Shown: one piece after another, positions 1 through 64,000 of the stretch | Position numbering within the stretch: position 1 is the first letter of the stretch | Layout of the letters: each line of letters begins with the position of its first letter | Assembly (NCBI RefSeq): GCF_018224925.1 | Contig: NZ_JAGTUF010000003.1 | Span: 1 to 64,000 of the forward strand | From: Magnetospirillum sulfuroxidans | GTDB lineage: Bacteria > Pseudomonadota > Alphaproteobacteria > Rhodospirillales > Magnetospirillaceae | Length of the DNA: 64,000 bases | Direction: 5' to 3' | Position numbers and translations under genes: made by a program | The notes under the pieces: model-generated | Told to the model about the DNA's origin: nothing | The model's database searches: none | Seen by the model: the letters and a program-made list of their open reading frames with translations, nothing else

Positions 1-1329
1 GTAACCCTCGTCGACGCCGCTGAACGCTTCGGACCGACGGGGAAAGGGGGCGCGAACACGCCTTTTTCCGCACCCTGTTAGATCGGCCCCTTGCATATAT
101 GCGCCGTGGAGCGAGGCCCCCTGCATCTGTGCTCCACTGAGATCGGCCCCCTGCATCTGTGCGTCATGGAGTTCGGCCCCTTGCAACTGTGCTCCACTGA
201 GATCGGCCTGCTCCATCTCTGCCTCTCCGAGATCGGCCCCCTGCATATGCGCACCGCTGAGCTGGCTCCCTTGCATCCGCGCGGTAAAGAGATTGCTCCC
301 GCGCATCTGCGCACCCGACAGCCGAGCATATTGCAAATTACTATTTTCCATATCGATGGCGAACAGTTCCGCTTCTGTCAGATCAATTCCCACGAAGTTG
401 CGGTCGGGGATCGATAGGCGCAGCATTTTGATCTGCGTCGTGTGTAGGGTGGTGTCGTCGGCGGACAGCGGCTTCAGCAGATCGGGTTTAGCATCAGTAT
501 TGATCAGCATGGCACCCCTTAGCGACAAGGTGCGTCGAGTCCAGGCGAAGCCTTGGATGTGACTGATATGGGCGTCGAATAGGTTTGTAATGTCCGATCC
601 CATCTCCGGCGGCACCGCCTGGGTCATGATGCCGACCACCGCCAGCAGGCCGGGTGCGCCCAGGGCGGTCAGGCGTTTCCAGTAATCGGGCCATAGGCTC
701 AGTTGGAACCACATCAGCAAGGCCATGTCGGCACCCAGGCAGGCCATGTGGATGATGGTGATGGCCCAGCTTTGATAGCGCACGAAGCCCACCTGCACCG
801 CCAACAACAGGAGCACCGGCAGCCCCACCACCGAAATCCAGCTTGCGACGGCTTGCAACAGGCGGCTGATACCACCCTGGCGGTCGGGTAGCAGCATCTG
901 AACGAAGGACAAGCCATGCACCTGCCGCTGCCATGCGTCGCGGCTTTGTTCAGTGTGCGGCCGTTCCTCTGTCAGCGCCAGGAAGGCGCGTAACCTTCGG
1001 GTCAGCAGGTGCAACTGCAAAAGCGCGTTCAGATGAAGGAAGACGAAAATGGGCGGGGCCAAGGCAAAAGCGGTGGACAAGCGGATTTCCACGCTTAGTG
1101 ATGGAAATACCTTCGCCGAGTCGCGGAAGATGGCCTCATCTGTGGCGGCGATCATGGTGGCGGCCATAGCAACGGCCACCGCTGCCATCGAGGCCAGCAG
1201 GGTGCGGACGGTCTTGGCCACGTCGTTGATGGCGCTGACCCGCTGGGCAAGATCAGGGGCGGACTCAGATAAGGCGGGGGACAAGATGCGACTTACCAGC
1301 CTGCTTCGCTTCGGCTCCCTCCTGCCCAT
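1..1329 (-). CDS. Pentapeptide-repeat membrane protein, C-terminus cut by window edge
   Basis: Reading the minus strand from ATG at 1329 gives 443 open codons running off the left edge. A GGGATGGGAG purine stretch precedes the start. Hydrophobic segments lie near residues 42-62, 86-108, 158-182, 189-211 and 222-240, so the N-terminal half is an integral membrane domain. From about residue 318 the protein becomes A-(D/E/S)-L-x-x pentapeptide repeats such as GAQLQGAELHDAQMQGADL, which fold as a right-handed quadrilateral beta-helix. Shorter open frames over this stretch on both strands are shadows of it. Function is unknown. The gene lies on the inferred island side of the tRNA fragment at 1583-1635, so horizontal origin is plausible. 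Confidence 0.8.
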   Translation of the reverse strand, partial: MGRREPKRSRLVSRILSPALSESAPDLAQRVSAINDVAKTVRTLLASMAAVAVAMAATMIAATDEAIFRDSAKVFPSLSVEIRLSTAFALAPPIFVFLHLNALLQLHLLTRRLRAFLALTEERPHTEQSRDAWQRQVHGLSFVQMLLPDRQGGISRLLQAVASWISVVGLPVLLLLAVQVGFVRYQSWAITIIHMACLGADMALLMWFQLSLWPDYWKRLTALGAPGLLAVVGIMTQAVPPEMGSDITNLFDAHISHIQGFAWTRRTLSLRGAMLINTDAKPDLLKPLSADDTTLHTTQIKMLRLSIPDRNFVGIDLTEAELFAIDMENSNLQYARLSGAQMRGSNLFTARMQGSQLSGAHMQGADLGEAEMEQADLSGAQLQGAELHDAQMQGADLSGAQMQGASLHGAYMQGADLTGCGKRRVRAPFPRRSEAFSGVDEGY

Positions 1330-1440
1330 TCGCTCCCATCCCCAGATTGCTTGCACGGCTTAAGTCTCGGCTTATGGTAGCGCATGGCGGGTGATGGATC
1401 AGCCGTAATAGTGATTCAGCCTCTGGCATTCCGTCTCACT

Positions 1441-1459
1441 AACTTACCTGACGTAAGTT
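1441..1459. repeat. Inverted repeat AACTTAC-n5-GTAAGTT
   Basis: A perfect 7-bp inverted repeat with a 5-base centre lies in the AT-richer gap between the pentapeptide gene and the tRNA fragment. It could be an operator or part of a recombination site. The rest of 1370-1582 holds no gene that I can see. Confidence 0.5.
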
Positions 1460-1498
1460 CGCCGCCCTCTGGGGCAGGAAATCGGCAGAGAACCTGTG

Positions 1499-1526
1499 AC
1501 TGTGCATGCACAGAAACATGCACAGT
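1499..1526. repeat. Inverted repeat ACTGTGCATG-n8-CATGCACAGT
   Basis: A perfect 10-bp inverted repeat with an 8-base centre lies 57 bases before the tRNA fragment. It has no T-run, so it is not an obvious terminator. Its place beside a probable att site makes a regulator or recombinase site plausible, but this is inference. Confidence 0.5.
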
Positions 1527-1582
1527 TCTGTCAATAAGCGTAAAATTCCAGCAAAAACAAGATTCTATATAGACGCAGTTTC

Positions 1583-1635
1583 CTTAAAATCGCCCGGCCT
1601 CGGCCTTGCGGGTTCAAGTCCCGCCGTCCCCACCA
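1583..1635 (+). pseudogene. 3' half of a tRNA-Leu(UAA) gene, probable attachment-site remnant
   Basis: The segment can be laid out as a tRNA 3' half: anticodon loop CTTAAAA (1583-1589, anticodon TAA), 3' anticodon-stem strand, a long class II variable arm around GGCC-TC-GGCC, T-stem GCGGG (1608-1612), T-loop TTCAAGT, T-stem CCCGC, acceptor strand CGTCCCC, discriminator A and encoded CCA (1633-1635). No matching GGGGACG acceptor 5' strand, D-arm or 5' anticodon stem (GGCGA) lies upstream, so it is not a complete gene. Fragments beginning at the anticodon loop are what integrases that recombine inside tRNA genes leave at the distal end of an island. Given the orientation, the element would lie to the left. 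Confidence 0.7.
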
Positions 1636-1835
1636 ATACACAGTCGGCCAAACTGCGTACGTTTTGCCCTCAAACACGGATCAACAACGCTCGCGCTGCC
1701 GTGCCGTGCTCGCACTCTGCTCGTCGCCGTATGTCCAGCCCCCAGGGGGGACTGGCAGGGCGAGCGCGCGGCGTCGTGCGGGTGCTGGCGTGAAGTCTTC
1801 CTGCCATAGGGCATCCTCCCTCTGACGGGGCAAGA

Positions 1836-1958
1836 ATGCACCATCGCACGCCGGGACCAAACAGCGAGCGTGGCGATGCCAAGGCCAGCCAAAAGCAGTT
1901 GCAGCAGGCCGCCTTGCGTAAGGTGGAATACGCTTTGGCCAAGAAGGCGGAAAAGTAA
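1836..1958 (+). CDS. Possible 40-residue basic peptide
   Basis: ATG at 1836, preceded by ACGGGGC, opens a 41-codon frame ending in TAA at 1956. The product is Gln-, Ala- and Lys-rich (QKQLQQAALRKVEYALAKK) and looks like one amphipathic helix. Third positions are mostly G or C, as in real genes here. There is no family match that I recognise and no operon partner. It may be the chance end of a decayed gene beside the island junction. The surrounding 1636-2027 has no other supportable gene. Confidence 0.3.
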   Translation: MHHRTPGPNSERGDAKASQKQLQQAALRKVEYALAKKAEK

Positions 1959-2027
1959 GTCTGGCCTATTCGGGCCGAGGAGGGCGGCGAGGACCGGGGG
2001 CCGGTGCCATCGCCGCCATTTTTTGCC

Positions 2028-2633
2028 TCAGCGCACCGAGATTTCGACCCGTCGGTTGCGGGATTCGGCGATTCCATCGGCGGTGGCCACCAATGGCTCG
2101 CGTTCACCACGGCCGGCGATGGCGATGACATCGGCCGCGACGCCCCGACGCACCAGGGCGTCGCGCATGCTTCCCGCCCGTTTCAATGCCAGATTGTCGT
2201 TGTCGAGCAGATTGCCGACGCGGTCGGTATGGCCGATCACCACCATGTCGGCGGCAGGGCGACGGGCGATTTCGGCGAAGACTTGCTCGAAGATCGGCTT
2301 CGATTCAGCGGTCAGCTCGTCGCTGCCTTCCTGGAAATAAAGCAGGAAGGATTTCGGCGGAATCGGCCGCGCCGCCAAGACCTGGCCAAACACCTTGTCG
2401 ACCTTGGCTTGATCCATGGCGACGGCTTCCGGCTTGCCGCCCGCATCCGCGTGCACGGCGGCATAGGGCTTATCGAGAACGGTGGCGCTACCGCCGACGG
2501 CGGGGGTAACCACAACCGCGCCGACATGACCGTTTTGTTCCGGCAGGACGACGACAACGTTGGGTTTCAGCGATTCGCAGGCCGTCAGGAAAACACCCAA
2601 GGCGAGGATGGGGATCAGTTTCAACGCTTTCAT
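2028..2633 (-). CDS. OmpA-family peptidoglycan-associated lipoprotein
   Basis: 201 residues with a lipoprotein signal (lipobox FLTAC, Cys19) and a C-terminal OmpA domain over about residues 90-200. The domain carries the peptidoglycan-binding pattern: LLYFQEGSDELT, VIGHTDRVG, the N..L...RA segment and an ESRNRRVEI end. It should be an outer-membrane lipoprotein gripping the cell wall. The middle segment (25-90) matches nothing I know. It lies 11 bases after the FecR-domain gene on the same strand and is probably co-transcribed with it. OmpA, FecR and CHASE2 proteins are often neighbours, which suggests a shared envelope-sensing role. Confidence 0.85.
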   Translation of the reverse strand: MKALKLIPILALGVFLTACESLKPNVVVVLPEQNGHVGAVVVTPAVGGSATVLDKPYAAVHADAGGKPEAVAMDQAKVDKVFGQVLAARPIPPKSFLLYFQEGSDELTAESKPIFEQVFAEIARRPAADMVVIGHTDRVGNLLDNDNLALKRAGSMRDALVRRGVAADVIAIAGRGEREPLVATADGIAESRNRRVEISVR

Positions 2634-2644
2634 GGTCGATTCCC

Positions 2645-3094
2645 TTATTGCGACTCTTCGGCGCGGACGACGAATTCGGTGCCACGCACGCCCAGCAAGG
2701 CGGCCTTGGTGCCGATGGTCATGGCCTCGGGAGTTTGCTGGACGATCTTGCCCGATTTGACGGCCAAGGTGCCCTTTAGCAGCCGCGAGGAAAACCGTCC
2801 CTCGTTGGTGGTGGAATCAAACTGAAAGCGGTCCAAGGCCAACACGCTGTCCGATCCCAGCGACATCATCGAATTGTCGGCGAAGGTGATGCCGACGGCG
2901 CTGTTGGCCTGAGTGACGATTGTGTCGTTCTGGGTTAGGTTGTCACCCGGCTGCAACGCTCGGCGCACACCGTCGCGTTCGGCGAAGACCGCCCCCGACG
3001 CGTTTTTGACCTTGCCGATGGACGCTTCCTGAGCGGCTGCCGGCATCCAGATGGCGGAAAGCAGCAATAATGCCAAGCCCCCGATACGGTTCAT
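2645..3094 (-). CDS. Exported FecR-domain protein
   Basis: 149 residues from ATG 3094, chosen because AGGGGGAG precedes it and a Sec signal peptide ending near PAAAQ follows at once; an in-frame ATG at 3124 would add ten residues before the signal. The mature protein is a FecR domain: GDNLTQNDTIVT, the SVGITFADNSMMSLG strand pair and the closing LLGVRGTEFVV. FecR domains of this stand-alone type are periplasmic beta-domains of uncertain ligand, not anti-sigma regulators. The gene is divergent from the CHASE2 kinase across a 177-base AT-rich gap that must hold both promoters. Confidence 0.8.
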   Translation of the reverse strand: MNRIGGLALLLLSAIWMPAAAQEASIGKVKNASGAVFAERDGVRRALQPGDNLTQNDTIVTQANSAVGITFADNSMMSLGSDSVLALDRFQFDSTTNEGRFSSRLLKGTLAVKSGKIVQQTPEAMTIGTKAALLGVRGTEFVVRAEESQ

Positions 3095-3271
3095 GGACTC
3101 CCCCTGTGTCAGATGGTCAAGCATTCATATACCGCACCGAATGGCAAGACAACGTAAAGAGTTAAAGTTCCGGTTAAAACAAGTAAGAAATGAAAGTTAT
3201 TGTCGGATTTTGTTGGTTTTATGATGGCAACCTACTGCTGTTTTCACTTAATATTTTAACGCTGAAGTCAT

Positions 3272-5440
3272 ATGCTGGTTGGTGAAGGCAATAACCCAAG
3301 GCAGGCTGTGGTGGAAAGAACGGGGCGGGTAGCGGCGGTGCTGTCGTTCGGACGGGGGCGTCCGCTCGGCTTGGCCGTGCTGACGATCTGTCTGGCGGCG
3401 CAAGTTCTGTCGGCATCACCGGTGGTCGCTGTCCGCAATGCCTTGTTCGATGGCTTGCAGGCGTTGTTTTTACCCAAGCATGGCAACTCGCGGGTCAGTG
3501 TTGTTGAAATAGACGAAAAGAGCTTGGAATCCTTGGGCCAATGGCCTTGGCCGCGATCCTTGACCGCACGGTTGGTCGCGGCGGTGCAGCAGGCCAAACC
3601 CGTGGGAATCGGCTTGGCGATGGTCATGCCGGAGCCAGATCGGTCGTCTCCCGACGTTTTGGCCCTCTCAAGCGACTTTCCGCCGGAAGTCCGATTGCAA
3701 TTATCGCTCTTGCCCGGTCACGACCGGCTGTTGGCCCAGGCGATCGCCGCCGGCCCGGCGCCGGTGACCTTGGGGGTTGCCGGCCTGGTGGGTGGCCTGT
3801 CGATGCAGGAAAACGGCCCCTTGCCCCCGGTACTGCTGCGCGGCGACGGCGACAGCGCCAGCGCTGCCATTCATTACGACGACACCTTGCGCAGTCGGCC
3901 GGAGCTAGAGCGGGCCGCCGCTGGTCTGGGACTGATCTCGGTCGAGCGGGATGCCGATGGCGTGGTCCGCCGTCTGCCCTTGCTGGCATGGGCCAATGGT
4001 CACCCTTTCCCGGCGCTGGCGGTGGAGATGCTGCGCTTGGCTGTCAATGCCCCGGCGCTTGAGGCCAATGTCGGATCGGCGGGAGGGATCGACGGCATTG
4101 TCATCGGTGGTCGCCGGCCGCCGGTCTTGGCTGACGGCACGTCTTGGCTGCACTTCGATCCTTATCGTTCCCGCTCTTCGATGTCGGCGGTGGACGTTCT
4201 GGACGGCAAGGTTAATCCTTCGTTGTTGCATGACCATCTGGTGTTGATCGGGGTCACCGGCCTGGGTTTGGTCAACGAGGCGGTGGTCGCCGTTGGCGAC
4301 TCGGTTCCGGCCGTGCATGTCCATGCTCAATTGCTGCAATCCTTGTTGGACGACACCTTGCTGTCTCGCCCGTCCTGGATGGTGATGGTGGAAGCCGCTG
4401 TCTTGCTGGTCTTGGGACTGGGGATCATCGTCTTGTCGCCGCGTGTTTCGGGCCGTGGCTTTTGGGTGTTGGGCGGTTTGTGGCTGCTGCCGCTGCCTTA
4501 TGCGGCAATCTTGTTCCAGCGTTATGGGGTTTTGTTCGACGGTGCCGTGCCACTGATCGGCGCCGGCTTGGTTTTCATGGCCATGATCGTGGTGATGTCG
4601 GCCGAAGACCGGCGTCAACGCCATATCTTGCACCAGTCGCTCGAAGAGCACCGCTTGCGTATGGCCCATTTGGGCGGTGAACTGGCGTCGGAACGCCGGG
4701 CCGCCGAGGATCGTTTGCAGTTCATCGACATGATCAGCCATGAATATCGCACACCGCTTGCCGTCTTGCGCACCGGTCTCGACGTGCTGGAACTGCGTCT
4801 TCAGGAAACGCCGCAAACCAAGGCGTTGTCGCGGATGCGCCGCGCGGTCATCCGGCTTAGCGAGATCGTCGATGTCGGTTTGGCCCGTGCTCGGCTCGAC
4901 GCCACGCAAATTCCAGTCGAGCGCAAGGAAATCGACCTGGGCCAATGTTTGGACGAGGCGGTTGTTTCGGTGCGTGCCGCCCATGTCGGGCGTTCGGTGG
5001 TGGTCGATGGCCCCAAACCGGCGCCGATGGTTCTGGCCGATCCGCCCATGCTGAAGACGGCATTGCTGAACCTGATCGACAACGCCTTGAAATATTCCGA
5101 CCACGATGTCTTCGTCAGCATTCGCTTGGCCGAAGGCGAGGAACCGCCGACTACCTGCCGCTTGGTTGTCGCCGATGAAGGCATCGGCATGAGCGCGACC
5201 GAAATGACCAAGGTCTTCGATAAATTCTATCGGACGCCGACGGCCTTGACCAAACCGGGGACTGGCATGGGGCTGGGGATCACCCGTCGGATCATCGAAT
5301 TGCATGACGGCTCCATCGATTTGCGCAGCCGTCCGGGCGAAGGGACGACGGTTACAGTCACCTTGCCGCTCGGTCTTTCGCGCCAAGATTGTTCGCATGA
5401 ATTGACCAAAGGGAATGGGCAGGGGCATATAGTTGCATAA
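3272..5440 (+). CDS. CHASE2-domain sensor histidine kinase
   Basis: 722 residues. A transmembrane helix near 32-50 leads into a periplasmic CHASE2 domain (about 60-350). Three further helices (about 367-450) and a short coiled linker precede the kinase core: H-box ISHEYRTPL with phospho-accepting His490, N-box LLNLIDNALKYS, G1 VADEGIGMS, F-box KFYRT and G2 GTGMGLGI. All catalytic motifs are intact. The start is uncertain because no strong ribosome site precedes ATG 3272; GTG 3311 is an alternative. The response regulator follows 94 bases later and is the obvious partner. CHASE2 ligands are unknown in general. Confidence 0.9.
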   Translation: MLVGEGNNPRQAVVERTGRVAAVLSFGRGRPLGLAVLTICLAAQVLSASPVVAVRNALFDGLQALFLPKHGNSRVSVVEIDEKSLESLGQWPWPRSLTARLVAAVQQAKPVGIGLAMVMPEPDRSSPDVLALSSDFPPEVRLQLSLLPGHDRLLAQAIAAGPAPVTLGVAGLVGGLSMQENGPLPPVLLRGDGDSASAAIHYDDTLRSRPELERAAAGLGLISVERDADGVVRRLPLLAWANGHPFPALAVEMLRLAVNAPALEANVGSAGGIDGIVIGGRRPPVLADGTSWLHFDPYRSRSSMSAVDVLDGKVNPSLLHDHLVLIGVTGLGLVNEAVVAVGDSVPAVHVHAQLLQSLLDDTLLSRPSWMVMVEAAVLLVLGLGIIVLSPRVSGRGFWVLGGLWLLPLPYAAILFQRYGVLFDGAVPLIGAGLVFMAMIVVMSAEDRRQRHILHQSLEEHRLRMAHLGGELASERRAAEDRLQFIDMISHEYRTPLAVLRTGLDVLELRLQETPQTKALSRMRRAVIRLSEIVDVGLARARLDATQIPVERKEIDLGQCLDEAVVSVRAAHVGRSVVVDGPKPAPMVLADPPMLKTALLNLIDNALKYSDHDVFVSIRLAEGEEPPTTCRLVVADEGIGMSATEMTKVFDKFYRTPTALTKPGTGMGLGITRRIIELHDGSIDLRSRPGEGTTVTVTLPLGLSRQDCSHELTKGNGQGHIVA

Positions 5441-5534
5441 GGGACGGGAGCTAACCTAACCACCGTGGAGACTGGCGGGGGGTGTCGGCTGTCGGGATGG
5501 CGTGGGGGCCATAGTGGAATTCTCGGGGAATTCG

Positions 5535-6257
5535 ATGACACGGATTATTATTGCCGAAGACGAGGTCGATCTACTCGAACTCTTGCAGGAATGTCTGAAT
5601 TTATTGGGGTTCGAGACTGTCGGTGTCGGATCGGCGTTGGCCTTGTTCCGTGAACTGGCGACATCATCCTTCGATGTCGCCATCATCGACGTCGGATTGC
5701 CCGATCAAAGCGGCTATGACATCGTCGAGGTCCTGAGCAAACGCCCCGACATGGGGGTGATCATGCTGACCGCTCGGGGAGGGACCGAAGACCGCATCCG
5801 CGGTTTCGCCAGCGGCGCCGATCTTTACTTCGTCAAGCCGGTGGATTGTCGGGAATTGGGGGCGGCGATCCACAGCTTGGTGCGCCGTTTGGACGGCAAC
5901 GAGCCCACGGCGGAAGCTGCGCCACCACCACCGGCCAAGGTTGCTCCCGCCGCCTGGACCTTTGATCGGACTCGCTGGATCTTGCGGACTCACGATGCGA
6001 TCGACATCGATTTGACCTCGGCCGAAGTCATGTTGTTGGAAAAGCTATTGCGCCAGCCGGGAGAAACCGCCAGCCGGCAAGAATTGTTGCGGGCTCTCGG
6101 CTACGAGGAGGATGAAGCCGGAAACCGCAATCTGGAAGCCATCGTCCGACGCTTGCGCCGTAAGGTCGAAACCGTGTCGGGCGGCAAGGCGCCGATCCAG
6201 ACCGTGCATAGCCGCGGTTATCTGTTCTCGGCCGCGATCTCGGTGATCTCGGTCTGA
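5535..6257 (+). CDS. OmpR-family response regulator
   Basis: 240 residues from ATG 5535, chosen over the in-frame start at 5502 because GGGGA lies just upstream and the receiver domain begins at once (MTRIIIAEDE). The receiver has the acidic pair at the N-terminus, phospho-acceptor Asp52 (VAIIDVGLPD), the Thr of MLTARG and the Lys of FVKPVD. An Ala/Pro linker (about 128-142) joins a winged-helix DNA-binding domain with the typical RRLRRKVE recognition helix and the HSRGYLF wing. It is the probable target of the CHASE2 kinase. It is the last gene before the terminator and AT-rich region preceding the giant surface-protein gene, so it is a candidate regulator of that locus. Confidence 0.9.
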   Translation: MTRIIIAEDEVDLLELLQECLNLLGFETVGVGSALALFRELATSSFDVAIIDVGLPDQSGYDIVEVLSKRPDMGVIMLTARGGTEDRIRGFASGADLYFVKPVDCRELGAAIHSLVRRLDGNEPTAEAAPPPPAKVAPAAWTFDRTRWILRTHDAIDIDLTSAEVMLLEKLLRQPGETASRQELLRALGYEEDEAGNRNLEAIVRRLRRKVETVSGGKAPIQTVHSRGYLFSAAISVISV

Positions 6258-6311
6258 CCGAGCCCGGCGGCAACCGCCGCCGAAGCGATAAACAAGAACC
6301 GTCATAAACCT

Positions 6312-6347
6312 AACCCGGCGCGCGTCCTTGGACCCGCGCCGGGTTTT
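6312..6347 (+). terminator. Rho-independent terminator after the two-component genes
   Basis: AACCCGGCGCG and CGCGCCGGGTT form an 11-bp stem with a 12-base loop followed by TTTTGT, 55 bases past the response-regulator stop. This separates the two-component genes from the downstream locus. Confidence 0.85.
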
Positions 6348-6673
6348 GTCGTTTAGCCCAGGTTATGTCCCAAGGGTATGGCCTGACTGGAAGTATGGTC
6401 ATATGCCAAAAAATATACATCAATAGATGAAAGTATACTCCGTGCGTTTATCCATCATTTTTGTATGCGTTAGAACGCCATTTTAAACCGTGATGACAAA
6501 ATTATTTTCAATGGAAATGTATAGTTCAATTCGTTAGTAGACATTAAACAACAAAATCCTACTAATTCAAACATTTTAGAGAATCATTCAATTTTATCTC
6601 TTTGTGATTATTGTTGTTGGTAAGTCTCTGGTGATATTAAAAGTACAAATATATTGTTTCTTTAGGGGGTAGC
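6348..6673. other. AT-rich intergenic region upstream of the giant surface-protein gene
   Basis: From about 6400 to 6665 the sequence is strikingly AT-rich against the GC-rich genes on both sides, with many A/T runs and no open frame that looks coding. It must contain the promoter of the 6674 gene. It ends in AGGGGG, a strong ribosome site six bases before the ATG. Such AT-rich blocks are typical targets of nucleoid-associated silencers or multi-input regulation. I could not choose one promoter with confidence. Confidence 0.6.
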
Positions 6674-9600
6674 ATGAAACTGTTCCTCGAGCCGCGCTGT
6701 CTCTTCGACGCTTCCGTCGCCGCGACCGCAGATCATGCTACCGACACCGCATCGATTCATGGCGCCAGTACGGCCGCCGATAGCGATTCCTCGGGCCATG
6801 ATGCTTCCACCGAACCGGCGGCCCCGGCGGCCGTGGCCGATGCCTCGGCGGGAGCCGCCGCCACCGATGTTCATGAAATCTTGTTCGTCGATACCCGGGT
6901 GTCGGGGTGGGAACAATTGGTGGCCGGCGCCCGCGCCGATGTGCAAGTGGTGGTGCTGGACCTGCATCGCGACGCCATCACCCAAATCTCCGAAGCGCTG
7001 GCCGACCGTCAGGGAATCGAAACCATCCACATCCTGTCCCATGGTGTCGCCGGCGAGATCGATGCCGGTAGTGGCGTCATCACCTCGGCGACCTTGGCCG
7101 CCAATGCCAATGAGGTTGCCGCCTGGGCCGATCACCTCGCCGCTGGCGCCGACATTCTGATCTGGGGCTGCGATGTTGGCGCCGGCGAGGCCGGTCAAGC
7201 CCTGCTGGCCGATCTGCACAACCTGACCGGCGCCGACGTCGCCGCATCCACCGACGCCACCGGGGCTGCGGCCCAAGGCGGCGACTGGGTGCTGGAAAAC
7301 CATACCGGCAGCATCGAGAGCACGCAGCCCATCGCCTCCGCCGTCACCGACAGCTACGATCATCTGCTGGCGGCGCCGTCGGTGACCGACAGCTATACCG
7401 CCAATCAGGTGCGCGAGGTGACCGAGGACGGCACCTTCACCATGGGGCAATTGTCGGTGTCCGGCGACGGTGAGATCACCGTGGTGCTGACCGTGAAAGA
7501 AAACGGCTTGGCCCCGGTCGCCGGCACTTTCTCGCTGGCCGGCACCACCGGCCTGACCTTCACCAATGGCGATGGTGTCAACGACGCCACCATGACCTTC
7601 AAGGGGTCGGCCAGCGACATCAACGCCGCCTTGGCCGGGCTGAGCTACAAGCCGACGGCCAATTACAACGGCAACGCCGTGTTCGACCTGTCGCTGACCA
7701 ACGCCGATGGCAGCGCCAGCAAGGCTGTCACCGTGCAGGTGGTCCAGGTCAACGATGCCCCGGTGCTGACGCCGCCGGCTTCGCTTGCCGACGCCAACGT
7801 GGCGACGGTCAACGAAGACGGCACGATTACCCTGACGCCGGCCAATTTCGGCATCGACGCCAGCAATCTCAAGGCCTTCGATCCCGACCTTGACGCCACC
7901 TTGTCCACCGTCAAGGCCCAGACCACCGACCAATTGACCTTCGAGGTCACCGCCATTCCCGCCGATGGCCGGCTGATGAAGGACGGGGCGCCGCTGTTGG
8001 AAGGCTCGTTGTTCACCTTGAAGGATCTGATCGACGGCAAGATCACCTACAAGCATCTCGGCGGTGAAGCCAACGACGTGTTGGCCGCCGGCAGCCAAAG
8101 CGACAGCTTCAACGTCACCATCCGTGACGGCGCCTCGGGCGTCGATACCGGCACCATCCTGATCAAGATCAATCCGGTCAACGATGTGCCCACCGTCAGC
8201 GCCAGCGCCACGGTTACCGCCTATGAGGGCCGCAATGCCGTGCCGATCACGGTCAGCGTCACCGATCCCGACCAAACCAGCACCACCTGGAAGGTCGCCT
8301 TCGGCGCCCTTGATCTGCAAGGCTGTACCTTGTACCTGGAAAACGGTTCCGATGGTCACTACACCGCGGGTGTCGATACCCTGATCGACGCCAGCACCAT
8401 GTTCAGCGGCACCTTGGCCCAATTGAACGCCAAGTTGCGCCTGGATGTCAGCGGTGCCGAACCCAGTGCGCCGGTGACCTTCACCATCACCGTCACCGAT
8501 GACGATGGCGGCACCATCAATGCCAATGTCACCGCTGGCGACGGCGCATCGTCGGCGGCGACCACCATCACCATCAATCTGGTGGAAAACAACGATCATC
8601 CGGTGTTGACCAATACCGGGGCGGATAGCGCCAACCCGATCTATGCCGGTGACGACAACACCAGCATCACCGTGACCACGGCGATGTTGGGTATCGTCGA
8701 TATCGACAGCCCATCGACGACGCAGGCCTTCACCCTGACCTCGGGGATCGTGCGCGACAGCGGCAACGGCACCGCCTATCTGCTGCTCAACGGCCAAGCG
8801 CTTTCCAGTGGCGGCTCTTTCAGCTACCAGGACATTATCGATGGCCATGTCCAAATCATTCTAACGGGTGGCAGCAGCATCAATGACTTCCACTTCGACT
8901 TTAAAGTTCGAGATGGGGAAATCACCGCTTTTTCCACCGTCCGTCAGGTCGAGGATCCCATTGACGGCGGCACCCGCAATGCCGCCGACACCGCCTATCT
9001 GAGCCACACCTTCTATTTCCGCTTCGACACCCCGGCGGGCACTGGCGGCAGCTATACCCCGGACCCGGCCAACCAGGCCCCGGTGATCGATCAGATCATC
9101 GGTATCCGCGCTTCCGACCTGAGCGAAGGTGGTTCGGTGGTCCTGAAGGGTGACGGCAGCGGCCCCGGCATCGTCATCACCGACATCGACAACACCGACG
9201 GCGAAATCACCATCCGCCTGGAAAGCCTGCCCAGCGGCGCCACCATCTTGCTGAACGGCGTGGCGGTTCCGCTTTACGGCAGCTTCACCTATGCCGATCT
9301 CAAGGCGGGCAACGTGACCTATCGCCACGATGGTGGTGAATCTTTCCTGTCCAGCAATCTGGGCTTCACCTTCTCGGTGTCGGATGGCTCGGCCTTGCCG
9401 GTGACTCCGTCGGTCAATTCCCAGGCCTATGACGCCAACGACTTCGATCCGATGCACAATTTCTCGGTCGAGGCCACCCCGGTGAACGACACGCCGACGG
9501 TTTCCGTCGATATCACCGCCGTGGTCAAGGAAGGCGGCTCGGTCACCTTCAACACCAGCGGCCAGACCGCCATCAGCCTGTCCGACGTCGATGGCAGCGG

Positions 9601-12600
9601 CGATGCCGCGCCGGCCAGCCTGGATAATTTCAGCAGCAACGCCGGAATTGACGATCTTTACGTCACCGTTGGCGCCCTGCCGGCCCATGGCAAGCTGGTC
9701 TATAACGGAACCGACATCACCGCCGGCAACATGGCGACGATGAAAATCCTGAAGACGGATATCGCTGCCGGCAAGCTGGTCTATCAGCACGATGGCAGCG
9801 AAACCACCTCGGACAGCTTCCAGATCACCGTCAACGACCAGCAAAGCCAGGGCAATTCGGCCGGCGACACGGTTATCGTCAATATCCAGGTGGCACCGGT
9901 CAACGACACCCCGATCATCGATCCCAGCACACCGACTGCCCCGACCGATGCCGGCACCATCAACACCGGCCTGCGCGTGGTCGAAGGCGGAGCCGGCGTG
10001 ATCGGCGGCTCTTCGGCCAGTTATGGCGGCATTTCCTTCAGCACCAGCACCGATGGCAGCGGCCGGGCGCAATTGATCTCGACCGACCCCGACAATTCCA
10101 CCACCCAGATTCAGTACCGCATCACCGACAATGTCGATTACGGCAAGCTGATGTTGAACGGTCAGGTTCTGGGGGTGGGCAGCACCTTTAGCCAAGACGA
10201 CTTGGATAATGGCCGGGTCACCTATGTGCATGTCACCGGCAATGGCGCGGGTGAGGGACAGGTGACCGATTCGTTTTCGTTCGAGGTCGGTGACGCCGGT
10301 CCCGGCACCTATCCGACCGGCACCTTCGACATCGAGGTGTGGACCCAGACCAACGACACGCCCACGGTCACCGCCAGCACCACCACCGTCAACATCGACG
10401 ACACCGCCGCCGCCAGCAATCCGATCACCGGCGTGTCCATCGCCGATGCCGATTTCGCCGATGGTTCCGGCTCGGTCACGGTGACCGTGCGCTTGACCGA
10501 CAGCAGCGGCACGCCGCTGACCTTGGGCGATTATGCCGGCTACACCATCACCAGCGGCGCCAGCGGTTCGGGCGTGACCATCGTCAGCGACGGTGACCAA
10601 AAGGCGCTGGTCATCACCGGCAACGTTACTCAGGTCAATACCTACCTGGCTGGACTGCAACTGGGCTCGACCACCGATCCCAACACCACGCTGAAGCTGG
10701 AAGTGATCGCCGACGACCGCGTCTATAGCGGTGCGATTCCGCAATCGGACGCCAATGGCGGCGACACCAACCAAAACCAGACCGAAGGCGGCAACCCGGT
10801 CGCCATCGGCACCACGACCTTCGATCCCTACAGCACCTTGGTGTCGGCTTTCGGCGGCTATAACGTGGTGTCGAAGACGGTGACGCTGCGGATTTCCATC
10901 GTCGACCAGCCGGCCACCGTCACCGTGCCCGGGGCACAGACGGCGAACGAGGATGTCGGTACCGTCATCACCGGGATTTCGGTCAGCGACCCGGAAGCCA
11001 CCGGCTTCGGCCTCAACACCACGGTGACCCTGAGCGTCGGTTCGGGCAAGATCAACGTCGGCACGCAAACCGGCGTCACCGTCAGCAATAACGGCACCGG
11101 CACGGTGACCCTGACCGGCACGACGGCCAATATCAACACCTTGTTGGCCGCCGGCGTCACCTATGCCTCGGCCGCCGACAGCCATGTGGACACCAACGGC
11201 GCCGCCGCCGGCGACGTCACCTTGACGGTCAAGGTCCAGGAAGGGGCGGCGGCGATCGGCAACGAAGCCGGCGGCAGCCCCGGCGACGACGCCATCACCC
11301 AGACCATCGCCATCTCCATCGACCCGGTCAACGACGCCCCGGTGGTCAACCAAAGCGGCGCGGCCATCGCCGTCGGTGACCCCAACACGGCGGTCGATAT
11401 CGGCGGTTTCACCGTCACCGACAAGGATATTTCCGGCGATGCCGGCAATCTGAATACCGCCGAGGGCGAACAGGATTTCGTCCAGGTCACCGTGCGTCTG
11501 CTCGACCAGACCGGCAATCCGTTGGCCGCCGGCAGCTATGCCGGGGTGGTCCTGACGGTCACCTCGACCGGGGGCTTGGTCACCGACACCACCTTGGACG
11601 GGACCGACGCCGCCTTGCAAATTCGCGGCACCCTAAGCGAGGTCAACGCCGCCTTGGCCGGACTGAAGCTGACCTTGGGCGCCACCTTGGGCAACACCGA
11701 TCAGCCCTATCGGGTTCAGGTCGTGGTCGATGACCGCATCCGCAACGCCGATGGCAGCCTGAACGCCAGCGCCGCCGACGCCAATGGCGGCGAATTGAAC
11801 AATTCCAACGGCGCCACCAGCGCCCAGGCGGTGCCGACCACCGGCTTCGACGTCTACGCCGACACCGTCCCCTCGGTCTACAATCTGGGCAGTGCCACCC
11901 GCATCATCTATCCGTCCTCGGGCAACGAAGTGCCGAGCCTGAGCAAGCCGACCGGGGCGTCGGCGACGGAAGATACCCGCAGCTATATCGGCGGCGACAT
12001 CGTCGTCAGCGATACGGAATCCAACAATTTCAATCTGCCGGTACAGTTGACCTTGTCCACCGGCGGCAACGGTATCTTGAGCGTCGGCGGCAGCGGCACG
12101 CTGGCCGACGGCGCCACCATCGCCGGAACCAACGTCAAGGTGGTCAGCGGCGACGAAAGCGGCACCTTGGTGCTGCAAGGTAAGGCATCCGACATCCAAG
12201 CGCTGCTGAACGATGCCACCAAGGGGCTGTTCTATACCTCGGCCGCCAACAGCAACAACGACCTGAACGGGGCCGCCGCCGGCGACGTGACGGTAAGCCT
12301 GAGCCTGAACGAATATCAATCGGCCACCGATTTCGGCAAGGTGGCGCAAGTCGTCACCGCCAGCTTCGGTGTCACCGTCGCGCCCGTGAACGACACCCCT
12401 GGCCTGACCGGCACCTCGCTGGATCCGCAAGCCGCGATCAAGGCCAGCGGCGGCGGCACCGTGTCGGTGGCCCTGGTCAGCGGAGCAGGGGCCACGGATG
12501 TCGATTTCGGCGACACCGGCATCTCCACCTTCGGCGGCGGCACCCTGACCATCAGCTTCACCGATGGGTATCGGGCCGGCGACCGTTTAAGCTTGTCCGG

Positions 12601-14032
12601 CACCCCGTCCGGCGTGGCCTCAACCAGCGGCGGCAGCGGCAATGCACTGGTCATCACCTTGACCGCCGGGGCGACCGCCGCCGACGTCAAGGCCATCGTC
12701 GAAGCCTTGCGCTATCAGTCGGTGGACGCCGATCCCACCTTCGGCAACGTCGATCCCGACCGCCATTTCAGTATCGTCTTGAACGACGGCAACAACGATA
12801 ACGGCGTATCCAATGCCGGTGGTCCGGCGGCGCTCAATTCCACCGCCCTGACCGGGATCATCACCTTCGGCTATACCAATCCGACCGCCCACGACAACAC
12901 CGCCACGGTAACCCGCTCATCGGCTGAAACCGATACCGGCAATCTGGTCACCGACAACGACGGCAGCGGCGTCGATAACGACCCCGAGGCCGATCCGCTC
13001 AAGGTCAGCCTGGTCGGTGGTGTGAACGTTCCGGCGGTGGGGAGTGTCGATGTCGTCGGCACTTACGGTACCCTGACGGTGGCCGCCGATGGCAGCTACA
13101 CCTATCGGCTGGACCCGAGCAACGCCACGGTCATCGCCCTGGGCGAGGGGGCGACACTGACGGAAACCTTCGGCTACACCATCACCGATACCCAGCGCAC
13201 CGCCAGCGCCAATCTGGTGATCAGCGTCAAGGCCCCGATTACCCCGGTCAACGAGCCGTCGGTGGTGGTGACACCGCCGCCGGTGGAGCCGTCAGCGCCG
13301 ACCGTGCCGGTGACACCGCCAGCACCGACACCTTCGACCGTGGTCCTGTACACACCGCCGCCACCGGTCATCACCCCGACCGAAACCGCCATCCCGGGTT
13401 CCGAGATCCGCGACTTCAGTTCGCGTCCGATGGAATACGCCCATGCCTGGGGCGGCGAGCGGCCCAGCGATGTCGATCTGATGCTGGTGGGATCGGTGGG
13501 CAACCGCTTCATCATCCCCAATCAGACCAGCAACATCGAAGTGCCGCCCAACGTCTTTCGGCACACCAATCCGAACGAGCCGCTGGCCTTCGAAGCGCGC
13601 CGGCCCGACGGCAGCCCGTTGCCGAAATGGTTGATCTTCGATGCCCGCAACCTGACCTTCAAGGGCACGCCGCCGGATACCGCCAAGGGGGCGGTGGACA
13701 TCGTCATCGTCGCCAAGGACACCAACGGCAACAAGGCCGAGGCGCAGTTCCGCATCCTGGTCGGACAAAATGTCGGCGAGGATATGCCGGTGCAAGACGG
13801 CACCCGGCCGCCGGCCGCCGAAGCGCCGAGCTTGCCGCCCAATCAGGTCGAGGCACCACCGGTCGATGGTGTCCCGGTTCGCCAGGGCCTGCTTGACGAC
13901 GGTTCCGGCTGGACCGCGTCGCTGGCCTCGGGCCGCAGCGCATTCTCGACGCAACTGCGCGAGGCCGGGTCTTTGGGGGCCTTGGCCCAAGCGCGGGCGC
14001 TGCTTGACGCCATCAACCAACCGCACGCCTGA
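6674..14032 (+). CDS. Giant LEPR/DUF4347 cadherin-repeat surface protein
   Basis: 2452 residues from ATG 6674 with a strong AGGGGG site. The N-terminus MKLFLEPRCLFDAS carries the LEPR-x-L-FD motif seen in very large bacterial surface proteins and has no Sec signal. DUF4347 follows (about 66-232: EILFVDTRV, HILSHG, DILIWGCDV). Most of the protein is tandem Ig/cadherin-like repeats of about 100-250 residues, marked by seven VND(A/T/V)P-type linkers (the fifth reads TQTNDTP). Near 2070-2190 there is a VCBS-like repeat, then a Pro-rich stretch, a dystroglycan-type Ig domain (LPKWLIFDARNLTFKGTPP) and a C-terminal tail. No RTX nonapeptides are visible. It is inferred to be an exported adhesin or cell-surface filament, exported by the four genes downstream. 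Confidence 0.88.
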   Translation: MKLFLEPRCLFDASVAATADHATDTASIHGASTAADSDSSGHDASTEPAAPAAVADASAGAAATDVHEILFVDTRVSGWEQLVAGARADVQVVVLDLHRDAITQISEALADRQGIETIHILSHGVAGEIDAGSGVITSATLAANANEVAAWADHLAAGADILIWGCDVGAGEAGQALLADLHNLTGADVAASTDATGAAAQGGDWVLENHTGSIESTQPIASAVTDSYDHLLAAPSVTDSYTANQVREVTEDGTFTMGQLSVSGDGEITVVLTVKENGLAPVAGTFSLAGTTGLTFTNGDGVNDATMTFKGSASDINAALAGLSYKPTANYNGNAVFDLSLTNADGSASKAVTVQVVQVNDAPVLTPPASLADANVATVNEDGTITLTPANFGIDASNLKAFDPDLDATLSTVKAQTTDQLTFEVTAIPADGRLMKDGAPLLEGSLFTLKDLIDGKITYKHLGGEANDVLAAGSQSDSFNVTIRDGASGVDTGTILIKINPVNDVPTVSASATVTAYEGRNAVPITVSVTDPDQTSTTWKVAFGALDLQGCTLYLENGSDGHYTAGVDTLIDASTMFSGTLAQLNAKLRLDVSGAEPSAPVTFTITVTDDDGGTINANVTAGDGASSAATTITINLVENNDHPVLTNTGADSANPIYAGDDNTSITVTTAMLGIVDIDSPSTTQAFTLTSGIVRDSGNGTAYLLLNGQALSSGGSFSYQDIIDGHVQIILTGGSSINDFHFDFKVRDGEITAFSTVRQVEDPIDGGTRNAADTAYLSHTFYFRFDTPAGTGGSYTPDPANQAPVIDQIIGIRASDLSEGGSVVLKGDGSGPGIVITDIDNTDGEITIRLESLPSGATILLNGVAVPLYGSFTYADLKAGNVTYRHDGGESFLSSNLGFTFSVSDGSALPVTPSVNSQAYDANDFDPMHNFSVEATPVNDTPTVSVDITAVVKEGGSVTFNTSGQTAISLSDVDGSGDAAPASLDNFSSNAGIDDLYVTVGALPAHGKLVYNGTDITAGNMATMKILKTDIAAGKLVYQHDGSETTSDSFQITVNDQQSQGNSAGDTVIVNIQVAPVNDTPIIDPSTPTAPTDAGTINTGLRVVEGGAGVIGGSSASYGGISFSTSTDGSGRAQLISTDPDNSTTQIQYRITDNVDYGKLMLNGQVLGVGSTFSQDDLDNGRVTYVHVTGNGAGEGQVTDSFSFEVGDAGPGTYPTGTFDIEVWTQTNDTPTVTASTTTVNIDDTAAASNPITGVSIADADFADGSGSVTVTVRLTDSSGTPLTLGDYAGYTITSGASGSGVTIVSDGDQKALVITGNVTQVNTYLAGLQLGSTTDPNTTLKLEVIADDRVYSGAIPQSDANGGDTNQNQTEGGNPVAIGTTTFDPYSTLVSAFGGYNVVSKTVTLRISIVDQPATVTVPGAQTANEDVGTVITGISVSDPEATGFGLNTTVTLSVGSGKINVGTQTGVTVSNNGTGTVTLTGTTANINTLLAAGVTYASAADSHVDTNGAAAGDVTLTVKVQEGAAAIGNEAGGSPGDDAITQTIAISIDPVNDAPVVNQSGAAIAVGDPNTAVDIGGFTVTDKDISGDAGNLNTAEGEQDFVQVTVRLLDQTGNPLAAGSYAGVVLTVTSTGGLVTDTTLDGTDAALQIRGTLSEVNAALAGLKLTLGATLGNTDQPYRVQVVVDDRIRNADGSLNASAADANGGELNNSNGATSAQAVPTTGFDVYADTVPSVYNLGSATRIIYPSSGNEVPSLSKPTGASATEDTRSYIGGDIVVSDTESNNFNLPVQLTLSTGGNGILSVGGSGTLADGATIAGTNVKVVSGDESGTLVLQGKASDIQALLNDATKGLFYTSAANSNNDLNGAAAGDVTVSLSLNEYQSATDFGKVAQVVTASFGVTVAPVNDTPGLTGTSLDPQAAIKASGGGTVSVALVSGAGATDVDFGDTGISTFGGGTLTISFTDGYRAGDRLSLSGTPSGVASTSGGSGNALVITLTAGATAADVKAIVEALRYQSVDADPTFGNVDPDRHFSIVLNDGNNDNGVSNAGGPAALNSTALTGIITFGYTNPTAHDNTATVTRSSAETDTGNLVTDNDGSGVDNDPEADPLKVSLVGGVNVPAVGSVDVVGTYGTLTVAADGSYTYRLDPSNATVIALGEGATLTETFGYTITDTQRTASANLVISVKAPITPVNEPSVVVTPPPVEPSAPTVPVTPPAPTPSTVVLYTPPPPVITPTETAIPGSEIRDFSSRPMEYAHAWGGERPSDVDLMLVGSVGNRFIIPNQTSNIEVPPNVFRHTNPNEPLAFEARRPDGSPLPKWLIFDARNLTFKGTPPDTAKGAVDIVIVAKDTNGNKAEAQFRILVGQNVGEDMPVQDGTRPPAAEAPSLPPNQVEAPPVDGVPVRQGLLDDGSGWTASLASGRSAFSTQLREAGSLGALAQARALLDAINQPHA

Positions 14033-14036
14033 CGTC

Positions 14037-14072
14037 AATAACAAAAGAAACCGGAATAACAAAAGAAACCGG
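14037..14072. repeat. 18-bp tandem direct repeat, two copies
   Basis: AATAACAAAAGAAACCGG occurs twice in exact tandem directly after the giant gene's stop and before the ribosome site of the TolC-type gene. It may set intercistronic mRNA stability or simply be replication slippage. Confidence 0.7.
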
Positions 14073-14106
14073 CTTTGGGCCGAGAGTTCATTGGGGGACT
14101 GAAAAA

Positions 14107-15660
14107 GTGAAACGCATTATCGCCATCCTGCTTGCCACCACCGCGTTGACGGCCTGCTCGCTCAAGCCCGAGCCGATCACTCCGGCCCAGCATTTCCAAC
14201 GGGCCAAGGATGATTACCAGGAGCTCTACGCCAATTACCTGCCGGTGACCAAGGCGTTGACCTTGGAAGAGGCGGTGGCACGCGCCCTCAAGTACAATTA
14301 CGACAACCAGTTGGCACGGGTGGAAACCAGCTTGCAGGAACGCCAGCTCGATTTGGCGTTGTCGCAGATGCTGCCGCGTCTGGCCGCCGATGCCGGCTAT
14401 AACTGGCGCAGCAACAACGGTTCGTCGCAAAGCATCTCGGAACTGACCCGGCAGCAATCGCTGGATTATTCCTATTCGCAGGAACGCCAGCACACCACCG
14501 CCGATCTGCAATTCTCGTGGAGCATGCTGGATCTCGGCGTCAGCTATTTCCAGGCCCGCCAGCAAGGCTACCGTGCCCTGGTCGCCGTCGAGCGCCGCCG
14601 TAAGGTCATCAACACCTTGGTCAAGGAAACCCGCGGCGCCTATTGGAAAGCGGTGTCGGCGCAACGCCTGCTGCCCAAGCTGGAACCCATTCTGGCGACG
14701 GCGGAAAAGGCTTTGAACGCGTCGCGCAAGGTCCAGGAAGACGCGCTGCAACCGCCGTTGCAGGCGCTGGAATACCAGCAAAGCATGTTGCAGGTGATCA
14801 GCCAGTTGAAGCGCATCCGCACCGATCTGATGAGCGCCAAGGCCCAATTGGCGGCGCTGATCAACGTGCCGCCGACAGATCCCTTGCCGTTGGCCGCCCT
14901 GGACGGTGACGCCAAGGCGCCGAGCCCGGTGGAAGTGGCGATCGCCAAGCTCGAGGAAATCGGCCTGGCCATGCGGCCCGAACTGCGCGAGGAAGCCTAT
15001 CAGGAACAGATCGATCGTCAGGCCGTCTACAAGGAAATCGTCAAGATGATGCCGGGCGTGACCTTGATGGCCAGCCTGAACCAGGATTCCAACAAGTACC
15101 TGTATCGCGACACCTGGGCCGAAGCCGGGGTGCGGGTATCTTATAATCTGGTCAACCTGATCCAGGGGCCGCAGGCCATCGACGCTGCCGAAGCCGCCGT
15201 CGCCGTCGCCAAGACCCGGCGTCTGGCGGTCAGCGTCGCCGTGCTGACCCAGGTCAATCTGGCCTATCAGCAATATCTGCGCTCGATCGAGACCTTGGAG
15301 ACCGCCATCGACGTCAACACGGTCCAGCGTCAGATCACCAAGACCGTCGATAACGCCAATGTCGCTTCGGCCCAATCGGACATGGAACGCATCCGGCGCT
15401 TCCTGTCGGCCACCGCCGCCGAACTGGAACGCGACCGGGCGCTGTCCGACGTTCACCAATCCCTGGGCAATCTGTACGCCGCCGTCGGCATCGATCTGGT
15501 ACCGCCGACCGTGGACACCAACGATTTCGGCCAATTGGTCGGCCAAGTCGGCGACGCCATCCACGATTGGGAAGCCGGCCGCATGCCGCTGCCCGATTTC
15601 TCCACCGAAGCGCCGCCGGCTGACGCTGTCGGCAGCGAGACCGGGCGGCCGGTTTCGTGA
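14107..15660 (+). CDS. TolC-family outer-membrane efflux lipoprotein
   Basis: 517 residues from GTG 14107 (TGGGGGACTG upstream). A lipoprotein signal ends in the lipobox LTAC (Cys17). The rest shows the outer-membrane efflux protein pattern: long heptad-like helices with the internal duplication of this family (about 60-270 and 300-470), for example LTLEEAVARALKYNYDNQLA. It should trimerise into an outer-membrane channel with a periplasmic alpha-barrel. It is the second gene of the locus, 74 bases after the giant protein, and the next gene overlaps its stop (TGATG). The natural reading is the exit duct for the giant protein. TolC-family proteins also serve drug efflux, so the substrate is inferred. 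Confidence 0.88.
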   Translation: MKRIIAILLATTALTACSLKPEPITPAQHFQRAKDDYQELYANYLPVTKALTLEEAVARALKYNYDNQLARVETSLQERQLDLALSQMLPRLAADAGYNWRSNNGSSQSISELTRQQSLDYSYSQERQHTTADLQFSWSMLDLGVSYFQARQQGYRALVAVERRRKVINTLVKETRGAYWKAVSAQRLLPKLEPILATAEKALNASRKVQEDALQPPLQALEYQQSMLQVISQLKRIRTDLMSAKAQLAALINVPPTDPLPLAALDGDAKAPSPVEVAIAKLEEIGLAMRPELREEAYQEQIDRQAVYKEIVKMMPGVTLMASLNQDSNKYLYRDTWAEAGVRVSYNLVNLIQGPQAIDAAEAAVAVAKTRRLAVSVAVLTQVNLAYQQYLRSIETLETAIDVNTVQRQITKTVDNANVASAQSDMERIRRFLSATAAELERDRALSDVHQSLGNLYAAVGIDLVPPTVDTNDFGQLVGQVGDAIHDWEAGRMPLPDFSTEAPPADAVGSETGRPVS

Positions 15661-16481
15661 TGGGCCGGGGCCGGCTCTTTCCTTTGTTTGTCCTGGCCGG
15701 CTTGGTGCCGGCCGGCGCCCTGGCCGCCGATCCTCCTCTCCGGTCGGCCGGGGCGCCACAACAAACGTCGGGTACACGGGATTTCGTCAGGGAAATGGAC
15801 CTGCCGACACCAACGGCGGAACGCGATATCCGCGTCCAGATCACCGCCACCACCATCGCCATCATCGGCGCCGGCATGGCCGGGCGGTTGTCGAGTTTTC
15901 CGTTGAAGGACGGCGACCGTTTCAAGGACGGCCAGTTATTGGCCCGCTTTGATTGCGCGGTTCAAGACGGCGCCTTGGCCCGGGCGCGGGCTGGCTATGA
16001 AAAACGGCGCAAGATCTACGAAATTCAGCAAAAACAGCGCCAATTGGGCAGCAACAGCGCCTTGGATTTCGAGATCGCTTCGGCCGAACTGCACGAAGCC
16101 GGCGCCGATGTCGCCGCCGCCCAGGCGGTCAGCAGTCGCTGTTCGATTTCCGCCCCTTTCGCCGGCCGCGTCGCCGCGGTGATGGCGCGCGACTATCAAT
16201 ATGTGGGCGAGGGAGCGCCGTTGCTGGAAATCCTGAGCGACCGCGATCTTGAAGTGGAAATGATGGTGCCGTCGCGTTGGCTCGGCTGGCTCAAGGTCGG
16301 CGCCCGTTTCGACGTCGCCGTCGATGAAACCAAACAGACCTATGCCGCCACCTTGATCCGGGTGTCGGGCAAGGTCGATGCCGTCAGCCAGTCGATCAAG
16401 GTCTATGGCCGCATTCCGTCCGGGGCCGACACCTTGCTGCCGGGCATGAGCGGCCGGGCCCAATTCCATCCGCCGTCATGA
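15660..16481 (+). CDS. Periplasmic adaptor protein (HlyD/RND membrane-fusion type), exported
   Basis: 273 residues from ATG 15660 (GTG 15657 adds one residue). An N-terminal signal sequence (LFVLAGLVPAGALAA) means it is periplasmic and not membrane anchored. It has the adaptor layout: a lipoyl half-motif with KDGDRFKDGQLLARFDC, a short helical hairpin (about 95-150), the second half-motif SISAPFAGRV, and a beta-barrel (EVEMMVPSRWL) ending in LLPGMSGRA. Its start overlaps the TolC-type stop and its own stop overlaps the next gene (ATGA). The short hairpin resembles RND-type adaptors rather than the long HlyD hairpin. It probably bridges the outer-membrane channel to inner-membrane components. 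Confidence 0.82.
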   Translation: MGRGRLFPLFVLAGLVPAGALAADPPLRSAGAPQQTSGTRDFVREMDLPTPTAERDIRVQITATTIAIIGAGMAGRLSSFPLKDGDRFKDGQLLARFDCAVQDGALARARAGYEKRRKIYEIQQKQRQLGSNSALDFEIASAELHEAGADVAAAQAVSSRCSISAPFAGRVAAVMARDYQYVGEGAPLLEILSDRDLEVEMMVPSRWLGWLKVGARFDVAVDETKQTYAATLIRVSGKVDAVSQSIKVYGRIPSGADTLLPGMSGRAQFHPPS

Positions 16482-17824
16482 GTGCCGGGCATAACCTGCA
16501 ATTACTGCGGCTTTCCGCCCTGTTGCAGTTGGAACAGCGGGCCAGGCGCTGTTCGGCCGCCGAGCTGGGCTTCTTGATGGTCAACGACACCGCCGGGGTG
16601 GTGCCGTGCCAGCAAGCGGCGCTGTGGCGGCGCAGCGGGCCGGGGGCGGGGGACGTTGCCGCTTTGTCCGGGGCTTGCGCTCCCGATCCGGCCTCGCCTT
16701 ATGTCGGTTGGCTGCGCCAAGTCCTGGCGATTTTCGATCAAGACGAGGTTGCCGGTCCGCGCGTGGTGCTGTCCTCGCATTTGCCGGCGGCGCTGGCCAC
16801 CGATTGGGTCGAATGGTTGCCAAGTCACGCGCTGTGGTGCCCGTTGGATGCCGGGCAAGGTCAACGGTTGGGGGGATTGCTGTTGGCGCGGTCGGCGCCG
16901 TGGCATGACGGCGACACCCATATGATGGCCGCCTTGGCCGGCGCCTATGCGCAAGCGTGGCTGCTGGCCAGCCAGCGGCCGGTCGGCCTGCCGTGGGTGA
17001 CCAAATTACGCCATCGCCGCCGCGCCGTGGTCGCGGTCGTTGCCGTACTGGCGGTGCTGGCCTTGTTGCCGATCCGCCAATCGGTCCTGGCTCCGGCCGA
17101 GGTGGTGCCGATCACGCCGATGCAGATCCGGGCGCCGTTCGACGGCGTGGTCGATACCATCGCCGTCGCTCCCAATGCCGAGGTGACGGCAGGGCAGGTG
17201 CTGGTGTCGCTGGACACCACCCAATTGCGGACCCGGCATCGGGTGGCGACCAAATCGCGTGAGATCGCCGAGGCCGAATACAGCCAGACGGCGCAGATGG
17301 CCCTGTCCGATCCATCGGTGAAGGGACGTTTGGCGCTGTTGCAAAGCAAGATCGAGCAGCAGGCGGCGGAAGTCGGCTTCGTCGAGGAACAATTGCGCCG
17401 GGCCGAGATGAGCGCGCCGGCCGCCGGCATCGCCGTTTTCGACGACGCCAACGATTGGGTCGGCCGACCGGTGGCAGTGGGCGAGCGCATCATGATCGTC
17501 GCCGATCCCACTCAGGTGGAATTGGAAATCCAGGTTCCGGTCGCCGATGTCACCACCTTCGACACCGGGGCCGAAACCGTGTTTTTCCCCAATGTCGCCC
17601 CCGACCATCCGGTTGACGCCAGCGTGGTGTTTGCCAGCCATGCCAGCCAACCCGCCGCCGATGGCGTCTTGGCCCATCGCTTCCGCGCCGCCTTCGCTGG
17701 CACTGGCCCCGATTTACGCCTGGGGTTGAAAGGCACGGCCAAGATTTATGGCGAGCGGCGGCCGCTGTTGATGTGGCTGTTGCGGCGGCCGTTGGCGATG
17801 GTGCGGCAATGGCTGATGCTCTGA
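16478..17824 (+). CDS. GAF-like domain fused to a membrane-anchored HlyD-type adaptor
   Basis: 448 residues. Residues 1-168 have the hydrophobic pattern of a GAF domain (LGFLMVNDTAG, QAALWRR, RLGGLLLARSAPW) and should lie in the cytoplasm. A basic stretch and one helix (about 183-199) cross the membrane. Residues 205-448 are a periplasmic adaptor: first lipoyl half with APFDGVVDTIAVAPNAEVTA, a helical hairpin (about 255-300), second half MSAPAAGIAVF, and a beta-barrel. GAF domains bind small ligands or mediate contacts, so the fusion could gate export from the cytoplasm. It overlaps both neighbours. It is not a usual RND or ABC partner. Confidence 0.75.
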   Translation: MSAGHNLQLLRLSALLQLEQRARRCSAAELGFLMVNDTAGVVPCQQAALWRRSGPGAGDVAALSGACAPDPASPYVGWLRQVLAIFDQDEVAGPRVVLSSHLPAALATDWVEWLPSHALWCPLDAGQGQRLGGLLLARSAPWHDGDTHMMAALAGAYAQAWLLASQRPVGLPWVTKLRHRRRAVVAVVAVLAVLALLPIRQSVLAPAEVVPITPMQIRAPFDGVVDTIAVAPNAEVTAGQVLVSLDTTQLRTRHRVATKSREIAEAEYSQTAQMALSDPSVKGRLALLQSKIEQQAAEVGFVEEQLRRAEMSAPAAGIAVFDDANDWVGRPVAVGERIMIVADPTQVELEIQVPVADVTTFDTGAETVFFPNVAPDHPVDASVVFASHASQPAADGVLAHRFRAAFAGTGPDLRLGLKGTAKIYGERRPLLMWLLRRPLAMVRQWLML

Positions 17825-19938
17825 GTCTGCCCCGTCTGCCGCGTCTGCCGCGCCTGCGCGAGGATCTGAAGTTGCTGCCCGGACCTTCGACCCCGGACGG
17901 CGCCCCGACCTGGACCTTGCACGATCCCGCCGCCCATCGCTTCTTTCGCATCGGCTGGAGCGAGTTCGAGATCCTGGCCCGGTGGGAACTGGGCAATCCA
18001 CAGACCATCGCCCGGTCGATATCGGGGCAGACCACCTTGAAAATTTCCCCGGCCGAGGTGATGGAGGTGGGAAGCTTTTGCGAAAATGCCGGCCTGATCC
18101 AGGCCGAGGGCGACCACGGCGCTCGGCGCTTGAGCGCTGGCCTGGAAGCGAAAAAGATGTCGGCGGCCAAATGGCTGCTGAAGAATTATCTGTTCTTGCG
18201 TCTGCGCCTGCTTGATCCCGACCGTCTGCTCGCTTCCTTGCTGCCGTGGGTCGGCTGGGCCTTTCATCGGCGCTTTCCGCCGGTTCTGGCCCTGGCCGCG
18301 GCCTTTGGTCTGTATCTGGTCGGCCGCCAATGGGAACATTTCACCCATACCTTGTCGTGGGCCTTTACCCCGGCGGGGGCGGCGGCGACCGCGCTGGCCC
18401 TGTCGCTCAGCAAGATGGCGCATGAGATGGGGCACGGGCTGGCCGCCAAACGCTTCGGCTGTCGGGTGCCGGCCATGGGGGTGGCCTTGCTGGTGATGTG
18501 GCCGGTGTTGTGGACCGACGTCACCGATGCGTGGCGACTGACCGACCGTCGCCAACGATTGATCATCGACGCCGCCGGCATGGCCGCCGAAGTGATGGTC
18601 GCCGTGCTGGCGTCGCTGTTGTGGGCGGTTCTGCCCGATGGCCCGGTGCGCTCGGCGGTGTTCTTGCTGGCCGGCTCGACTTGGGTGCTGACCTTGGCCG
18701 TCAACCTTAACCCGTTGATGCGCTTCGACGGCTATTTCCTGCTGTCCGATTTGCTCGACGAACCCAATCTGCAAGACCGCTCCTTCGCCTTGGGCCGCTG
18801 GTGGCTGCGTGAAAGATTGTTCGGTTTCGGCGACAGGCCGCCGGAAGTGCTGGCCTCGGCCCGGCGAAGCTTGTTGGTCGGCTATGCCCTGGCCATCTGG
18901 GTTTACCGCTTCTTCCTGTTCCTGGGCATCGCCTTGCTGGTTTACCACTTCGCCTTCAAGCTGCTGGGGTTGTTCCTGATGATGGTTGAAATCGGCTGGT
19001 TCATCTTGCGCCCCATCGCGGCGGAAATGCGGGTTTGGCAAAAACGCCGGGCCGATCTGCGCTGGAACCGCAATCTCGGGCTGAGCCTGGCGATGCTGGT
19101 CCTGGCGGTTCTGGCCGTCGCCGTCCCGTGGAGCGGTTCGGTCTCGGCGCCGGCCTTGTTGCGGCCCGAACGGCAAAGCGTGCTGTACACGGCCCAACCC
19201 GGCCAAGTGATCGAAGCAGCCCGCGCGGGACGGCCGGTGGTGGCGGGCGAGACCCTGTTCGCCTTGAAAGCCCCCGAATTGGAATTCCGCCGTCGCAATG
19301 CCGAGATCGAGATCGAAGGCTTGCGCACTCGGTTGGCCGGGATTTCCTTTGATACCGATTCGGCCGAATCGGTGCAGGTCACCTGGGAAGAACTGGGCAA
19401 GGCGGTGGCCGAACTGCGCGACGTCGTCGCCGCCATGGATAGCTTGGTCACCCGCGCGCCCTTCGCCGGCGTGGTGGTCGACATTCCGCCCATTCTGCGC
19501 TCGGGCCTGTGGATGGGAAAACACGACCCCCTGGGCATCTTGATCGATCCGGCGACGCAAATGGTCGAAGCCTATGTGGCCGAATCCGACCTGGACCGCC
19601 TTGGCCTCGAAAATCCGGCCCGTTTCTATGCCGAAAACGGCGAGGTCACCATCGATTTGCGGGTACGTTCCATCGATCGTTTGTCCACCCGTGAACTCGG
19701 CGTCGCCGAACTGGCCTCGAAGAACGGCGGCGCCATCGCCGTGCGCGAAGACCCCAATAACCGCCGGCTGATCCCGGAAACTTCGCTTTACCGGGTGCTG
19801 CTGGCCCCCGACGCCGACAATCCGCCGCCGGCGCTCATCCGTCGCGGCACCGTGGTGTTGGACGCCAAGGCGGAAAGCCCGGTGCTGCGCCTGTGGCGCC
19901 ACGCCGTCGCCGTACTGATCCGCGAAAGCAATCTGTAG
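17809..19938 (+). CDS. M50 (site-2-type) metalloprotease fused to an adaptor domain, with PqqD-like N-terminus
   Basis: 709 residues from ATG 17809, which overlaps the preceding stop by 16 bases; an in-frame ATG at 17773 would add 12 residues. Residues 30-110 resemble a PqqD-type winged-helix peptide-binding fold (DPAAHRFFRIG). A polytopic M50 domain follows, with the zinc motif HEMGH (His205, Glu206, His209) and the third ligand in NPLMRFDGY (Asp307). After more helices a periplasmic adaptor part begins near residue 445: a lipoyl half with ARAGRPVVAGETLFALKAPE, a hairpin, then TRAPFAGVVVDIPP and a beta-barrel. The motifs look catalytic. It occupies the inner-membrane position held by an ABC transporter in type I secretion. 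Confidence 0.82.
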   Translation: MADALSLPRLPRLPRLREDLKLLPGPSTPDGAPTWTLHDPAAHRFFRIGWSEFEILARWELGNPQTIARSISGQTTLKISPAEVMEVGSFCENAGLIQAEGDHGARRLSAGLEAKKMSAAKWLLKNYLFLRLRLLDPDRLLASLLPWVGWAFHRRFPPVLALAAAFGLYLVGRQWEHFTHTLSWAFTPAGAAATALALSLSKMAHEMGHGLAAKRFGCRVPAMGVALLVMWPVLWTDVTDAWRLTDRRQRLIIDAAGMAAEVMVAVLASLLWAVLPDGPVRSAVFLLAGSTWVLTLAVNLNPLMRFDGYFLLSDLLDEPNLQDRSFALGRWWLRERLFGFGDRPPEVLASARRSLLVGYALAIWVYRFFLFLGIALLVYHFAFKLLGLFLMMVEIGWFILRPIAAEMRVWQKRRADLRWNRNLGLSLAMLVLAVLAVAVPWSGSVSAPALLRPERQSVLYTAQPGQVIEAARAGRPVVAGETLFALKAPELEFRRRNAEIEIEGLRTRLAGISFDTDSAESVQVTWEELGKAVAELRDVVAAMDSLVTRAPFAGVVVDIPPILRSGLWMGKHDPLGILIDPATQMVEAYVAESDLDRLGLENPARFYAENGEVTIDLRVRSIDRLSTRELGVAELASKNGGAIAVREDPNNRRLIPETSLYRVLLAPDADNPPPALIRRGTVVLDAKAESPVLRLWRHAVAVLIRESNL

Positions 19939-20045
19939 GGGGGCTCTCGGTGCGCCGAAAGCGCAAACGCTCGGGATGGTCCAGCGACTTCGCAAGATCC
20001 ATCCTCGGCCAAATGCGATGAGCCTGGTTCGTCCGTCATCGGGGC

Positions 20046-20074
20046 TTGACGCCACCGGCTGCCGTCTGTCATGG
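20046..20074 (+). promoter_or_regulatory. Possible leuA promoter placing the start site at the leader ATG
   Basis: TTGACG (20046-20051), a 17-base spacer and TCATGG (20069-20074) form a plausible though weak -10 alphaproteobacterial promoter. The predicted start would be 20081-20083, at the leader-peptide ATG, giving a leaderless attenuator transcript. This is inference from spacing. Confidence 0.35.
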
Positions 20075-20082
20075 TCGTTGGC

Positions 20083-20133
20083 ATGATTATTCGGACTTTC
20101 GCCCTGCTGCTGCTTACTGGCCCGGTGTCGTAA
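20083..20133 (+). CDS. leuL: Branched-chain leader peptide for leuA attenuation
   Basis: A 16-residue open frame (MIIRTFALLLLTGPVS) contains two Ile and four consecutive Leu codons (ctg ctg ctg ctt) before a TAA. An upstream in-frame ATG at 20071 would add MVVG, giving a still more branched-chain-rich peptide. It lies 227 bases before leuA. A run of codons for the pathway's own product is the hallmark of an attenuator leader: ribosomes stalling for charged tRNA-Leu would alter downstream folding. No Shine-Dalgarno site is evident, consistent with leaderless translation. Confidence 0.65.
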   Translation: MIIRTFALLLLTGPVS

Positions 20134-20145
20134 ATCGACGCCGGG
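20121..20145 (+). promoter_or_regulatory. Stem-loop around the leader-peptide stop codon
   Basis: CCCGGTGTCG pairs with CGACGCCGGG (10 bp, one G-U) around the loop TAAAT, which contains the leader's stop codon. The CCGGGG arm could instead pair with CCCCGG near 20292-20297. I see no clear GC stem with a T-run, so the off-state (terminator or masked translation) is unresolved. Confidence 0.5.
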
Positions 20146-20189
20146 GTACGTGTTGGCTGTTTGGCATTTGGCTTTGTCCCGAGGATTTC

Positions 20190-20276
20190 ATGTCTTCCAT
20201 CATCCGCATCCGCTTTGACCGCAACGCTGCCTTGACGGCGGGGATGCTGCGACTAATCGGCGGCCATCGGGACTGA
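20190..20276 (+). CDS. Possible second short peptide in the leuA leader
   Basis: ATG 20190 follows CGAGGATTTC, a good ribosome site, and opens 28 codons (MSSIIRIRFDRNAALTAGML...) ending in TGA 83 bases before leuA. It is Ile- and Arg-rich but lacks a strong run of branched-chain codons. It may be a coupling or regulatory upstream peptide, or chance. The ribosome site is its main support. Confidence 0.3.
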   Translation: MSSIIRIRFDRNAALTAGMLRLIGGHRD

Positions 20277-20359
20277 TTGCGCCAGCGCGCGCCCCGGTGA
20301 CCGTGATTTTCCGCGCTTCCCCTGATGATCTTGGCGTTTTGCAAAAGGATGAACCGGCC

Positions 20360-22018
20360 ATGAAGACCGCCGCTTCCGAGAAGTACCGTCCCTATCCGAC
20401 CATGAAGCTGGCCCAGCGGGCTTGGCCCGATGCGGTGATTTCCGTTCCGCCCATGTGGTGCAGCGTCGATTTGCGCGATGGCAATCAGGCGCTGATCGAC
20501 CCCATGGACACCCATCGCAAGATGCGGCTGTGGAACACCTTGGTGGCCATGGGCTTCAAGCAGATTGAAGTTGGCTTTCCCGCCGCCTCGCAGACCGATT
20601 TCGATTTCATCCGTCATCTGATTGAGGGCGGCCATATTCCCGACGACGTCACCATTCAGATCCTGACCCAGGCGCGCGAAGACTTGATTCGCAAAAGCTT
20701 TGAGGCGCTGGAGGGGGCGAAAAAGGTCATCGTCCACCTGTACAATTCCACCTCGGAAGTGCAGCGTCGGGTGGTGTTCGGCTTTGATCGCCAGGGCTGC
20801 ATCGATCTGGCCTTGGTCGGAACCCGGCTGGTGCGGCACTTGTCGGCCCAGCGCCAGGGCGGCGAAGTCACCTTTCAGTACAGCCCGGAAAGCTTCACCG
20901 GCACCGAGCCCGAATTCGCCATCGCCATCGTCGAGGCGGTGGCGGCGGAATGGGGGGCGACGCCCGAGCGCAAGATGATCGTCAATCTGCCGGCAACGGT
21001 GGAGATGAGCACCCCCAACATCTATGCCGACGTCATCGAATGGTTTTGCGCCACGGTGAAGAACCGCGACAGCCTGATCGTTTCGGTTCATCCGCATAAT
21101 GATCGCGGCACCGGTGTCGCCGCCGCCGAGCTGGCGGTGATGGCTGGCGCCGACCGGGTCGAGGGCACCTTGTTCGGCAATGGCGAACGGACCGGCAATG
21201 TCGATGTTTGCACCTTGGCCCTGAACCTGTTCACCCAAGGCGTCGATCCCGGCCTGGACCTGTCCGATATCGATTCTATCCGCCGGGTGGCCGAGGAATG
21301 CACCGGGCTGCCGGTGCATCAGCGTCATCCCTATGCCGGCGAACTGGTTTACACCGCCTTTTCCGGCTCGCATCAAGATGCCATCAACAAAGGCTTCAAG
21401 GCCCGTGACAAGGCCAATTCCGCGCTGTGGGAAGTGCCTTACCTGCCCATCGATCCGGCTGATGTCGGGCGCAGCTACGAAGCGGTGATCCGCATCAACA
21501 GCCAGTCGGGCAAGGGCGGCGTCGCCTTTGTCTTGGAACGCGATCACGGACTGGAACTGCCGAAAGCCTTTCAGGCGGAATTCGCCCGCGTGGTGCAAGA
21601 ACATGCCGACCGGGAAGGCCGTGAACTGAGCCCCGAGGAAATCTGGCTGTTCTTCCAACGCAGCTATCTGAGCGATGGCCGTGTCCAGGTGGTGGATTAT
21701 TCCACCGTGCCGGTGTCCAAGGGCCTGCGGGCCTTGACCGCCACCATCGTCGTTGATGGCAAGGAAAGCATCGTCCAAGGCGTCGGGGCCGGTCCGGTGG
21801 ATGCCTTTGTCCATGCCTTGGAAAAGGATATGGGGATGATGGTCAAGATCAAGGATTACCACGAACACGCCGTCGGCCAGGGCTCGGAAGCCCAGGCAGC
21901 CTCTTACGTGGCGGTGGCCCGCAAGGACGGGGCGGTGGTGCATGGGGCGGCGCTGGACGTGTCCGTCACCATGGCGGCGCTGAAAGCCATCGCCTCGGCG
22001 TTGAATCGGGTGCGCTAA
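20360..22018 (+). CDS. leuA: 2-isopropylmalate synthase
   Basis: 552 residues from ATG 20360, chosen because AAGGATG precedes it and the family begins near MKTAASEKYRPYPTM; an upstream frame start at 20297 lacks support. It condenses acetyl-CoA with 2-oxoisovalerate, the first committed step of leucine synthesis. The catalytic TIM barrel has DLRDGNQAL, VSVHPHNDRGTG and LFGNGERTGNVD, whose Asp and His residues bind the divalent metal. The C-terminal third is the leucine-sensing regulatory domain. Length and N-terminus fit the longer LeuA type 2 form. Regulation is probably by feedback and by the leader at 20083-20145. Confidence 0.95.
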   Translation: MKTAASEKYRPYPTMKLAQRAWPDAVISVPPMWCSVDLRDGNQALIDPMDTHRKMRLWNTLVAMGFKQIEVGFPAASQTDFDFIRHLIEGGHIPDDVTIQILTQAREDLIRKSFEALEGAKKVIVHLYNSTSEVQRRVVFGFDRQGCIDLALVGTRLVRHLSAQRQGGEVTFQYSPESFTGTEPEFAIAIVEAVAAEWGATPERKMIVNLPATVEMSTPNIYADVIEWFCATVKNRDSLIVSVHPHNDRGTGVAAAELAVMAGADRVEGTLFGNGERTGNVDVCTLALNLFTQGVDPGLDLSDIDSIRRVAEECTGLPVHQRHPYAGELVYTAFSGSHQDAINKGFKARDKANSALWEVPYLPIDPADVGRSYEAVIRINSQSGKGGVAFVLERDHGLELPKAFQAEFARVVQEHADREGRELSPEEIWLFFQRSYLSDGRVQVVDYSTVPVSKGLRALTATIVVDGKESIVQGVGAGPVDAFVHALEKDMGMMVKIKDYHEHAVGQGSEAQAASYVAVARKDGAVVHGAALDVSVTMAALKAIASALNRVR

Positions 22019-22028
22019 GGGAAGGACC

Positions 22029-22052
22029 GGCGAAGGGGGAAGCCCCTTCGCC
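22029..22052. terminator. Hairpin between convergent leuA and pit
   Basis: GGCGAAGGGG-GAAG-CCCCTTCGCC is a perfect 10-bp stem 10 bases past the leuA stop and 12 bases past the pit stop on the other strand. There is no T-run, so termination strength is uncertain. Confidence 0.6.
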
Positions 22053-22063
22053 GCCTGTGACGG

Positions 22064-23065
22064 CTAAAGCGCGCTGATCAGCCAGTAGCAGCCGGCGCTG
22101 ATCAGGCCGGCGGCGGGGATGGTGAAGATCCAGGCCCAAACGATGGTGCCGGCCAGTCCCCAACGCACCGCCGACTGACGCTTGACCGAACCGACGCCGA
22201 CGATGGAACCGGTGATGGTGTGGGTGGTCGATACCGGAATGCCCAGCCAGGTGGCGCCGAACAGGGTCATGGCTCCGGCGGTTTCGGCGCAAAATCCCTG
22301 GAACGGCTTGAGGTCGGTGATCTTCGACCCCATGGTCTTGACGATGCGCCAGCCGCCCATCAGGGTGCCCAGGCCCATGGCGCATTGCGCCGCCAAGATG
22401 ACCCAGAACGGCACATAGAAGGTGTCGCCAAGATAACCCTGGCTGTACAGCAGCACGGCGATGATGCCCATGGTCTTTTGCGCGTCATTGCCGCCATGGC
22501 CAAGGGAATAAAGCGCCGCCGACAGCAATTGGAAATGGCGGAAGCCGCGATCGACCATGAACGGCGTGGCCCGCCGCAAGACCCAGGACAGACTGATCAT
22601 GACGGTGACGGCCAGGGCGAAGCCGATCAGCGGTGAACCGACGATGGCCACGGCGGTTTTGCTGAATCCGGCCATGGCCAGGCCGTCGATGCCGGCCTTG
22701 GCCAAGGCCGCCCCCGCCAGGCCGCCGATCAAGGCGTGCGACGACGACGACGGCAAGCCCAGCCACCAGGTGATCAGATTCCACAAGATGGCGCCAAGCA
22801 AAGCCGAGACGATGATGGCGGGATCGATGACGCTGGGCTGAACGATGCCGGTGCCGACGGTTTCCGCCACATGCAGGCCGAAGAACAAAAAAGCGATGAA
22901 ATTGAAGAACGCCGCCCAGGCCACCGCCCATTTCGGCGGCAGGACGCGGGTCGAGACCACGGTGGCGATGGAATTGGCGGCGTCATGCAGACCATTGATG
23001 AAGTCGAAGGCCAAGGCGATGGCGATGATCGCCACCAAAGCCGGCAGGGCGATCGTCGCTTCCAT
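22064..23065 (-). CDS. pit: PiT-family inorganic phosphate transporter
   Basis: 333 residues with about ten membrane helices. Both PiT signature repeats are present: FDFINGLHDAANSIATVVST near the N-terminus and GHGGNDAQKTMGII in the second half, along with the SSSHALIGG and STTHTITGS loops. It imports phosphate (as a metal-phosphate complex in studied members) by proton symport. ATG at 23065 shares one base with the stop of the DUF47 gene (TGATG), so the two are translationally coupled. This DUF47-PiT pairing is conserved in many bacteria. Confidence 0.92.
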   Translation of the reverse strand: MEATIALPALVAIIAIALAFDFINGLHDAANSIATVVSTRVLPPKWAVAWAAFFNFIAFLFFGLHVAETVGTGIVQPSVIDPAIIVSALLGAILWNLITWWLGLPSSSSHALIGGLAGAALAKAGIDGLAMAGFSKTAVAIVGSPLIGFALAVTVMISLSWVLRRATPFMVDRGFRHFQLLSAALYSLGHGGNDAQKTMGIIAVLLYSQGYLGDTFYVPFWVILAAQCAMGLGTLMGGWRIVKTMGSKITDLKPFQGFCAETAGAMTLFGATWLGIPVSTTHTITGSIVGVGSVKRQSAVRWGLAGTIVWAWIFTIPAAGLISAGCYWLISAL

Positions 23066-23709
23066 CACACGTGATCCAGCACGATGCCTTCGATCAGGTC
23101 GGCGACATCATCGCAACGGTCGGTGACCGTTTCCAGCATGTCGTAGACTTCTTTCTTGCCGATAAAGCCGATGGTGTCGGGATTTTCGGCGATCAGTTCC
23201 GACAGCGCCAGATGCAGCAGGCGGTCAGCCTGACTTTCCAGCTTGCCCACCTGCTCGCACAGGGAATTGATCCGGCTGACATTGCGATTGATATCGTGCA
23301 GCAAGGGGATGAGCTGGACCAGAAGCTGGGCGCTTTGTTCGATCAACGCCGCCAGTTCCAGCATGCGCGGGCCGAAGGTTTCGATCTTGTAAAGCCGCGC
23401 GTGTTGGGCCACGTCCTCGATCAGATCGACGGCATCGTCCAAAGCCGTGGTCAGGGCATGGATGTCGGAACGATCAAAGGGGGTGATGAAGGCTCGGTGC
23501 AGGGCGACCAAGGTTTCCTTGGCGATGGAATCGGCCTTGCTTTCAATGGCGCAGACTTCGGCGAAACGGGCGTCACGTTCAGCGGCCGAGGCTTGCATCA
23601 TCGCCGTCAGGGCGATGGCGGCTTCGCCGATGCATTGGGCATGGGCGCCGAAATGTTCGATGAAGCGCTCTTCCTTGGGCATGAGGGCGCGGAGAAATTT
23701 CAAGGCCAT
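23065..23709 (-). CDS. DUF47 (PhoU-like) accessory protein of the Pit transporter
   Basis: 214 residues from ATG 23709, preferred over the in-frame ATG 23742 because GGGGTT precedes it and the family begins MALKFLRALMPKEERF. The protein is all-helical and shows PhoU-like helical pairs with conserved acidic positions (AIESKADSIAKETL, DALTTALDDAVDLIED), which in PhoU relatives bind metal clusters. It is thought to modulate the adjacent Pit transporter. It leads the two-gene operon. Confidence 0.85.
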   Translation of the reverse strand: MALKFLRALMPKEERFIEHFGAHAQCIGEAAIALTAMMQASAAERDARFAEVCAIESKADSIAKETLVALHRAFITPFDRSDIHALTTALDDAVDLIEDVAQHARLYKIETFGPRMLELAALIEQSAQLLVQLIPLLHDINRNVSRINSLCEQVGKLESQADRLLHLALSELIAENPDTIGFIGKKEVYDMLETVTDRCDDVADLIEGIVLDHV

Positions 23710-23773
23710 GGAAACCCCATCTCTTTGTAACGAAAGGTTCATACACCGATGCTGGCGGCAAAGTCCATGGGAG

Positions 23774-24199
23774 TCAGACCCATTGGGCGCCGAAATCCAG
23801 CAGGGTTTTGATCAACCCTTCTTCGGTGACGATCAGCGCGGCTTCGCCGGGGCTGAACCAGCGGCGTTCGCGCTCGGCCTTTTCCGGCCAGTCATCCAAA
23901 ACCTTTTTCGCTTTCAGGATATAGACCTTGATGGTGCACGGCAGTTCCTTGCCGTTCTTCAGCCGCTTGGTGCTGGCGAAGACGCAGAACGGGTCCTTGG
24001 CGACGGTGCCGACGATGCCGGCTTCCTCGAACGCTTCGGCGGCGGCCACCTCATAGGATTTCAGCCGTTTTTCCGGCCGGCCCTTGGGCAGGATCCAGCG
24101 CTTGGTCTCACGCGAGGTTACCAACATCACTTCGGGGTGCCCGTCCACGACCCGAAAGGGCAGGGCGGCGTATTGAATGACGGCTTTGGGAACGCTCAC
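23774..24199 (-). CDS. Nudix hydrolase
   Basis: 141 residues with one Nudix fold. The metal-binding helix reads LPKGRPEKRLKSYEVAAAEA followed by FEEAGI: the EExG core is intact, while the usual REU Arg is Ala and the preceding Glu is displaced. Diphosphoinositol-like Nudix proteins of alphaproteobacteria often show this WxLPKGxP variant, so activity is still likely. The substrate (a nucleoside diphosphate derivative or polyphosphate) cannot be told from sequence. The gene stands alone, 65 bases upstream of the DUF47-pit operon on the same strand; its proximity to phosphate genes may be accidental. Confidence 0.85.
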   Translation of the reverse strand: MSVPKAVIQYAALPFRVVDGHPEVMLVTSRETKRWILPKGRPEKRLKSYEVAAAEAFEEAGIVGTVAKDPFCVFASTKRLKNGKELPCTIKVYILKAKKVLDDWPEKAERERRWFSPGEAALIVTEEGLIKTLLDFGAQWV

Positions 24200-24287
24200 G
24201 GGCGGAAAAACCTTAAGGACGGAAGGGAGGCCTTTGTTGCATTTTTATGACAGCAGTCAAGCGGGATTGAGAACCATCAATGAAAAT

Positions 24288-24305
24288 GGCGGGCCAAAGC
24301 CCGCC
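24288..24305 (-). terminator. Terminator after the 42-residue membrane peptide
   Basis: Read on the minus strand, GGCGGGC-TTTG-GCCCGCC (perfect 7-bp stem) is followed by ATTTTCATT. It lies 84 bases past the stop of the small gene at 24389. Confidence 0.7.
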
Positions 24306-24388
24306 ACCTAATCTGTTCATTATAGATGTAAAGGATGGGTGCCGACAATCCTCCGATAGACGGAGGTCTTGTCCCGGCGCGCCTGAAG

Positions 24389-24517
24389 CTACAGCCCCAG
24401 CACCCAAGCCCCCAGGCCGATTGAGCCGATCAGCGCCACGGTGCCGACGCACAGCAGGCCCAAGCCCATGGCCAGGGCGGTCAGGTCGGAACGGAACGAA
24501 GAAGCGAAAGCGGTCAT
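24389..24517 (-). CDS. Small single-helix membrane protein, 42 residues
   Basis: ATG 24517 follows GGAGATCACG and opens 42 codons ending in TAG. After a short polar N-terminus (MTAFASSFRSDLTAL) the rest is almost wholly hydrophobic (MGLGLLCVGTVALIGSIGLG), one transmembrane helix rich in small residues. It has its own ribosome site and a terminator, so it is a credible free-standing gene despite its size. I recognise no family. Small membrane proteins often tune a transporter or kinase; nothing here points to a partner. Confidence 0.6.
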   Translation of the reverse strand: MTAFASSFRSDLTALAMGLGLLCVGTVALIGSIGLGAWVLGL

Positions 24518-24598
24518 CGTGATCTCCATGTCAGGCTAAGGCCTAAGGTGGGGCCACGATGACCGCTTGCACCCGCAATCACCTTGATGATGGTCAGG

Positions 24599-26050
24599 CT
24601 ACTCTTGGAACTTCTTGACGATCAGCTCGTTCAGCATGCCGGGATTGGCCTTGCCTTGCGTCGCCTTCATCACCTGACCGACGAACCAGCCCATCAACTT
24701 GTCCTTGCCGGCCTTGACCTCGGCTACCTTGTCGGGGTTGGCGGCCATGATCTCGTCGATGGCTTTTTCGATGGCGCCGGTATCGGTGACCTGTTTCAGC
24801 CCTTTTTCCTCGACGATGATCGCCGGGTCCTTGCCGGTTTCGACCATGAAGATGAACACATCCTTGGCCAGACGGGTGGAAATGGTGCCGTCCTTGATCA
24901 AATCGATCATCTTGCCCAGGTTAACAGCCGAAACCGGCGGCTTTTCCCAGGAATAATCGCCGGAATTCATGGCGGCGAAGAAATCGCCCATGACCCAGTT
25001 GGCGGCCATCTTGGCGTCGCGGCCGGCGGCAACCTGTTCGAAGAAATCGGCGCTGGCCCGTTCGGCGACCAAAACCCCGGCATCATAGGAATTCAGACCG
25101 AAATCGGTCATGAAGCGAGCCTTTTTGTCGTCGGGCAGTTCCGGCAAGGTGGCTTGGATGCCATCGACGAAATCCTGGGCGACCACCAAGGGCAGCAGAT
25201 CGGGGTCGGGGAAATAGCGGTAATCGTGGGCGTGTTCCTTGCTGCGCATGGAACGGGTCTCGCCCTTGGCGGAATCGAACAAGCGGGTTTCCTGGCGGAT
25301 CTCGCCGCCGTTTTCATAGACGTCGATATGGCGCCGAGCCTCGTATTCGATGGCCTGCTGGACGAAACGGATGGAATTGACGTTCTTGATCTCGCAGCGC
25401 GTCCGCAACTCGGTCGAGCCGACCGGGCGGACCGAGACGTTGGCGTCGCAGCGCATGCTGCCTTCCTGCATGTTGCCGTCGCAGGTTTCCAGATAACGCA
25501 AGATGGTGCGCAGCTTGGTCAGATAGGCGCCGGCTTCTTCCGGGCTGCGCATGTCGGGCTTGGAGACGATTTCCATCAAGGCCACGCCCGAGCGGTTCAA
25601 GTCGATATAGGACTTGCTCGGGTGCATGTCGTGGATCGACTTGCCGGCGTCTTGTTCCAGGTGCAGGCGCTCGATGCCGATGGCCCGGCTGCTGCCGTCG
25701 GCCAGATCGATCAACAGCGTGCCTTCGCCGACGATGGGCATATCGTATTGGCTGATCTGATAGCCCTGGGGCAGATCGGCGTAGAAGTAATTCTTGCGGG
25801 CGAACACGGATGTCAGGTTGATCTTGGCCTTCAATCCCAGACCGGTGCGCACCGCCTGTTCGACGCATTTTTCATTGATCACCGGCAGCATGCCGGGGAA
25901 GCCCGCGTCAACGAAGCTGACCTGATCGTTGGGTTCGGCGCCGAAATCGGTGGCGGCGCCGGAAAACAGCTTGGACTTGGAAATGACCTGGGCGTGCACT
26001 TCCAGACCGATGACGATTTCCCAATCGCCGGTGTCACCCTGAATAATCAT
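24599..26050 (-). CDS. gatB: Aspartyl/glutamyl-tRNA amidotransferase subunit B
   Basis: 483 residues from ATG 26050. Upstream frame extension to 26248 is a shadow of gatA. GatB binds the mischarged Glu-tRNA-Gln or Asp-tRNA-Asn and activates the acyl group with ATP in the GatCAB complex. Family features include [24 protein letters not shown], the [13 protein letters not shown] motif with metal ligands, [17 protein letters not shown], and the C-terminal YqeY-like tail ([13 protein letters not shown]). The start codon shares one base with the gatA stop. Confidence 0.96.
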
Positions 26051-27522
26051 CACACACCCTCCGGCAGCGCGGTGAAGTTGGCGGCGGATTCCATCACGCC
26101 GGCCACCTTGAACACGGTTTCCTCGTCGAACGGACGACCGATCAGTTGCAGGCCCAAGGGCAGGCCGTCGGCGTTGAGGCCGGCGGGCAACGACAGGCCG
26201 GGCAGGCCGGCAAGGCTGGTGGGGATGGTGAACACGTCGTTCAACCACATGGTCACCGGATCATCGGTGTTTTCATCCATGCCGAAGGCGGCCGACGGCG
26301 CCGTCGGCGTCAAGATGACGTCGACATCCTGGAACGCCTTGGTGAAATCCTCGGCGATCAGGCGGCGGACTTTTTGCGCCTTGGAGTAATAGGCGTCGTA
26401 ATAGCCGGCGCTCAAGACATAGGTGCCGATCATGATGCGGCGGCGGACCTCGGAACCAAAGCCGGCGGCGCGCGATTTCTTGTACATGTCGTCAAGGGTC
26501 TTGCCCTCGACCCGCTGGCCGAAGCGCAGACCGTCATAGCGGGCCAGATTGGACGAAGCCTCGGCCGGGGCGACGATGTAATAGGTCGGCAGCGCGTATT
26601 TGGTGTGCGGCAGGCTGATTTCCACCGGGGTGGCGCCGGCGGCCTTCAGCCATTCGATGCCTTGTTCCCATACCCGCAAGATTTCGTCGGACAGGCCATC
26701 GGGGCGGTATTCCTTGGGAATGCCGACCTTAAGCCCGCGAATGTCGCCGGTCAGCGCCGCTTCGAAATTGGGCACCGGCAGGGGCGCCGAGGTGGAATCC
26801 TTGGCGTCGTGTCCGGCCATGGAGCCCAACATGATGGCGCAATCGCGGACGTCGCGGGCCATGGGGCCGGCCTGATCCAGCGAGCTGGCGAAGGCGACGA
26901 TGCCCCAGCGCGAGCAGCGGCCATAGGTCGGCTTGATGCCGGTGATGCCGCAAAAAGCCGCCGGCTGACGGATCGAGCCGCCGGTATCGGTGCCGGTGGC
27001 GCCCATGGCGATGCGGGCGGCGACAGCCGCCGCCGAACCACCCGACGAACCGCCCGGCACCAGCAACTTGGCCGGATCGGACTTCGACTTCCACGGGTTG
27101 ACGACCTTGCCGTAATAGCTGGTCATGTTGGACGAACCCATGGCGAATTCGTCCAGGTTCAGCTTGCCCAGCATGACCGAGCCGGCCGCTTTCAGCTTGC
27201 CCGAGACGGTGCTTTCATACGGCGGCTTGAAGCCTTCGAGAATGTGGCTGGCCGCCGTGGTTTGCACCCCCTTGGTGCAAAACAGGTCCTTGATGCCGAG
27301 CGGAATGCCTTCCAGGGCGCCGATCTGGCCGGCTTGGCGGCGCAGATCGGAAGCCTTGGCCTCCTCGCGCGCCTGTTCGGCGGTTTCGGTGATATAGGCG
27401 CCGAGGGAGCGCTTGGCCTGCATGGCCGTGATATGGGCCTCGGTCAGTTCAAGCGCGGTGAATTCGCCCTTGGCCATCTTGTCGCGGGCCTGGGCGATGG
27501 TCAGGTTGGTGAGCTTGGTCAT
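26050..27522 (-). CDS. gatA: Aspartyl/glutamyl-tRNA amidotransferase subunit A
   Basis: 490 residues of the amidase-signature family, hydrolysing glutamine to supply ammonia to GatB. The Ser-cisSer-Lys triad is visible: Lys in GIKDLFC, the Ser of [14 protein letters not shown] and the nucleophile in [16 protein letters not shown]. The length is normal. ATG 27522 overlaps the gatC stop (TAATG), so the three subunits are produced as one translationally coupled unit. Presence of GatCAB implies that Gln-tRNA and/or Asn-tRNA is made indirectly in this organism. Confidence 0.96.
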
Positions 27523-27809
27523 TATTCCACCACCTTGGGAACGGTGAAGAAGCCGTCATCGGCATCGGGGGCGTTGGCGAGCACGGCGGCGACCTGGCCG
27601 CCATCGGTGACCTCGTCCTTACGCAGGGGCAAGGTCAGGTCGGCGACCGAGGACATCGGGGCGATCCCGGTGGTATCAACCTCGGCCAGTTGCTCGACGA
27701 ACTGTAAAATGCCGGAAAGTTCGCCGGCCAGATGGTCAAGATCCTCGTCGGGAATCTCGATGCGGGCCAGTTCGGCGATGGCGCGGACGGCTTTCTTGTC
27801 CAGGGACAT
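27522..27809 (-). CDS. gatC: Aspartyl/glutamyl-tRNA amidotransferase subunit C
   Basis: 95 residues from ATG 27809, the conserved start [19 protein letters not shown]; the open frame upstream of it is a shadow of the divergent regulator gene. GatC is a small helical protein that wraps around GatA and steadies the GatA-GatB interface. The family pattern is clear: helix pair with [13 protein letters not shown], then the loop [16 protein letters not shown] and the closing FFTVPKVVE. It is the first gene of gatCAB. Confidence 0.95.
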
Positions 27810-27923
27810 GCGGTGATGTTCTCCGTAAGCCAGAGCAAGATATCTTGCATTTGGATGAAGTTGGCCGGACGTTAACATCCGCACCCGCTGATCGCAACCC
27901 CGCCAAGGCTTTAACCGCCCACC

Positions 27924-28619
27924 ATGAGCAGCTTCGAATATCGTTTGCAGCGTATTCCGCAAGGGGTGGTCGTCTTGGACGACCTGCGCCGCGTCATTTC
28001 CGCCAACCGCCTGGCCCGGCGCATGCTGGAAACCCAAGGCGCCGGCCAGGGGGTGGCGGTGCTGGGCACTCATATTCTTGATCTGCATCCGCCCATGGTC
28101 CGGCCCAAGGTGCAATGGCTGCTGGATTGCGCCTTGGCTCAACCGGACGAGCCGGCTTCCATGGCCATGACCCTGCCGGTGGGAACATTGGTGGCCCGCG
28201 TTTCGGTGCTGGATGGCGCCGTCGGCGCCGGCTATTGCCTGGTGTTTCATCTGGTGGAGGCGCTGCCGCAGGCTCCGGCCGAGGCGTTGCTGAAATTGCC
28301 GCTGGATTCGCGCCACGGCGTGCGCCTGTTGGACGTGGCCTTGGCCGCGGCCTTTCGCGCCGAGCGGCATTATTCCCGCATCCTGGCCACGGATGGCAGC
28401 TTGCACCCCTGCACCATGGGCTTTTCCGAGTTGATCGACCGCTTGGACCCGGTGACCTTCTTGCAGGTGCATCGGTCGTGGATCGTCAATTTACGCCGGG
28501 CCAAGGCGGTCGAGCGGGTGGACGGCCAGTGGCGCATTGTCCTTGACGTCCCCGGGGCCGAACCGGTGCCGGTCAGTCGTGGCAAGGTGGAAAGTCTACG
28601 CCAGCGGCTGGCCATGTGA
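27924..28619 (+). CDS. rcoM: PAS-LytTR transcriptional regulator, RcoM-type CO sensor
   Basis: 231 residues. Residues 8-110 form a PAS domain and 130-228 a LytTR DNA-binding domain (ERHYSRILATDGS, FLQVHRSWIVNLRR, VPVSRGKVESLRQRL). This two-domain layout is that of RcoM, a haem-containing CO-responsive activator in which a His and a Met ligate the haem. Here His55 (DLHPPMVRP) and Met80 or Met82 have roughly the right spacing. The next gene is cowN, whose product protects nitrogenase from CO, and rcoM-cowN linkage is known. Direct repeats typical of LytTR targets lie between them. Haem binding itself is inferred. Confidence 0.75.
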   Translation: MSSFEYRLQRIPQGVVVLDDLRRVISANRLARRMLETQGAGQGVAVLGTHILDLHPPMVRPKVQWLLDCALAQPDEPASMAMTLPVGTLVARVSVLDGAVGAGYCLVFHLVEALPQAPAEALLKLPLDSRHGVRLLDVALAAAFRAERHYSRILATDGSLHPCTMGFSELIDRLDPVTFLQVHRSWIVNLRRAKAVERVDGQWRIVLDVPGAEPVPVSRGKVESLRQRLAM

Positions 28620-28638
28620 TGGCGTCGCCATCGCCATG

Positions 28639-28670
28639 CTGCATTTGGGGGGCGTCGGCTGCATTTGGGG
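28639..28670 (+). promoter_or_regulatory. Candidate RcoM/LytTR operator: 12-bp direct repeat
   Basis: CTGCATTTGGGG occurs exactly at 28639-28650 and 28659-28670, a 20-bp period (about two helical turns) as expected for two LytTR domains on one DNA face. It lies between rcoM and cowN, about 100 bases before the cowN start. The second copy also forms the palindrome GGGGAAATCCCC. Confidence 0.6.
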
Positions 28671-28768
28671 AAATCCCCAACGCCGTTGGCGCGGCAAGGC
28701 TTGAGCGGCGGCGGCGACTTTGGTCATGGTGGCGTGCTGCCGCCGAACAGCTTTAAGGTTTCCGACCC

Positions 28769-29065
28769 ATGACCAACATTTCCCTTCCCGACCGCTATGT
28801 CAGCTTTGGTGGCATCGATTGCGAAGGCCACGCCAAGACGGTGATCGAACGCGTTCTTGCCATCATCGCCGACCCCGCCAAATCCAACGCGTTGTGGGAT
28901 CGCTTCGTCATTCGCTTGGCCGAAGCCGGCAAGGTCGGCTTTCGCAAGGCCGACGAATTGTGCCTTGCCTGCAGCCACACCTATTACATCGAGGAATTGT
29001 TCGAGGAACATGGCGACGAGATCGGTCTGAGCGCCCTGCGCGCGCTGGAAGACGAGTGCTGCTGA
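28769..29065 (+). CDS. cowN: CowN, protects nitrogen fixation from carbon monoxide
   Basis: 98 residues from ATG 28769 (TTTAAGGTTT upstream). The sequence follows the CowN pattern: the N-terminal PDRYVSFGGIDCEGHA, the central DPAKSNALWDRF, HTYYIEELFEEHGDE and the terminal LEDECC. CowN binds nitrogenase and relieves CO inhibition, allowing growth on N2 when CO is present. Its presence implies that the genome also encodes nitrogenase, not visible here. The upstream repeats and the rcoM gene suggest CO-dependent induction. Confidence 0.88.
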   Translation: MTNISLPDRYVSFGGIDCEGHAKTVIERVLAIIADPAKSNALWDRFVIRLAEAGKVGFRKADELCLACSHTYYIEELFEEHGDEIGLSALRALEDECC

Positions 29066-29157
29066 TCCCCGACCGGGGAGATGTGCCGCGCCGGCTTTTT
29101 TGATCCGGTGGCGTCGCGTCTGTTGCGCGCCGGCGCTGGCCGTGCTGCATTAGGGGC

Positions 29158-29640
29158 ATGTCCATTGTCTTGCCCGCCGACTTGAAATCCGCTTTGCCGC
29201 GCCATGCCCGGCTGATGGGGCTTGATCTGGGGACCAAGACCATCGGTCTGGCCTTGTCGGACGTGCGGCTGACCATCGCCAGCCCGTTCGACACCATCCG
29301 CCGCACCAAGTTCACCAAGGATGCCGAAATCTTGTTCGCTCATATGGACAAGCACGAGGTCGCCGGGCTGGTGCTGGGGCTGCCGGTGGAAATGGACGGC
29401 ACCGAGGGGGCGCGGTGTCAATCGACGCGGACTTTTGCCCGCAATCTTTTGGCCCGCCGCGATGTACCCTTGGCTTTTTGGGATGAGCGGCTGTCCACCG
29501 CCGCCGTTACCCGGACCTTGCTTGAAGCCGATTCCAGCCGGGCGCGCCGGGCCGAAGTGGTCGATAAGATGGCCGCCGGCTATATCTTGCAAGGGGCGCT
29601 GGACTTTTTGTCGCGTCAGCTCGAACAGGGGGGGGATTGA
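29158..29640 (+). CDS. ruvX: Putative pre-16S rRNA nuclease / Holliday-junction resolvase
   Basis: 160 residues of the YqgF/RuvX family, RNase H-like fold. Visible motifs are LMGLDLGTKTIGLALSD (first catalytic Asp), VLGLPVEMDGTEG, the WDERLSTAA acidic residue and the late Asp in VVDKMAAGYIL. The family matures 16S rRNA 5' ends and has been credited with Holliday-junction cleavage. AGGGG directly before ATG 29158 serves as ribosome site and also belongs to a CTGCATTAGGGG element resembling the cowN repeats. Its end overlaps the convergent gene by 25 bases. Confidence 0.9.
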   Translation: MSIVLPADLKSALPRHARLMGLDLGTKTIGLALSDVRLTIASPFDTIRRTKFTKDAEILFAHMDKHEVAGLVLGLPVEMDGTEGARCQSTRTFARNLLARRDVPLAFWDERLSTAAVTRTLLEADSSRARRAEVVDKMAAGYILQGALDFLSRQLEQGGD

Positions 29641-30071
29641 CCTAATTCCCGCCACAGCATGGCGCTGGCGGTTTCCACCGCTGCCGCCACCAGCGGCGTC
29701 AATCCGGCGGAAAACGGGACTTGCCGAAGCGCCACCGCTCCCAGCACCTCGGTGTGCGGCGGTTGCGTCAACAATCGACGCATGGCGGCTAAAATGCTGG
29801 CGGTGCCCGCCCCCAGGGGGCCTTGCGGGTCACTGGGGACCTCGGATTCACACAGGCGCAGCACTTGGCCCGGCCGTCCCAGGTGACCGGCCAGACTGGT
29901 GACCAAGATGGCGCTGCGACATTGGCGCAGCAGATCAAGAACCCCACCTTCGCCGCCATCATGCAGACGAACATGCGCGGGCCAACGGCGACGGGCCAGC
30001 CGTTGATGTACGGCCGTGCCAAAGCCGTCATCGGCGTGCAATGGGTTTCCCAGACAAATCAGGCCGATCAC
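29616..30071 (-). CDS. Hydrogenase-maturation-protease-like protein, diverged
   Basis: 151 residues from GTG 30071 with an excellent AAGGAGCGGTC site. The N-terminus CLGNPLHADDGFG is the signature of the HyaD/HycI endopeptidases that trim [NiFe]-hydrogenase large subunits. Of the three nickel-binding residues in HybD, the first is an acidic match. The second (normally Asp in VDA) reads VTS here, and the third is unclear around PPHTEVL. It may have lost or changed activity. No hydrogenase structural genes are nearby, so it is an orphan. It overlaps ruvX convergently. Confidence 0.65.
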   Translation of the reverse strand: MIGLICLGNPLHADDGFGTAVHQRLARRRWPAHVRLHDGGEGGVLDLLRQCRSAILVTSLAGHLGRPGQVLRLCESEVPSDPQGPLGAGTASILAAMRRLLTQPPHTEVLGAVALRQVPFSAGLTPLVAAAVETASAMLWRELGQSPPCSS

Positions 30072-30196
30072 GACCGCTCCTTCATATACATAAGGGTGAG
30101 TTTAGGCTTTGTCGGTGAAATTGGCGAGCCTCATGCGGCGGGCAGGAACGGCCGCCATCCTAAGCTGATTTTAGAATGCACCTTAAAGCCTATATA

Positions 30197-30303
30197 AGGT
30201 TCATGGTGTGTGCGTATTGTCTTGATTCCCGTCGCGGCCTCAGGATAGGCTCTCGGCCATCGGAACCGTCCACCACTTATGGGGTGTGGCGGCTTTTTTT
30301 TTG
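30197..30303 (+). ncRNA. Candidate small RNA or attenuated leader before bacteriohemerythrin
   Basis: About 105 bases between a TATATA element (30191) and a terminator (30266-30302) contain no good open frame but two potential GC-rich stems. With the terminator placed upstream of the hemerythrin ATG, this could be a free small RNA or a conditional leader. I match it to no known RNA family. Confidence 0.3.
30266..30302 (+). terminator. Intrinsic terminator with nine T upstream of bacteriohemerythrin
   Basis: CCG-(T)-CCAC pairs with GTGG-CGG around a 12-base loop, followed by C and nine T (30294-30302). No + strand gene ends just before it; ruvX stopped 626 bases earlier. Confidence 0.65.
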
Positions 30304-30328
30304 CCGACGTGATGGGGGGATGGGATAA

Positions 30329-30742
30329 ATGCTGGCCTGGGAGCATGGCTACAAAATCGGGCAATGGGAAATGGATGCGGAGCATCTGATCCTGTTTTCC
30401 CTTTTGAATCAGCTCGATATCAATATCAACGCCGACCTTGCCGACGAGTGTATTTATGACGTGCTGGCGGCATTGGACGCTTATATCGATTACCACTTTG
30501 CCCATGAAGAGGCCTTGATGAAGGCGTGGGACTATCCGCATCTGGAAAGCCACTCCGCCTTACACCATCAATTCATGAACGAAATCGCCCGCCTGCGCGA
30601 GCTGGTCAAGGGCGGTGATACGGTGAGGGGCGCCCTTAAGGTGCGGGGTTTCGTGTTGGAGTGGTTGCTGAACCACATCATGGAAACCGATGTCGATTAT
30701 GCTCGCTTCATCGCCGAAAAATCGAAGAAGTCGAGCGCCTGA
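30329..30742 (+). CDS. Bacteriohemerythrin
   Basis: 137 residues, a single hemerythrin four-helix bundle holding a non-haem di-iron O2 site. Ligand pattern: N-terminal W..G...MD.EH, then HFAHEEALM, HSALHHQFM and HIMETDVDYARF, giving the expected His and Glu/Asp set. Single-domain bacteriohemerythrins bind, store or deliver O2 and are unusually abundant in magnetospirilla. ATG 30329 follows GGGGGGATGGG. It lies 42 bases before the EAL-like gene and is probably co-transcribed with it, which hints at oxygen-linked second-messenger signalling. Confidence 0.92.
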   Translation: MLAWEHGYKIGQWEMDAEHLILFSLLNQLDININADLADECIYDVLAALDAYIDYHFAHEEALMKAWDYPHLESHSALHHQFMNEIARLRELVKGGDTVRGALKVRGFVLEWLLNHIMETDVDYARFIAEKSKKSSA

Positions 30743-30784
30743 CGCCGCATTGCGAACTGGAAGCAGAAGGAGGGCGCTGTCGCC

Positions 30785-31960
30785 ATGCGTGTGACGGAAA
30801 TCGAACGTGCGTTCCTGCATGAACTCCATGCCATCAAGAAAGATCCGCTCGGCAAGCGGGTGATCCACTTTTGCGTTTCGGCCGTGCCAACCTTGCCCGA
30901 CGCCACCCGGCGGCTGGAAAGCGTCAAGCATTACATCACCAAAAGCTTTAGCCGATCGCCTTATTGCAAGGTATTCCCCGTGCATAACGGCGACCTGTTC
31001 GTCGCCTATTCCCATGTCACCGTCTCCGAGGTGCTGGGGGTCTGCGCCAAGGTGGAAAAGCTGTTCCTCGACGACGAGCCGGTGAGCAGCCGTAATGCCT
31101 ATGGGGAATACGCTTTCTATAAGATCGCCGATGCCTCCAAGGATTTGGAAGCGGTGTTCCACGCCTTCAAGGCGATCATCGCCGACAGCCAACCCGAAGC
31201 GGCAAAAACGCTGAAAAAACCCATGTCGGCGGAAAACCTGCATTTCTTGGGCGAGAAGATCCGCAATCTCGACCTGCGGAACTGCATCTTCAATCAGCCG
31301 GTCTATTTCATCGGCGAGCAAGTGCCGTCAATCGAGTTCCTGGAATTCTTTGTTTCGACCAAGCAGATCGAGGAAAACTTCCTCCCCGATATCAGCCTGA
31401 CCGGTTCGCCTTGGCTGTTCAATGCGCTGAAGGAGGATTTGGACCGTGCGACATTGCGGACCATGGCGCGGGAAATCCCCGAATACCGGCACAAGGCGTT
31501 CAGCGTCAATCTGACCCTTAACACGGCAAGTTCCAAGGAATTCGCCCAGTTCAACGAGGCTTTGCCCGGCCGCCTGGCCGGCCGCATTGTCATCGAGGTG
31601 CACAAGACCGACGTGGTCCAGCATCTTGACTTGTATCGGCAGGTGCGCAAGACGACGGAAAAACTGGGGTTGAAACTGTGTATCGACGGTGTCGAATGGC
31701 AGGATTTCGACGTGCTGTCCCTGGGGCGGCTGCGGCCGGATTTCGTCAAGATCGGCTGGAGCGAATCCATGCTGTCGCCGTCGGAGGAGGGGCTGCAATC
31801 CCTGGTCGGCGGCTTGAAAGGTCTGAACGGCCATGGGCAGGCGGTCTTGACCCGTTGCGACAACCCCAAGGCCTTTCCCTTTGCCCGAGGGCTGGGGATT
31901 CGCTTCGTCCAAGGGCGGCTGGCCGATCAGTTCTTTAAAAGTGGAATGAAGTTGCAGTGA
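30785..31960 (+). CDS. Degenerate EAL-domain protein, probably catalytically inactive
   Basis: 391 residues. The C-terminal half (about 175-385) follows EAL-domain secondary structure: FSVNLTLNT, RIVIEVHKTDVV, LGLKLCIDGVEWQDF, PDFVKIGW, AVLTRCDNPKAFPFARGLGI. The signature EAL triplet is missing and several metal-binding acidic residues are replaced, so cyclic-di-GMP hydrolysis is unlikely. Such proteins act as binding or scaffolding relatives. The N-terminal 170 residues match nothing I recognise. AAGGAGGG lies 12 bases before ATG 30785. It follows the bacteriohemerythrin in the same direction. Confidence 0.7.
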   Translation: MRVTEIERAFLHELHAIKKDPLGKRVIHFCVSAVPTLPDATRRLESVKHYITKSFSRSPYCKVFPVHNGDLFVAYSHVTVSEVLGVCAKVEKLFLDDEPVSSRNAYGEYAFYKIADASKDLEAVFHAFKAIIADSQPEAAKTLKKPMSAENLHFLGEKIRNLDLRNCIFNQPVYFIGEQVPSIEFLEFFVSTKQIEENFLPDISLTGSPWLFNALKEDLDRATLRTMAREIPEYRHKAFSVNLTLNTASSKEFAQFNEALPGRLAGRIVIEVHKTDVVQHLDLYRQVRKTTEKLGLKLCIDGVEWQDFDVLSLGRLRPDFVKIGWSESMLSPSEEGLQSLVGGLKGLNGHGQAVLTRCDNPKAFPFARGLGIRFVQGRLADQFFKSGMKLQ

Positions 31961-32115
31961 CGCTTGCATAATTCCTTTGTCCGCGGGCTCGCTCCGGCGT
32001 GCGGGATCGCTTTGTCTGTGAAACGCGCCATGATAGCTTTTCCGAAGGATGTGTCGGAAGGTTGTCCCCAATCGTGCCTGCGCGTAATGTGCGCTTGGGG
32101 AGAAAATGGATTTCT

Positions 32116-32967
32116 ATGCGGAACGCTTGGACATTTCTCGCAGGGGTTTTCTTCGCCGGCTACGTCATGCTGTGGTCGGCGCCCATTGCCGTCGTGATGG
32201 CGGTGCTGGCCGGTTGGGGCGGGCACATCAACCTGTTTCACGCCTTTTCGGCGGAATCGGTGTTTGGTGTCCGCGATATGGACGGCCGTTTGCAGGCGCG
32301 CATGGTCAATGTCAGCTTTCGCCCGACCATGGTGGCGGTGGCTGGCGATCCGCGTCCGCGTCGTTTGTTGCTGCGGTTGGAAGTCATCGACGCCAACGTC
32401 TTTGACGGCTCGGCCGGGCAGGGCCGGGTCCGGTTGGATGCTTGGCCCCTGGACGACAGCGTCGATCTGTTGAAGCCGCCGCTCTATACAGTGGTCGCCC
32501 CTGGCCGCCGGGGGGTGATCGACGACGATTCGGTGCTGATGGTGGAAGCCGGGACCCGGCGCAGCGCTTATTCGCTGGCGACGGGGGGCTGGCTTTACGA
32601 TTCCGATGGCGCGGTCACGGCCTTTACCGTCGATGGCGGTCGGCACCGGTTGCTGGCGGCCGCCGCCGCCGACGATGAGATGCCGGTTGGTTCGGTGGCG
32701 GTGGTTACCTATGCCAGCCCGCAAGGGGTGTTGAAACGTTTGCTGGTGGGCGCCAGCGATCCCACCCGCGCCCGTCTGCTGCGCACCTCGGTATCGCTGA
32801 TTCATCCTCAATTACGCACTGAACCCACGGGGCTGCGCTGGATCGATCTGGCGATGCCGGCGGGAACCATTCGTGTGCCGTTGATCGGCGATACCCTTGA
32901 TCTGGCGCGGGCCGAGGTCCCCATGGGCCTGAGTATCCGCGAATTCCGCCCCTGGCAGGGCGGCTAG
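32116..32967 (+). CDS. Membrane-anchored protein of unknown function
   Basis: 283 residues from ATG 32116, chosen because a hydrophobic anchor (TFLAGVFFAGYVMLWSAPIA) follows at once and GGGAGAAAATGG lies just upstream; the frame is open from 31999 but that extension looks non-coding. The remainder should be periplasmic and is beta-rich, with patterns such as RLLLRLEVIDANVFDGSAGQ, LATGGWLYDSDGAVTAFTVD and WIDLAMPAGTIRVPLIGD. I recognise no family. It stands alone between the EAL-like gene and convergent recN. Confidence 0.6.
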   Translation: MRNAWTFLAGVFFAGYVMLWSAPIAVVMAVLAGWGGHINLFHAFSAESVFGVRDMDGRLQARMVNVSFRPTMVAVAGDPRPRRLLLRLEVIDANVFDGSAGQGRVRLDAWPLDDSVDLLKPPLYTVVAPGRRGVIDDDSVLMVEAGTRRSAYSLATGGWLYDSDGAVTAFTVDGGRHRLLAAAAADDEMPVGSVAVVTYASPQGVLKRLLVGASDPTRARLLRTSVSLIHPQLRTEPTGLRWIDLAMPAGTIRVPLIGDTLDLARAEVPMGLSIREFRPWQGG

Positions 32968-32981
32968 AGAAAATGACGAGG

Positions 32982-33018
32982 TTAGACCGTGATGCACATT
33001 TAGGGCATCACGGTCTAA
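32982..33018. terminator. Perfect 14-bp inverted repeat at the convergent end of recN
   Basis: TTAGACCGTGATGC and GCATCACGGTCTAA flank a 9-base loop. The right arm includes the recN stop codon (TAG at 33017-33015 on the minus strand). It would form a strong hairpin in both transcripts; no T-run follows on either side. Confidence 0.6.
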
Positions 33019-34682
33019 CCGACGATCAGGGCGGCGGCGGCGGCGCGGGCGTGATCGGTGACGTTTTCCCCCGACAGCATGCGGGCGATTTCTTCGGTGC
33101 GGGCGGCGGCGGGCAGCGCTTCGACACTGGTCAAGACCCGCCCCGGTTCGACCTCGGTTTTGGCAACCCGGTAATGCTGCGCCCCACGGGCGGCCACCTG
33201 CGGTGAATGGGTGACCACCAAAACCTGAACATCCTTGCCCAAACGGCCCAGGCGTTCGCCGACGGCGGCGGCGACAGCGCCGCCGATGCCGGAATCCACT
33301 TCGTCAAAGACCATGGTCGGTGTTGACGAACTTTGTGCCAGCACCACCTTTAAGGCCAGCATGAAGCGCGACAATTCCCCGCCCGAGGCGACTTTGCCCA
33401 AAGCGGCCGGGGGGCTGCCGGGATTGGTGGCGACCAGAAAGGCGACGCGATCCAGGCCGTCGGCCCCCCAATCCGTTTCATCGCCGGCAATCACGGCCGT
33501 GGTGAAGCGGGCCTTGTCCAGCTTCAAGGGCGGCAATTCGCCGGCCACCGCCACGTCCAGACGGGCGGCCGCCTCGCTGCGCGCTTTCGAAAGAATGCGG
33601 GCGGCTTCGATATAGTGGCTGCGGGCCGCTTGTTCCTGTTTGGCCAGCTTGCCAAGGTCGTCGCCGCCGCCGTCCAGTGCCGCCAGCTGCGCTGCCAACC
33701 GGTCGCGTAAATTGGCGAGATCATCCACCTCGGTGGCGTGCTTGCGGGCGCAGGCGCGCAGGGCGAACAGGCGCTCCTCGGCCTTTTCCAGGGCGCGCGG
33801 GTCAAGATCAACCTCGGCTGAAACCCGTTCCAGCAGACCGGCGGCCTCGGCCGCTTCGTCGGCGGCGCGATCGAGGGCGGCGATCACCGGATCCAGTTTG
33901 CCCTCGGCCTTTTCCGCCACCCGTTCCAGGCTGCGCTGGGCCGATCGCAACGAAGCCTCGACATCGCCCTTTTGCGTCAGCGCGGTCTGGGCGGCATTCA
34001 TGGCTTCGATCAGCTTTTCCGCGTGCTGCATGACGGCGCGTTTGCCGGCCAGCTCCGCCTCTTCTCCGGGTTTGGGGGCCAGGGCCTGCAATTCGTCATG
34101 GGCGTGGCGCAAATGGTCTTCTTCGGCGCGGGCGCGTTTCAACGCCTCTTCCGCCGTCAGCCGCGCCTTGGCCGCATCGCGCCAGGAATTCCAGGCGGCG
34201 CGGACGGCGCCCCGGCTTTGTCCCAGGCCGGCAAAAGCGTCAAGCACCGGCAGATGGGTGCTTTCGTCCAGCAGGCCATGACTTTCGAACTGACCATGGA
34301 TTTCCACCAATTCGTCGCCGATTTTGCGCAACAGGCCGACGCTGACCGCCTGATCGTTGATATAGGCGCGGGAGCGGCCGTCGGCGGTGAGAACCCGGCG
34401 CAAAACCAATGGTCCATCCTGGGCGTCCATGTCCTGGGCGGCCAGCAGAACGCGGGCGGGGTGGAAGGGCGGCGGGTCGAATTCAGCGATGACGGTCAAT
34501 TGGGGGGCGCCATGGCGGACCAGCCCGGAATCGGCCCTGGCCCCCAGGGTCAGCGACAGCGAATCCAGCAAGATGGATTTGCCGGCGCCGGTTTCGCCGG
34601 TGAAGACGGACAGGCCGGAAGCAAAATGCAGGTCGAGCTTCTCGATCAGGACAACGTCACGGATCGACAGCGATGCCAGCAT
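33015..34682 (-). CDS. recN: DNA repair ATPase RecN
   Basis: 555 residues, an SMC-like protein that gathers DNA ends in double-strand-break repair. Walker A is GETGAGKSILLDS near residue 30; the centre (about 150-360) is coiled coil rich in Glu, Ala and Arg; the C-terminal lobe has the ABC signature SGGELSRFMLALK, Walker B MVFDEVDSGIGG and VVTHSPQVAA. Length is typical. It follows bamD by six bases on the same strand and ends at the inverted repeat. No LexA-type site could be assigned upstream because the gene sits directly behind bamD. Confidence 0.95.
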   Translation of the reverse strand: MLASLSIRDVVLIEKLDLHFASGLSVFTGETGAGKSILLDSLSLTLGARADSGLVRHGAPQLTVIAEFDPPPFHPARVLLAAQDMDAQDGPLVLRRVLTADGRSRAYINDQAVSVGLLRKIGDELVEIHGQFESHGLLDESTHLPVLDAFAGLGQSRGAVRAAWNSWRDAAKARLTAEEALKRARAEEDHLRHAHDELQALAPKPGEEAELAGKRAVMQHAEKLIEAMNAAQTALTQKGDVEASLRSAQRSLERVAEKAEGKLDPVIAALDRAADEAAEAAGLLERVSAEVDLDPRALEKAEERLFALRACARKHATEVDDLANLRDRLAAQLAALDGGGDDLGKLAKQEQAARSHYIEAARILSKARSEAAARLDVAVAGELPPLKLDKARFTTAVIAGDETDWGADGLDRVAFLVATNPGSPPAALGKVASGGELSRFMLALKVVLAQSSSTPTMVFDEVDSGIGGAVAAAVGERLGRLGKDVQVLVVTHSPQVAARGAQHYRVAKTEVEPGRVLTSVEALPAAARTEEIARMLSGENVTDHARAAAAALIVG

Positions 34683-34688
34683 GGTCGA

Positions 34689-35504
34689 TTACCAGATCCA
34701 GCCGAGCCAGCCGGAATCCTTCTTTTGCGGGGCGCTGGCCGCTTTGCCGGAGCCCACCATGGAGAAGGTATCCTCGTACCAGTCGCTGCCGGGGAAGTTG
34801 TGACCCAGCACCGAAGCGGTCTTTTTGGCTTCGTCGGTCAGGCCCAGGGTCAGATAGATCTCGACCATGCGGTGCAAGGCTTCCGGCACGTGGCTGGTGG
34901 TCTGGTATTGTTCGACCACCACCTTGTATCGGTTCAGCGCCGCCAGCCATTGGTCGTGGCGTTGATAATAGCGGGCGATGTTCATTTCCTTGCCGGCCAA
35001 ATGGTCACGGGTCAGATCGACCTTTAACTTGGCGTCGCGGGCATAGGAACTGGCCGGATAACGGTCAACCACCTCTTGCAACGACTTCAGCGCCATCTCG
35101 GTCATCTTCTGGTCGCGGGCGACGTCGGTGATCTGTTCGTAATAACACAGACCCTTGAGGTAATAGGCGTAGGGCGCATCCTTGTTGCCGGGATGCAACT
35201 GGATGAAACGGTCCAGGGCGATCAGGGAATCGGCGTATTTGTTGCGCTCGTACAGCACATAGCCGCTCATCAACTGGGCCTTGGTCGCCCACACCGAATA
35301 GGGATGCTGACGCTCAACCTCGTCGAAGGCCTGGGCGGCTTTGTAATATTCGCCACCGTCAATAAGGTCCATGGCCTCGTTGTACAGTTCTTCCACCGGG
35401 CGATCGACGTATTCGGCTTTTTTGTCCGAGCAAGCGGACAAAAAGCTGGCGGTGGCGATCAGGGCAATGCCGACAAGGCGGCTGGAAAAGGCGAGGCGAA
35501 GCAT
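34689..35504 (-). CDS. bamD: Outer-membrane assembly lipoprotein BamD
   Basis: 271 residues from ATG 35504; the open frame to 35594 adds an unsupported N-terminus. The signal ends in lipobox FLSAC. The mature protein is made of tetratricopeptide repeats, e.g. EELYNEAMDLIDGGEYYKAA, YSVWATKAQLMSGYVLYERN and HPGNKDAPYAYYLKGLCYYE. BamD works with BamA to insert beta-barrel proteins in the outer membrane. The tail after about residue 245 is low-complexity. The lpxC-bamD-recN order is common in alphaproteobacteria. A terminator separates it from lpxC. Confidence 0.94.
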   Translation of the reverse strand: MLRLAFSSRLVGIALIATASFLSACSDKKAEYVDRPVEELYNEAMDLIDGGEYYKAAQAFDEVERQHPYSVWATKAQLMSGYVLYERNKYADSLIALDRFIQLHPGNKDAPYAYYLKGLCYYEQITDVARDQKMTEMALKSLQEVVDRYPASSYARDAKLKVDLTRDHLAGKEMNIARYYQRHDQWLAALNRYKVVVEQYQTTSHVPEALHRMVEIYLTLGLTDEAKKTASVLGHNFPGSDWYEDTFSMVGSGKAASAPQKKDSGWLGWIW

Positions 35505-35574
35505 GGAATCCCTTGGGCCTGAATTCTTGGTCGGGACTATAGCACGGCAGCGGGCCAGGGGAAGAGCGATGCAT

Positions 35575-35608
35575 AAAAAACCCCCGCGAACCAAGTGGAT
35601 CGCGGGGG
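35575..35608 (-). terminator. Rho-independent terminator of lpxC
   Basis: On the minus strand CCCCCGCGA, a 10-base loop and TCGCGGGGG form a perfect 9-bp stem followed by TTTTTT. It lies 34 bases beyond the lpxC stop and ends the division-cluster transcript before bamD. Confidence 0.9.
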
Positions 35609-35642
35609 AGGATGTTCGTTCAGCGGAAGGAGTTTTTGACGG

Positions 35643-36635
35643 TTAACCGTTGGCGACCATCTTGACCGGAGCGCTTAGAGGCAAACCCTGGGCGGCGGCG
35701 GAGCCCGGCGCGATGGTGGTATAGGTCCAGGCGGTCTGGTCGGCGAACAAGGCGCGCAGCAACTGATTGTTCAGCGCATGGCCCGAGCGAACGCCGTCAT
35801 AAACGCCGAGCAGCGGCGCTCCGGCCAGGAACAGATCGCCGACCGCGTCCAAGATCTTGTGGCGGACGAATTCGTCGCCATAGCGCAGGCCGTCATCATT
35901 GAGCACCCGGGTGCCGGTGCTGTCGATGACCACGGCATTGTCGAGCGAGCCGCCGCGGGCCAAGCCATTGGCGCGCAGGTAAGCGACTTCATGTTCGAAG
36001 CCGAAGGTGCGGGCCCGGCTGATTTCGGCCTTGAAGGCGCCACGGGTCAGGGCGACGGAGAAGCTTTGCTGGCCGATGGCGGCCGAGGCGAAATCAATGT
36101 GGAAGTTCAGACGGAAGCCGCCAGCGGCCGGCGACAAGGTGGCGGTTTTGTCGCCATCGGTGACCGAAACCCGCTTGAGCACGCGGATGGCGCGGCGCGG
36201 CGCGTCTTGTTCGACGGTGCCGGCGCATTCGATCAGGAACAGGAAGGGGGCGGCGGAGCCGTCCATCACCGGAACTTCCGGCCCGTTGATTTCGATGATG
36301 CAATTATCGATGCCCGAACCGGCCAAGGCCGACAGCAGATGCTCGACGGTGCCGATCTGGACGTTGGCGTCATTGGTCAGGCAGGTGTTCATGCGGGTGT
36401 CGCCGACGTTCGACCAAAGCGCGGGAACGATGGCGCCACGACCGGCGATGTCGGTGCGGCGGAAAACGATGCCGGTGTCGGCGGCGGCGGGCTGCAACAC
36501 CATGGTCACCTTGGAGCCCGAATGCAGGCCAACGCCCGAACATCCGATTCCGGTCTTCAAGGTACGCTGGCGAATGACATTGGATTTAGCTGAGGATTTG
36601 AAAGAGGTAACCACGTCGGTCTTGTTGGTCTTCAC
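35643..36635 (-). CDS. lpxC: UDP-3-O-acyl-N-acetylglucosamine deacetylase
   Basis: 330 residues from GTG 36635 (AAGGGG upstream), about 20 residues longer at the N-terminus than the usual RQRTLK start. LpxC carries out the first committed step of lipid A synthesis, a zinc-dependent deacetylation. Zinc ligands and catalytic residues are visible in the [18 protein letters not shown] and SGHALNN motifs, and MDGSAAPF and [14 protein letters not shown] are conserved. Monocistronic placement after ftsZ with a 244-base gap suggests its own promoter. Confidence 0.95.
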
Positions 36636-36808
36636 GACTAAACCCCTTCTTCATCGGACGCCCCCTGGTGAAACTTTCACCAATCTTCCCGGCATCCGGC
36701 ACATTTCGATGTTTCTCTTCTACCCCTTGCTCATCAAGCTCTCAAATCAATCATTATTTCGGTTTGTTACATCGCTTTCGGCACTGCCACATCTTTGCCG
36801 GGAAAGGC

Positions 36809-36836
36809 GGGGCCCAACCCGACAGGATCGGGCCCC
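36809..36836 (-). terminator. Possible hairpin terminator behind ftsZ
   Basis: GGGGCCC (36809-36815) pairs with GGGCCCC (36830-36836); on the minus strand the hairpin is followed by GCCTTTCC, 44 bases past the ftsZ stop. The T-run is short, so termination may be partial. The rest of the 36636-36879 gap shows only a tandem AAAATCAGCG pair near 36841-36860. Confidence 0.45.
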
Positions 36837-36879
36837 AAGGCAAAATCAGCGTAAAATCAGCGCGTAAGCATATTCGGCT

Positions 36880-38541
36880 TTAATTGGCCTGGCGGCGTAG
36901 GAACGCCGGAATATCCAGGTCTTCGGTCCCACGGGCGACCGAGGGTTCGCTGCGGGTGGCCATGTTGCCCATACGTTGCGGGGCTGTGTTTTGGGCCATG
37001 GGCGCCGGTTCGTGCCGTTGCGGCTGCGGCGTCGGCTGGGTCGGACGACGCAACAGACCGAACAGACCGCCACCGCGCCGGGGCTCCGGTTCCGGTTGAC
37101 GCTGCGGTTGCGGCGCCGGGTGACGCTGTGGCGCCGGGGCCCGTTCGGCGGATTCACTGATGTGGGCGACGGCTTGGCTGAGTTGCCCCATGTCGTGATC
37201 AGCCCGGAAATCGGCGGCGAGCGAGGTCGGCGCCGGACGCTCCATGATCGGGTCGAGACGCAATTGCGGATCGAGACGCTGGGCCGGTTCAGCGGCGATG
37301 GTCGGGGCCGTTTGGGCGAGCGGACGCTCAAGCGGCTGGGCGACGGTCTGCGCCACCGGATGGGCGACACGGACCGAGGCGGTGACGCTGGGCTGAGCCG
37401 GTGCGACCGGACGCGGCGCCATGTCCATTTGCGGCTGGGCCATGGCGGTCGCGGCCTGGGCCGTCACCACGGTGGGACGAAAAGCGCCGCCTTGGCCGGC
37501 GCCGACGGCGACGCGGGGTTGCGGCTGGGCCGGCGGGGTGGTCAGAGAAATCACCGTCGGCTTGGGCAGGGCCGCGGCTTCCGAGGCGATGCCGGTGGCG
37601 ACCACCGACACGCGCATCTTGCCGTTCAGCTTTTCGTCGAAGGTCGAACCGAAAATGATGTTGGCTTCGGGATCGACTTCGTCGCGGATGCGGTTGGCGG
37701 CTTCGTCGACCTCGAACAAGGTCATGTCCATGCCGCCGGTGATGTTGATGAGCACGCCCTTGGCGCCCTTCATCGAGGTATCATCCAGCAACGGGTTGGA
37801 AATGGCGGCCTCGGCGGCTTCGATGGCGCGCTTGTCGCCCTCGGCCTCGCCGGTTCCCATCATCGCCTTGCCCATTTCGCTCATCACCGTGCGGATGTCG
37901 GCGAAATCCAGGTTGATCAGGCCGGGCATGATCATCAGGTCGGTGACGCCGCGCACGCCCGAATACAGCACATCGTCGGCCATCTTGAAGGCGTCGGCGA
38001 AGGTGGTGCGTTCGGTGGCGACCCGGAACAGGTTTTGATTGGGGATGATGATCAAGGTATCGACGTATTGCGACAATTCCTCGATGGCGCCTTCGGCGGT
38101 GCGCATGCGGTGCGCGCCTTCGAAGTGGAACGGCTTGGTCACCACGCCGACGGTCAGGATGCCCTGATCGCGGGCGGCGCGGGCGATGACCGGCGCCGCG
38201 CCCGAACCGGTGCCGCCGCCCATGCCGGCGGTGATGAACACCATGTTGGCGCCGGTGATCTGGCCGATGACCTCTTCCAGACTTTCTTCCGCCGCGGCGC
38301 GGCCGATCTCGGGGCGAGAGCCAGCGCCGAGTCCTTGCGTCACCACCGTTCCCAATTGCACCCGGCGTTCGGTGCGCGATTGGTTGATGGCTTGGGCGTC
38401 GGTGTTGGCGACGATGAATTCAACGCCCTCAAGACGCGACGCGATCATGTTGTTGACGGCGTTGCCGCCCGCACCACCGACCCCGATGACGGTGATTCTG
38501 GGCTTTAGATCCTGGGGGTTCCCCGGAAGAAAGTTAAGCAT
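36880..38541 (-). CDS. ftsZ: Cell-division GTPase FtsZ
   Basis: 553 residues. The tubulin-like core (1-320) has the GTP loop [20 protein letters not shown] and the T7-type [12 protein letters not shown] long linker (about 325-535) rich in Pro, Gln, Ala and Arg follows, typical of alphaproteobacterial FtsZ, and the protein ends in the conserved partner-binding peptide [10 protein letters not shown]. It polymerises into the Z-ring at mid-cell. ATG 38541 follows GGAGGTACCAG. It lies 41 bases after ftsA at the end of the dcw run, and is probably boosted by promoters inside ftsQA. Confidence 0.97.
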
Positions 38542-38582
38542 CTGGTACCTCCGCGCTGTATGGCCGTTTCGGCCTTTTGCAA

Positions 38583-39821
38583 CTAAAAATTACGCTTCAA
38601 CCATGACCCGATGCGGCCCCAACCGCCCGGAATCTCTTGATTTTGGGTCGCTTTGCGACCGGCTTTGGCCACTGGTTGATGAACCAGGGCGTAACGGATC
38701 AATCCGGCACAGGTGGAAAAGGCCGGACCATTGGTGGATTCGGGCAAGCCGTGCAGGCCGACGGGCCGGCCCAGGCGGACCTGCTTGTCCAGCACCAGCC
38801 CGGCCAGATCGCGCACGCCTTGCATCTGGCTGGCGCCGCCGGTCAGAACGACGCGGCGGCCGGCCATTTTATCAAAGCCGCTTTTTTCCAGATGCGAGCG
38901 CACCAGTTCCAAGGTCTCTTCCAGCCGCGGCTGGATGATCTGGATCAGCATGGAGCGCGGCACCTGATTCGAGGCGCCGTCTTCACCCTCGCCCACCAGC
39001 GGCACTTTCAGCATCTCGCGGTCATCGGCCGGGGACGGAATGGCCGAGCCGAACAAGGTCTTCATCCGCTCGGCATAAGACAGCGGCGTCGACAGGCCAC
39101 GGGCGATATCGTTGGTGACGTGATGGCCGCCGACGGGGATGACGTCGGTGTGGACCAATTGGCCGGCGACGAACACGGCGATCGAGGTGGTGCCGCCGCC
39201 CATGTCGATGCAGGTGACGCCCAGTTCCTTTTCGTCCTCGACCAGACAGGCCAGACCCGAGGCGAAGGGGCTGACCACCCGCGATTCGATATCCAGATGG
39301 CAGCGATGGACCACGGTCATCAGGTTGCGGACCGGGCCGATGGCGGCGGAAATGACGTGGATGGCCACCCCCAGACGCTCGCCATACATGCCGCGCGGAT
39401 CGCGGATGCCTTCGTTGCCGTCGATGGTGTAATCCACCGGAATGGCGTGGATCAGATCGCGGTCGGCGGCTTCGTGGTGGGCGCGGCCGTGATCGAGCAT
39501 GCGGCGGATATCGGCCTCGTTGACCGCGTGTCCGTTCATGGACACTTCGACCTTGACGTTGGTGGAGCCGGGGGCGCCGCCAGAGAGGTTGACCACCACC
39601 GCCTTGACCCGCTCGCCGGCCATGTCTTCGGCGGCATCGACGGCGGCGCGGATGGAATGTTCCAGTTCGTCGAGATCGACCACAGCGCCGGCCCGCATGC
39701 CGCGCGCCACCTGATGGCCGATGCCGACGATGCGCGGCATGCCGTCGTCCTGGACGCGCGCCAGGAAGCAGCACACCTTGGTGCTTCCCACATCCAGCGC
39801 TGCGATCAGTCCGTTGCGCAT
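38583..39821 (-). CDS. ftsA: Cell-division actin-like protein FtsA
   Basis: 412 residues of the actin/Hsp70 superfamily. ATP-binding motifs: [10 protein letters not shown] (phosphate 1), [14 protein letters not shown] (phosphate 2) and [11 protein letters not shown] (adenosine). The C-terminal SWLKRNF is a short amphipathic membrane-targeting helix. FtsA tethers FtsZ to the membrane and recruits later division proteins. ATG 39821 lies one base past the ftsQ stop. Confidence 0.96.
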
Positions 39822-39822
39822 G

Positions 39823-40797
39823 TCAGGCTCCGTTGTCCTTGCGGCGGGTGGGATCGGGCGGCGTCGAGGCGCGTTCGGTCTTCAAGATCATGCGGTCGGC
39901 CACGCGCAGATCAACCATGCGCACCTGACGGGCGGTCAAGCCCTGGGTCCGCTCCAGCTCGGCCAGACGGTGCCAGGCGGCCTCGGTGGCCTCTTCCGGC
40001 AGGCGCACTTCAAGCCCGTCATGGGCGTCATCAAGCATCAGGTTCCAGCGGCGATTGCCGACCCGCACGGCCGCCTTGACGCGGGACGCCAGGGTCGGTT
40101 CGGAATCGAGCATGGCCAGCAATTCATCGGCACGAATGCCGGCGCCGTCGCCGACCACCAACGGCAAGGTTTCATATCCGGCGATGGCGCCGGGGATGAC
40201 CTGGCCGGTATTGTCGATCAGCACATGCTCGCCGTTGTTTTGCCAGATGGCGATGGGCTGGCGTTCGCTGATGGCGATGTGCAAGGTTCCGGGCAACCGG
40301 CGTTCGACGGCGGCGGCGCGCACCGACGGCAAAGCTTCCAGGCGGTCCTTGACCTGCCCCAGATCGATGGCCAGGATCGGGCTGCCGTGATTGGCGCCCA
40401 AGGCGGAAGCCAATTGGGCCATGGGGGTGCGGTCGCGCCCGGCGACGGTGATTTCATCGATGCGAAAGCCGGCTTGGGCCGTGGCCTGCATGACCTGGGC
40501 GATAGCCGATTGCGTGGTGCGCTGGATGATGCCGGAATGCCAGATCACGGCGCCGCCGATCACCAAGGTGGTCATGGCGATGCCGGCGGCCGACAGCTTT
40601 TGCAGCGGGGTAAAGTCGAAATGCGGCAGCGGCAGACGCCGCCGGGTCTTGGCTTTGGGCTTGCTTTCGCCGCGGCCTTCGCGCTTTTCCGCCGCACTTC
40701 GCCGTGGCTTGGCCAGACGCGGGCGGACCGGCGCGTCGGCGGTGGTCGTCGGCGCGATGCGGTCCTCGGCGGAGATGATGATGTCGTTGTCGCTCAT
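39823..40797 (-). CDS. ftsQ: Cell-division protein FtsQ
   Basis: 324 residues from ATG 40797, which overlaps the ddl stop (ATGA); the open frame up to 40857 is not coding. A basic, disordered cytoplasmic N-terminus (about 1-75, with KPRRSAAEKREG) leads to one helix (LSAAGIAMTTLVIGGAVIW) and a periplasmic POTRA domain (FRIDEITVAGRDRTPMAQL) and beta domain. FtsQ links early and late divisome parts. The C-terminal tail (KTERASTPPDPTRR) is polar and probably flexible. Confidence 0.94.
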   Translation of the reverse strand: MSDNDIIISAEDRIAPTTTADAPVRPRLAKPRRSAAEKREGRGESKPKAKTRRRLPLPHFDFTPLQKLSAAGIAMTTLVIGGAVIWHSGIIQRTTQSAIAQVMQATAQAGFRIDEITVAGRDRTPMAQLASALGANHGSPILAIDLGQVKDRLEALPSVRAAAVERRLPGTLHIAISERQPIAIWQNNGEHVLIDNTGQVIPGAIAGYETLPLVVGDGAGIRADELLAMLDSEPTLASRVKAAVRVGNRRWNLMLDDAHDGLEVRLPEEATEAAWHRLAELERTQGLTARQVRMVDLRVADRMILKTERASTPPDPTRRKDNGA

Positions 40798-41714
40798 GCG
40801 TCGCACTCCGCTTGATCCACCATCCAGCGCACCAGTTCGGGGAAGCTGATGCCGCAATACGAGGCGATGTCCGGCACCAGCGAGGTGGCGGTCATCCCCG
40901 GCTGGGTATTGACCTCAAGCACGACCAGGCGCGGGTGTTCGTGCGGGCGGGTGTCGTCATAGCGCAAATCCGCGCGCGACACGCCGCGGCAGCCCAGCAC
41001 CCGGTGGGCCTCGACCGCCAGCCGGCAAGCCTCGGCATAATCGTCGGCGGGGATTTGCGCCGGCATGATGTGTTTCGATCCGCCCGGCGCATATTTGGCG
41101 TCGTAGTCGTAAAAGCCGCGTTCCGAGGTGATTTCCAGGCAGCCCAGGGCACGATCGCCCATCACGGCGACGGTCAGCTCGCGGCCGGGCACGAATTCTT
41201 CCACCAGAACGTGATCGGATTGGAACGGCCAATCGTGCAGCGGATCGCGGTTATCGCCTTGGCGCAGGATGTAAACGCCGACCGACGAGCCTTCGTTGGT
41301 CGGTTTGACCACGAAGGGGCGCGGCAGCGGATCGACCGCGCATTGGCCCTTGCGCACCACCATGCCACGGGCGACCGGAATGCCGGCCTGCTGGAACAGC
41401 TGGCGCGAAAACGCCTTGTCCATGGCGGCGGCCGAGGCCAACAGGCCTGAATGGGTATAGGGAATGCGCATCAGGTTGAGCAATCCCTGGATGCAGCCAT
41501 CCTCGCCAAAGGGGCCGTGCAGGGCGTTGAAGACGACGTCGGGATTGCTGTGACGGATGGCGGCGGCCAGGGCGGCGACGTCGTCGCCGACATCAATGGA
41601 GGCAACGGTGAAGCCGGCTTGTTCCAACGCCTGGGCCGCGGCGGCGCCGGACCGCAAGCTTACCTCGCGTTCGGACGAAATCCCTCCCATCAGCACGGTG
41701 ACGCGGCGGCTCAT
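40794..41714 (-). CDS. ddl: D-alanine-D-alanine ligase
   Basis: 306 residues from ATG 41714 (the frame extends to 41753 without support). An ATP-grasp enzyme joining two D-alanines for the peptidoglycan stem. Visible: [17 protein letters not shown] at the N-terminus, [14 protein letters not shown], the ATP-grasp [13 protein letters not shown], and the C-terminal metal site [17 protein letters not shown] overlaps the murB stop and its own stop overlaps ftsQ, so translation is tightly coupled. Confidence 0.96.
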
Positions 41715-42637
41715 GCTTGTTCTCCTTCGCTGCCGACGCGGCGGATTTCCCATTCCAGGGTGACGCCGCTGGTCTCCAGCACGCGGCGGCGCACGTCCTC
41801 GCCCAGTCCTTCAATATCGGCGGCGGTGGCCTCGCCCAGGTTAAGCAGGAAATTGCAGTGCTTTTCCGACACCTGGGCCCCGCCCCGGATCAGGCCGCGG
41901 CACCCCGCTTTGTCGATCAGCTCCCACGCCTTGAGGCCGGGCGGATTGGCGAAGGTGGAGCCGCCGGTGCGCACGCGGGTCGGCTGGCTGTCTTCACGCG
42001 CGGTCTTGATCTCGGCCATCTTGGCGGCGATGGCCGCCGGCTGGCCGCGATGGCCCTGCATGGTCGCCGACAGGAAAATGTAATCGTCGGGGCAGCCGCA
42101 ATGGCGGTAACTCATCCCCAGATCGGGCAAGGTCAGCAATTGGGTGGTGCCGGCGCGGTCGATGGCGGTGGCCGACAGCGTGACATCCTTCATTTCGCCG
42201 CCAAAGGCGCCGGCATTCATGCGCAGGGCGCCGCCGATGGTGCCGGGGACGCCGGAGAGGAATTCCAGGCCGGTCAGCCCCGCTTCTTGCGCGGTCATCG
42301 CCACCGTCAGGTCCAAGGCGGCGGCCCCGGCGGTGATGATGTCGCCCATGACGTCGATATGCCCGAACGAACCGGCCAGACGGATGACCACGCCGGGGAC
42401 GCCGCCGTCGCGCACCAACAGGTTCGAGCCGACGCCGATCACCGTCACCGGAATCTCTTCCGGCAATTGCGTCAGGAATTCCGCCAGATCATCCACATCG
42501 GCAGGCCGGAACAGCACTTCGGCGTTGCCGCCGACGCGGAACCACGTCAGCCCGCCCAAGGGCGCGTCCACGGTCAGGCGGCCGCGCGTCTTCGGCAGGG
42601 ACTTGATCCAGCTGGCCCGGGGGGCGGCAGTGATCAC
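41711..42637 (-). CDS. murB: UDP-N-acetylenolpyruvoylglucosamine reductase
   Basis: 308 residues from GTG 42637, selected because AAAGGAGG stands just upstream and GTGA overlaps the murC stop; the longer open frame to 42748 is a murC shadow. This FAD enzyme makes UDP-MurNAc with NADPH. Motifs: [34 protein letters not shown] (FAD binding), [19 protein letters not shown], and the proton-donor region GSTFANPPG. Length suits the type I enzyme. Confidence 0.95.
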
Positions 42638-44058
42638 GCGGCGCCTCCTTTGACGGGCAGGGCGTCCAGTTGAGCGGGCAGGGCGTGCGCCCATTGGGTG
42701 ATGTTGCCGGCGCCCAGGCACACCACCATGTCGCCCGGCTCGGCCCATTCGCTGATGATGCCGGCCAAAGCGGACGAATCGGGCAGGGCGATCACATGGC
42801 GGTGGCCGTGTTCCTGCAAGCCGGTGACCAGGCTGTCGCGGTCGGCGCCGGCGATGGGCTGTTCACCCGCCGCATAGACATCGGCGACGATCACCGTGTC
42901 GGCATCGTTGAAGCAGGTGCAAAATTCGGCGAACAGGCTGGACAGGCGCGAATAGCGATGCGGTTGCACCACGGCGATGACGTTGCCGGTGGTGGCGCTG
43001 CGCGCGGCGCGCAAAACGGCGGCGATTTCCACCGGATGGTGGCCGTAATCGTCGATGACGGTCACGCCCTTGGCTTCGCCGGTCTTGGTGAAGCGGCGCT
43101 TGACGCCGGAAAATCCGCCCAGCGCCTTGCGCACGACGTCGTTGGTCAGGCCCAATTCGTTGGCACAGGCGATGGCGGCCAGCGCGTTCAAGACATTGTG
43201 TTCGCCATACATGGGCAGATGGATGTCGTCGATGACGCGGGTGCTGCCGGCGATGCGGTCGGTGATGACCACATCGAAGCGGGCGCCGCCGGGGCCGATC
43301 TTGACATTGGTGGCGCGGATCAGGGCCTGGGGCGAGAAGCCGTAGGTGACGATCTTGCGATCGGGCACGCGGGCGATCAGCGCCTGCACTTCGGGGTGGT
43401 CGATGCAGCAGGCGGCGAAGCCATAGAACGGGATGTTCTCGACGAAGGTGCGGAAGGCGTCGCGCAGCTTGTCGAACGAGCCGTAATGATCCATGTGCTC
43501 GGGGTCGATATTGGTGACGACGACGCAGGTGGCCGGCAGCTTGGTGAAGGTGCCGTCGGATTCGTCGGCTTCGACCACCATCCAATCATTGGCGCCCAGC
43601 CGCGCATTGGTGCCATAGGCGTTGATGATGCCGCCATTGATGATGGTGGGATCCATGCCCGCCGCGTCCAGCATGGCCGAAACCAGCGAGGTGGTGGTGG
43701 TCTTGCCATGGGTGCCGCCGATGGCGATGGCCGATTTCAGCCGCATCAGCTCGGCCAGCATTTCGGCGCGCCGGACCACCGGCACCATCTTGGAACGGGC
43801 GGCGACCACTTCCGGGTTGTCGGCCTTGACCGCCGACGAGATGACGACGACGCGGGCCTCGGCCAGATTGTCGGCCGTGTGGCCGATGGAAATGGTGACG
43901 CCCAGCTTGCGCAGGCGTTCGACGTTGTAATTGTCGGCGATGTCCGAGCCTTGGACGGTATAGCCCAGATTGACCAAGATCTCGGCGATGCCCGACATGC
44001 CGATGCCGCCGATGCCGACGAAATGAATGGCGCCGATGGAAAGGGGCATCGTTCTCAT
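42634..44058 (-). CDS. murC: UDP-N-acetylmuramate-L-alanine ligase
   Basis: 474 residues. The Mur ligase layout is complete: N-terminal Rossmann [18 protein letters not shown] loop [31 protein letters not shown]-like central region, and C-terminal [10 protein letters not shown] followed by [10 protein letters not shown]. It adds L-Ala to UDP-MurNAc. ATG 44058 overlaps the murG stop (ATGA) and its own stop overlaps murB. Confidence 0.97.
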
Positions 44059-45167
44059 GCTTGGAACTCCTGATTTTTGGCGGTCTTGGCCACCAGATCG
44101 GCAAGGCGGGCGGCGGCGTCGGGGCGGCCGGCGGCCAGGGCGCAGGCGCTGGCCCGCGCCAAGGTGATCGGCTGGGTCAGCAGCGCCGCCAGACGCGCCG
44201 CCAGGGTTTCGGCGCTAAAGCCGGTTTGCGGCATCAGCCAGCCGCCGCCGGCTTCATCAAGCGCGCGGGCATTGGCGGTCTGGTGGTCGTCGGTGGCGTG
44301 TGGATAGGGCACCAAGATGGCCGGCCGCCCCAGATAGGTCAGTTCGGCCATGGTCGAAGCGCCCGAGCGGGCGATGACCAGATGGGCCGCGGCCAGCCGG
44401 GCGGGGATATCGGTGAAAAAGCTGTCCAAGGTGGTGGCGATGGGGCTGCCGGCATAGGCCGAACGCACTGTCTCCAGATCCTCGGGCCGGCATTGCTGGG
44501 CGATCTCGATGCGTGCCTGCAATGCTGCCGGCAGGGCTTTCAGCGCCGCCGGAATGACGTCCGACAGAATCCGCGCTCCCTGGCTGCCGCCCAGCACCAG
44601 CAACCGGATGGGGGTGGATTCGTCCAAGGGCGGATAGGCGACGCCTTGCAAGGCGGCCACCGCCGGCCGCACCGGCATGCCGGTGTGGTGCAGTTTGGCC
44701 TGCCATTCCTCGGCCACATGGGCGACGTGGGGATAGGAAATGGCGATGGCGCGGGCGCGGCCGGCCAACAGGCGGTTGGCCCGGCCCAGCACGCCGTTTT
44801 GTTCATGGATGATGGTGGGAATGCCCAGACTGGCCGCCGCCACCATGGTCGGCACGCTGGCATAGCCGCCGAAGCCGACGATCACGTCGGGGCGTAAGCG
44901 CTTGAGGATGGCGCGGGCCTGGATCACCCCTAGGCCCAGTTCGACCACCGCGCGGATGCGGGCCAGCAGGCCGCGCCCGGCGATGCCGCCGGCGCTGATG
45001 CGGAAGGTTTCAAGCGATCCCAAGGTGCCGCCGTAACCCTGGCCGCGCTTGTCGGTGATCAATCCCAGGCGCCAACCGCGCGCCATCAACTCGGCCGCCA
45101 GGGCTTCGGCCGGGAAGACATGGCCGCCGGTGCCGCCGGCGGCAAGAAGGGCGAAGGGCTTGCTCAT
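44055..45167 (-). CDS. murG: Lipid II-forming GlcNAc transferase MurG
   Basis: 370 residues of GT-B fold. The N-terminal glycine loop [16 protein letters not shown] and second loop [13 protein letters not shown] mark the lipid I and UDP-GlcNAc sites; [12 protein letters not shown] and [15 protein letters not shown] are family signatures. It works at the inner face of the cytoplasmic membrane to convert lipid I to lipid II. It overlaps ftsW upstream and murC downstream by four bases each. Confidence 0.97.
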
Positions 45168-46288
45168 TGGTCAAGCTCCTCGTTGCCATAGCGCTTGCGG
45201 GTCAGCGCCAGCACCATGCCCATGCCCAAGGCCAAAGCCAGCATGGACGAGCCGCCATAGGAAATGAACGGCAGGGTCATGCCCTTGGTCGGCATCAGCC
45301 GCAAGGTCGAGGCCATGTTGATGATCGCCTGCAAGCCGAACTGGACCAACAAACCGGCCGAAGCCAGGACCACGAACAGGTTCTCGTCCTTCATCAGCCG
45401 GGAAAAACCGCGCAGGACGATAAAGGCGAACAGCAGCAGGACGAACAGGCACAAGGTGACGCCGAATTCCTCTCCGGCCACCGCCATGATGAAATCGGTA
45501 TGGGCATCCGGCAGGACCAGCTTGACCCGGCCCTCGCCGGGGCCGCGTCCCAGCAGGCCGCCGCTTTTGATGGCGTTCAGCGCCGTGGTCACCTGATAGG
45601 CGCCGTCGCCGGACGGGTCGAGGAAACGATCGACGCGCGATTGCACATGGCCAAAGACGAAATAAGCGCCGACGCCGCCCAGCACCGCCAACACGCCGCC
45701 GGCGACAACCAGGATCATCGGCAGGCCGGCCAGAAAGAATTGGGTGCCGAAAATGGCCGAAATCACCAAGGTTTGACCGACATCGGGCTGCTTGAGCAGC
45801 AAGGCGGCGACGATGACGTACAAGAAACAGGCGATCCACTTGCCAGGAAAGCCGGGGTTAAGGCGGCCTTCGGCGAACATCCAGGCGGCAACGATGGCAA
45901 AGGTCGGCTTGGCGAATTCGCTGGGCTGCACGGTGATGCCGGCCAGACTGAGCCAACGGGTTGAGCCCTTGATCTCGGGGGCGAACAGCAACACCCCGAC
46001 CAGCAACAAGACGGCGCAGCAATAGCCCAGAACGCCCAGCCGGCGGACTTGCTTGGGCGACAGCAGCGACACCCCCAGCATGACGGCGACCGCCGGGACC
46101 AAAAAGATGAACTGGCGGCGGATGAAGTGGAAGGAATCGGTGCCGATACGGTCGGCCACCGCCGGGCTGGCCGCCATGATCAGCAAGACGCCGATGGCGA
46201 TCAGGGCGAAGACGGCGGCGATGGTCCAGCGGTCAACCGTCCACCACCAGCGACCGATGGTCGAGGTATCGGTGCGTCCCAGGCTCAT
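45164..46288 (-). CDS. ftsW: Septal peptidoglycan polymerase FtsW
   Basis: 374 residues from ATG 46288; the long N-terminal frame beyond it is a murD shadow. A SEDS-family protein with about ten helices. Motifs include TVQPSEFAKPTFAI, GRGPGEGRVKLVLPDAHTDF (with the catalytic-loop Asp region) and the ending GGSSMLALALGMGMVLAL. It polymerises glycan strands with its partner FtsI, encoded seven genes upstream. Start and stop overlap murD and murG. Confidence 0.96.
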   Translation of the reverse strand: MSLGRTDTSTIGRWWWTVDRWTIAAVFALIAIGVLLIMAASPAVADRIGTDSFHFIRRQFIFLVPAVAVMLGVSLLSPKQVRRLGVLGYCCAVLLLVGVLLFAPEIKGSTRWLSLAGITVQPSEFAKPTFAIVAAWMFAEGRLNPGFPGKWIACFLYVIVAALLLKQPDVGQTLVISAIFGTQFFLAGLPMILVVAGGVLAVLGGVGAYFVFGHVQSRVDRFLDPSGDGAYQVTTALNAIKSGGLLGRGPGEGRVKLVLPDAHTDFIMAVAGEEFGVTLCLFVLLLFAFIVLRGFSRLMKDENLFVVLASAGLLVQFGLQAIINMASTLRLMPTKGMTLPFISYGGSSMLALALGMGMVLALTRKRYGNEELDQ

Positions 46289-47676
46289 GGCGTCCCCCCC
46301 GCCGTCCGTGACGGTGAAGTCTGGCCGTGCGGCGGCAGGTCTTCGACCAATTGGCGGAAGACGTCGCCGCGATGCTCGAAGCTCTTGAACTGATCCCACG
46401 AGGCGCAGGCCGGCGACAGCAGCACCACCTCGCCCGGCTGGGCGCGGGCGGCGGCTTCGGCCACGGCTTGGTCCAAGGTGCCGCATTGGCTGAACGCCAC
46501 CTTGCCGGCCAAGGTGGCGGCGAAAGCGGGGGCGGCGTCGCCGATCAGATAGGCATGGCTGATGCGATGGAAATGCTTTTCCAAGGAGGCGATCCCGCCT
46601 TCCTTGGCTTGACCGCCGATGATCCAGTGAATGTGGTCGTAGCACACCAAGGCGACTTCCGAGGCCTCGGCATTGGTGGCCTTGGAATCGTTGATGTAGC
46701 GGACGGTGTCGCGGGTGCCGACCAATTGCTGGCGATGGGCCAGGCCAGGATAACTGGCGATGCCGGCGGCGATGGTGTGGGCCGGCACGCCCAATGCCCG
46801 GACCAGGGCAAAGGCGGCACAGGCGTTTTGCCAGTTATGGCGGCCGGGCAGGGTGGCGATGGCGGTCAAGTCGAAGATTTCGACGCCGTCTTCGCGCAAC
46901 ACTCCGTCGGGGGCGCTGACGCCGTGTTCCAGCACCTGCTTGACCGAGAGGGCCGTGTGTTTTTGTCCGCTGCCCAACAGCCAATCGCCGATGCCCCGCG
47001 TCGGCGCGTCGTCGAGGCCGATCACCGAGATGCCGTCGGCGGCGATGAAATCGTACAGCCGGCGCTTGGCGGCGATATAGCCGTCCATGCCGCCATGCCG
47101 GCCCAGATGATCGGGGGTGATGTTGAGCAGCACCCCGGCGCGGGCTTGCAGCGAACGGGTCAGTTCCAATTGATAGGATGACAATTCCAGCACATAGACG
47201 CCGTCGGCCCCCAGATCGGGCAAATCCAGGGCGGCGGTGCCCAGATTGCCGCCGGCGGCGTTGGCGATGCCGGCGCTGGTCAGAATGTGGGCGACCAGGG
47301 TGGTGGTGGTGGATTTGCCGTTGGTGCCGGTGACCAGCAAGAAGCGGGCGTCGGGCTTGGCCAAAGCCAACAATTCGACGTCGCAGACCAGTGGCACGTC
47401 GGCGGCGCGGGCAGCCTCGGCCAGCGGGTGCGGCTGCGGGAAGGTGTGGGGGATGCCAGGGCTCCACACGATCAGGTCAAGGCTGGACAGGTCTTGCTCC
47501 AGCGGATCGGCCAGGATCACCCCGGCTTTTTGCGCGTTGTCGCGGGCGGCTTCGGTGTCGTCCCAGGCGGTGACCCTGGCGCCGCTTTGTTGCAGCGCCA
47601 AGAACGTGGCGGTGCCGGACTTGCCCAAGCCCAGCACGGCGACACGCTTATCGGTCAGAAAGGGGACGAGGATCAT
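46285..47676 (-). CDS. murD: UDP-N-acetylmuramoylalanine-D-glutamate ligase
   Basis: 463 residues from ATG 47676 (the frame to 47739 lies over mraY's end). Mur ligase with Rossmann start VAVLGLGKSGTATF, ATP loop VTGTNGKSTTTTLVAHIL, NITPDHLGRHGG and YINDSKATNAEA. It adds D-Glu to UDP-MurNAc-L-Ala. It starts five bases after mraY ends and overlaps ftsW. Confidence 0.97.
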   Translation of the reverse strand: MILVPFLTDKRVAVLGLGKSGTATFLALQQSGARVTAWDDTEAARDNAQKAGVILADPLEQDLSSLDLIVWSPGIPHTFPQPHPLAEAARAADVPLVCDVELLALAKPDARFLLVTGTNGKSTTTTLVAHILTSAGIANAAGGNLGTAALDLPDLGADGVYVLELSSYQLELTRSLQARAGVLLNITPDHLGRHGGMDGYIAAKRRLYDFIAADGISVIGLDDAPTRGIGDWLLGSGQKHTALSVKQVLEHGVSAPDGVLREDGVEIFDLTAIATLPGRHNWQNACAAFALVRALGVPAHTIAAGIASYPGLAHRQQLVGTRDTVRYINDSKATNAEASEVALVCYDHIHWIIGGQAKEGGIASLEKHFHRISHAYLIGDAAPAFAATLAGKVAFSQCGTLDQAVAEAAARAQPGEVVLLSPACASWDQFKSFEHRGDVFRQLVEDLPPHGQTSPSRTAGGTP

Positions 47677-47681
47677 GGCGG

Positions 47682-48770
47682 CTACCTCAGCTTCAGCGTC
47701 GACAGGCCGACCAGGGCCAAGATGCCGGCGATGATCCAAAAGCGGATGACCACGGTGGGTTCGGCCCAGCCCTTCTTTTCGAAGTGGTGGTGCAACGGCG
47801 CCATGCGGAACACCCGTTTGCCGGTCAGCTTGAAGCTGGCTACCTGGACGATGACCGAGACGGTTTCTAAGACGAACAGGCCGCCGACGATGGCCAGCAC
47901 CAGTTCATGCTTGGTCACCACCGAGATGGCGCCCAGCGCGCCGCCCAGCGACAGCGAGCCGGTATCGCCCATGAACACCATGGCCGGCGGGGCGTTGAAC
48001 CACAGGAAACCCAGCCCGGCGCCGACCAGGGCGCCGCAGAACACCGCCAACTCGCCCGAGCCGGGCACATAATGGATTTGCAGGTAATTGGCGAAGACGG
48101 CGTGACCGACCAGATAGGAAATCAGGGCAAAGACGCCGGCGGCGATCATCACCGGGACAATGGCCAGCCCGTCCAAGCCATCGGTCAGGTTGACGGCGTT
48201 CGAGGCGCCGATGATGACGAAGACGGCGAAGGGAATGAAGAACCAACCCAATTGGATCAGCACGCTTTTCAGGAACGGCACCGCCAAGGTGCCGGCCAGG
48301 GGCTCGCGCTGGATGGAATAGACCCAGACGGCGGCGATCAGGGCGATGGTGATCTGTCCGGCCAGCTTCAGCTTGCCGGGCAAGCCCTTGGTGTTCTTTT
48401 TCGATACTTTCAGGAAATCATCCAAGAAGCCCAGCAGGCCGTAGCCCAAGGTGACCATCAAGACGATCCAGACATAGTGGCTGCGCAAATCCGCCCACAA
48501 AAGCGTGGCCACCGCCAAGGCGATCAGGATCAGGAAGCCGCCCATGGTGGGCGTGCCCTTTTTGGTCAGCAGATGGCTTTCCGGGCCGTCGGCGCGGATG
48601 GGCTGGCCCTGCTTTTGCCATTGGCGCAACCAGCGGATCAGTCCCGGCCCGATGACGAAGGCGACGACCAGCGCCGTCAGCACCGCGCCACCGGTGCGGA
48701 AGGTCAGGTATTTGAAGAGGTTGAACAAGGCAACCTCGTCGGCCAGGGGATAAAGCAGGTTGTAGAGCAT
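47682..48770 (-). CDS. mraY: Phospho-MurNAc-pentapeptide transferase
   Basis: 362 residues, ten membrane helices. It transfers phospho-MurNAc-pentapeptide to undecaprenyl phosphate, forming lipid I. Catalytic Asp motifs: [33 protein letters not shown] and [15 protein letters not shown], followed by the [13 protein letters not shown] loop. It begins 10 bases after murF. Confidence 0.97.
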
Positions 48771-48780
48771 GTTTTCCCCG

Positions 48781-50169
48781 TTACCCTTCCAGCAAGGTTT
48801 TGACGATCACCGCCATGCGTGAGCCGGCGGAGCCCTTGACCACCACCACGTCGCCGGCCTTGACGACGGTTTTGATCGTATCGGCCAATTCGGTCGAATT
48901 GGCGGCGTGCGGACCGCGACGGCCTTCGGGCAGCGCCGCGTGCAGATGGGCCATCAGCGGGCCGGCGGTGCACACCAGATCGGTTCCCCACAGGGCGGCG
49001 GCCTCCGCCAGATGGGCGTGCAAGGCGGGGGCGGATTGCCCCAGTTCCAGCATGTCGCCCAAAATGGCGATGCGGCGGCCAGGCTTGCCCGGCCGGGCGG
49101 CGGCCAGGGTGGCGATCGCCGCCTTCATGGATACCGGGCTGGCGTTGTAGCTTTCATCGATGACTTCGATGCTGCCGTTCTTCCAGGCGATGACGTGACG
49201 TTGGCCGCGGCCCTTGGGCGGGCGCATGGCGGACAGACTGTGCGCGGCTTTGTGGTCGTCGCCTCCCAGCGCCTCCACCGCCAGCAGCACCGCCAGCGAA
49301 TTCATGCCCCAATGCAGGCCGGGAACGCCGACGCGATAGGCGATGGCCTGATCATGCAGCAGGGCGAAAACCGCGGTGTCTTCCGGATCGACGGCGCAAT
49401 CGAGCATGCGGGCGTCGGAATCGATATGACTGCCGAAACTTTGGCTGTGCTTGACGCCGGCGGCCTTGGCGGCGGCGACAAGGCGGCGGTAATGGCGGTT
49501 GTCGCGGGGCAGCACGGCGATGCCGCCGGCTTCCAGTCCGGCGAAGATTTCCGCCTTGGCGTCGGCGATATCCTCGGTGGTGGCGAAAAAGGCCGAATGC
49601 ACGGCTTCGATGCTGGTGATGACGGCCACATGCGGCCGGACCATCTTGGTCAGGGCGATAAGCTCGCCTGCATGGTTCATGCCCAGTTCGAACACGCCAT
49701 AGGCGCAATCGGCCGGCATGCGGGCCAGTGACAGCGGCACCCCCCAATGATTGTTGAAACTGCCCACCGACCAATGGGTCTTGCCTTGGGCGGCCAGCGC
49801 CAGCGCCAGCATTTCCTTGCTGCCGGTCTTGCCGACCGAACCGGTGACGGCGACGATACGGGCGGCTGAACGGGCGCGGGCGGCGCGTCCCAGATCTTGC
49901 AGCCCGGTCATGGTGTCGGCGACCAGCAGCAGCGGCAAAGCGTCGCAGCCCTGGGGAATGGTGTGGACCACAGCGGCGACGGCGCCGGCGTCGATGGCGG
50001 CCTTGACGTGGTCGTGACCGTCATGGCTCGGCCCCGAAAGGGCGATGAACAGATCGCCCGCGACAATGCTGCGCGAATCGATGGAGACGCCGGTGGCGGT
50101 CCAGGCGGCGGGACCGCAAAGGGTGCCGTGGGTGGCGGCTTGCGCGGCGGCGGCGTTCCACAGGCTCAT
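48781..50169 (-). CDS. murF: UDP-MurNAc-tripeptide-D-Ala-D-Ala ligase
   Basis: 462 residues from ATG 50169, which overlaps the murE stop; the open frame up to 50901 is a shadow. The first domain contains [19 protein letters not shown]. The ATP loop reads [13 protein letters not shown], and [19 protein letters not shown] and [15 protein letters not shown] are MurF signatures. It attaches D-Ala-D-Ala, the product of ddl in the same cluster. Confidence 0.96.
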
Positions 50170-51596
50170 GCCGCCCCCCCAGCCGCGATGCGGCATTCGC
50201 TGGCGTCGTCGAAGGGCAAGGTGTGGGCGCCGATGATCTGGCCGCTTTCGTGACCCTTGCCGGCGACCACCAGCACATCGCCATTCCGCAACAGCGAAAC
50301 GGCATGGACAATGGCGGCGCGGCGGTCGGCGATTTCCACCGCCCTGGGCGCGGCGGCAAGGATGGCGGCGCGGATGACGCCCGGATCTTCCGAGCGCGGG
50401 TTGTCGTCGGTGACAATGGCGAGGTCGGCCAGACGGGCGGCGATTTCGCCCATCTGCGGACGCTTGCCCGGATCGCGGTCGCCGCCACAGCCGAACACCA
50501 CCAGCAGCCGGCCCCGAACATGGGGGCGCAGGGCAGTCAGCACGGTTTCCAGGGCGTCGGGGGTGTGGGCGTAATCGACGAAGATGGGGGCGTCGTTCTT
50601 GTCCGCCACCTTTTGCAGCCGGCCGGGGATTTCCTCGAGATTTTCCAGCGCCAGGGCGGCGGCCTGGGCATTGCCGCCGCAGCCGATGACCAAGCCCAGG
50701 GCGGTCAGGGCGTTGGCGGCCTGGAAGCTGCCGGCCAACGGCAGGCGGATGGTGACGGCCTGCCCCAGGACGTCGAGATCCAGCACCTGACCATGGACGT
50801 CGGGACGGATGTCTTTCAGCGCCAGTTCGGCGCCGGCGCGGCCGCAACGGATCAGCCGGCGGGCGCCGGCGGCATGGGCCACCTGGGCGGCGATGGGGCA
50901 ATCGGCGTTGATGACGGCGACGCCGCCTTCGGGCAACAGGTCCGAGAACAGACGCAGCTTGGCGGCCAGATAGCTCTCCATGCTGCCGTGATAATCCAGA
51001 TGGTCGCGGGTCAGGTTGGTGAAGGCGGCGGCTTGCAGCCGAACCCCATCCAAGCGGTATTGATCCAGGCCGTGGCTGGACGCTTCCATTGCCGCATGGG
51101 TGATGCCGTCCGCCGCCAGTTCGGCCAGGGCGGCATGCAGATCGGCGGGGTCGGGGGTGGTCAGGCTGGGGCGGTTGGGCCAGCCATCGGCGACGATGCC
51201 CAGCGTGCCCAGGGCGGCCGACCGATAGCCCAATGTCCGCCAGATCTGACGGGTGAAATTAACCCCAGAGGTCTTGCCGTTGGTGCCGGTGATGGCCGCC
51301 ATCACCGCCGGCTGGCGCTGATGAAACGCCGCCGCCGCCAGGGCATAGGCCCGGCGCGGGTTGTCGTCGGTCACCAAAACGGCGGTGCCGGTTTCAGCCT
51401 GGGTGCCGTTGGCGGCCAAGATGGCGGCGGCGCCTTTTTCCACCGCTTGGGCGATGAAGGCGCGGCCATCGGCCTTGGCCCCGGACAAGGCGGCGAACAG
51501 CATGCCGGGAACGACGTTGCGCGAATCGCAGGTTATCCCGGTGATGATTGGATTGGCGGACAAGATGTGGCCGGTGAGGTCAGCGAGATTGGGCAA
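50166..51596 (-). CDS. murE: UDP-MurNAc-tripeptide synthetase (meso-DAP adding)
   Basis: 476 residues from a TTG start at 51596, chosen because GGGAGGAGCG lies six bases upstream and no ATG or GTG fits; the open frame to 51722 lies over ftsI. It overlaps the ftsI end by 17 bases. Visible: ITCDSRNVVPGMLFAALSG, ATP loop ITGTNGKTSGVNF and the C-terminal DNPRSEDPG. The DNPR motif marks meso-diaminopimelate as the amino acid added, the gram-negative type. Confidence 0.94.
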   Translation of the reverse strand: MPNLADLTGHILSANPIITGITCDSRNVVPGMLFAALSGAKADGRAFIAQAVEKGAAAILAANGTQAETGTAVLVTDDNPRRAYALAAAAFHQRQPAVMAAITGTNGKTSGVNFTRQIWRTLGYRSAALGTLGIVADGWPNRPSLTTPDPADLHAALAELAADGITHAAMEASSHGLDQYRLDGVRLQAAAFTNLTRDHLDYHGSMESYLAAKLRLFSDLLPEGGVAVINADCPIAAQVAHAAGARRLIRCGRAGAELALKDIRPDVHGQVLDLDVLGQAVTIRLPLAGSFQAANALTALGLVIGCGGNAQAAALALENLEEIPGRLQKVADKNDAPIFVDYAHTPDALETVLTALRPHVRGRLLVVFGCGGDRDPGKRPQMGEIAARLADLAIVTDDNPRSEDPGVIRAAILAAAPRAVEIADRRAAIVHAVSLLRNGDVLVVAGKGHESGQIIGAHTLPFDDASECRIAAGGAA

Positions 51597-53346
51597 GATC
51601 GCTCCTCCCGGCGCTGGTCGGCAGCTTGGCCGACAGGTTGGCGGTGTCCAGCAGGTTTTTCGGCGCGATCCCCAGCATGGGGGCGATCTGGGCGATAATG
51701 CGGCCGGCGGTCGGCGCGGCATTCCAGCCGGCGGTGATGAAGCCGTAGGTTTCCTTGGTCCCTTGCGGTTCGTCGATCATGGCGACGACGACGTAGCGCG
51801 GGTTGTCCATGGGAAAGGCGGCGACAAAGGACGACAGGACTGCTTTCTTGCGATAACCGCCATGGGCGGCCTTTTCGGCGGTGCCGGTCTTGCCGCCGAC
51901 CTCGTAACCGGGAACGTCGGCTTTTTTGCCGGTGCCGTCGGTGACCACCATGCGCATCAACTGCCGCATCTGGGTCGAGGTCTTTTGCTTGAGCACCATT
52001 TCGCCGGGAATCGGCGCGTCGTCGGGGCGATGGGCCAGGGTCAGCGGATGGAAAATGCCGCCATTGACCAAGGCGACGGCGCCGGCCACCAATTGCACCG
52101 GCGTTACCGACAGGCCGTGACCAAAGGAAATGGTGATGGTGTTGATTTCGCGCCACGGATTGGGCACCTGCGGCGCCCCCACTTCCGGCAATTCCAGGCT
52201 GGGGGTGTGCAGCATGCCCAGCCGAGCCATGAACAGGCGCTGGAAATCGGTGCCAGCCTCAAGCGCCATGCGGGCCGAGCCGATATTGGACGAATGAATA
52301 AGGATTTCCGGCACGGTGATCCAGCGGTTCAACGAGTGGTCGTCATGGATGGTGTGGTTGCCGAATTTCAGCGGCTTGGTGGCGTCGAAGGTGGAATTGA
52401 TGTTGATGCGGCCGCTTTCCAGCGCCATGGCGGTGTTGAACAGCTTGAAGGTCGAGCCCATTTCATAGGCGCCCTTGGTGGCGCGGTTGAACAGGGCCTC
52501 GTTGGAGCCGGCGGGCGGGTCGTTGGGGTCGAAATCGGGCAGGCTGACCATGGCCAGCAATTCGCCGGTACGCACGTCGGCGACCATGCCGGTGGCGCCA
52601 AGGGCGTTGAATTGCTGCACCGCTTTTTGCAATTCACCGCGCACCACGTTCTGAATGCTGAGATCCAGCGACAAGGCCAGGGGGGCGGCATCAGAGGTCA
52701 AGCGTTGATCGAAATGGCGTTCGATGCCGGCGATGCCCTTGTTGTCGATATCGGTCATGCCGACCACGTGGGCGACCAGATTGCCGTGCGGGTAAACCCG
52801 GCGTTCGCCCTTTTCGAAATGCAGGCCGGGAATGCCCAGGGCGTTGACGTCGTATTGCTGGCGCGGCGTCAGGTTGCGGCGCAGATAGACAAAGCTTTTT
52901 CCGGTGATCAGGCGGGCGCGCACATCCTCGGCTTCGAGGTCGGGCAGGGCGTCGGCCAGTTTTCTGGCCGCGTCGGCCATGTCGACACGGGCTTCGGCCA
53001 TGTCTTGCGGGCGGGCATACAGCGACACGGTGGGCAGGCTGGTGGCCAGCACCGCGCCTGACCGGTCGGTGATGTCGGCGCGGCCCATCTCAAGATCCTG
53101 GATCCGGGCCTGGGGCAAGGCGCGGGGCTTGGCCGGGTTGGCGTCAAGCACGGCGACATCGATCATGCGGGCGGCGATGATGCCGAAGATGCCGATGAAG
53201 ACGACGGCGGTGACCAGCAAGCGGGTGCGGCTGATGTCGAGGGCGCGCGAACGCACGCCATCAAGACGCAAAGCCCCCGGCGAGTTTTGCAGGTCTTCGC
53301 CAGGGTGGATGCCGGAATGATGAGGGGGCCGGGAAAAAGGGTTCAT
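51580..53346 (-). CDS. ftsI: Septal transpeptidase FtsI (PBP3)
   Basis: 588 residues. A basic cytoplasmic tail and one helix (TRLLVTAVVFIGIFGIIAA, near 42-60) precede the dimerisation domain and the transpeptidase. Active-site motifs: STFK (nucleophile Ser, in YEMGSTFKLF), SSN (IHSSNIGSARMAL) and KTG (VGGKTGTAEKA). It cross-links septal peptidoglycan with FtsW and is a beta-lactam target. ATG 53346 overlaps the ftsL stop. Confidence 0.96.
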   Translation of the reverse strand: MNPFSRPPHHSGIHPGEDLQNSPGALRLDGVRSRALDISRTRLLVTAVVFIGIFGIIAARMIDVAVLDANPAKPRALPQARIQDLEMGRADITDRSGAVLATSLPTVSLYARPQDMAEARVDMADAARKLADALPDLEAEDVRARLITGKSFVYLRRNLTPRQQYDVNALGIPGLHFEKGERRVYPHGNLVAHVVGMTDIDNKGIAGIERHFDQRLTSDAAPLALSLDLSIQNVVRGELQKAVQQFNALGATGMVADVRTGELLAMVSLPDFDPNDPPAGSNEALFNRATKGAYEMGSTFKLFNTAMALESGRININSTFDATKPLKFGNHTIHDDHSLNRWITVPEILIHSSNIGSARMALEAGTDFQRLFMARLGMLHTPSLELPEVGAPQVPNPWREINTITISFGHGLSVTPVQLVAGAVALVNGGIFHPLTLAHRPDDAPIPGEMVLKQKTSTQMRQLMRMVVTDGTGKKADVPGYEVGGKTGTAEKAAHGGYRKKAVLSSFVAAFPMDNPRYVVVAMIDEPQGTKETYGFITAGWNAAPTAGRIIAQIAPMLGIAPKNLLDTANLSAKLPTSAGRSDLAQSR

Positions 53347-53720
53347 CGTAACCCCCCTGGCGGCGGCCGGGTTTCGGCCAGGGCCGGCGGCGGCCGCGGT
53401 GATGGCGGTTTGGGCGCGGCGGCAACGGCCGAAAGGGGGGCATGATCAATGCGCAGCGCCTGCAAGGTGGTGACCTGGCTTGGCCCCATCACCTTCATGT
53501 CGAGGTATTTTTCCGACAATTGCTTGAGGCGCGACGGATCGTTCAAGAAGCTCCACTCGGCCTTGAGCACGTGGATGGCTTCCTGGTTGGTCTGAATTTC
53601 CTGGTTCAGTTCGGACAGCCGGCTTTCCTGCTCCTTGACCTGGTGCTTGACGAAGAACAGGCCGATTCCGACGACGCTGGCGGCCAGGGCTGACAAAATG
53701 GTTCCGATCAGGGTGCGCAT
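53343..53720 (-). CDS. ftsL: Cell-division protein FtsL
   Basis: 125 residues from ATG 53720 (TAATG overlap with rsmH); a longer open frame covering it is an rsmH shadow. It has one N-terminal helix (IGTILSALAASVVGIGLFFV), a periplasmic coiled coil (EQESRLSELNQEIQTNQEA), and the conserved LNDPSRLKQLSEKYL segment. The last 25 residues are Pro-rich. FtsL activates FtsWI together with FtsQ and FtsB. Position between rsmH and ftsI is the standard one. Confidence 0.9.
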   Translation of the reverse strand: MRTLIGTILSALAASVVGIGLFFVKHQVKEQESRLSELNQEIQTNQEAIHVLKAEWSFLNDPSRLKQLSEKYLDMKVMGPSQVTTLQALRIDHAPLSAVAAAPKPPSPRPPPALAETRPPPGGLR

Positions 53721-54706
53721 TATGCCCCCCCTCCGGCCGTCCAGGCCGGGGCGTCGGTGCGCAAGGCGACGCGCAGCTTGGCCGAACGGGCGCGCGGATT
53801 GGCGCGGCACTCCGCCTGAGAAGGGGCGATGGCCTTGCGGGCGATCTGCGAAAAGGTCGGGGCGGGGCCGGCGGCGGCCATGGGCAGGTGGCGCGACGGG
53901 GCCGGCATGTCGCCGGAACGGCGCTTGATGAAGTTTTTCACCACCCGGTCTTCCAGCGAATGGAAGGTGACGACGGCAAGCCGGCCTCCTGGCGCCAACA
54001 GGCGTTCGGCCGCTTCCAGGCCGCGTTCCAGTTCCCCCAATTCGTCGTTGACGTGAATGCGCAGGGCTTGGAAGGTCCGGGTCGAAGGGTCGATGCCGTC
54101 CCCCGATTTGCGCACGGCCGAACGAATGACGTTGGCCAATTGCAAGGTGCGGGTGAACGGGGTGTCCAGGCGGGCGGCGACAATGGCGCGGGCGACCCGG
54201 CGGGCGAATTTTTCTTCCCCCAGGTGAAAGATGATGTCGGCCAATTCGGCTTCGCTGGCGTGGTTGACCACATCGGCGGCCGAGGGGCCGCTTTGTTCCA
54301 TGCGCATGTCCAGCGGGCCGTCCTTGGCAAAGGAAAAACCGCGATCGGCCTGGTCGATCTGCATGGAGGAAACGCCGATATCGAGGGCGACGCCGTTCAC
54401 TTGGGCGATGCCGGCTTCGGGCAGCAAAAGGTCCATGTCGCCATAGCGCCCGGCCAAAATGACCAAGCGGCCTTCCTGGGCGGCGGGCAACAGGCGGCCG
54501 GCGGCGACGGCCGAGGGGTCGCGGTCGATGGCGAAGACACGGCAATTGGAACGGTCGAGCAGGGCCAGGGAATAGCCGCCGGCGCCAAAGGTGCCGTCAA
54601 CGATGACGTCGCCATCGACGGGAGACAGGGCGGCGGCGACCTCGGTCAGCAGGACCGGGATATGAGGGCGGGATTCCGAGTCCGGAAGCGGGGGCGTATC
54701 GGTCAT
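53720..54706 (-). CDS. rsmH: 16S rRNA m4C1402 methyltransferase
   Basis: 328 residues. An S-adenosylmethionine-dependent enzyme methylating C1402 of 16S rRNA. Motifs: HIPVLLTEV, the SAM loop [48 protein letters not shown], and [16 protein letters not shown] near the end. ATG 54706 overlaps the mraZ stop. The mraZ-rsmH pair opens the dcw cluster as usual. Confidence 0.96.
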
Positions 54707-55170
54707 TTCCCGTCTCCCGCTTTCGGTTTCAGCGGCAAGGTCGGGCGGTTCTTCAAGGCGCGCGCGCGGATCTCGGCTTCCATGGCCTTATAGGCTTCGG
54801 GCTGCCAGATCTGGAACGTCTGGCCCTTGCCGACGAAAGCGGCGGTTTCGTTCAGGCCGGCATGTTCGATCAGGTCTTCGGGCAGCAGGATGCGGCCCTC
54901 GGGGTCCCAGGCCAATTGGCGGGCATCGGCGAAGATCAGGGCGGAGATGTCTTCTTGTTCGGGCGAGAAGGCGTCGAAATTCTGGGCGCTGTCGGACAGA
55001 CGTTCCATGAAGTCCATGCCGCAGCCTTCGGCGCAGGACGCGGTGAATGAGCGATAGGCGATGACGCCCTGGAACGGCTGTTGGGACAAGGTCGCACGAA
55101 AACTCGCCGGAACGGAGACCCGTCCCTTGCGATCAACCTTATTCACGAAAGTGGAGAGGAAAAGACCCAT
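54703..55170 (-). CDS. mraZ: Transcriptional regulator MraZ
   Basis: 155 residues from ATG 55170, the conserved start [20 protein letters not shown]; the open frame to 55278 runs through the promoter. Two AbrB-like SpoVT folds are visible, each with a DxKGR/DPEGR-type motif ([29 protein letters not shown]). MraZ binds DNA as a ring and controls its own operon. The four-copy TGGGN box at 55258-55292 overlaps the promoter, consistent with autorepression. Confidence 0.95.
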
Positions 55171-55257
55171 CCCCCGTGTCCGCCTTACCGAAAAAGTGCC
55201 CGTTTCCCCAGATCCTCCGCACCGATGACGCACACGTCGCCCTGAATCGTCTCTCGG

Positions 55258-55292
55258 TGGGTCTGTATGGGATAACATGGGTAAATATGGGC
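55258..55292. promoter_or_regulatory. MraZ box: four TGGGN repeats at 10-bp period
   Basis: TGGGT (55258), TGGGA (55268), TGGGT (55278) and TGGGC (55288) are separated by exactly five bases. A degenerate TGGTA at 55298 continues the phase. This matches the known MraZ operator, TGGGN repeats with 5-base spacers. The motif reads on the plus strand while mraZ is on the minus strand. Confidence 0.85.
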
Positions 55293-55297
55293 GTCAA
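55269..55297 (-). promoter_or_regulatory. mraZ/dcw promoter overlapping the MraZ box
   Basis: On the minus strand TTGACG (55297-55292), a 17-base spacer and TATCCC (55274-55269) form a promoter 100 bases before the mraZ ATG. Three MraZ repeats fall inside it, so MraZ binding would block RNA polymerase. The remaining upstream gap, 55303-55519, holds no gene that I can see. Confidence 0.6.
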
Positions 55298-55519
55298 TGG
55301 TATTGACTAGTAAAAGCATGGTCCGAAATGGTGTTGCGTAAATTAAGGCAACTTCTCGTGAAGTAGCCGAGGAATGGGGTGCAACGTATTGATTCTTCTT
55401 GCTGAATCGGCGCCGAAAGGTAAACAGAGTGTAAATCAGTTCTTGAAATGTTCTAAGTAATGGTTGCCCTCATACACTCCTGGCGCTGGCAGGGTATGGG
55501 GGGAGAAAATGGCTGAAAT

Positions 55520-55922
<403 letters not shown>

Positions 55923-55928
55923 GGCGCA

Positions 55929-55957
55929 TGGTGGCGATTGACGTGGCCGCCGTCAAG
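55929..55957 (-). promoter_or_regulatory. rnpB promoter
   Basis: On the minus strand TTGACG (55957-55952), a 17-base spacer and CACCAT (55934-55929) predict a start about seven bases later, at 55922, exactly where helix P1 of the RNA begins. The agreement of two independent signals supports both. Confidence 0.6.
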
Positions 55958-56093
55958 GAAATGGTGCCCTTAGTAAAACCAAGAAAATTTTACGCAAATT
56001 CCCTTGGTCATTACTGGAACTCAGGTCGGTTGATAGCTTGATAATTGATAATTTAGGGCAAATGACTCTGAGGCTTGATAATCATCAAACAAG

Positions 56094-56131
56094 AAAAAAG
56101 GCCGGTACTGCATCGCAGTCCGGCCTTTTTT
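56094..56131 (-). terminator. Bidirectional-type terminator after the CheZ gene
   Basis: AAAAAAGGCCGG-(T)-ACTGC pairs with GCAGTCCGGCCTTTTTT around ATC. It lies 17 bases past the CheZ stop and gives a T-run in either direction; only the minus-strand gene needs it. Confidence 0.88.
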
Positions 56132-56147
56132 CTGCAAAAAATGACGT

Positions 56148-56903
56148 TCAGCCAAACAGCTTGTCGATCTCGTCCTGGCTGATCCCCTGGTTTTCCAAAG
56201 CCGGACCATTCAGCAGCTTGGAATCGTCATCGCGATTGTCGGTCGCCGGCTTGGGGACGATTTCGGCGATATTTTCCGGCCCCCAAATGTCAATCATGGC
56301 GTTGACGCGGGACTCGATGTATTGCAGCGTTTTCACCACCTTGGTGATGCGCTGGCCGGTAATGTCTTGGAAGTTGCAAGCCTCGAACATGGTGATGACG
56401 GTTTCGTTGATGTCCTCGGCCAGCCGTTTCACATAGGCGTCCTCGCCATGCGAGCTGATTTCGCTGGTTAAGCTCTCGATCTTTTCCGCCGCTTCCAGGA
56501 TGGTTTGGGTGGCGCCTTCGGTCGCTTCGACGATGGCGTCGAGTTCGAAGGTCACCGCGAGGATGCGGTCTTCCTCGGAATCCTTGGGCCGCAACGCGGC
56601 GATTTCCTGCTTGGTCTGTTCAATGCAGACGGCCAGGGCGCGCAGCTCGGTCTTCAGCATCGAGACCTCGGCCTGCTTTTGCGTCACCATTTCATCCAGG
56701 TTGGCGACCTGGGCGCTTGCCGGCGGCGCTTCTTCGCCGCGCATGGTGTGTTCCAGCGTGCGGATGTCGTGACGGATTTCGTTGAGGACCTTCAGCACCT
56801 CATCGTTGGACGGCCCGCCCAACATGGATGGGGCTTCGCCCTTGGCGGCCTGGGCCTTCAAGCGTTGAATTTCCGCAGTAAACAGCTTGCGTTCGGTCAT
56901 CAT
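56148..56903 (-). CDS. cheZ: CheZ-type chemotaxis phosphatase
   Basis: 251 residues, mostly helical, from ATG 56903 (a second ATG follows at once). The core motif CNFQDITGQRITKVV contains the Asp180 and Gln184 that match the catalytic pair spaced by four in E. coli CheZ. The C-terminal SQDEIDKLFG resembles the CheY-binding tail. It should dephosphorylate CheY-P and set motor switching. The long middle (about 60-150) is coiled coil. It stands apart from other chemotaxis genes here, with a bacteriohemerythrin 24 bases upstream, perhaps in one transcript. Confidence 0.85.
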   Translation of the reverse strand: MMTERKLFTAEIQRLKAQAAKGEAPSMLGGPSNDEVLKVLNEIRHDIRTLEHTMRGEEAPPASAQVANLDEMVTQKQAEVSMLKTELRALAVCIEQTKQEIAALRPKDSEEDRILAVTFELDAIVEATEGATQTILEAAEKIESLTSEISSHGEDAYVKRLAEDINETVITMFEACNFQDITGQRITKVVKTLQYIESRVNAMIDIWGPENIAEIVPKPATDNRDDDSKLLNGPALENQGISQDEIDKLFG

Positions 56904-56927
56904 TCGGGCCGAGCCCTCCCCCGCCGG

Positions 56928-57377
56928 TCAGATATTGCATGCGCCACCGCCACTATCCGCGCCCCCATGCGCATCAGCGGCGGCTTCGATCCAAGGACGA
57001 TAAGCAATATCAGCCCTTAGTATATGGTCTGTCAGCCAAATTTTTAGAAAAGTCATGACATCGTCATCAAGAACATGTCGTTCGCCGGCCATCCAGCGGT
57101 CGCGGATATCGCGCACACGCTGTTCCAGGTCGCGGTGGGTTTGGCTGTGCTGTGCGCGCTCGGGATAGCCGATTTGCGCCATCAGCAATTCCTCGCGGTG
57201 GAAATGGTGCACCACGTACTCGGCCAAGACATTGATGACGCTGCCGACCACGTCGCGGCTTTGCCCGGTTTCGGTGGCGTCGTGCAACTGATTGATCAGG
57301 TTGATAAGGATTTGATGATCGGAATCGATCATGGCGCTGCCGACGCTATACGTCTCGCTCCATGCCAGGATCGCCAT
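56928..57377 (-). CDS. Bacteriohemerythrin
   Basis: 149 residues from ATG 57377 (GAGG six bases upstream); ATG 57389 is an alternative. Di-iron site ligands appear as DSDHQILINL, HHFHREELLM, HSQTHRDLE and HILRADIAY. The C-terminus adds a Gly/Ala/Asp-rich tail ending in CNI. It is upstream of and probably co-transcribed with cheZ, which suggests a link between oxygen binding and taxis, although it has no signalling domain. Confidence 0.92.
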   Translation of the reverse strand: MAILAWSETYSVGSAMIDSDHQILINLINQLHDATETGQSRDVVGSVINVLAEYVVHHFHREELLMAQIGYPERAQHSQTHRDLEQRVRDIRDRWMAGERHVLDDDVMTFLKIWLTDHILRADIAYRPWIEAAADAHGGADSGGGACNI

Positions 57378-57496
57378 GTCCAACCTCATCCCTGTCGCCG
57401 CAAAAGCAATAGCATTGGAAGGCGGCTTGTTACAAGCGGCGCAGGGCGACGATCATGCTACAATGCACAGACGTTGAGCGAGAGCGGAGGAATGGG

Positions 57497-58480
57497 GTGA
57501 AGCGCTGGCGTCTGGCCACTTTCAATCTGGAAAGCCTGGATGATCGTCTGCCCGGCGCCGATGATTTCGCCGACCGGGTGGCGGTGCTGCGCCCGCAATT
57601 ACAGCGTCTGCGCGCGGATATTTTGTGCTTGCAGGAAATCAACGCCCACACCACCGAGGGAAAACACGGTCCGCGCAGCCCCACCGGACTGGATCGTTTG
57701 CTCGATGGCACCCCTTATGCCGGTTATCATCGGGTGGTCAGTCTGAACCGGGGCGGGCAGCGCCCGGCCGATCGTCACAATCTGGTGATCTTGTCCCGCT
57801 TTCCCATCATCGCCCATGGTCAGGTCTGGCACGATCTGGTGCCGCCGCCGACCATCTTGCCGGTGACGGCGGATCCGCCATTCGTTCAGGCGCAGGCGGT
57901 GGAATGGGATCGGCCGCTGTTGCACGCCGATATCGATCTGGGCCATGGCCGGGTGCTGCATGTCATCAATGTGCATTTGCGCGCGCCGCGGGCGGCATGG
58001 TTGCCGGGACAGAAAACCGAGAATGGCCGGTGGCGGAGCGTCGCCGGCTGGGCCGAGGGGTTCTATCTGGCGGCGGTCAAGCGGGCGGGCCAGGCCCTGG
58101 AGGGGCGTTTGCTGGTCGAGCATATCTTCGACGCCAAGGCCGAGGCTTGGGTGGCGGTGTGCGGTGATTTCAATTCCGATGACCGCGAGGCCCCGATCCG
58201 CACCTTGCGCGGTGACGAGGAAGACACCGGCAACGGCCATCTGGCCCCCAGGGTGCTGGTGCCGCTGGAACGGGGCATTCCCGAAAGCCAGCGCTTTTCC
58301 GTCGTCCATCACGGCCAGCGGGTGATGCTGGATCACATCTTGGTCTCGCGGCCGTTGCTGGGCTGCCTGACGGCATGCGCCGTTCACAACGAGGCCTTGG
58401 GAGATGAACTGGTCAGTCCGGCGGCCATATGGGGCAGCCCCGACAGTTTTCACGCCCCGCTGGTGGCCGAATTCGCCTGA
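57497..58480 (+). CDS. Endonuclease/exonuclease/phosphatase-family protein
   Basis: 327 residues from GTG 57497, preferred because GGAGGAATGGG lies upstream; an in-frame ATG at 57455 lacks a site. The EEP fold is shown by TFNLESLDD, ILCLQEIN (metal-binding Glu), NVHLRAPRA, VCGDFNSDDR and LDHILVSRPL plus a terminal SFHAPLVAEF. Members cleave nucleic acids or phosphodiesters, and the substrate is not evident. No signal peptide is seen, so it is probably cytoplasmic. It is monocistronic and its end overlaps the convergent zinc-ribbon gene. Confidence 0.85.
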   Translation: MKRWRLATFNLESLDDRLPGADDFADRVAVLRPQLQRLRADILCLQEINAHTTEGKHGPRSPTGLDRLLDGTPYAGYHRVVSLNRGGQRPADRHNLVILSRFPIIAHGQVWHDLVPPPTILPVTADPPFVQAQAVEWDRPLLHADIDLGHGRVLHVINVHLRAPRAAWLPGQKTENGRWRSVAGWAEGFYLAAVKRAGQALEGRLLVEHIFDAKAEAWVAVCGDFNSDDREAPIRTLRGDEEDTGNGHLAPRVLVPLERGIPESQRFSVVHHGQRVMLDHILVSRPLLGCLTACAVHNEALGDELVSPAAIWGSPDSFHAPLVAEFA

Positions 58481-58677
58481 GCCCAGGCAGTGGTCGATGG
58501 GGCCCGTCGGCCATACGAAACCAGATGGCGCATCAGATTCTGGCGCAGGAAACTTTTGTCGGGACGGTTGTCCAAAAGATCGTGGATTCGCTCGAAACGA
58601 TCAAGGTCGCCAGGGACCCGGCATTTCTGGTGATGGTTCGGCAGTGCTTCGCCACAGAACGGACAATTATGTTCCAT
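58450..58677 (-). CDS. Small zinc-ribbon-like protein
   Basis: 75 residues from ATG 58677, preceded by AAGGGGGCGAC; an in-frame ATG at 58704 adds nine residues. The N-terminus has CPFCGEALPNHHQKC, a plausible zinc-binding cluster, followed by a helical segment (DLDRFERIHDLLDNRP). The last 31 bases overlap the 3' end of the convergent endonuclease-like gene. I recognise no family. The cysteine motif and ribosome site support it, while overlap and small size count against it. Confidence 0.5.
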   Translation of the reverse strand: MEHNCPFCGEALPNHHQKCRVPGDLDRFERIHDLLDNRPDKSFLRQNLMRHLVSYGRRAPSTTAWAQANSATSGA

Positions 58678-58793
58678 GATCTGTCGCCCCCTTGGTTTGC
58701 CCACCCGCAGATGATCAGCGATTCACTTGTCGGGTGCAACGCGGCATCTGGACCACGCAACCGAACCGAAGGGATAGGGGATGTGCGCAGGGA

Positions 58794-59207
58794 TTAGGGG
58801 GCGTTCGTCTTTTGACAAAGACATGGAGCGTAGCGGGCATCCTCGCTGCGGATGTGATGGATCAGCCAATCGCTGAGGAAAGCGTGCAGCTCCGCCGCGA
58901 CCACGGCCGATGGATCCCGATCATAGGTGACTTCCAGGGCGCGGACGTGTTCGGCCATGATGCGGTGCGACTGGCGGTGCGCCGCCAAATCGTCATAGCC
59001 GGCGGCCTCCATCATCCGTTCTTCCTCGCCGAAATGGTAATAGACGTAACGGATCAGTTCCCCCAAGACCATGCCGGTGACGTCGCGCGGATTGCCGGCG
59101 CTGACGGCGGCGCCCAGCTGGTTCAAAAGATCAATCAGCCGACGATGATGGTTGTCCAGATGGTCGATGCCGACGCTCAGGTCCTGGTTCCAGGCGACAA
59201 TGAACAT
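58794..59207 (-). CDS. Bacteriohemerythrin
   Basis: 137 residues, the third hemerythrin in the window. The ligand pattern is complete: DHLDNHHRRLIDLL, YYHFGEEERMME, HRQSHRIM and HIRSEDARYAPC. ATG 59207 follows GGGAGGGGAAACGC. It is divergent from the ion-channel gene across 173 bases. It differs markedly from the other two in sequence, so this is not a recent duplication. Confidence 0.92.
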   Translation of the reverse strand: MFIVAWNQDLSVGIDHLDNHHRRLIDLLNQLGAAVSAGNPRDVTGMVLGELIRYVYYHFGEEERMMEAAGYDDLAAHRQSHRIMAEHVRALEVTYDRDPSAVVAAELHAFLSDWLIHHIRSEDARYAPCLCQKTNAP

Positions 59208-59380
59208 GCGTTTCCCCTCCCGGTTCTTGATTCACCGGATTGTTTGTGGGGTCATCATAGCATGGTGCGGTGCGAAGGTGACAATGCCGGGCACGCAGGG
59301 CCGGGTTGCCGTTGGGGCTGGTTCTGGTTTTTTAACCGGTTCGGGTGTACATCGGCCCATGGCGGGCAGAGGAGGCGGAC

Positions 59381-60523
59381 ATGCTGGTTGCCGATTGGGC
59401 CAGGGGATTGTTGAGTTGCGAACCCATGGCACCGCGCCGGGCGCGGTTCTACCGCATGATCTTGACCTCGGCCATCTTGCTGTTCACCGCGCGCACCGCC
59501 CTTGACACCCTGCCGGCGGTTTGGGGGGATGCCGACGGCTCCGTCCGGATTTTAGCCCGTCTCTGCCTGATGCTGCTGGCCGGTGATTATGCCTTGCGGG
59601 GAATGGTGGCGGCGGCGGCCGAGCGGCCGTGGTCCGGTCTTGCCGCTTACGCATTCAGCCCTTACGGCGTCTTCGATTGCATCGCGGTGATACCGGTCCT
59701 GGCCGGCGCGTTGTTCGGCTGGCCCAGCGACGTCGAGACCGCTTTTGGCATCTTGGGCTTTCTCAAGCTGGCTCGTTATTCCCCCGCCCTGGAAACCCTG
59801 GGGGCGGTGTTGCTGGCGGAAGTGCGGCCGCTGGCCTCGTCCTTGTTCATCATGGCGCTGCTGGTGCTGTTCACCTCGGCCTTGCTGTATTTCGTCGAGC
59901 GCGACATTAATCCCGGCATGGCCAGCATTCCCCAGGCCATGTGGTGGAGCGTGGTGACCTTGGCCACCTTGGGCTATGGCGACGTGGTGCCGATCAGCCC
60001 GTTGGGCAAGGTATTGGGAGCCGGGGTCGGTATTTTGGGGCTGGGCATGTTCGCCTTGCCGGCGTCGATCCTGGCTTCGGGCTTCACCGAGGAAATGCGG
60101 CGGCAGAACTTCGTCTCCACCTGGCATCTGGTGGCCAAGGTGCCGTTTTTTGCGCGCTTGCAGGCGACAGAGATTGCCCAGGTGGCGGCCTTGCTCAAGG
60201 TGCAGCGGGTGATGCGTGGCGAAACCCTGATGCGGAGCGGTGATGATGGCGACAGCATGTACTTTCTGGTTTCAGGCCAGGTCGAAGTCACGGGGCGCGC
60301 CGGCGCCTTCGTGTTGAAGGCGGGGGATTTCTTCGGCGAAATCGCCTTGCTTGAAAGCCGCCCGCGCATGGCGACGGTCCGGGCGGTGACGCGCTGTCAG
60401 TTGCTGGTCTTGGATGCTCGCGATTTTCATCAATTCACTGCCCATTCGCCGGAAATTCTGGCAACCATTCGCGAAACGGCGCAATCGCGCCTGTCGGCGG
60501 CAGATCCAGGAGAGAACGGGTGA
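59381..60523 (+). CDS. Cyclic-nucleotide-gated potassium channel
   Basis: 380 residues from ATG 59381 (GAGGAGGCGGAC upstream; the frame is open from 59345). It has six transmembrane segments, with the selectivity filter TLATLGYGDVVP around Gly198-Asp201, and a C-terminal cyclic-nucleotide-binding domain (about 255-370) containing FLVSGQVEVTG and the phosphate-binding FFGEIALLESRPRMATVRA. S4 is poorly charged, as in the MlotiK1-type channels that are gated by cAMP more than by voltage. GTGA overlap couples it to the DUF1491 gene. Confidence 0.9.
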   Translation: MLVADWARGLLSCEPMAPRRARFYRMILTSAILLFTARTALDTLPAVWGDADGSVRILARLCLMLLAGDYALRGMVAAAAERPWSGLAAYAFSPYGVFDCIAVIPVLAGALFGWPSDVETAFGILGFLKLARYSPALETLGAVLLAEVRPLASSLFIMALLVLFTSALLYFVERDINPGMASIPQAMWWSVVTLATLGYGDVVPISPLGKVLGAGVGILGLGMFALPASILASGFTEEMRRQNFVSTWHLVAKVPFFARLQATEIAQVAALLKVQRVMRGETLMRSGDDGDSMYFLVSGQVEVTGRAGAFVLKAGDFFGEIALLESRPRMATVRAVTRCQLLVLDARDFHQFTAHSPEILATIRETAQSRLSAADPGENG

Positions 60524-60864
60524 GCGAACCCAAGCTGAAAGCGAAATTATTCATTCATGCCGCCATTCGCCGTTGTTCCATTCAGGCCATCCCGGCGGTG
60601 GTGGCCCATAAGGGGGATGACGATTCCGGCGCGATCTTGGTGCGGGTCCTGCAAGGCGGCGATTGTTGCCGGATTTATGCCCAAGTCCGCAATGTCAGCG
60701 GCCAGTTGGGGTGGATGTGCGCCACCGGCCCCCAATCGGTCAGCGAAAGCCGGGCCGAGGCCTATGTCGCCCGTGCCCGCGACGTTGATGGCGATCTGTG
60801 GGTGTTGGATGTGGAAAGCAGCGATGGTCTGGCGCCGTTTCTCGAACCTATTTTCCCCGGCTAA
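60520..60864 (+). CDS. DUF1491 family protein
   Basis: 114 residues from GTG 60520, which overlaps the channel stop (GTGA), with CCAGGAGAG as ribosome site. The pattern LKAKLFIHAAIRRCSIQAIPAVVAHKGDDDSGAILVRV is that of DUF1491, a small alphaproteobacterial family without assigned function. The middle (CATGPQSVSESRAEAYVARA) and the DVDGDLWVLDVE segment fit as well. Translational coupling to the channel may be significant or may be simple gene packing. Confidence 0.8.
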   Translation: MSEPKLKAKLFIHAAIRRCSIQAIPAVVAHKGDDDSGAILVRVLQGGDCCRIYAQVRNVSGQLGWMCATGPQSVSESRAEAYVARARDVDGDLWVLDVESSDGLAPFLEPIFPG

Positions 60865-60933
60865 GCTTGCACGGCGGCAAAAATCGTTTAGAAACATCGG
60901 CCGTATTCGCGTCTGTCGTTCAAAGGACAAGCC

Positions 60934-61308
60934 ATGACCCGTCGTCTGATTTCTTCCGGTTCGCCCTTCGAGGAAGTGGCCGGCTATTCCCGTGCCGTGG
61001 TTCAGGACCCGTGGGTGTTCGTTTCCGGGACCTCTGGCTTCAAGGATGGCCAGATCTCCGACAGCGAAGTCGACCAGGCCGACCAGGCATTGCAAACCAT
61101 CGCCGCCGCCTTGGAAAAGGGCGGCGCCAGCATGGCCGATGTGGTTCGCGTGGTGGTCTATGTCACCGACGCGGGCTATTTCCAGACCGTCGGTCCGGTG
61201 CTGGGCAAGTATTTCAAGGCGACCAAGCCGGCCAACACCACCATCGTCTGCGGTCTGGTCGATCCGCGCATGAAAGTGGAAATCGAGGTTACCGCGCTTA
61301 AGGTCTGA
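60934..61308 (+). CDS. RidA/YjgF family protein
   Basis: 124 residues of the Rid fold, a homotrimer. RidA enzymes hydrolyse reactive enamine/imine intermediates from PLP enzymes; this member has PWVFVSGTSGFKDG, ASMADVVRVVVYVT and TTIVCGLVDPRMKVEIEVTA, in which Arg of DPRMKVEIE is the conserved substrate-binding Arg. The subgroup is uncertain, so deaminase activity is probable but not certain. It is monocistronic, ending at a good terminator. Confidence 0.88.
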   Translation: MTRRLISSGSPFEEVAGYSRAVVQDPWVFVSGTSGFKDGQISDSEVDQADQALQTIAAALEKGGASMADVVRVVVYVTDAGYFQTVGPVLGKYFKATKPANTTIVCGLVDPRMKVEIEVTALKV

Positions 61309-61377
61309 TCGCGGTCGGCCCAAGCCCGCGTGGGGTGAAATGGCCCACAAGATCATTTCATCTGCTGGTTATTTGTG

Positions 61378-61412
61378 ACAAATCCCGATGAGCCTGGCTT
61401 ATCGGGATTTGT
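61378..61412. terminator. Terminator between ridA-type gene and serine protease
   Basis: ACAAATCCCGAT and ATCGGGATTTGT form a perfect 12-bp stem with an 11-base loop, followed on the plus strand by TGTTATTT. It serves the plus-strand gene ending at 61308 and could also stop the minus-strand protease transcript ending at 61415. Confidence 0.8.
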
Positions 61413-61414
61413 TG

Positions 61415-62383
61415 TTATTTGGCGCTACAGCCGCTTGACGCGATTTCGGCGGTGATGCCGTTGGCGCGCAAATAAGCGTTGATGTCGGTGGCGGCCAGGG
61501 CAAAGCCGGCATTGGCGCCTTGCTTTTCGGCAACATTGATGAAGGTGTTGATCCCCATCGCCCGTCCGCACATATCCACCAGCGGGCCGCCGCTATTGCC
61601 GCCCGAGATGGGGGCGGAATGGGCGATGACCGGCAGGCCGCGACCGCGGTTTTGCACGGCCATGATGGCTCCCTGGCTCATGGCCAGTTCGGGCATGGCT
61701 TTCATGTCGCCGCGAATAAGGGCGCGAAAGCTCATATCGGTGTCCAGCAGCAGGCCGGGGAAGCCGGCGGCGACCACGTTGGCCAGTTCGTTTGCTTCCA
61801 AGGTCAGCGGCAAGGTGGTGGTGGCCCGTGCTCCGCTCACGCGCAAGATGGCGTAGTCACGTTCATTTTGCGCCGCACTGTTGGTGTGGGCCAAAACCTG
61901 CGCCGGGCTGGGCGCGTCAAGACCGCGGCCGATGACCATGACCTCGCCGGGTTTGGCGTCGGCGATCACATGATTGTTGGTGATCACGATATCGGGGGTG
62001 ACGAAGAATCCCGATCCGGTATCGTTGCCGGCGATGACCAGGACAACCGCCTTATGCAGGCGATCGACCAGATCCTTGCGCGACAGGATTTTGGCGTCTT
62101 CCAGCGCTTCGGTCGCCGCGGTTTCCTGCTTGTTGATGGTCTTGTCGAGGACGCTGCCCTTTTCCCCCTCGGGCCGGGCCGGCGCGGCGCTTTTCAGCAG
62201 GGCGGCGGCGGCGGCGGGGTCGGCGCAGACATCACCGTCCAGGGCGGCTTTCAAGGCATCGGCCCGTTGACGCAGCACTTGCACCTGCGCTTCCTTGTCC
62301 GCGACCGGATCGGCCGATTGGGCAAAGGCGGCGCTTGAGGCCAGCAAGGCTGCCGTCATCAGGAGTGGTGGCCAAAACCCCAT
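61415..62383 (-). CDS. Exported trypsin-like serine protease
   Basis: 322 residues from ATG 62383 (GGAGC eight bases upstream); ATG 62401 or 62443 would only lengthen the signal. A Sec signal (LLMTAALLASSAAFAQ) is followed by a helical region (about 25-95) and a chymotrypsin-fold protease. The triad is intact: His in TNNHVIAD, Asp in ERDYAILRV, Ser in GGNSGGPLVD. There is no PDZ domain, unlike DegP. It probably acts in the periplasm on damaged or regulated envelope proteins. Confidence 0.88.
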   Translation of the reverse strand: MGFWPPLLMTAALLASSAAFAQSADPVADKEAQVQVLRQRADALKAALDGDVCADPAAAAALLKSAAPARPEGEKGSVLDKTINKQETAATEALEDAKILSRKDLVDRLHKAVVLVIAGNDTGSGFFVTPDIVITNNHVIADAKPGEVMVIGRGLDAPSPAQVLAHTNSAAQNERDYAILRVSGARATTTLPLTLEANELANVVAAGFPGLLLDTDMSFRALIRGDMKAMPELAMSQGAIMAVQNRGRGLPVIAHSAPISGGNSGGPLVDMCGRAMGINTFINVAEKQGANAGFALAATDINAYLRANGITAEIASSGCSAK

Positions 62384-62459
62384 GCTCTTTGCTCCGTTCA
62401 TCGTGGCGGCGGGGCCGCCCACATTGATTCCCCGTCCCGGCAAGGGATGGGGATTGGGG

Positions 62460-62966
62460 TTAGCGGCGGATCAGCATATCCACTTCGCGGTCCAGCGCTT
62501 CGCGTTCGCGCCGCAAGGTTTCCAGGCGCTTTTGCTTTTCCGCGTCGGGGGTGAAGCTGTCTTGCTGAACCATGTTGGTTTTCGCCTGCAACGCGTCGAT
62601 TTGCTTGTTGAGGGCGGCAACCTCCGTCTTCTTTTTCGTGTTGGCTTTTTCGGCGGCGGCAAGACGGCTGCGCATGCCGTCAAGTTCCTTGCGGAAGCCG
62701 GCATAGCGAGCCTCGGCGGCATCGCGTTCGGCCTTGACGTCGGCGCTTTGGGCATTGGCGCGTTCCAGCGACCGGGTCTGCTGGGTGTTGGTGTCCTGTT
62801 CGTTTTCCAGCGTTTTCTGACGGTCGTTGACACGCTGTTCGTAGCCGCCGCTGGACAGGTTCTTGACGCCAGAGAAGAACCCGCCCTTGGCCGGATCGTC
62901 GGTGGTGGCGCAGGCGGTCAGGCTGGCGGTGAAAGCCAGCGCGGCCACAAGACGAAGGATGTTCAT
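62460..62966 (-). CDS. Coiled-coil lipoprotein
   Basis: 168 residues from ATG 62966; upstream frame to 63035 is not supported. Lipoprotein signal with lipobox SLTAC (Cys19). Residues 40-165 are almost entirely heptad coiled coil rich in Arg, Glu, Ala and Gln (ETLRREREALDREVDMLI). No known family. It is 13 bases after the glycine-zipper lipoprotein gene on the same strand and likely co-transcribed. The pair may form an outer-membrane structure. Confidence 0.75.
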   Translation of the reverse strand: MNILRLVAALAFTASLTACATTDDPAKGGFFSGVKNLSSGGYEQRVNDRQKTLENEQDTNTQQTRSLERANAQSADVKAERDAAEARYAGFRKELDGMRSRLAAAEKANTKKKTEVAALNKQIDALQAKTNMVQQDSFTPDAEKQKRLETLRREREALDREVDMLIRR

Positions 62967-62979
62967 GGACTTTCCTTTC

Positions 62980-63708
62980 TCAGCCGACGCGGGATACGGT
63001 GCGGCGTTGGGCCAACGAATCGCGTTCCGACTCAAGCTGGGCGATCTGCTTTTCCAAGGTGGCGATTTCCTTGTTCATGCTGGCCACCTTGTTCTTGGCG
63101 ACGCCATTCTCGGTCTGGCTGGCGGCCTCGGCGTAATTGGCCTGGCGCTTGCGCAACTCGGCGATGGTGTTGTCCAGATAGGCCCGGTTGTCATCCACCG
63201 CCGCCATCTTTGCCTTGGCCTGAGCCATGGTGATCTTGCCCGAGGCCAGTTCCTTGTCGATTTGCTCGATGCGGGCCTTATCGTCGGCGATGACCTGCTG
63301 GGTGGCCGAGAGCAGACCGGCAAGGCGTTCGTTCTCGCCGTGCACGTCCTTGATCATGGAATCCAGCTGTTCTTCCTTGGTGGCGTATTTTTCCTGTTTG
63401 TCGGCCACATAGGCGCCGACGCCGCCGCCGATGGCCGCCCCGGCGACGCAGCCGATGGCGCCGCCCAGCAGCATGCCCTGGCCGCGATTCTTCTTGCCGG
63501 TGGAGCCCAGCAGGATGCCGGCCAGCAAGCCGGCGGCGCAGCCGGTGGCGGCGCCTTCGAAGACGGTCTGGTTATAGGTGTCGGCCTGTTCGCGCATGCG
63601 TTGTTCGGCCGGGGTCAGCGGCCGATTGTTGGCGCCGGTGGTCTGGCAGGCGGACAGCATCAAGGTGGCGGACAGCGTCAAGGCCACGGGCTTGATCAAT
63701 TTCCTCAT
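62980..63708 (-). CDS. Lipoprotein with glycine-zipper segment and coiled coil
   Basis: 242 residues from ATG 63708 (GAGGGGAAAAG upstream). Lipobox MLSAC (Cys21). Residues about 51-98 form a Gly/Ala-rich hydrophobic glycine-zipper (AAGLLAGILLGS; AIGCVAGAAIGGGVGAYVAD), followed by coiled coil to the end. Glycine-zipper lipoproteins of the outer membrane or periplasm resemble SlyB/Rcp relatives. Its organisation echoes the following coiled-coil lipoprotein, suggesting a functional pair. Confidence 0.75.
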   Translation of the reverse strand: MRKLIKPVALTLSATLMLSACQTTGANNRPLTPAEQRMREQADTYNQTVFEGAATGCAAGLLAGILLGSTGKKNRGQGMLLGGAIGCVAGAAIGGGVGAYVADKQEKYATKEEQLDSMIKDVHGENERLAGLLSATQQVIADDKARIEQIDKELASGKITMAQAKAKMAAVDDNRAYLDNTIAELRKRQANYAEAASQTENGVAKNKVASMNKEIATLEKQIAQLESERDSLAQRRTVSRVG

Positions 63709-63728
63709 TTTCTTTTCCCCTCTGGCGT

Positions 63729-64000
63729 TCATTGTATCTTGTTCCAGTCGGCCAGCCACTGGTTCCGGGCCACCCTCTTATCCTTTTGGTATCCGGTAAC
63801 ATGGGCGAAATTACGGTCAACGTAGGGTTTTAATTCCCCCAATCCCATGCCCTGAAGTTCGACCAGCAGAATTTCCTTTTGCCGCTTCAACACCTCGGTG
63901 CCGTAATCCTCGGCGGTACGGATCAGCGAATCGGCATAATAGCGCAAGTTTCCATCCATCACCGCTTGTTCGCGATCAAGCTGTTCCTTGAACGACTTGG
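63729..64000 (-). CDS. Hypothetical protein, N-terminus cut by window edge
   Basis: The minus-strand frame is open without a stop from 63729 to the right edge. A start is possible at GTG 63962, but coding-like sequence (KSFKEQLDREQAV) continues upstream of it, so the gene probably begins outside the window. The visible 90 residues are helical and charged (DSLIRTAEDYGTEVLKRQKE; LQGMGLGELKPYVDRN) and match no family that I know. It is 20 bases upstream of the glycine-zipper lipoprotein gene and may start that operon. Confidence 0.6.
   Translation of the reverse strand, partial: KSFKEQLDREQAVMDGNLRYYADSLIRTAEDYGTEVLKRQKEILLVELQGMGLGELKPYVDRNFAHVTGYQKDKRVARNQWLADWNKIQ

Follow-up and report, generated by a model that had tools for sequence, protein, structure and literature searches.

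A widespread ABC-less gene module linked to giant LEPR proteins in Pseudomonadota, and its possible role in leader-guided protein secretion

Introduction

Type I secretion systems and tripartite efflux pumps, such as HlyBD-TolC and MacAB-TolC, are built around a TolC-type channel and HlyD- or MacA-like adaptors. Giant substrates also occur in type I secretion, the signals of which are C-terminal. The locus described here shares the channel and the adaptors with these systems but differs from them in having no ABC, RND or MFS transporter, three adaptor-type proteins, an inner-membrane M50 protease and a proposed N-terminal LEPR tag on its cargo.

A second group of relatives comes from the RiPP field. 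According to a passage in PMC10036551, daptides lose their leader to an intramembrane site-2 protease that is fused to an RRE, and a passage in PMC10885120 describes the M50 protein EpeP as thought both to cleave and to export its peptide. The daptide proteases MpaP/DapP (NF041824) and the epipeptide proteins EpeP/LiaK resemble the protease of the present module in that an RRE-like domain precedes an intramembrane M50 protease, and the substrates are comparable in their N-terminal leader motifs (ELExMEAP in daptides versus LEPRxMFDAA in the module giants). Unlike the daptide and epipeptide systems, the module has giants rather than peptides as its putative substrates, and its protease carries an adaptor domain.

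The cargo of the locus belongs to the LEPR-XLL (NF012209)/DUF4347 giants, with its LEPR motif scoring under the curated cut-off and its DUF4347 domain well above. LEPR-XLL proteins are said to be frequent in Planctomycetota. No export route for LEPR-XLL or DUF4347 giants was found among the top-ranked literature matches. The locus also bears a general resemblance to the LapA/LapG/LapD system, in which an adhesin-like giant is combined with parts for processing and sensing, whereas the conserved set here consists of an outer-membrane factor (OMF), an adaptor, a GAF-adaptor and an M50 protease-adaptor (M50ad).

Results

Gene organisation of the locus

The window, which is the whole stretch of 64,000 nucleotides analysed from Magnetospirillum sulfuroxidans (contig NZ_JAGTUF010000003.1), carries on its + strand a single run of genes encoding a giant protein, a TolC-type lipoprotein, a free adaptor, a GAF-TM-adaptor and M50ad. 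The original prediction had described these five genes, overlaps of 4–16 bases among the last three and the absence of an ABC gene. All five genes were found where predicted, and no ABC gene was present among the locus neighbours. The overlaps are 4 bases (OMF/adaptor), 4 bases (adaptor/GAF-adaptor) and 16 bases (GAF-adaptor/M50ad), the last assuming that M50ad starts at the ATG at 17809, its longest ORF opening at 17773. The features are as follows.

3272..5440, + strand: CHASE2 histidine kinase, possible local regulator outside the conserved module
5502..6257, + strand: OmpR-type response regulator, possible local regulator outside the conserved module
6674..14032, + strand: giant cargo protein, 2452 aa, with cadherin/Big repeats and without a membrane segment by hydropathy
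6686..6715, + strand: LEPR leader motif LEPRCLFDAS (giant aa 5-14), proposed address tag, from family comparison
6878..7369, + strand: DUF4347 domain with caspase/CHAT-like fold (giant aa 69-232, E 1e-53)
13931..13957, + strand: C-terminal motif GRSAFSTQL (giant aa 2420-2428)
14107..15660, + strand: TolC-type OMF, lipoprotein (OEP E 1.3e-23)
15657..16481, + strand: free periplasmic adaptor, RND_mfp/HlyD (RND_mfp E 5.6e-29)
16478..17824, + strand: GAF-TM-adaptor, with a GAF-like region (~aa 6-160), one TM helix (aa 183-201) and an HlyD-type adaptor
17809..19938, + strand: M50ad, with RRE-like domain, M50 intramembrane protease and adaptor (ORF open from 17773)
17857..18093, + strand: PqqD/RRE-like domain of M50ad (~aa 17-95, counted from the ATG at 17809)
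18421..18435, + strand: HExxH zinc site HEMGH of M50ad (H205, E206, H209)
18703..18732, + strand: second M50 motif of M50ad, NLNPLMRFDG region (N299 to G308)
19126..19878, + strand: adaptor domain of M50ad, MacA-like (aa 440-690)

The OMF has an LTAC lipobox, identified by eye, and matches TIGR01844 (type_I_sec_TolC) with 55.6 bits against a cut-off of 225. The free adaptor begins with a hydrophobic signal, and HlyD domains are present in three of the locus proteins, with TIGR01843 (type_I_hlyD) matched only under its cut-off. No modifying enzymes were detected among the locus neighbours scanned. The CHASE2 kinase was rejected as a part of the module, given that it is present only at two other loci (L036 and L037, 61-75% identity) and weakly at a third (L039). 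The M. sulfuroxidans genome contains a second copy of the module.

Conservation and distribution

The five-gene set is a real and widespread module. Within the 41 family modules fetched, the GAF-adaptor lies directly upstream of M50ad in all 39 whose flank is long enough, and the free adaptor is kept in 35 of 38. An OMF is retained in 23 of 34 (8 of the 11 misses having one elsewhere on the same stretch) and a LEPR ORF in 22 of 27. Among the named loci, which are the best 80 of 567 relatives, the upstream GAF-adaptor was not found in 4 of 72 (L111, L127, L135 and L145). Of 55 family genomes, 31 contain M50ad (including G033, matched over the adaptor half only), 31 contain DUF4347 and 30 contain both. 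A search of 349 Pseudomonadota genomes, in which up to three candidates were scored per genome, gave M50ad in 87 genomes at E<=1e-30 (about a quarter), in 75 at E<=1e-100 and in 99 at E<=0.001. A lack of conserved association between these families, named in the original prediction as one of two results that would speak against it, was not what we observed: the families co-occur far beyond chance and their gene order is kept.

Two classes of the module were distinguished in Pseudomonadota, and a class I member was also found in a Nitrospirales genome. The module is carried on plasmids as well, including E. coli plasmids, and lies together with a LEPR-DUF4347 giant on the megaplasmid of a laboratory strain, Cupriavidus metallidurans CH34. 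Some class I modules lack the OMF and free adaptor or have them elsewhere, and in two Azospirillum loci OMF and adaptor are fused. Class II stretches gave no match to the class I OMF model, and weak adaptor-like ORFs were seen there only in L170, L173 and L179. A Pfam GAF match was obtained neither in the GAF-TM-adaptor of the locus nor in 11 class I members at E<=0.1; the GAF label given earlier to this protein is nevertheless kept for class I, in the qualified form of GAF-like, because its profile aligns to class II members with clear GAF domains.

ABC exporters and the C-terminal motif

In type I secretion, the energised inner-membrane part is an ABC exporter encoded with the system. A motif test found ABC-like ORFs in none of 40 family loci and, at scattered positions, in 11 of the named loci (80 in all, the best of 567 relatives). 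Exporters matching TIGR03375 occur somewhere in all 55 family genomes, and this background is equal in those without the module. Only two of the 55 contain a match above the cut-off, and only one of these (G036) has the module, on which ground a dedicated LssB/LapB-type ABC partner was rejected. The Legionella Lit transporter was likewise rejected as the same system, Lit being an ABC pump.

These data bear on a reading in which the giant is secreted by an unlinked type I system, with a distant ABC exporter using the C-terminal motif of the giant, the local TolC-type protein and adaptors completing or tuning the machinery, and M50ad only trimming the leader. Besides the presence of exporters in every family genome, this is favoured by the C-terminal motif itself, which was found in 36 of 49 distinct complete giants, a count leaving out ORFs that were cut by the locus edge, shorter than 800 aa or duplicated. 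Three of the 13 giants without it (L041, L046 and L059) look frame-broken, another (L120) carries a run of N, and several others have a similar, looser motif. The absence of a linked ABC gene from the family loci, its scattered occurrence in the named loci and the same background in genomes without the module argue against this reading, which we regard as unlikely though deserving serious attention.

The N-terminal mark of the cargoes

Judged from the sequences, the common mark of the module cargoes is a short N-terminal LEPR motif and not DUF4347. A LEPR match by either of two tests was found in 69 of the 349 Pseudomonadota genomes, 67 of which have M50ad (p 7e-51), and the assemblies of the remaining two are 57% and 86% complete. 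With LEPR-8K at E<=1e-3, 39 of 40 matching genomes (of 349) have M50ad at E<=1e-30 (p 3.5e-26); both p values are inflated by kinship and overstate independence because the sampled genomes are related. At a loose threshold of E<=0.05, LEPR-8K matched 82 genomes, 69 of them with M50ad. Conversely, neither test gave a LEPR match in 20 of the 87 M50ad genomes. The giant of our locus is an atypical copy, its motif scoring 10.4 bits with NF012209 (cut-off 17), while a paralogous giant on another contig (C44) gave 16.4 and 18.4 bits in two measurements and the giant at L159 gave 17.2 bits. The divergent class II modules serve LEPR-XLL giants of 8,400-12,900 residues, and all four class II giants with a readable start carry the motif (18.0-34.2 bits).

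DUF4347 has a caspase/CHAT-like fold (clan CD cysteine peptidases), with a predicted His-Cys catalytic pair in 43 of the 48 copies having letters at both columns (52 rows in total). It was rejected as the substrate mark because modules without DUF4347 keep LEPR, a strong M50ad match is absent from 21 of 90 DUF4347 genomes (a weaker match being present in 6 of the 21) and the T6SS cargoes include a protein with this domain. The giants served by several modules lack DUF4347; one screen for such cases took in 48 loci of the named set (the best 80 of 567 relatives), representing 47 genomes. The adjoining giant opens with a LEPR- or LESR-type motif in 7 of 8 genomes that have the module but no DUF4347 (Serratia, Pseudomonas chlororaphis, Corticibacter, three Brenneria and Insolitispirillum), and the start of the eighth giant could not be read clearly. 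A neighbour on Magnetospirillum pMSR-1, considered as a small LEPR cargo, was rejected, being without LEPR and looking 5'-truncated.

M50ad combines a putative RRE, a protease and an adaptor

The nearest named family of M50ad is NF041824 (daptide leader peptidase, E 5e-50), which scores 170.7 bits on the locus protein and 159.8-174.1 bits on three class II proteins, all under the equivalog cut-off of 300. As in the daptide-type proteases, a PqqD/RRE-like domain N-terminal to the protease, an HExxH site and a second metal-ligand motif are present. H205, E206 and H209 are invariant in 46 class I sequences, as are the columns N299, P302, R305, D307 and G308 of the second motif, and H215, E216, H219 and D317 are invariant in class II (n=6). 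The two classes align over the full length (hhalign E 2e-89).

The assignment of the RRE-like domain is a qualified one. At E<=0.05, Pfam PqqD matched no class I M50ad in the 55 family genomes, nor did it match the N-termini of the locus copy and L098; PF05402 (PqqD) gave E values of 0.084 on the class I protein of L165 and of 1.3e-4, 0.008 and 0.1 on three proteins of class II. The class I null speaks against the RRE reading and is partly answered by profile comparison, in which hhalign aligned the M50ad N-terminus to PqqD with probabilities of 89.7 (class I) and 94.6 (class II), whereas 17 of 18 control windows were below 1 and one reached 16.4. The predicted order of elements is strand-strand-strand-helix-helix-helix.

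Seven hydrophobic helices were indicated by the model and by 46-sequence hydropathy, placing the RRE-like domain probably on the cytosolic side, with the caveat that a single-sequence scan gave six hydrophobic segments, partly others than the seven, so that the topology is uncertain. A cytosolic position suggests recognition before export. In structure comparison the C-terminus matches MacA best; the structure matches listed are adaptors and biotinyl domains, covering the adaptor part and not the RRE-like or M50 parts.

Discussion

Taken together, we consider that the locus is probably a module devoted to exporting and processing giant surface proteins that bear an N-terminal LEPR leader as their address. 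The original prediction of a distinct pathway for giant proteins is borne out as regards co-occurrence, gene order and the lack of an ABC gene in the set, but of the LEPR/DUF4347 N-terminus that it described, DUF4347 is not the defining feature; it also lacked the RRE-like domain, which suggests how the LEPR mark is read. More tentatively, and with some doubt, we propose an ABC-less protein secretion system in which the RRE-M50-adaptor reads a RiPP-like LEPR leader on cargoes of up to ~13,000 residues, cuts and hands the chain to the TolC-type channel. Lacking a Sec-type signal, the giant would start in the cytosol. Its LEPR leader would then be bound by the RRE-like domain of M50ad, in the way that RREs of RiPP enzymes bind theirs, and the M50 site would cut within or just after this leader. 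The three adaptor domains would bridge to the TolC-type lipoprotein, giving one path out for export or anchoring, and the GAF-like domain would gate the system. Where a cargo has the caspase-like DUF4347, as many do and some do not, this domain may act outside the cell in processing or releasing the giant. With no energised translocase in the module, energy might come from the proton motive force, from folding or pulling on the outer side, or from an ABC exporter encoded elsewhere.

A retention and release device comparable to LapA/LapG/LapD was also considered, in which the giant emerges with its C-terminus leading, by whatever route, the adaptors and channel keep its N-terminus in the envelope, and cleavage by M50 or DUF4347 under GAF control sets it free. 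The folded DUF4347 domain directly behind the leader, the conservation of the giants at both ends and the position of the GAF-like domain on the TM-adaptor are consistent with such a device, and LapD is reported to govern periplasmic proteolysis from inside (PMC3032553). Given that DUF4347 is absent from several cargoes and that the probable cytosolic location of the RRE-like domain, subject to the six-segment caveat, suggests recognition before export, we judge it rather unlikely. A last reading, in which the giant is a bystander and the exported product is an unrelated small molecule or a short peptide cut from its N-terminus, would agree with the RiPP substrates of the named M50ad relatives and with the small-molecule pump adaptors that best match the adaptors, but is very unlikely considering that giants are tightly linked in both classes, the largest adjoining a module having 12,894 aa.

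Leader-guided export by the module is the preferred reading. The module may be new as a system, each of its parts being a known fold and the mechanism being a proposal. Some of the largest bacterial proteins are LEPR-XLL and DUF4347 giants, and our analysis links such giants to a single module that about a quarter of the sampled Pseudomonadota carry. If the leader reading is true, RiPP-style leader recognition would sort giant proteins, with a protease standing where a pump is expected.

The locus in Magnetospirillum sulfuroxidans

The five-gene set described in the original prediction was borne out by the ORFs and by Pfam and NCBIfam assignments:

Giant protein: DUF4347/cadherin
TolC-type outer-membrane factor (OMF): OEP outer-membrane factor
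Free adaptor: RND_mfp
GAF-adaptor (GAF-like domain, TM helix and adaptor): HlyD-type adaptor with unclassified N-terminus
M50ad (M50 protease-adaptor with RRE-like N-terminus): Peptidase_M50 and HlyD_3
Outside the five-gene set, at window 3272-6257 just upstream of the giant: CHASE2 histidine kinase and OmpR-type response regulator

Hydropathy analysis gave zero membrane segments for the giant, a single TM helix for the GAF-adaptor and a hydrophobic N-terminal signal for both OMF and free adaptor. A scan of the ten ORFs neighbouring the module revealed no ABC gene, and leuA lies downstream. Kinase/regulator pairs resembling that of the window were seen only at loci L036 and L037, and weakly at L039. 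The window contig is part of a 4.13-Mb genome, which carries a second complete module on another contig (C44), in the order 1978-aa DUF4347 giant, OMF, adaptor, GAF-adaptor and M50ad. Among the matches listed, the closest named M50ad relatives are from Rhodospirillaceae UBA6219 (77% identity) and a Magnetospirillum MAG (74%).

The module is conserved within and beyond the family

M50ad was found in 31 of 55 Magnetospirillaceae genomes (one, G033, by an adaptor-only match), with up to eight matches per genome, fragments counted. DUF4347 was likewise present in 31, of which 30 also had M50ad, and 23 genomes had neither (Fisher p 3e-13). Across 41 fetched modules, the GAF-adaptor lies immediately upstream of M50ad in every one of the 39 whose flank was long enough, the free adaptor occupies its upstream place in 35/38 and the OMF in 23/34, while a LEPR ORF (named for a short N-terminal motif of the giants) was observed in 22/27. 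Of the 11 modules with no OMF in this place, 8 have one elsewhere in the stretch, often with a giant in between.

A scan of one genome per species (84,980 species) returned at least 567 relatives, of which the best 80 were kept. These include loci from Pseudomonas, Pectobacterium, Brenneria, Serratia, Azospirillum, Burkholderiaceae, methanotrophs, Magnetococcales and one Nitrospirales genome. All four exporter genes are present in 57 of these 80 loci; where flank sufficed, the GAF-adaptor is immediately upstream in 68/72, with an upstream free adaptor in 57/70 and OMF in 51/65. In two Azospirillum loci a single ORF of 839-855 aa, encoded on the opposite strand from the other module genes, fuses OMF and free adaptor, supporting a joint complex:

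L088:12189-14753: OMF-adaptor fusion
L090:12255-14771: OMF-adaptor fusion

M50ad relatives, mostly annotated as HlyD-family adaptors, also occur in 52 plasmid records, including 18 from Escherichia and 8 from Citrobacter. The complete order of giant, TolC, adaptor and two HlyD-annotated genes was observed on the E. coli plasmid pKL53-L (L220, L221), with a 13.4-kb Ig-like giant gene and LESRQLFDGAA near its start, and on a Kosakonia plasmid, with LEPRMLFDGAI likewise close to the start of its giant. Three tail fiber-annotated genes follow the M50ad gene on the Kosakonia cowanii plasmid (L219:18092-20199). M. gryphiswaldense plasmid pMSR-1 has the exporter genes (L217:8466-16052) beside a 493-residue-frame ELWxxDGT protein that retains the C-terminal motif and has no LEPR start, as if its front were lost.

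LEPR, not DUF4347, tracks the machine

The N-terminus of the family giants consists of a basic stretch followed by (A)LEPRxMFDGAA; LEPR-XLL is described in the literature on a Vibrio protein of roughly 8000 aa. In 349 Pseudomonadota genomes drawn evenly, a strict DNA pattern for the motif matched 46 genomes and a reversed control pattern 1. M50ad (E<=1e-100) was present in 45 of these 46, versus 75/349 overall (p 3e-35), and DUF4347 occurred in 90 genomes, 69 with and 21 without M50ad (p 2e-46), p values that serve as guides only because related genomes are not independent. The NCBIfam model LEPR-8K (NF012209) matched 40 genomes at E<=1e-3, 39 of them with M50ad at E<=1e-30 (87/349 overall). 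M50ad was found in 67 of 69 genomes with LEPR by either test, and in 69/82 at a loose LEPR-8K threshold of E<=0.05; 20 of the 87 M50ad genomes were negative for LEPR in both stricter tests.

Among 47 named-locus genomes examined, eight have the module without DUF4347. In seven (Serratia, Pseudomonas chlororaphis, Corticibacter, three Brenneria and Insolitispirillum) the module-adjacent giant keeps a LEPR- or LESR-type start; in the eighth, P. morbosilactucae (L156), its N-terminus was not clearly read. The giant of the main Pectobacterium module has LEPR without DUF4347, and a DUF4347 giant adjoins a second, more divergent module. The machine therefore associates with LEPR, not with DUF4347.

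DUF4347 is duplicated in some giants, and copies at L044, L065, L091, L101 and L143 lack the His of the caspase-like pair, two lacking the Cys too. Directly 5' of the giant, enterobacterial and Corticibacter modules have a TadE/G-like gene of ~540-560 aa (PF13400, E 2e-5; two loci tested) or a look-alike ORF:

L159:8154-9770: TadE/G-like gene
L180:55-1683: TadE/G-like gene
L155, L158, L160, L161, L163, L164, L168: look-alike ORFs

A second module class

Weaker M50ad matches (24-32% identity) defined class II modules, in which a ~620-aa GAF-adaptor and a 720-aa M50ad directly follow very long ORFs in most fetched stretches. A LEPR-type motif opens all four class II giants with a readable start: a 4161-aa protein in genome G198, and proteins of 9835, 8407 and 12894 aa beginning with LEPRYLLSAD, LEERIFLSAD and LEDRIMLSAD, respectively. 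LEPR-8K scores were 29.0 (L169), 34.0 (L181), 18.0 (L182) and 34.2 bits (genome G068), at a cut-off of 17. Profile comparison aligned class I and class II M50ad over their full length (E 2e-89) and the GAF-adaptors over 431 columns, GAF region included (E 8e-35). In class II stretches the class I OMF model had zero matches, and the hits of the free-adaptor model were confined to weak ORFs of L170, L173 and L179.

Energisation and a possible role for M50ad

The energised parts of tripartite pumps are given as ABC, RND and MFS transporters (PMC8277102), and the module gene set contains no energised transporter. Since TIGR03375-matching ABC exporters occur in all 55 family genomes, module or no module (two above cut-off), it is possible that an unlinked ABC partner serves the module, a reading that lacks positive support. 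Titles and abstract openings of the top-ranked literature hits contained no description of this gene set.

The original prediction was right in direction, with LEPR replacing DUF4347 as the accompanying mark: the machine forms a conserved module with LEPR giants. Its inner-membrane protein, M50ad, looks like a fusion of a RiPP leader peptidase with an efflux adaptor, and this likeness yields a concrete, testable hypothesis in which M50ad would read the LEPR leader of the giant.
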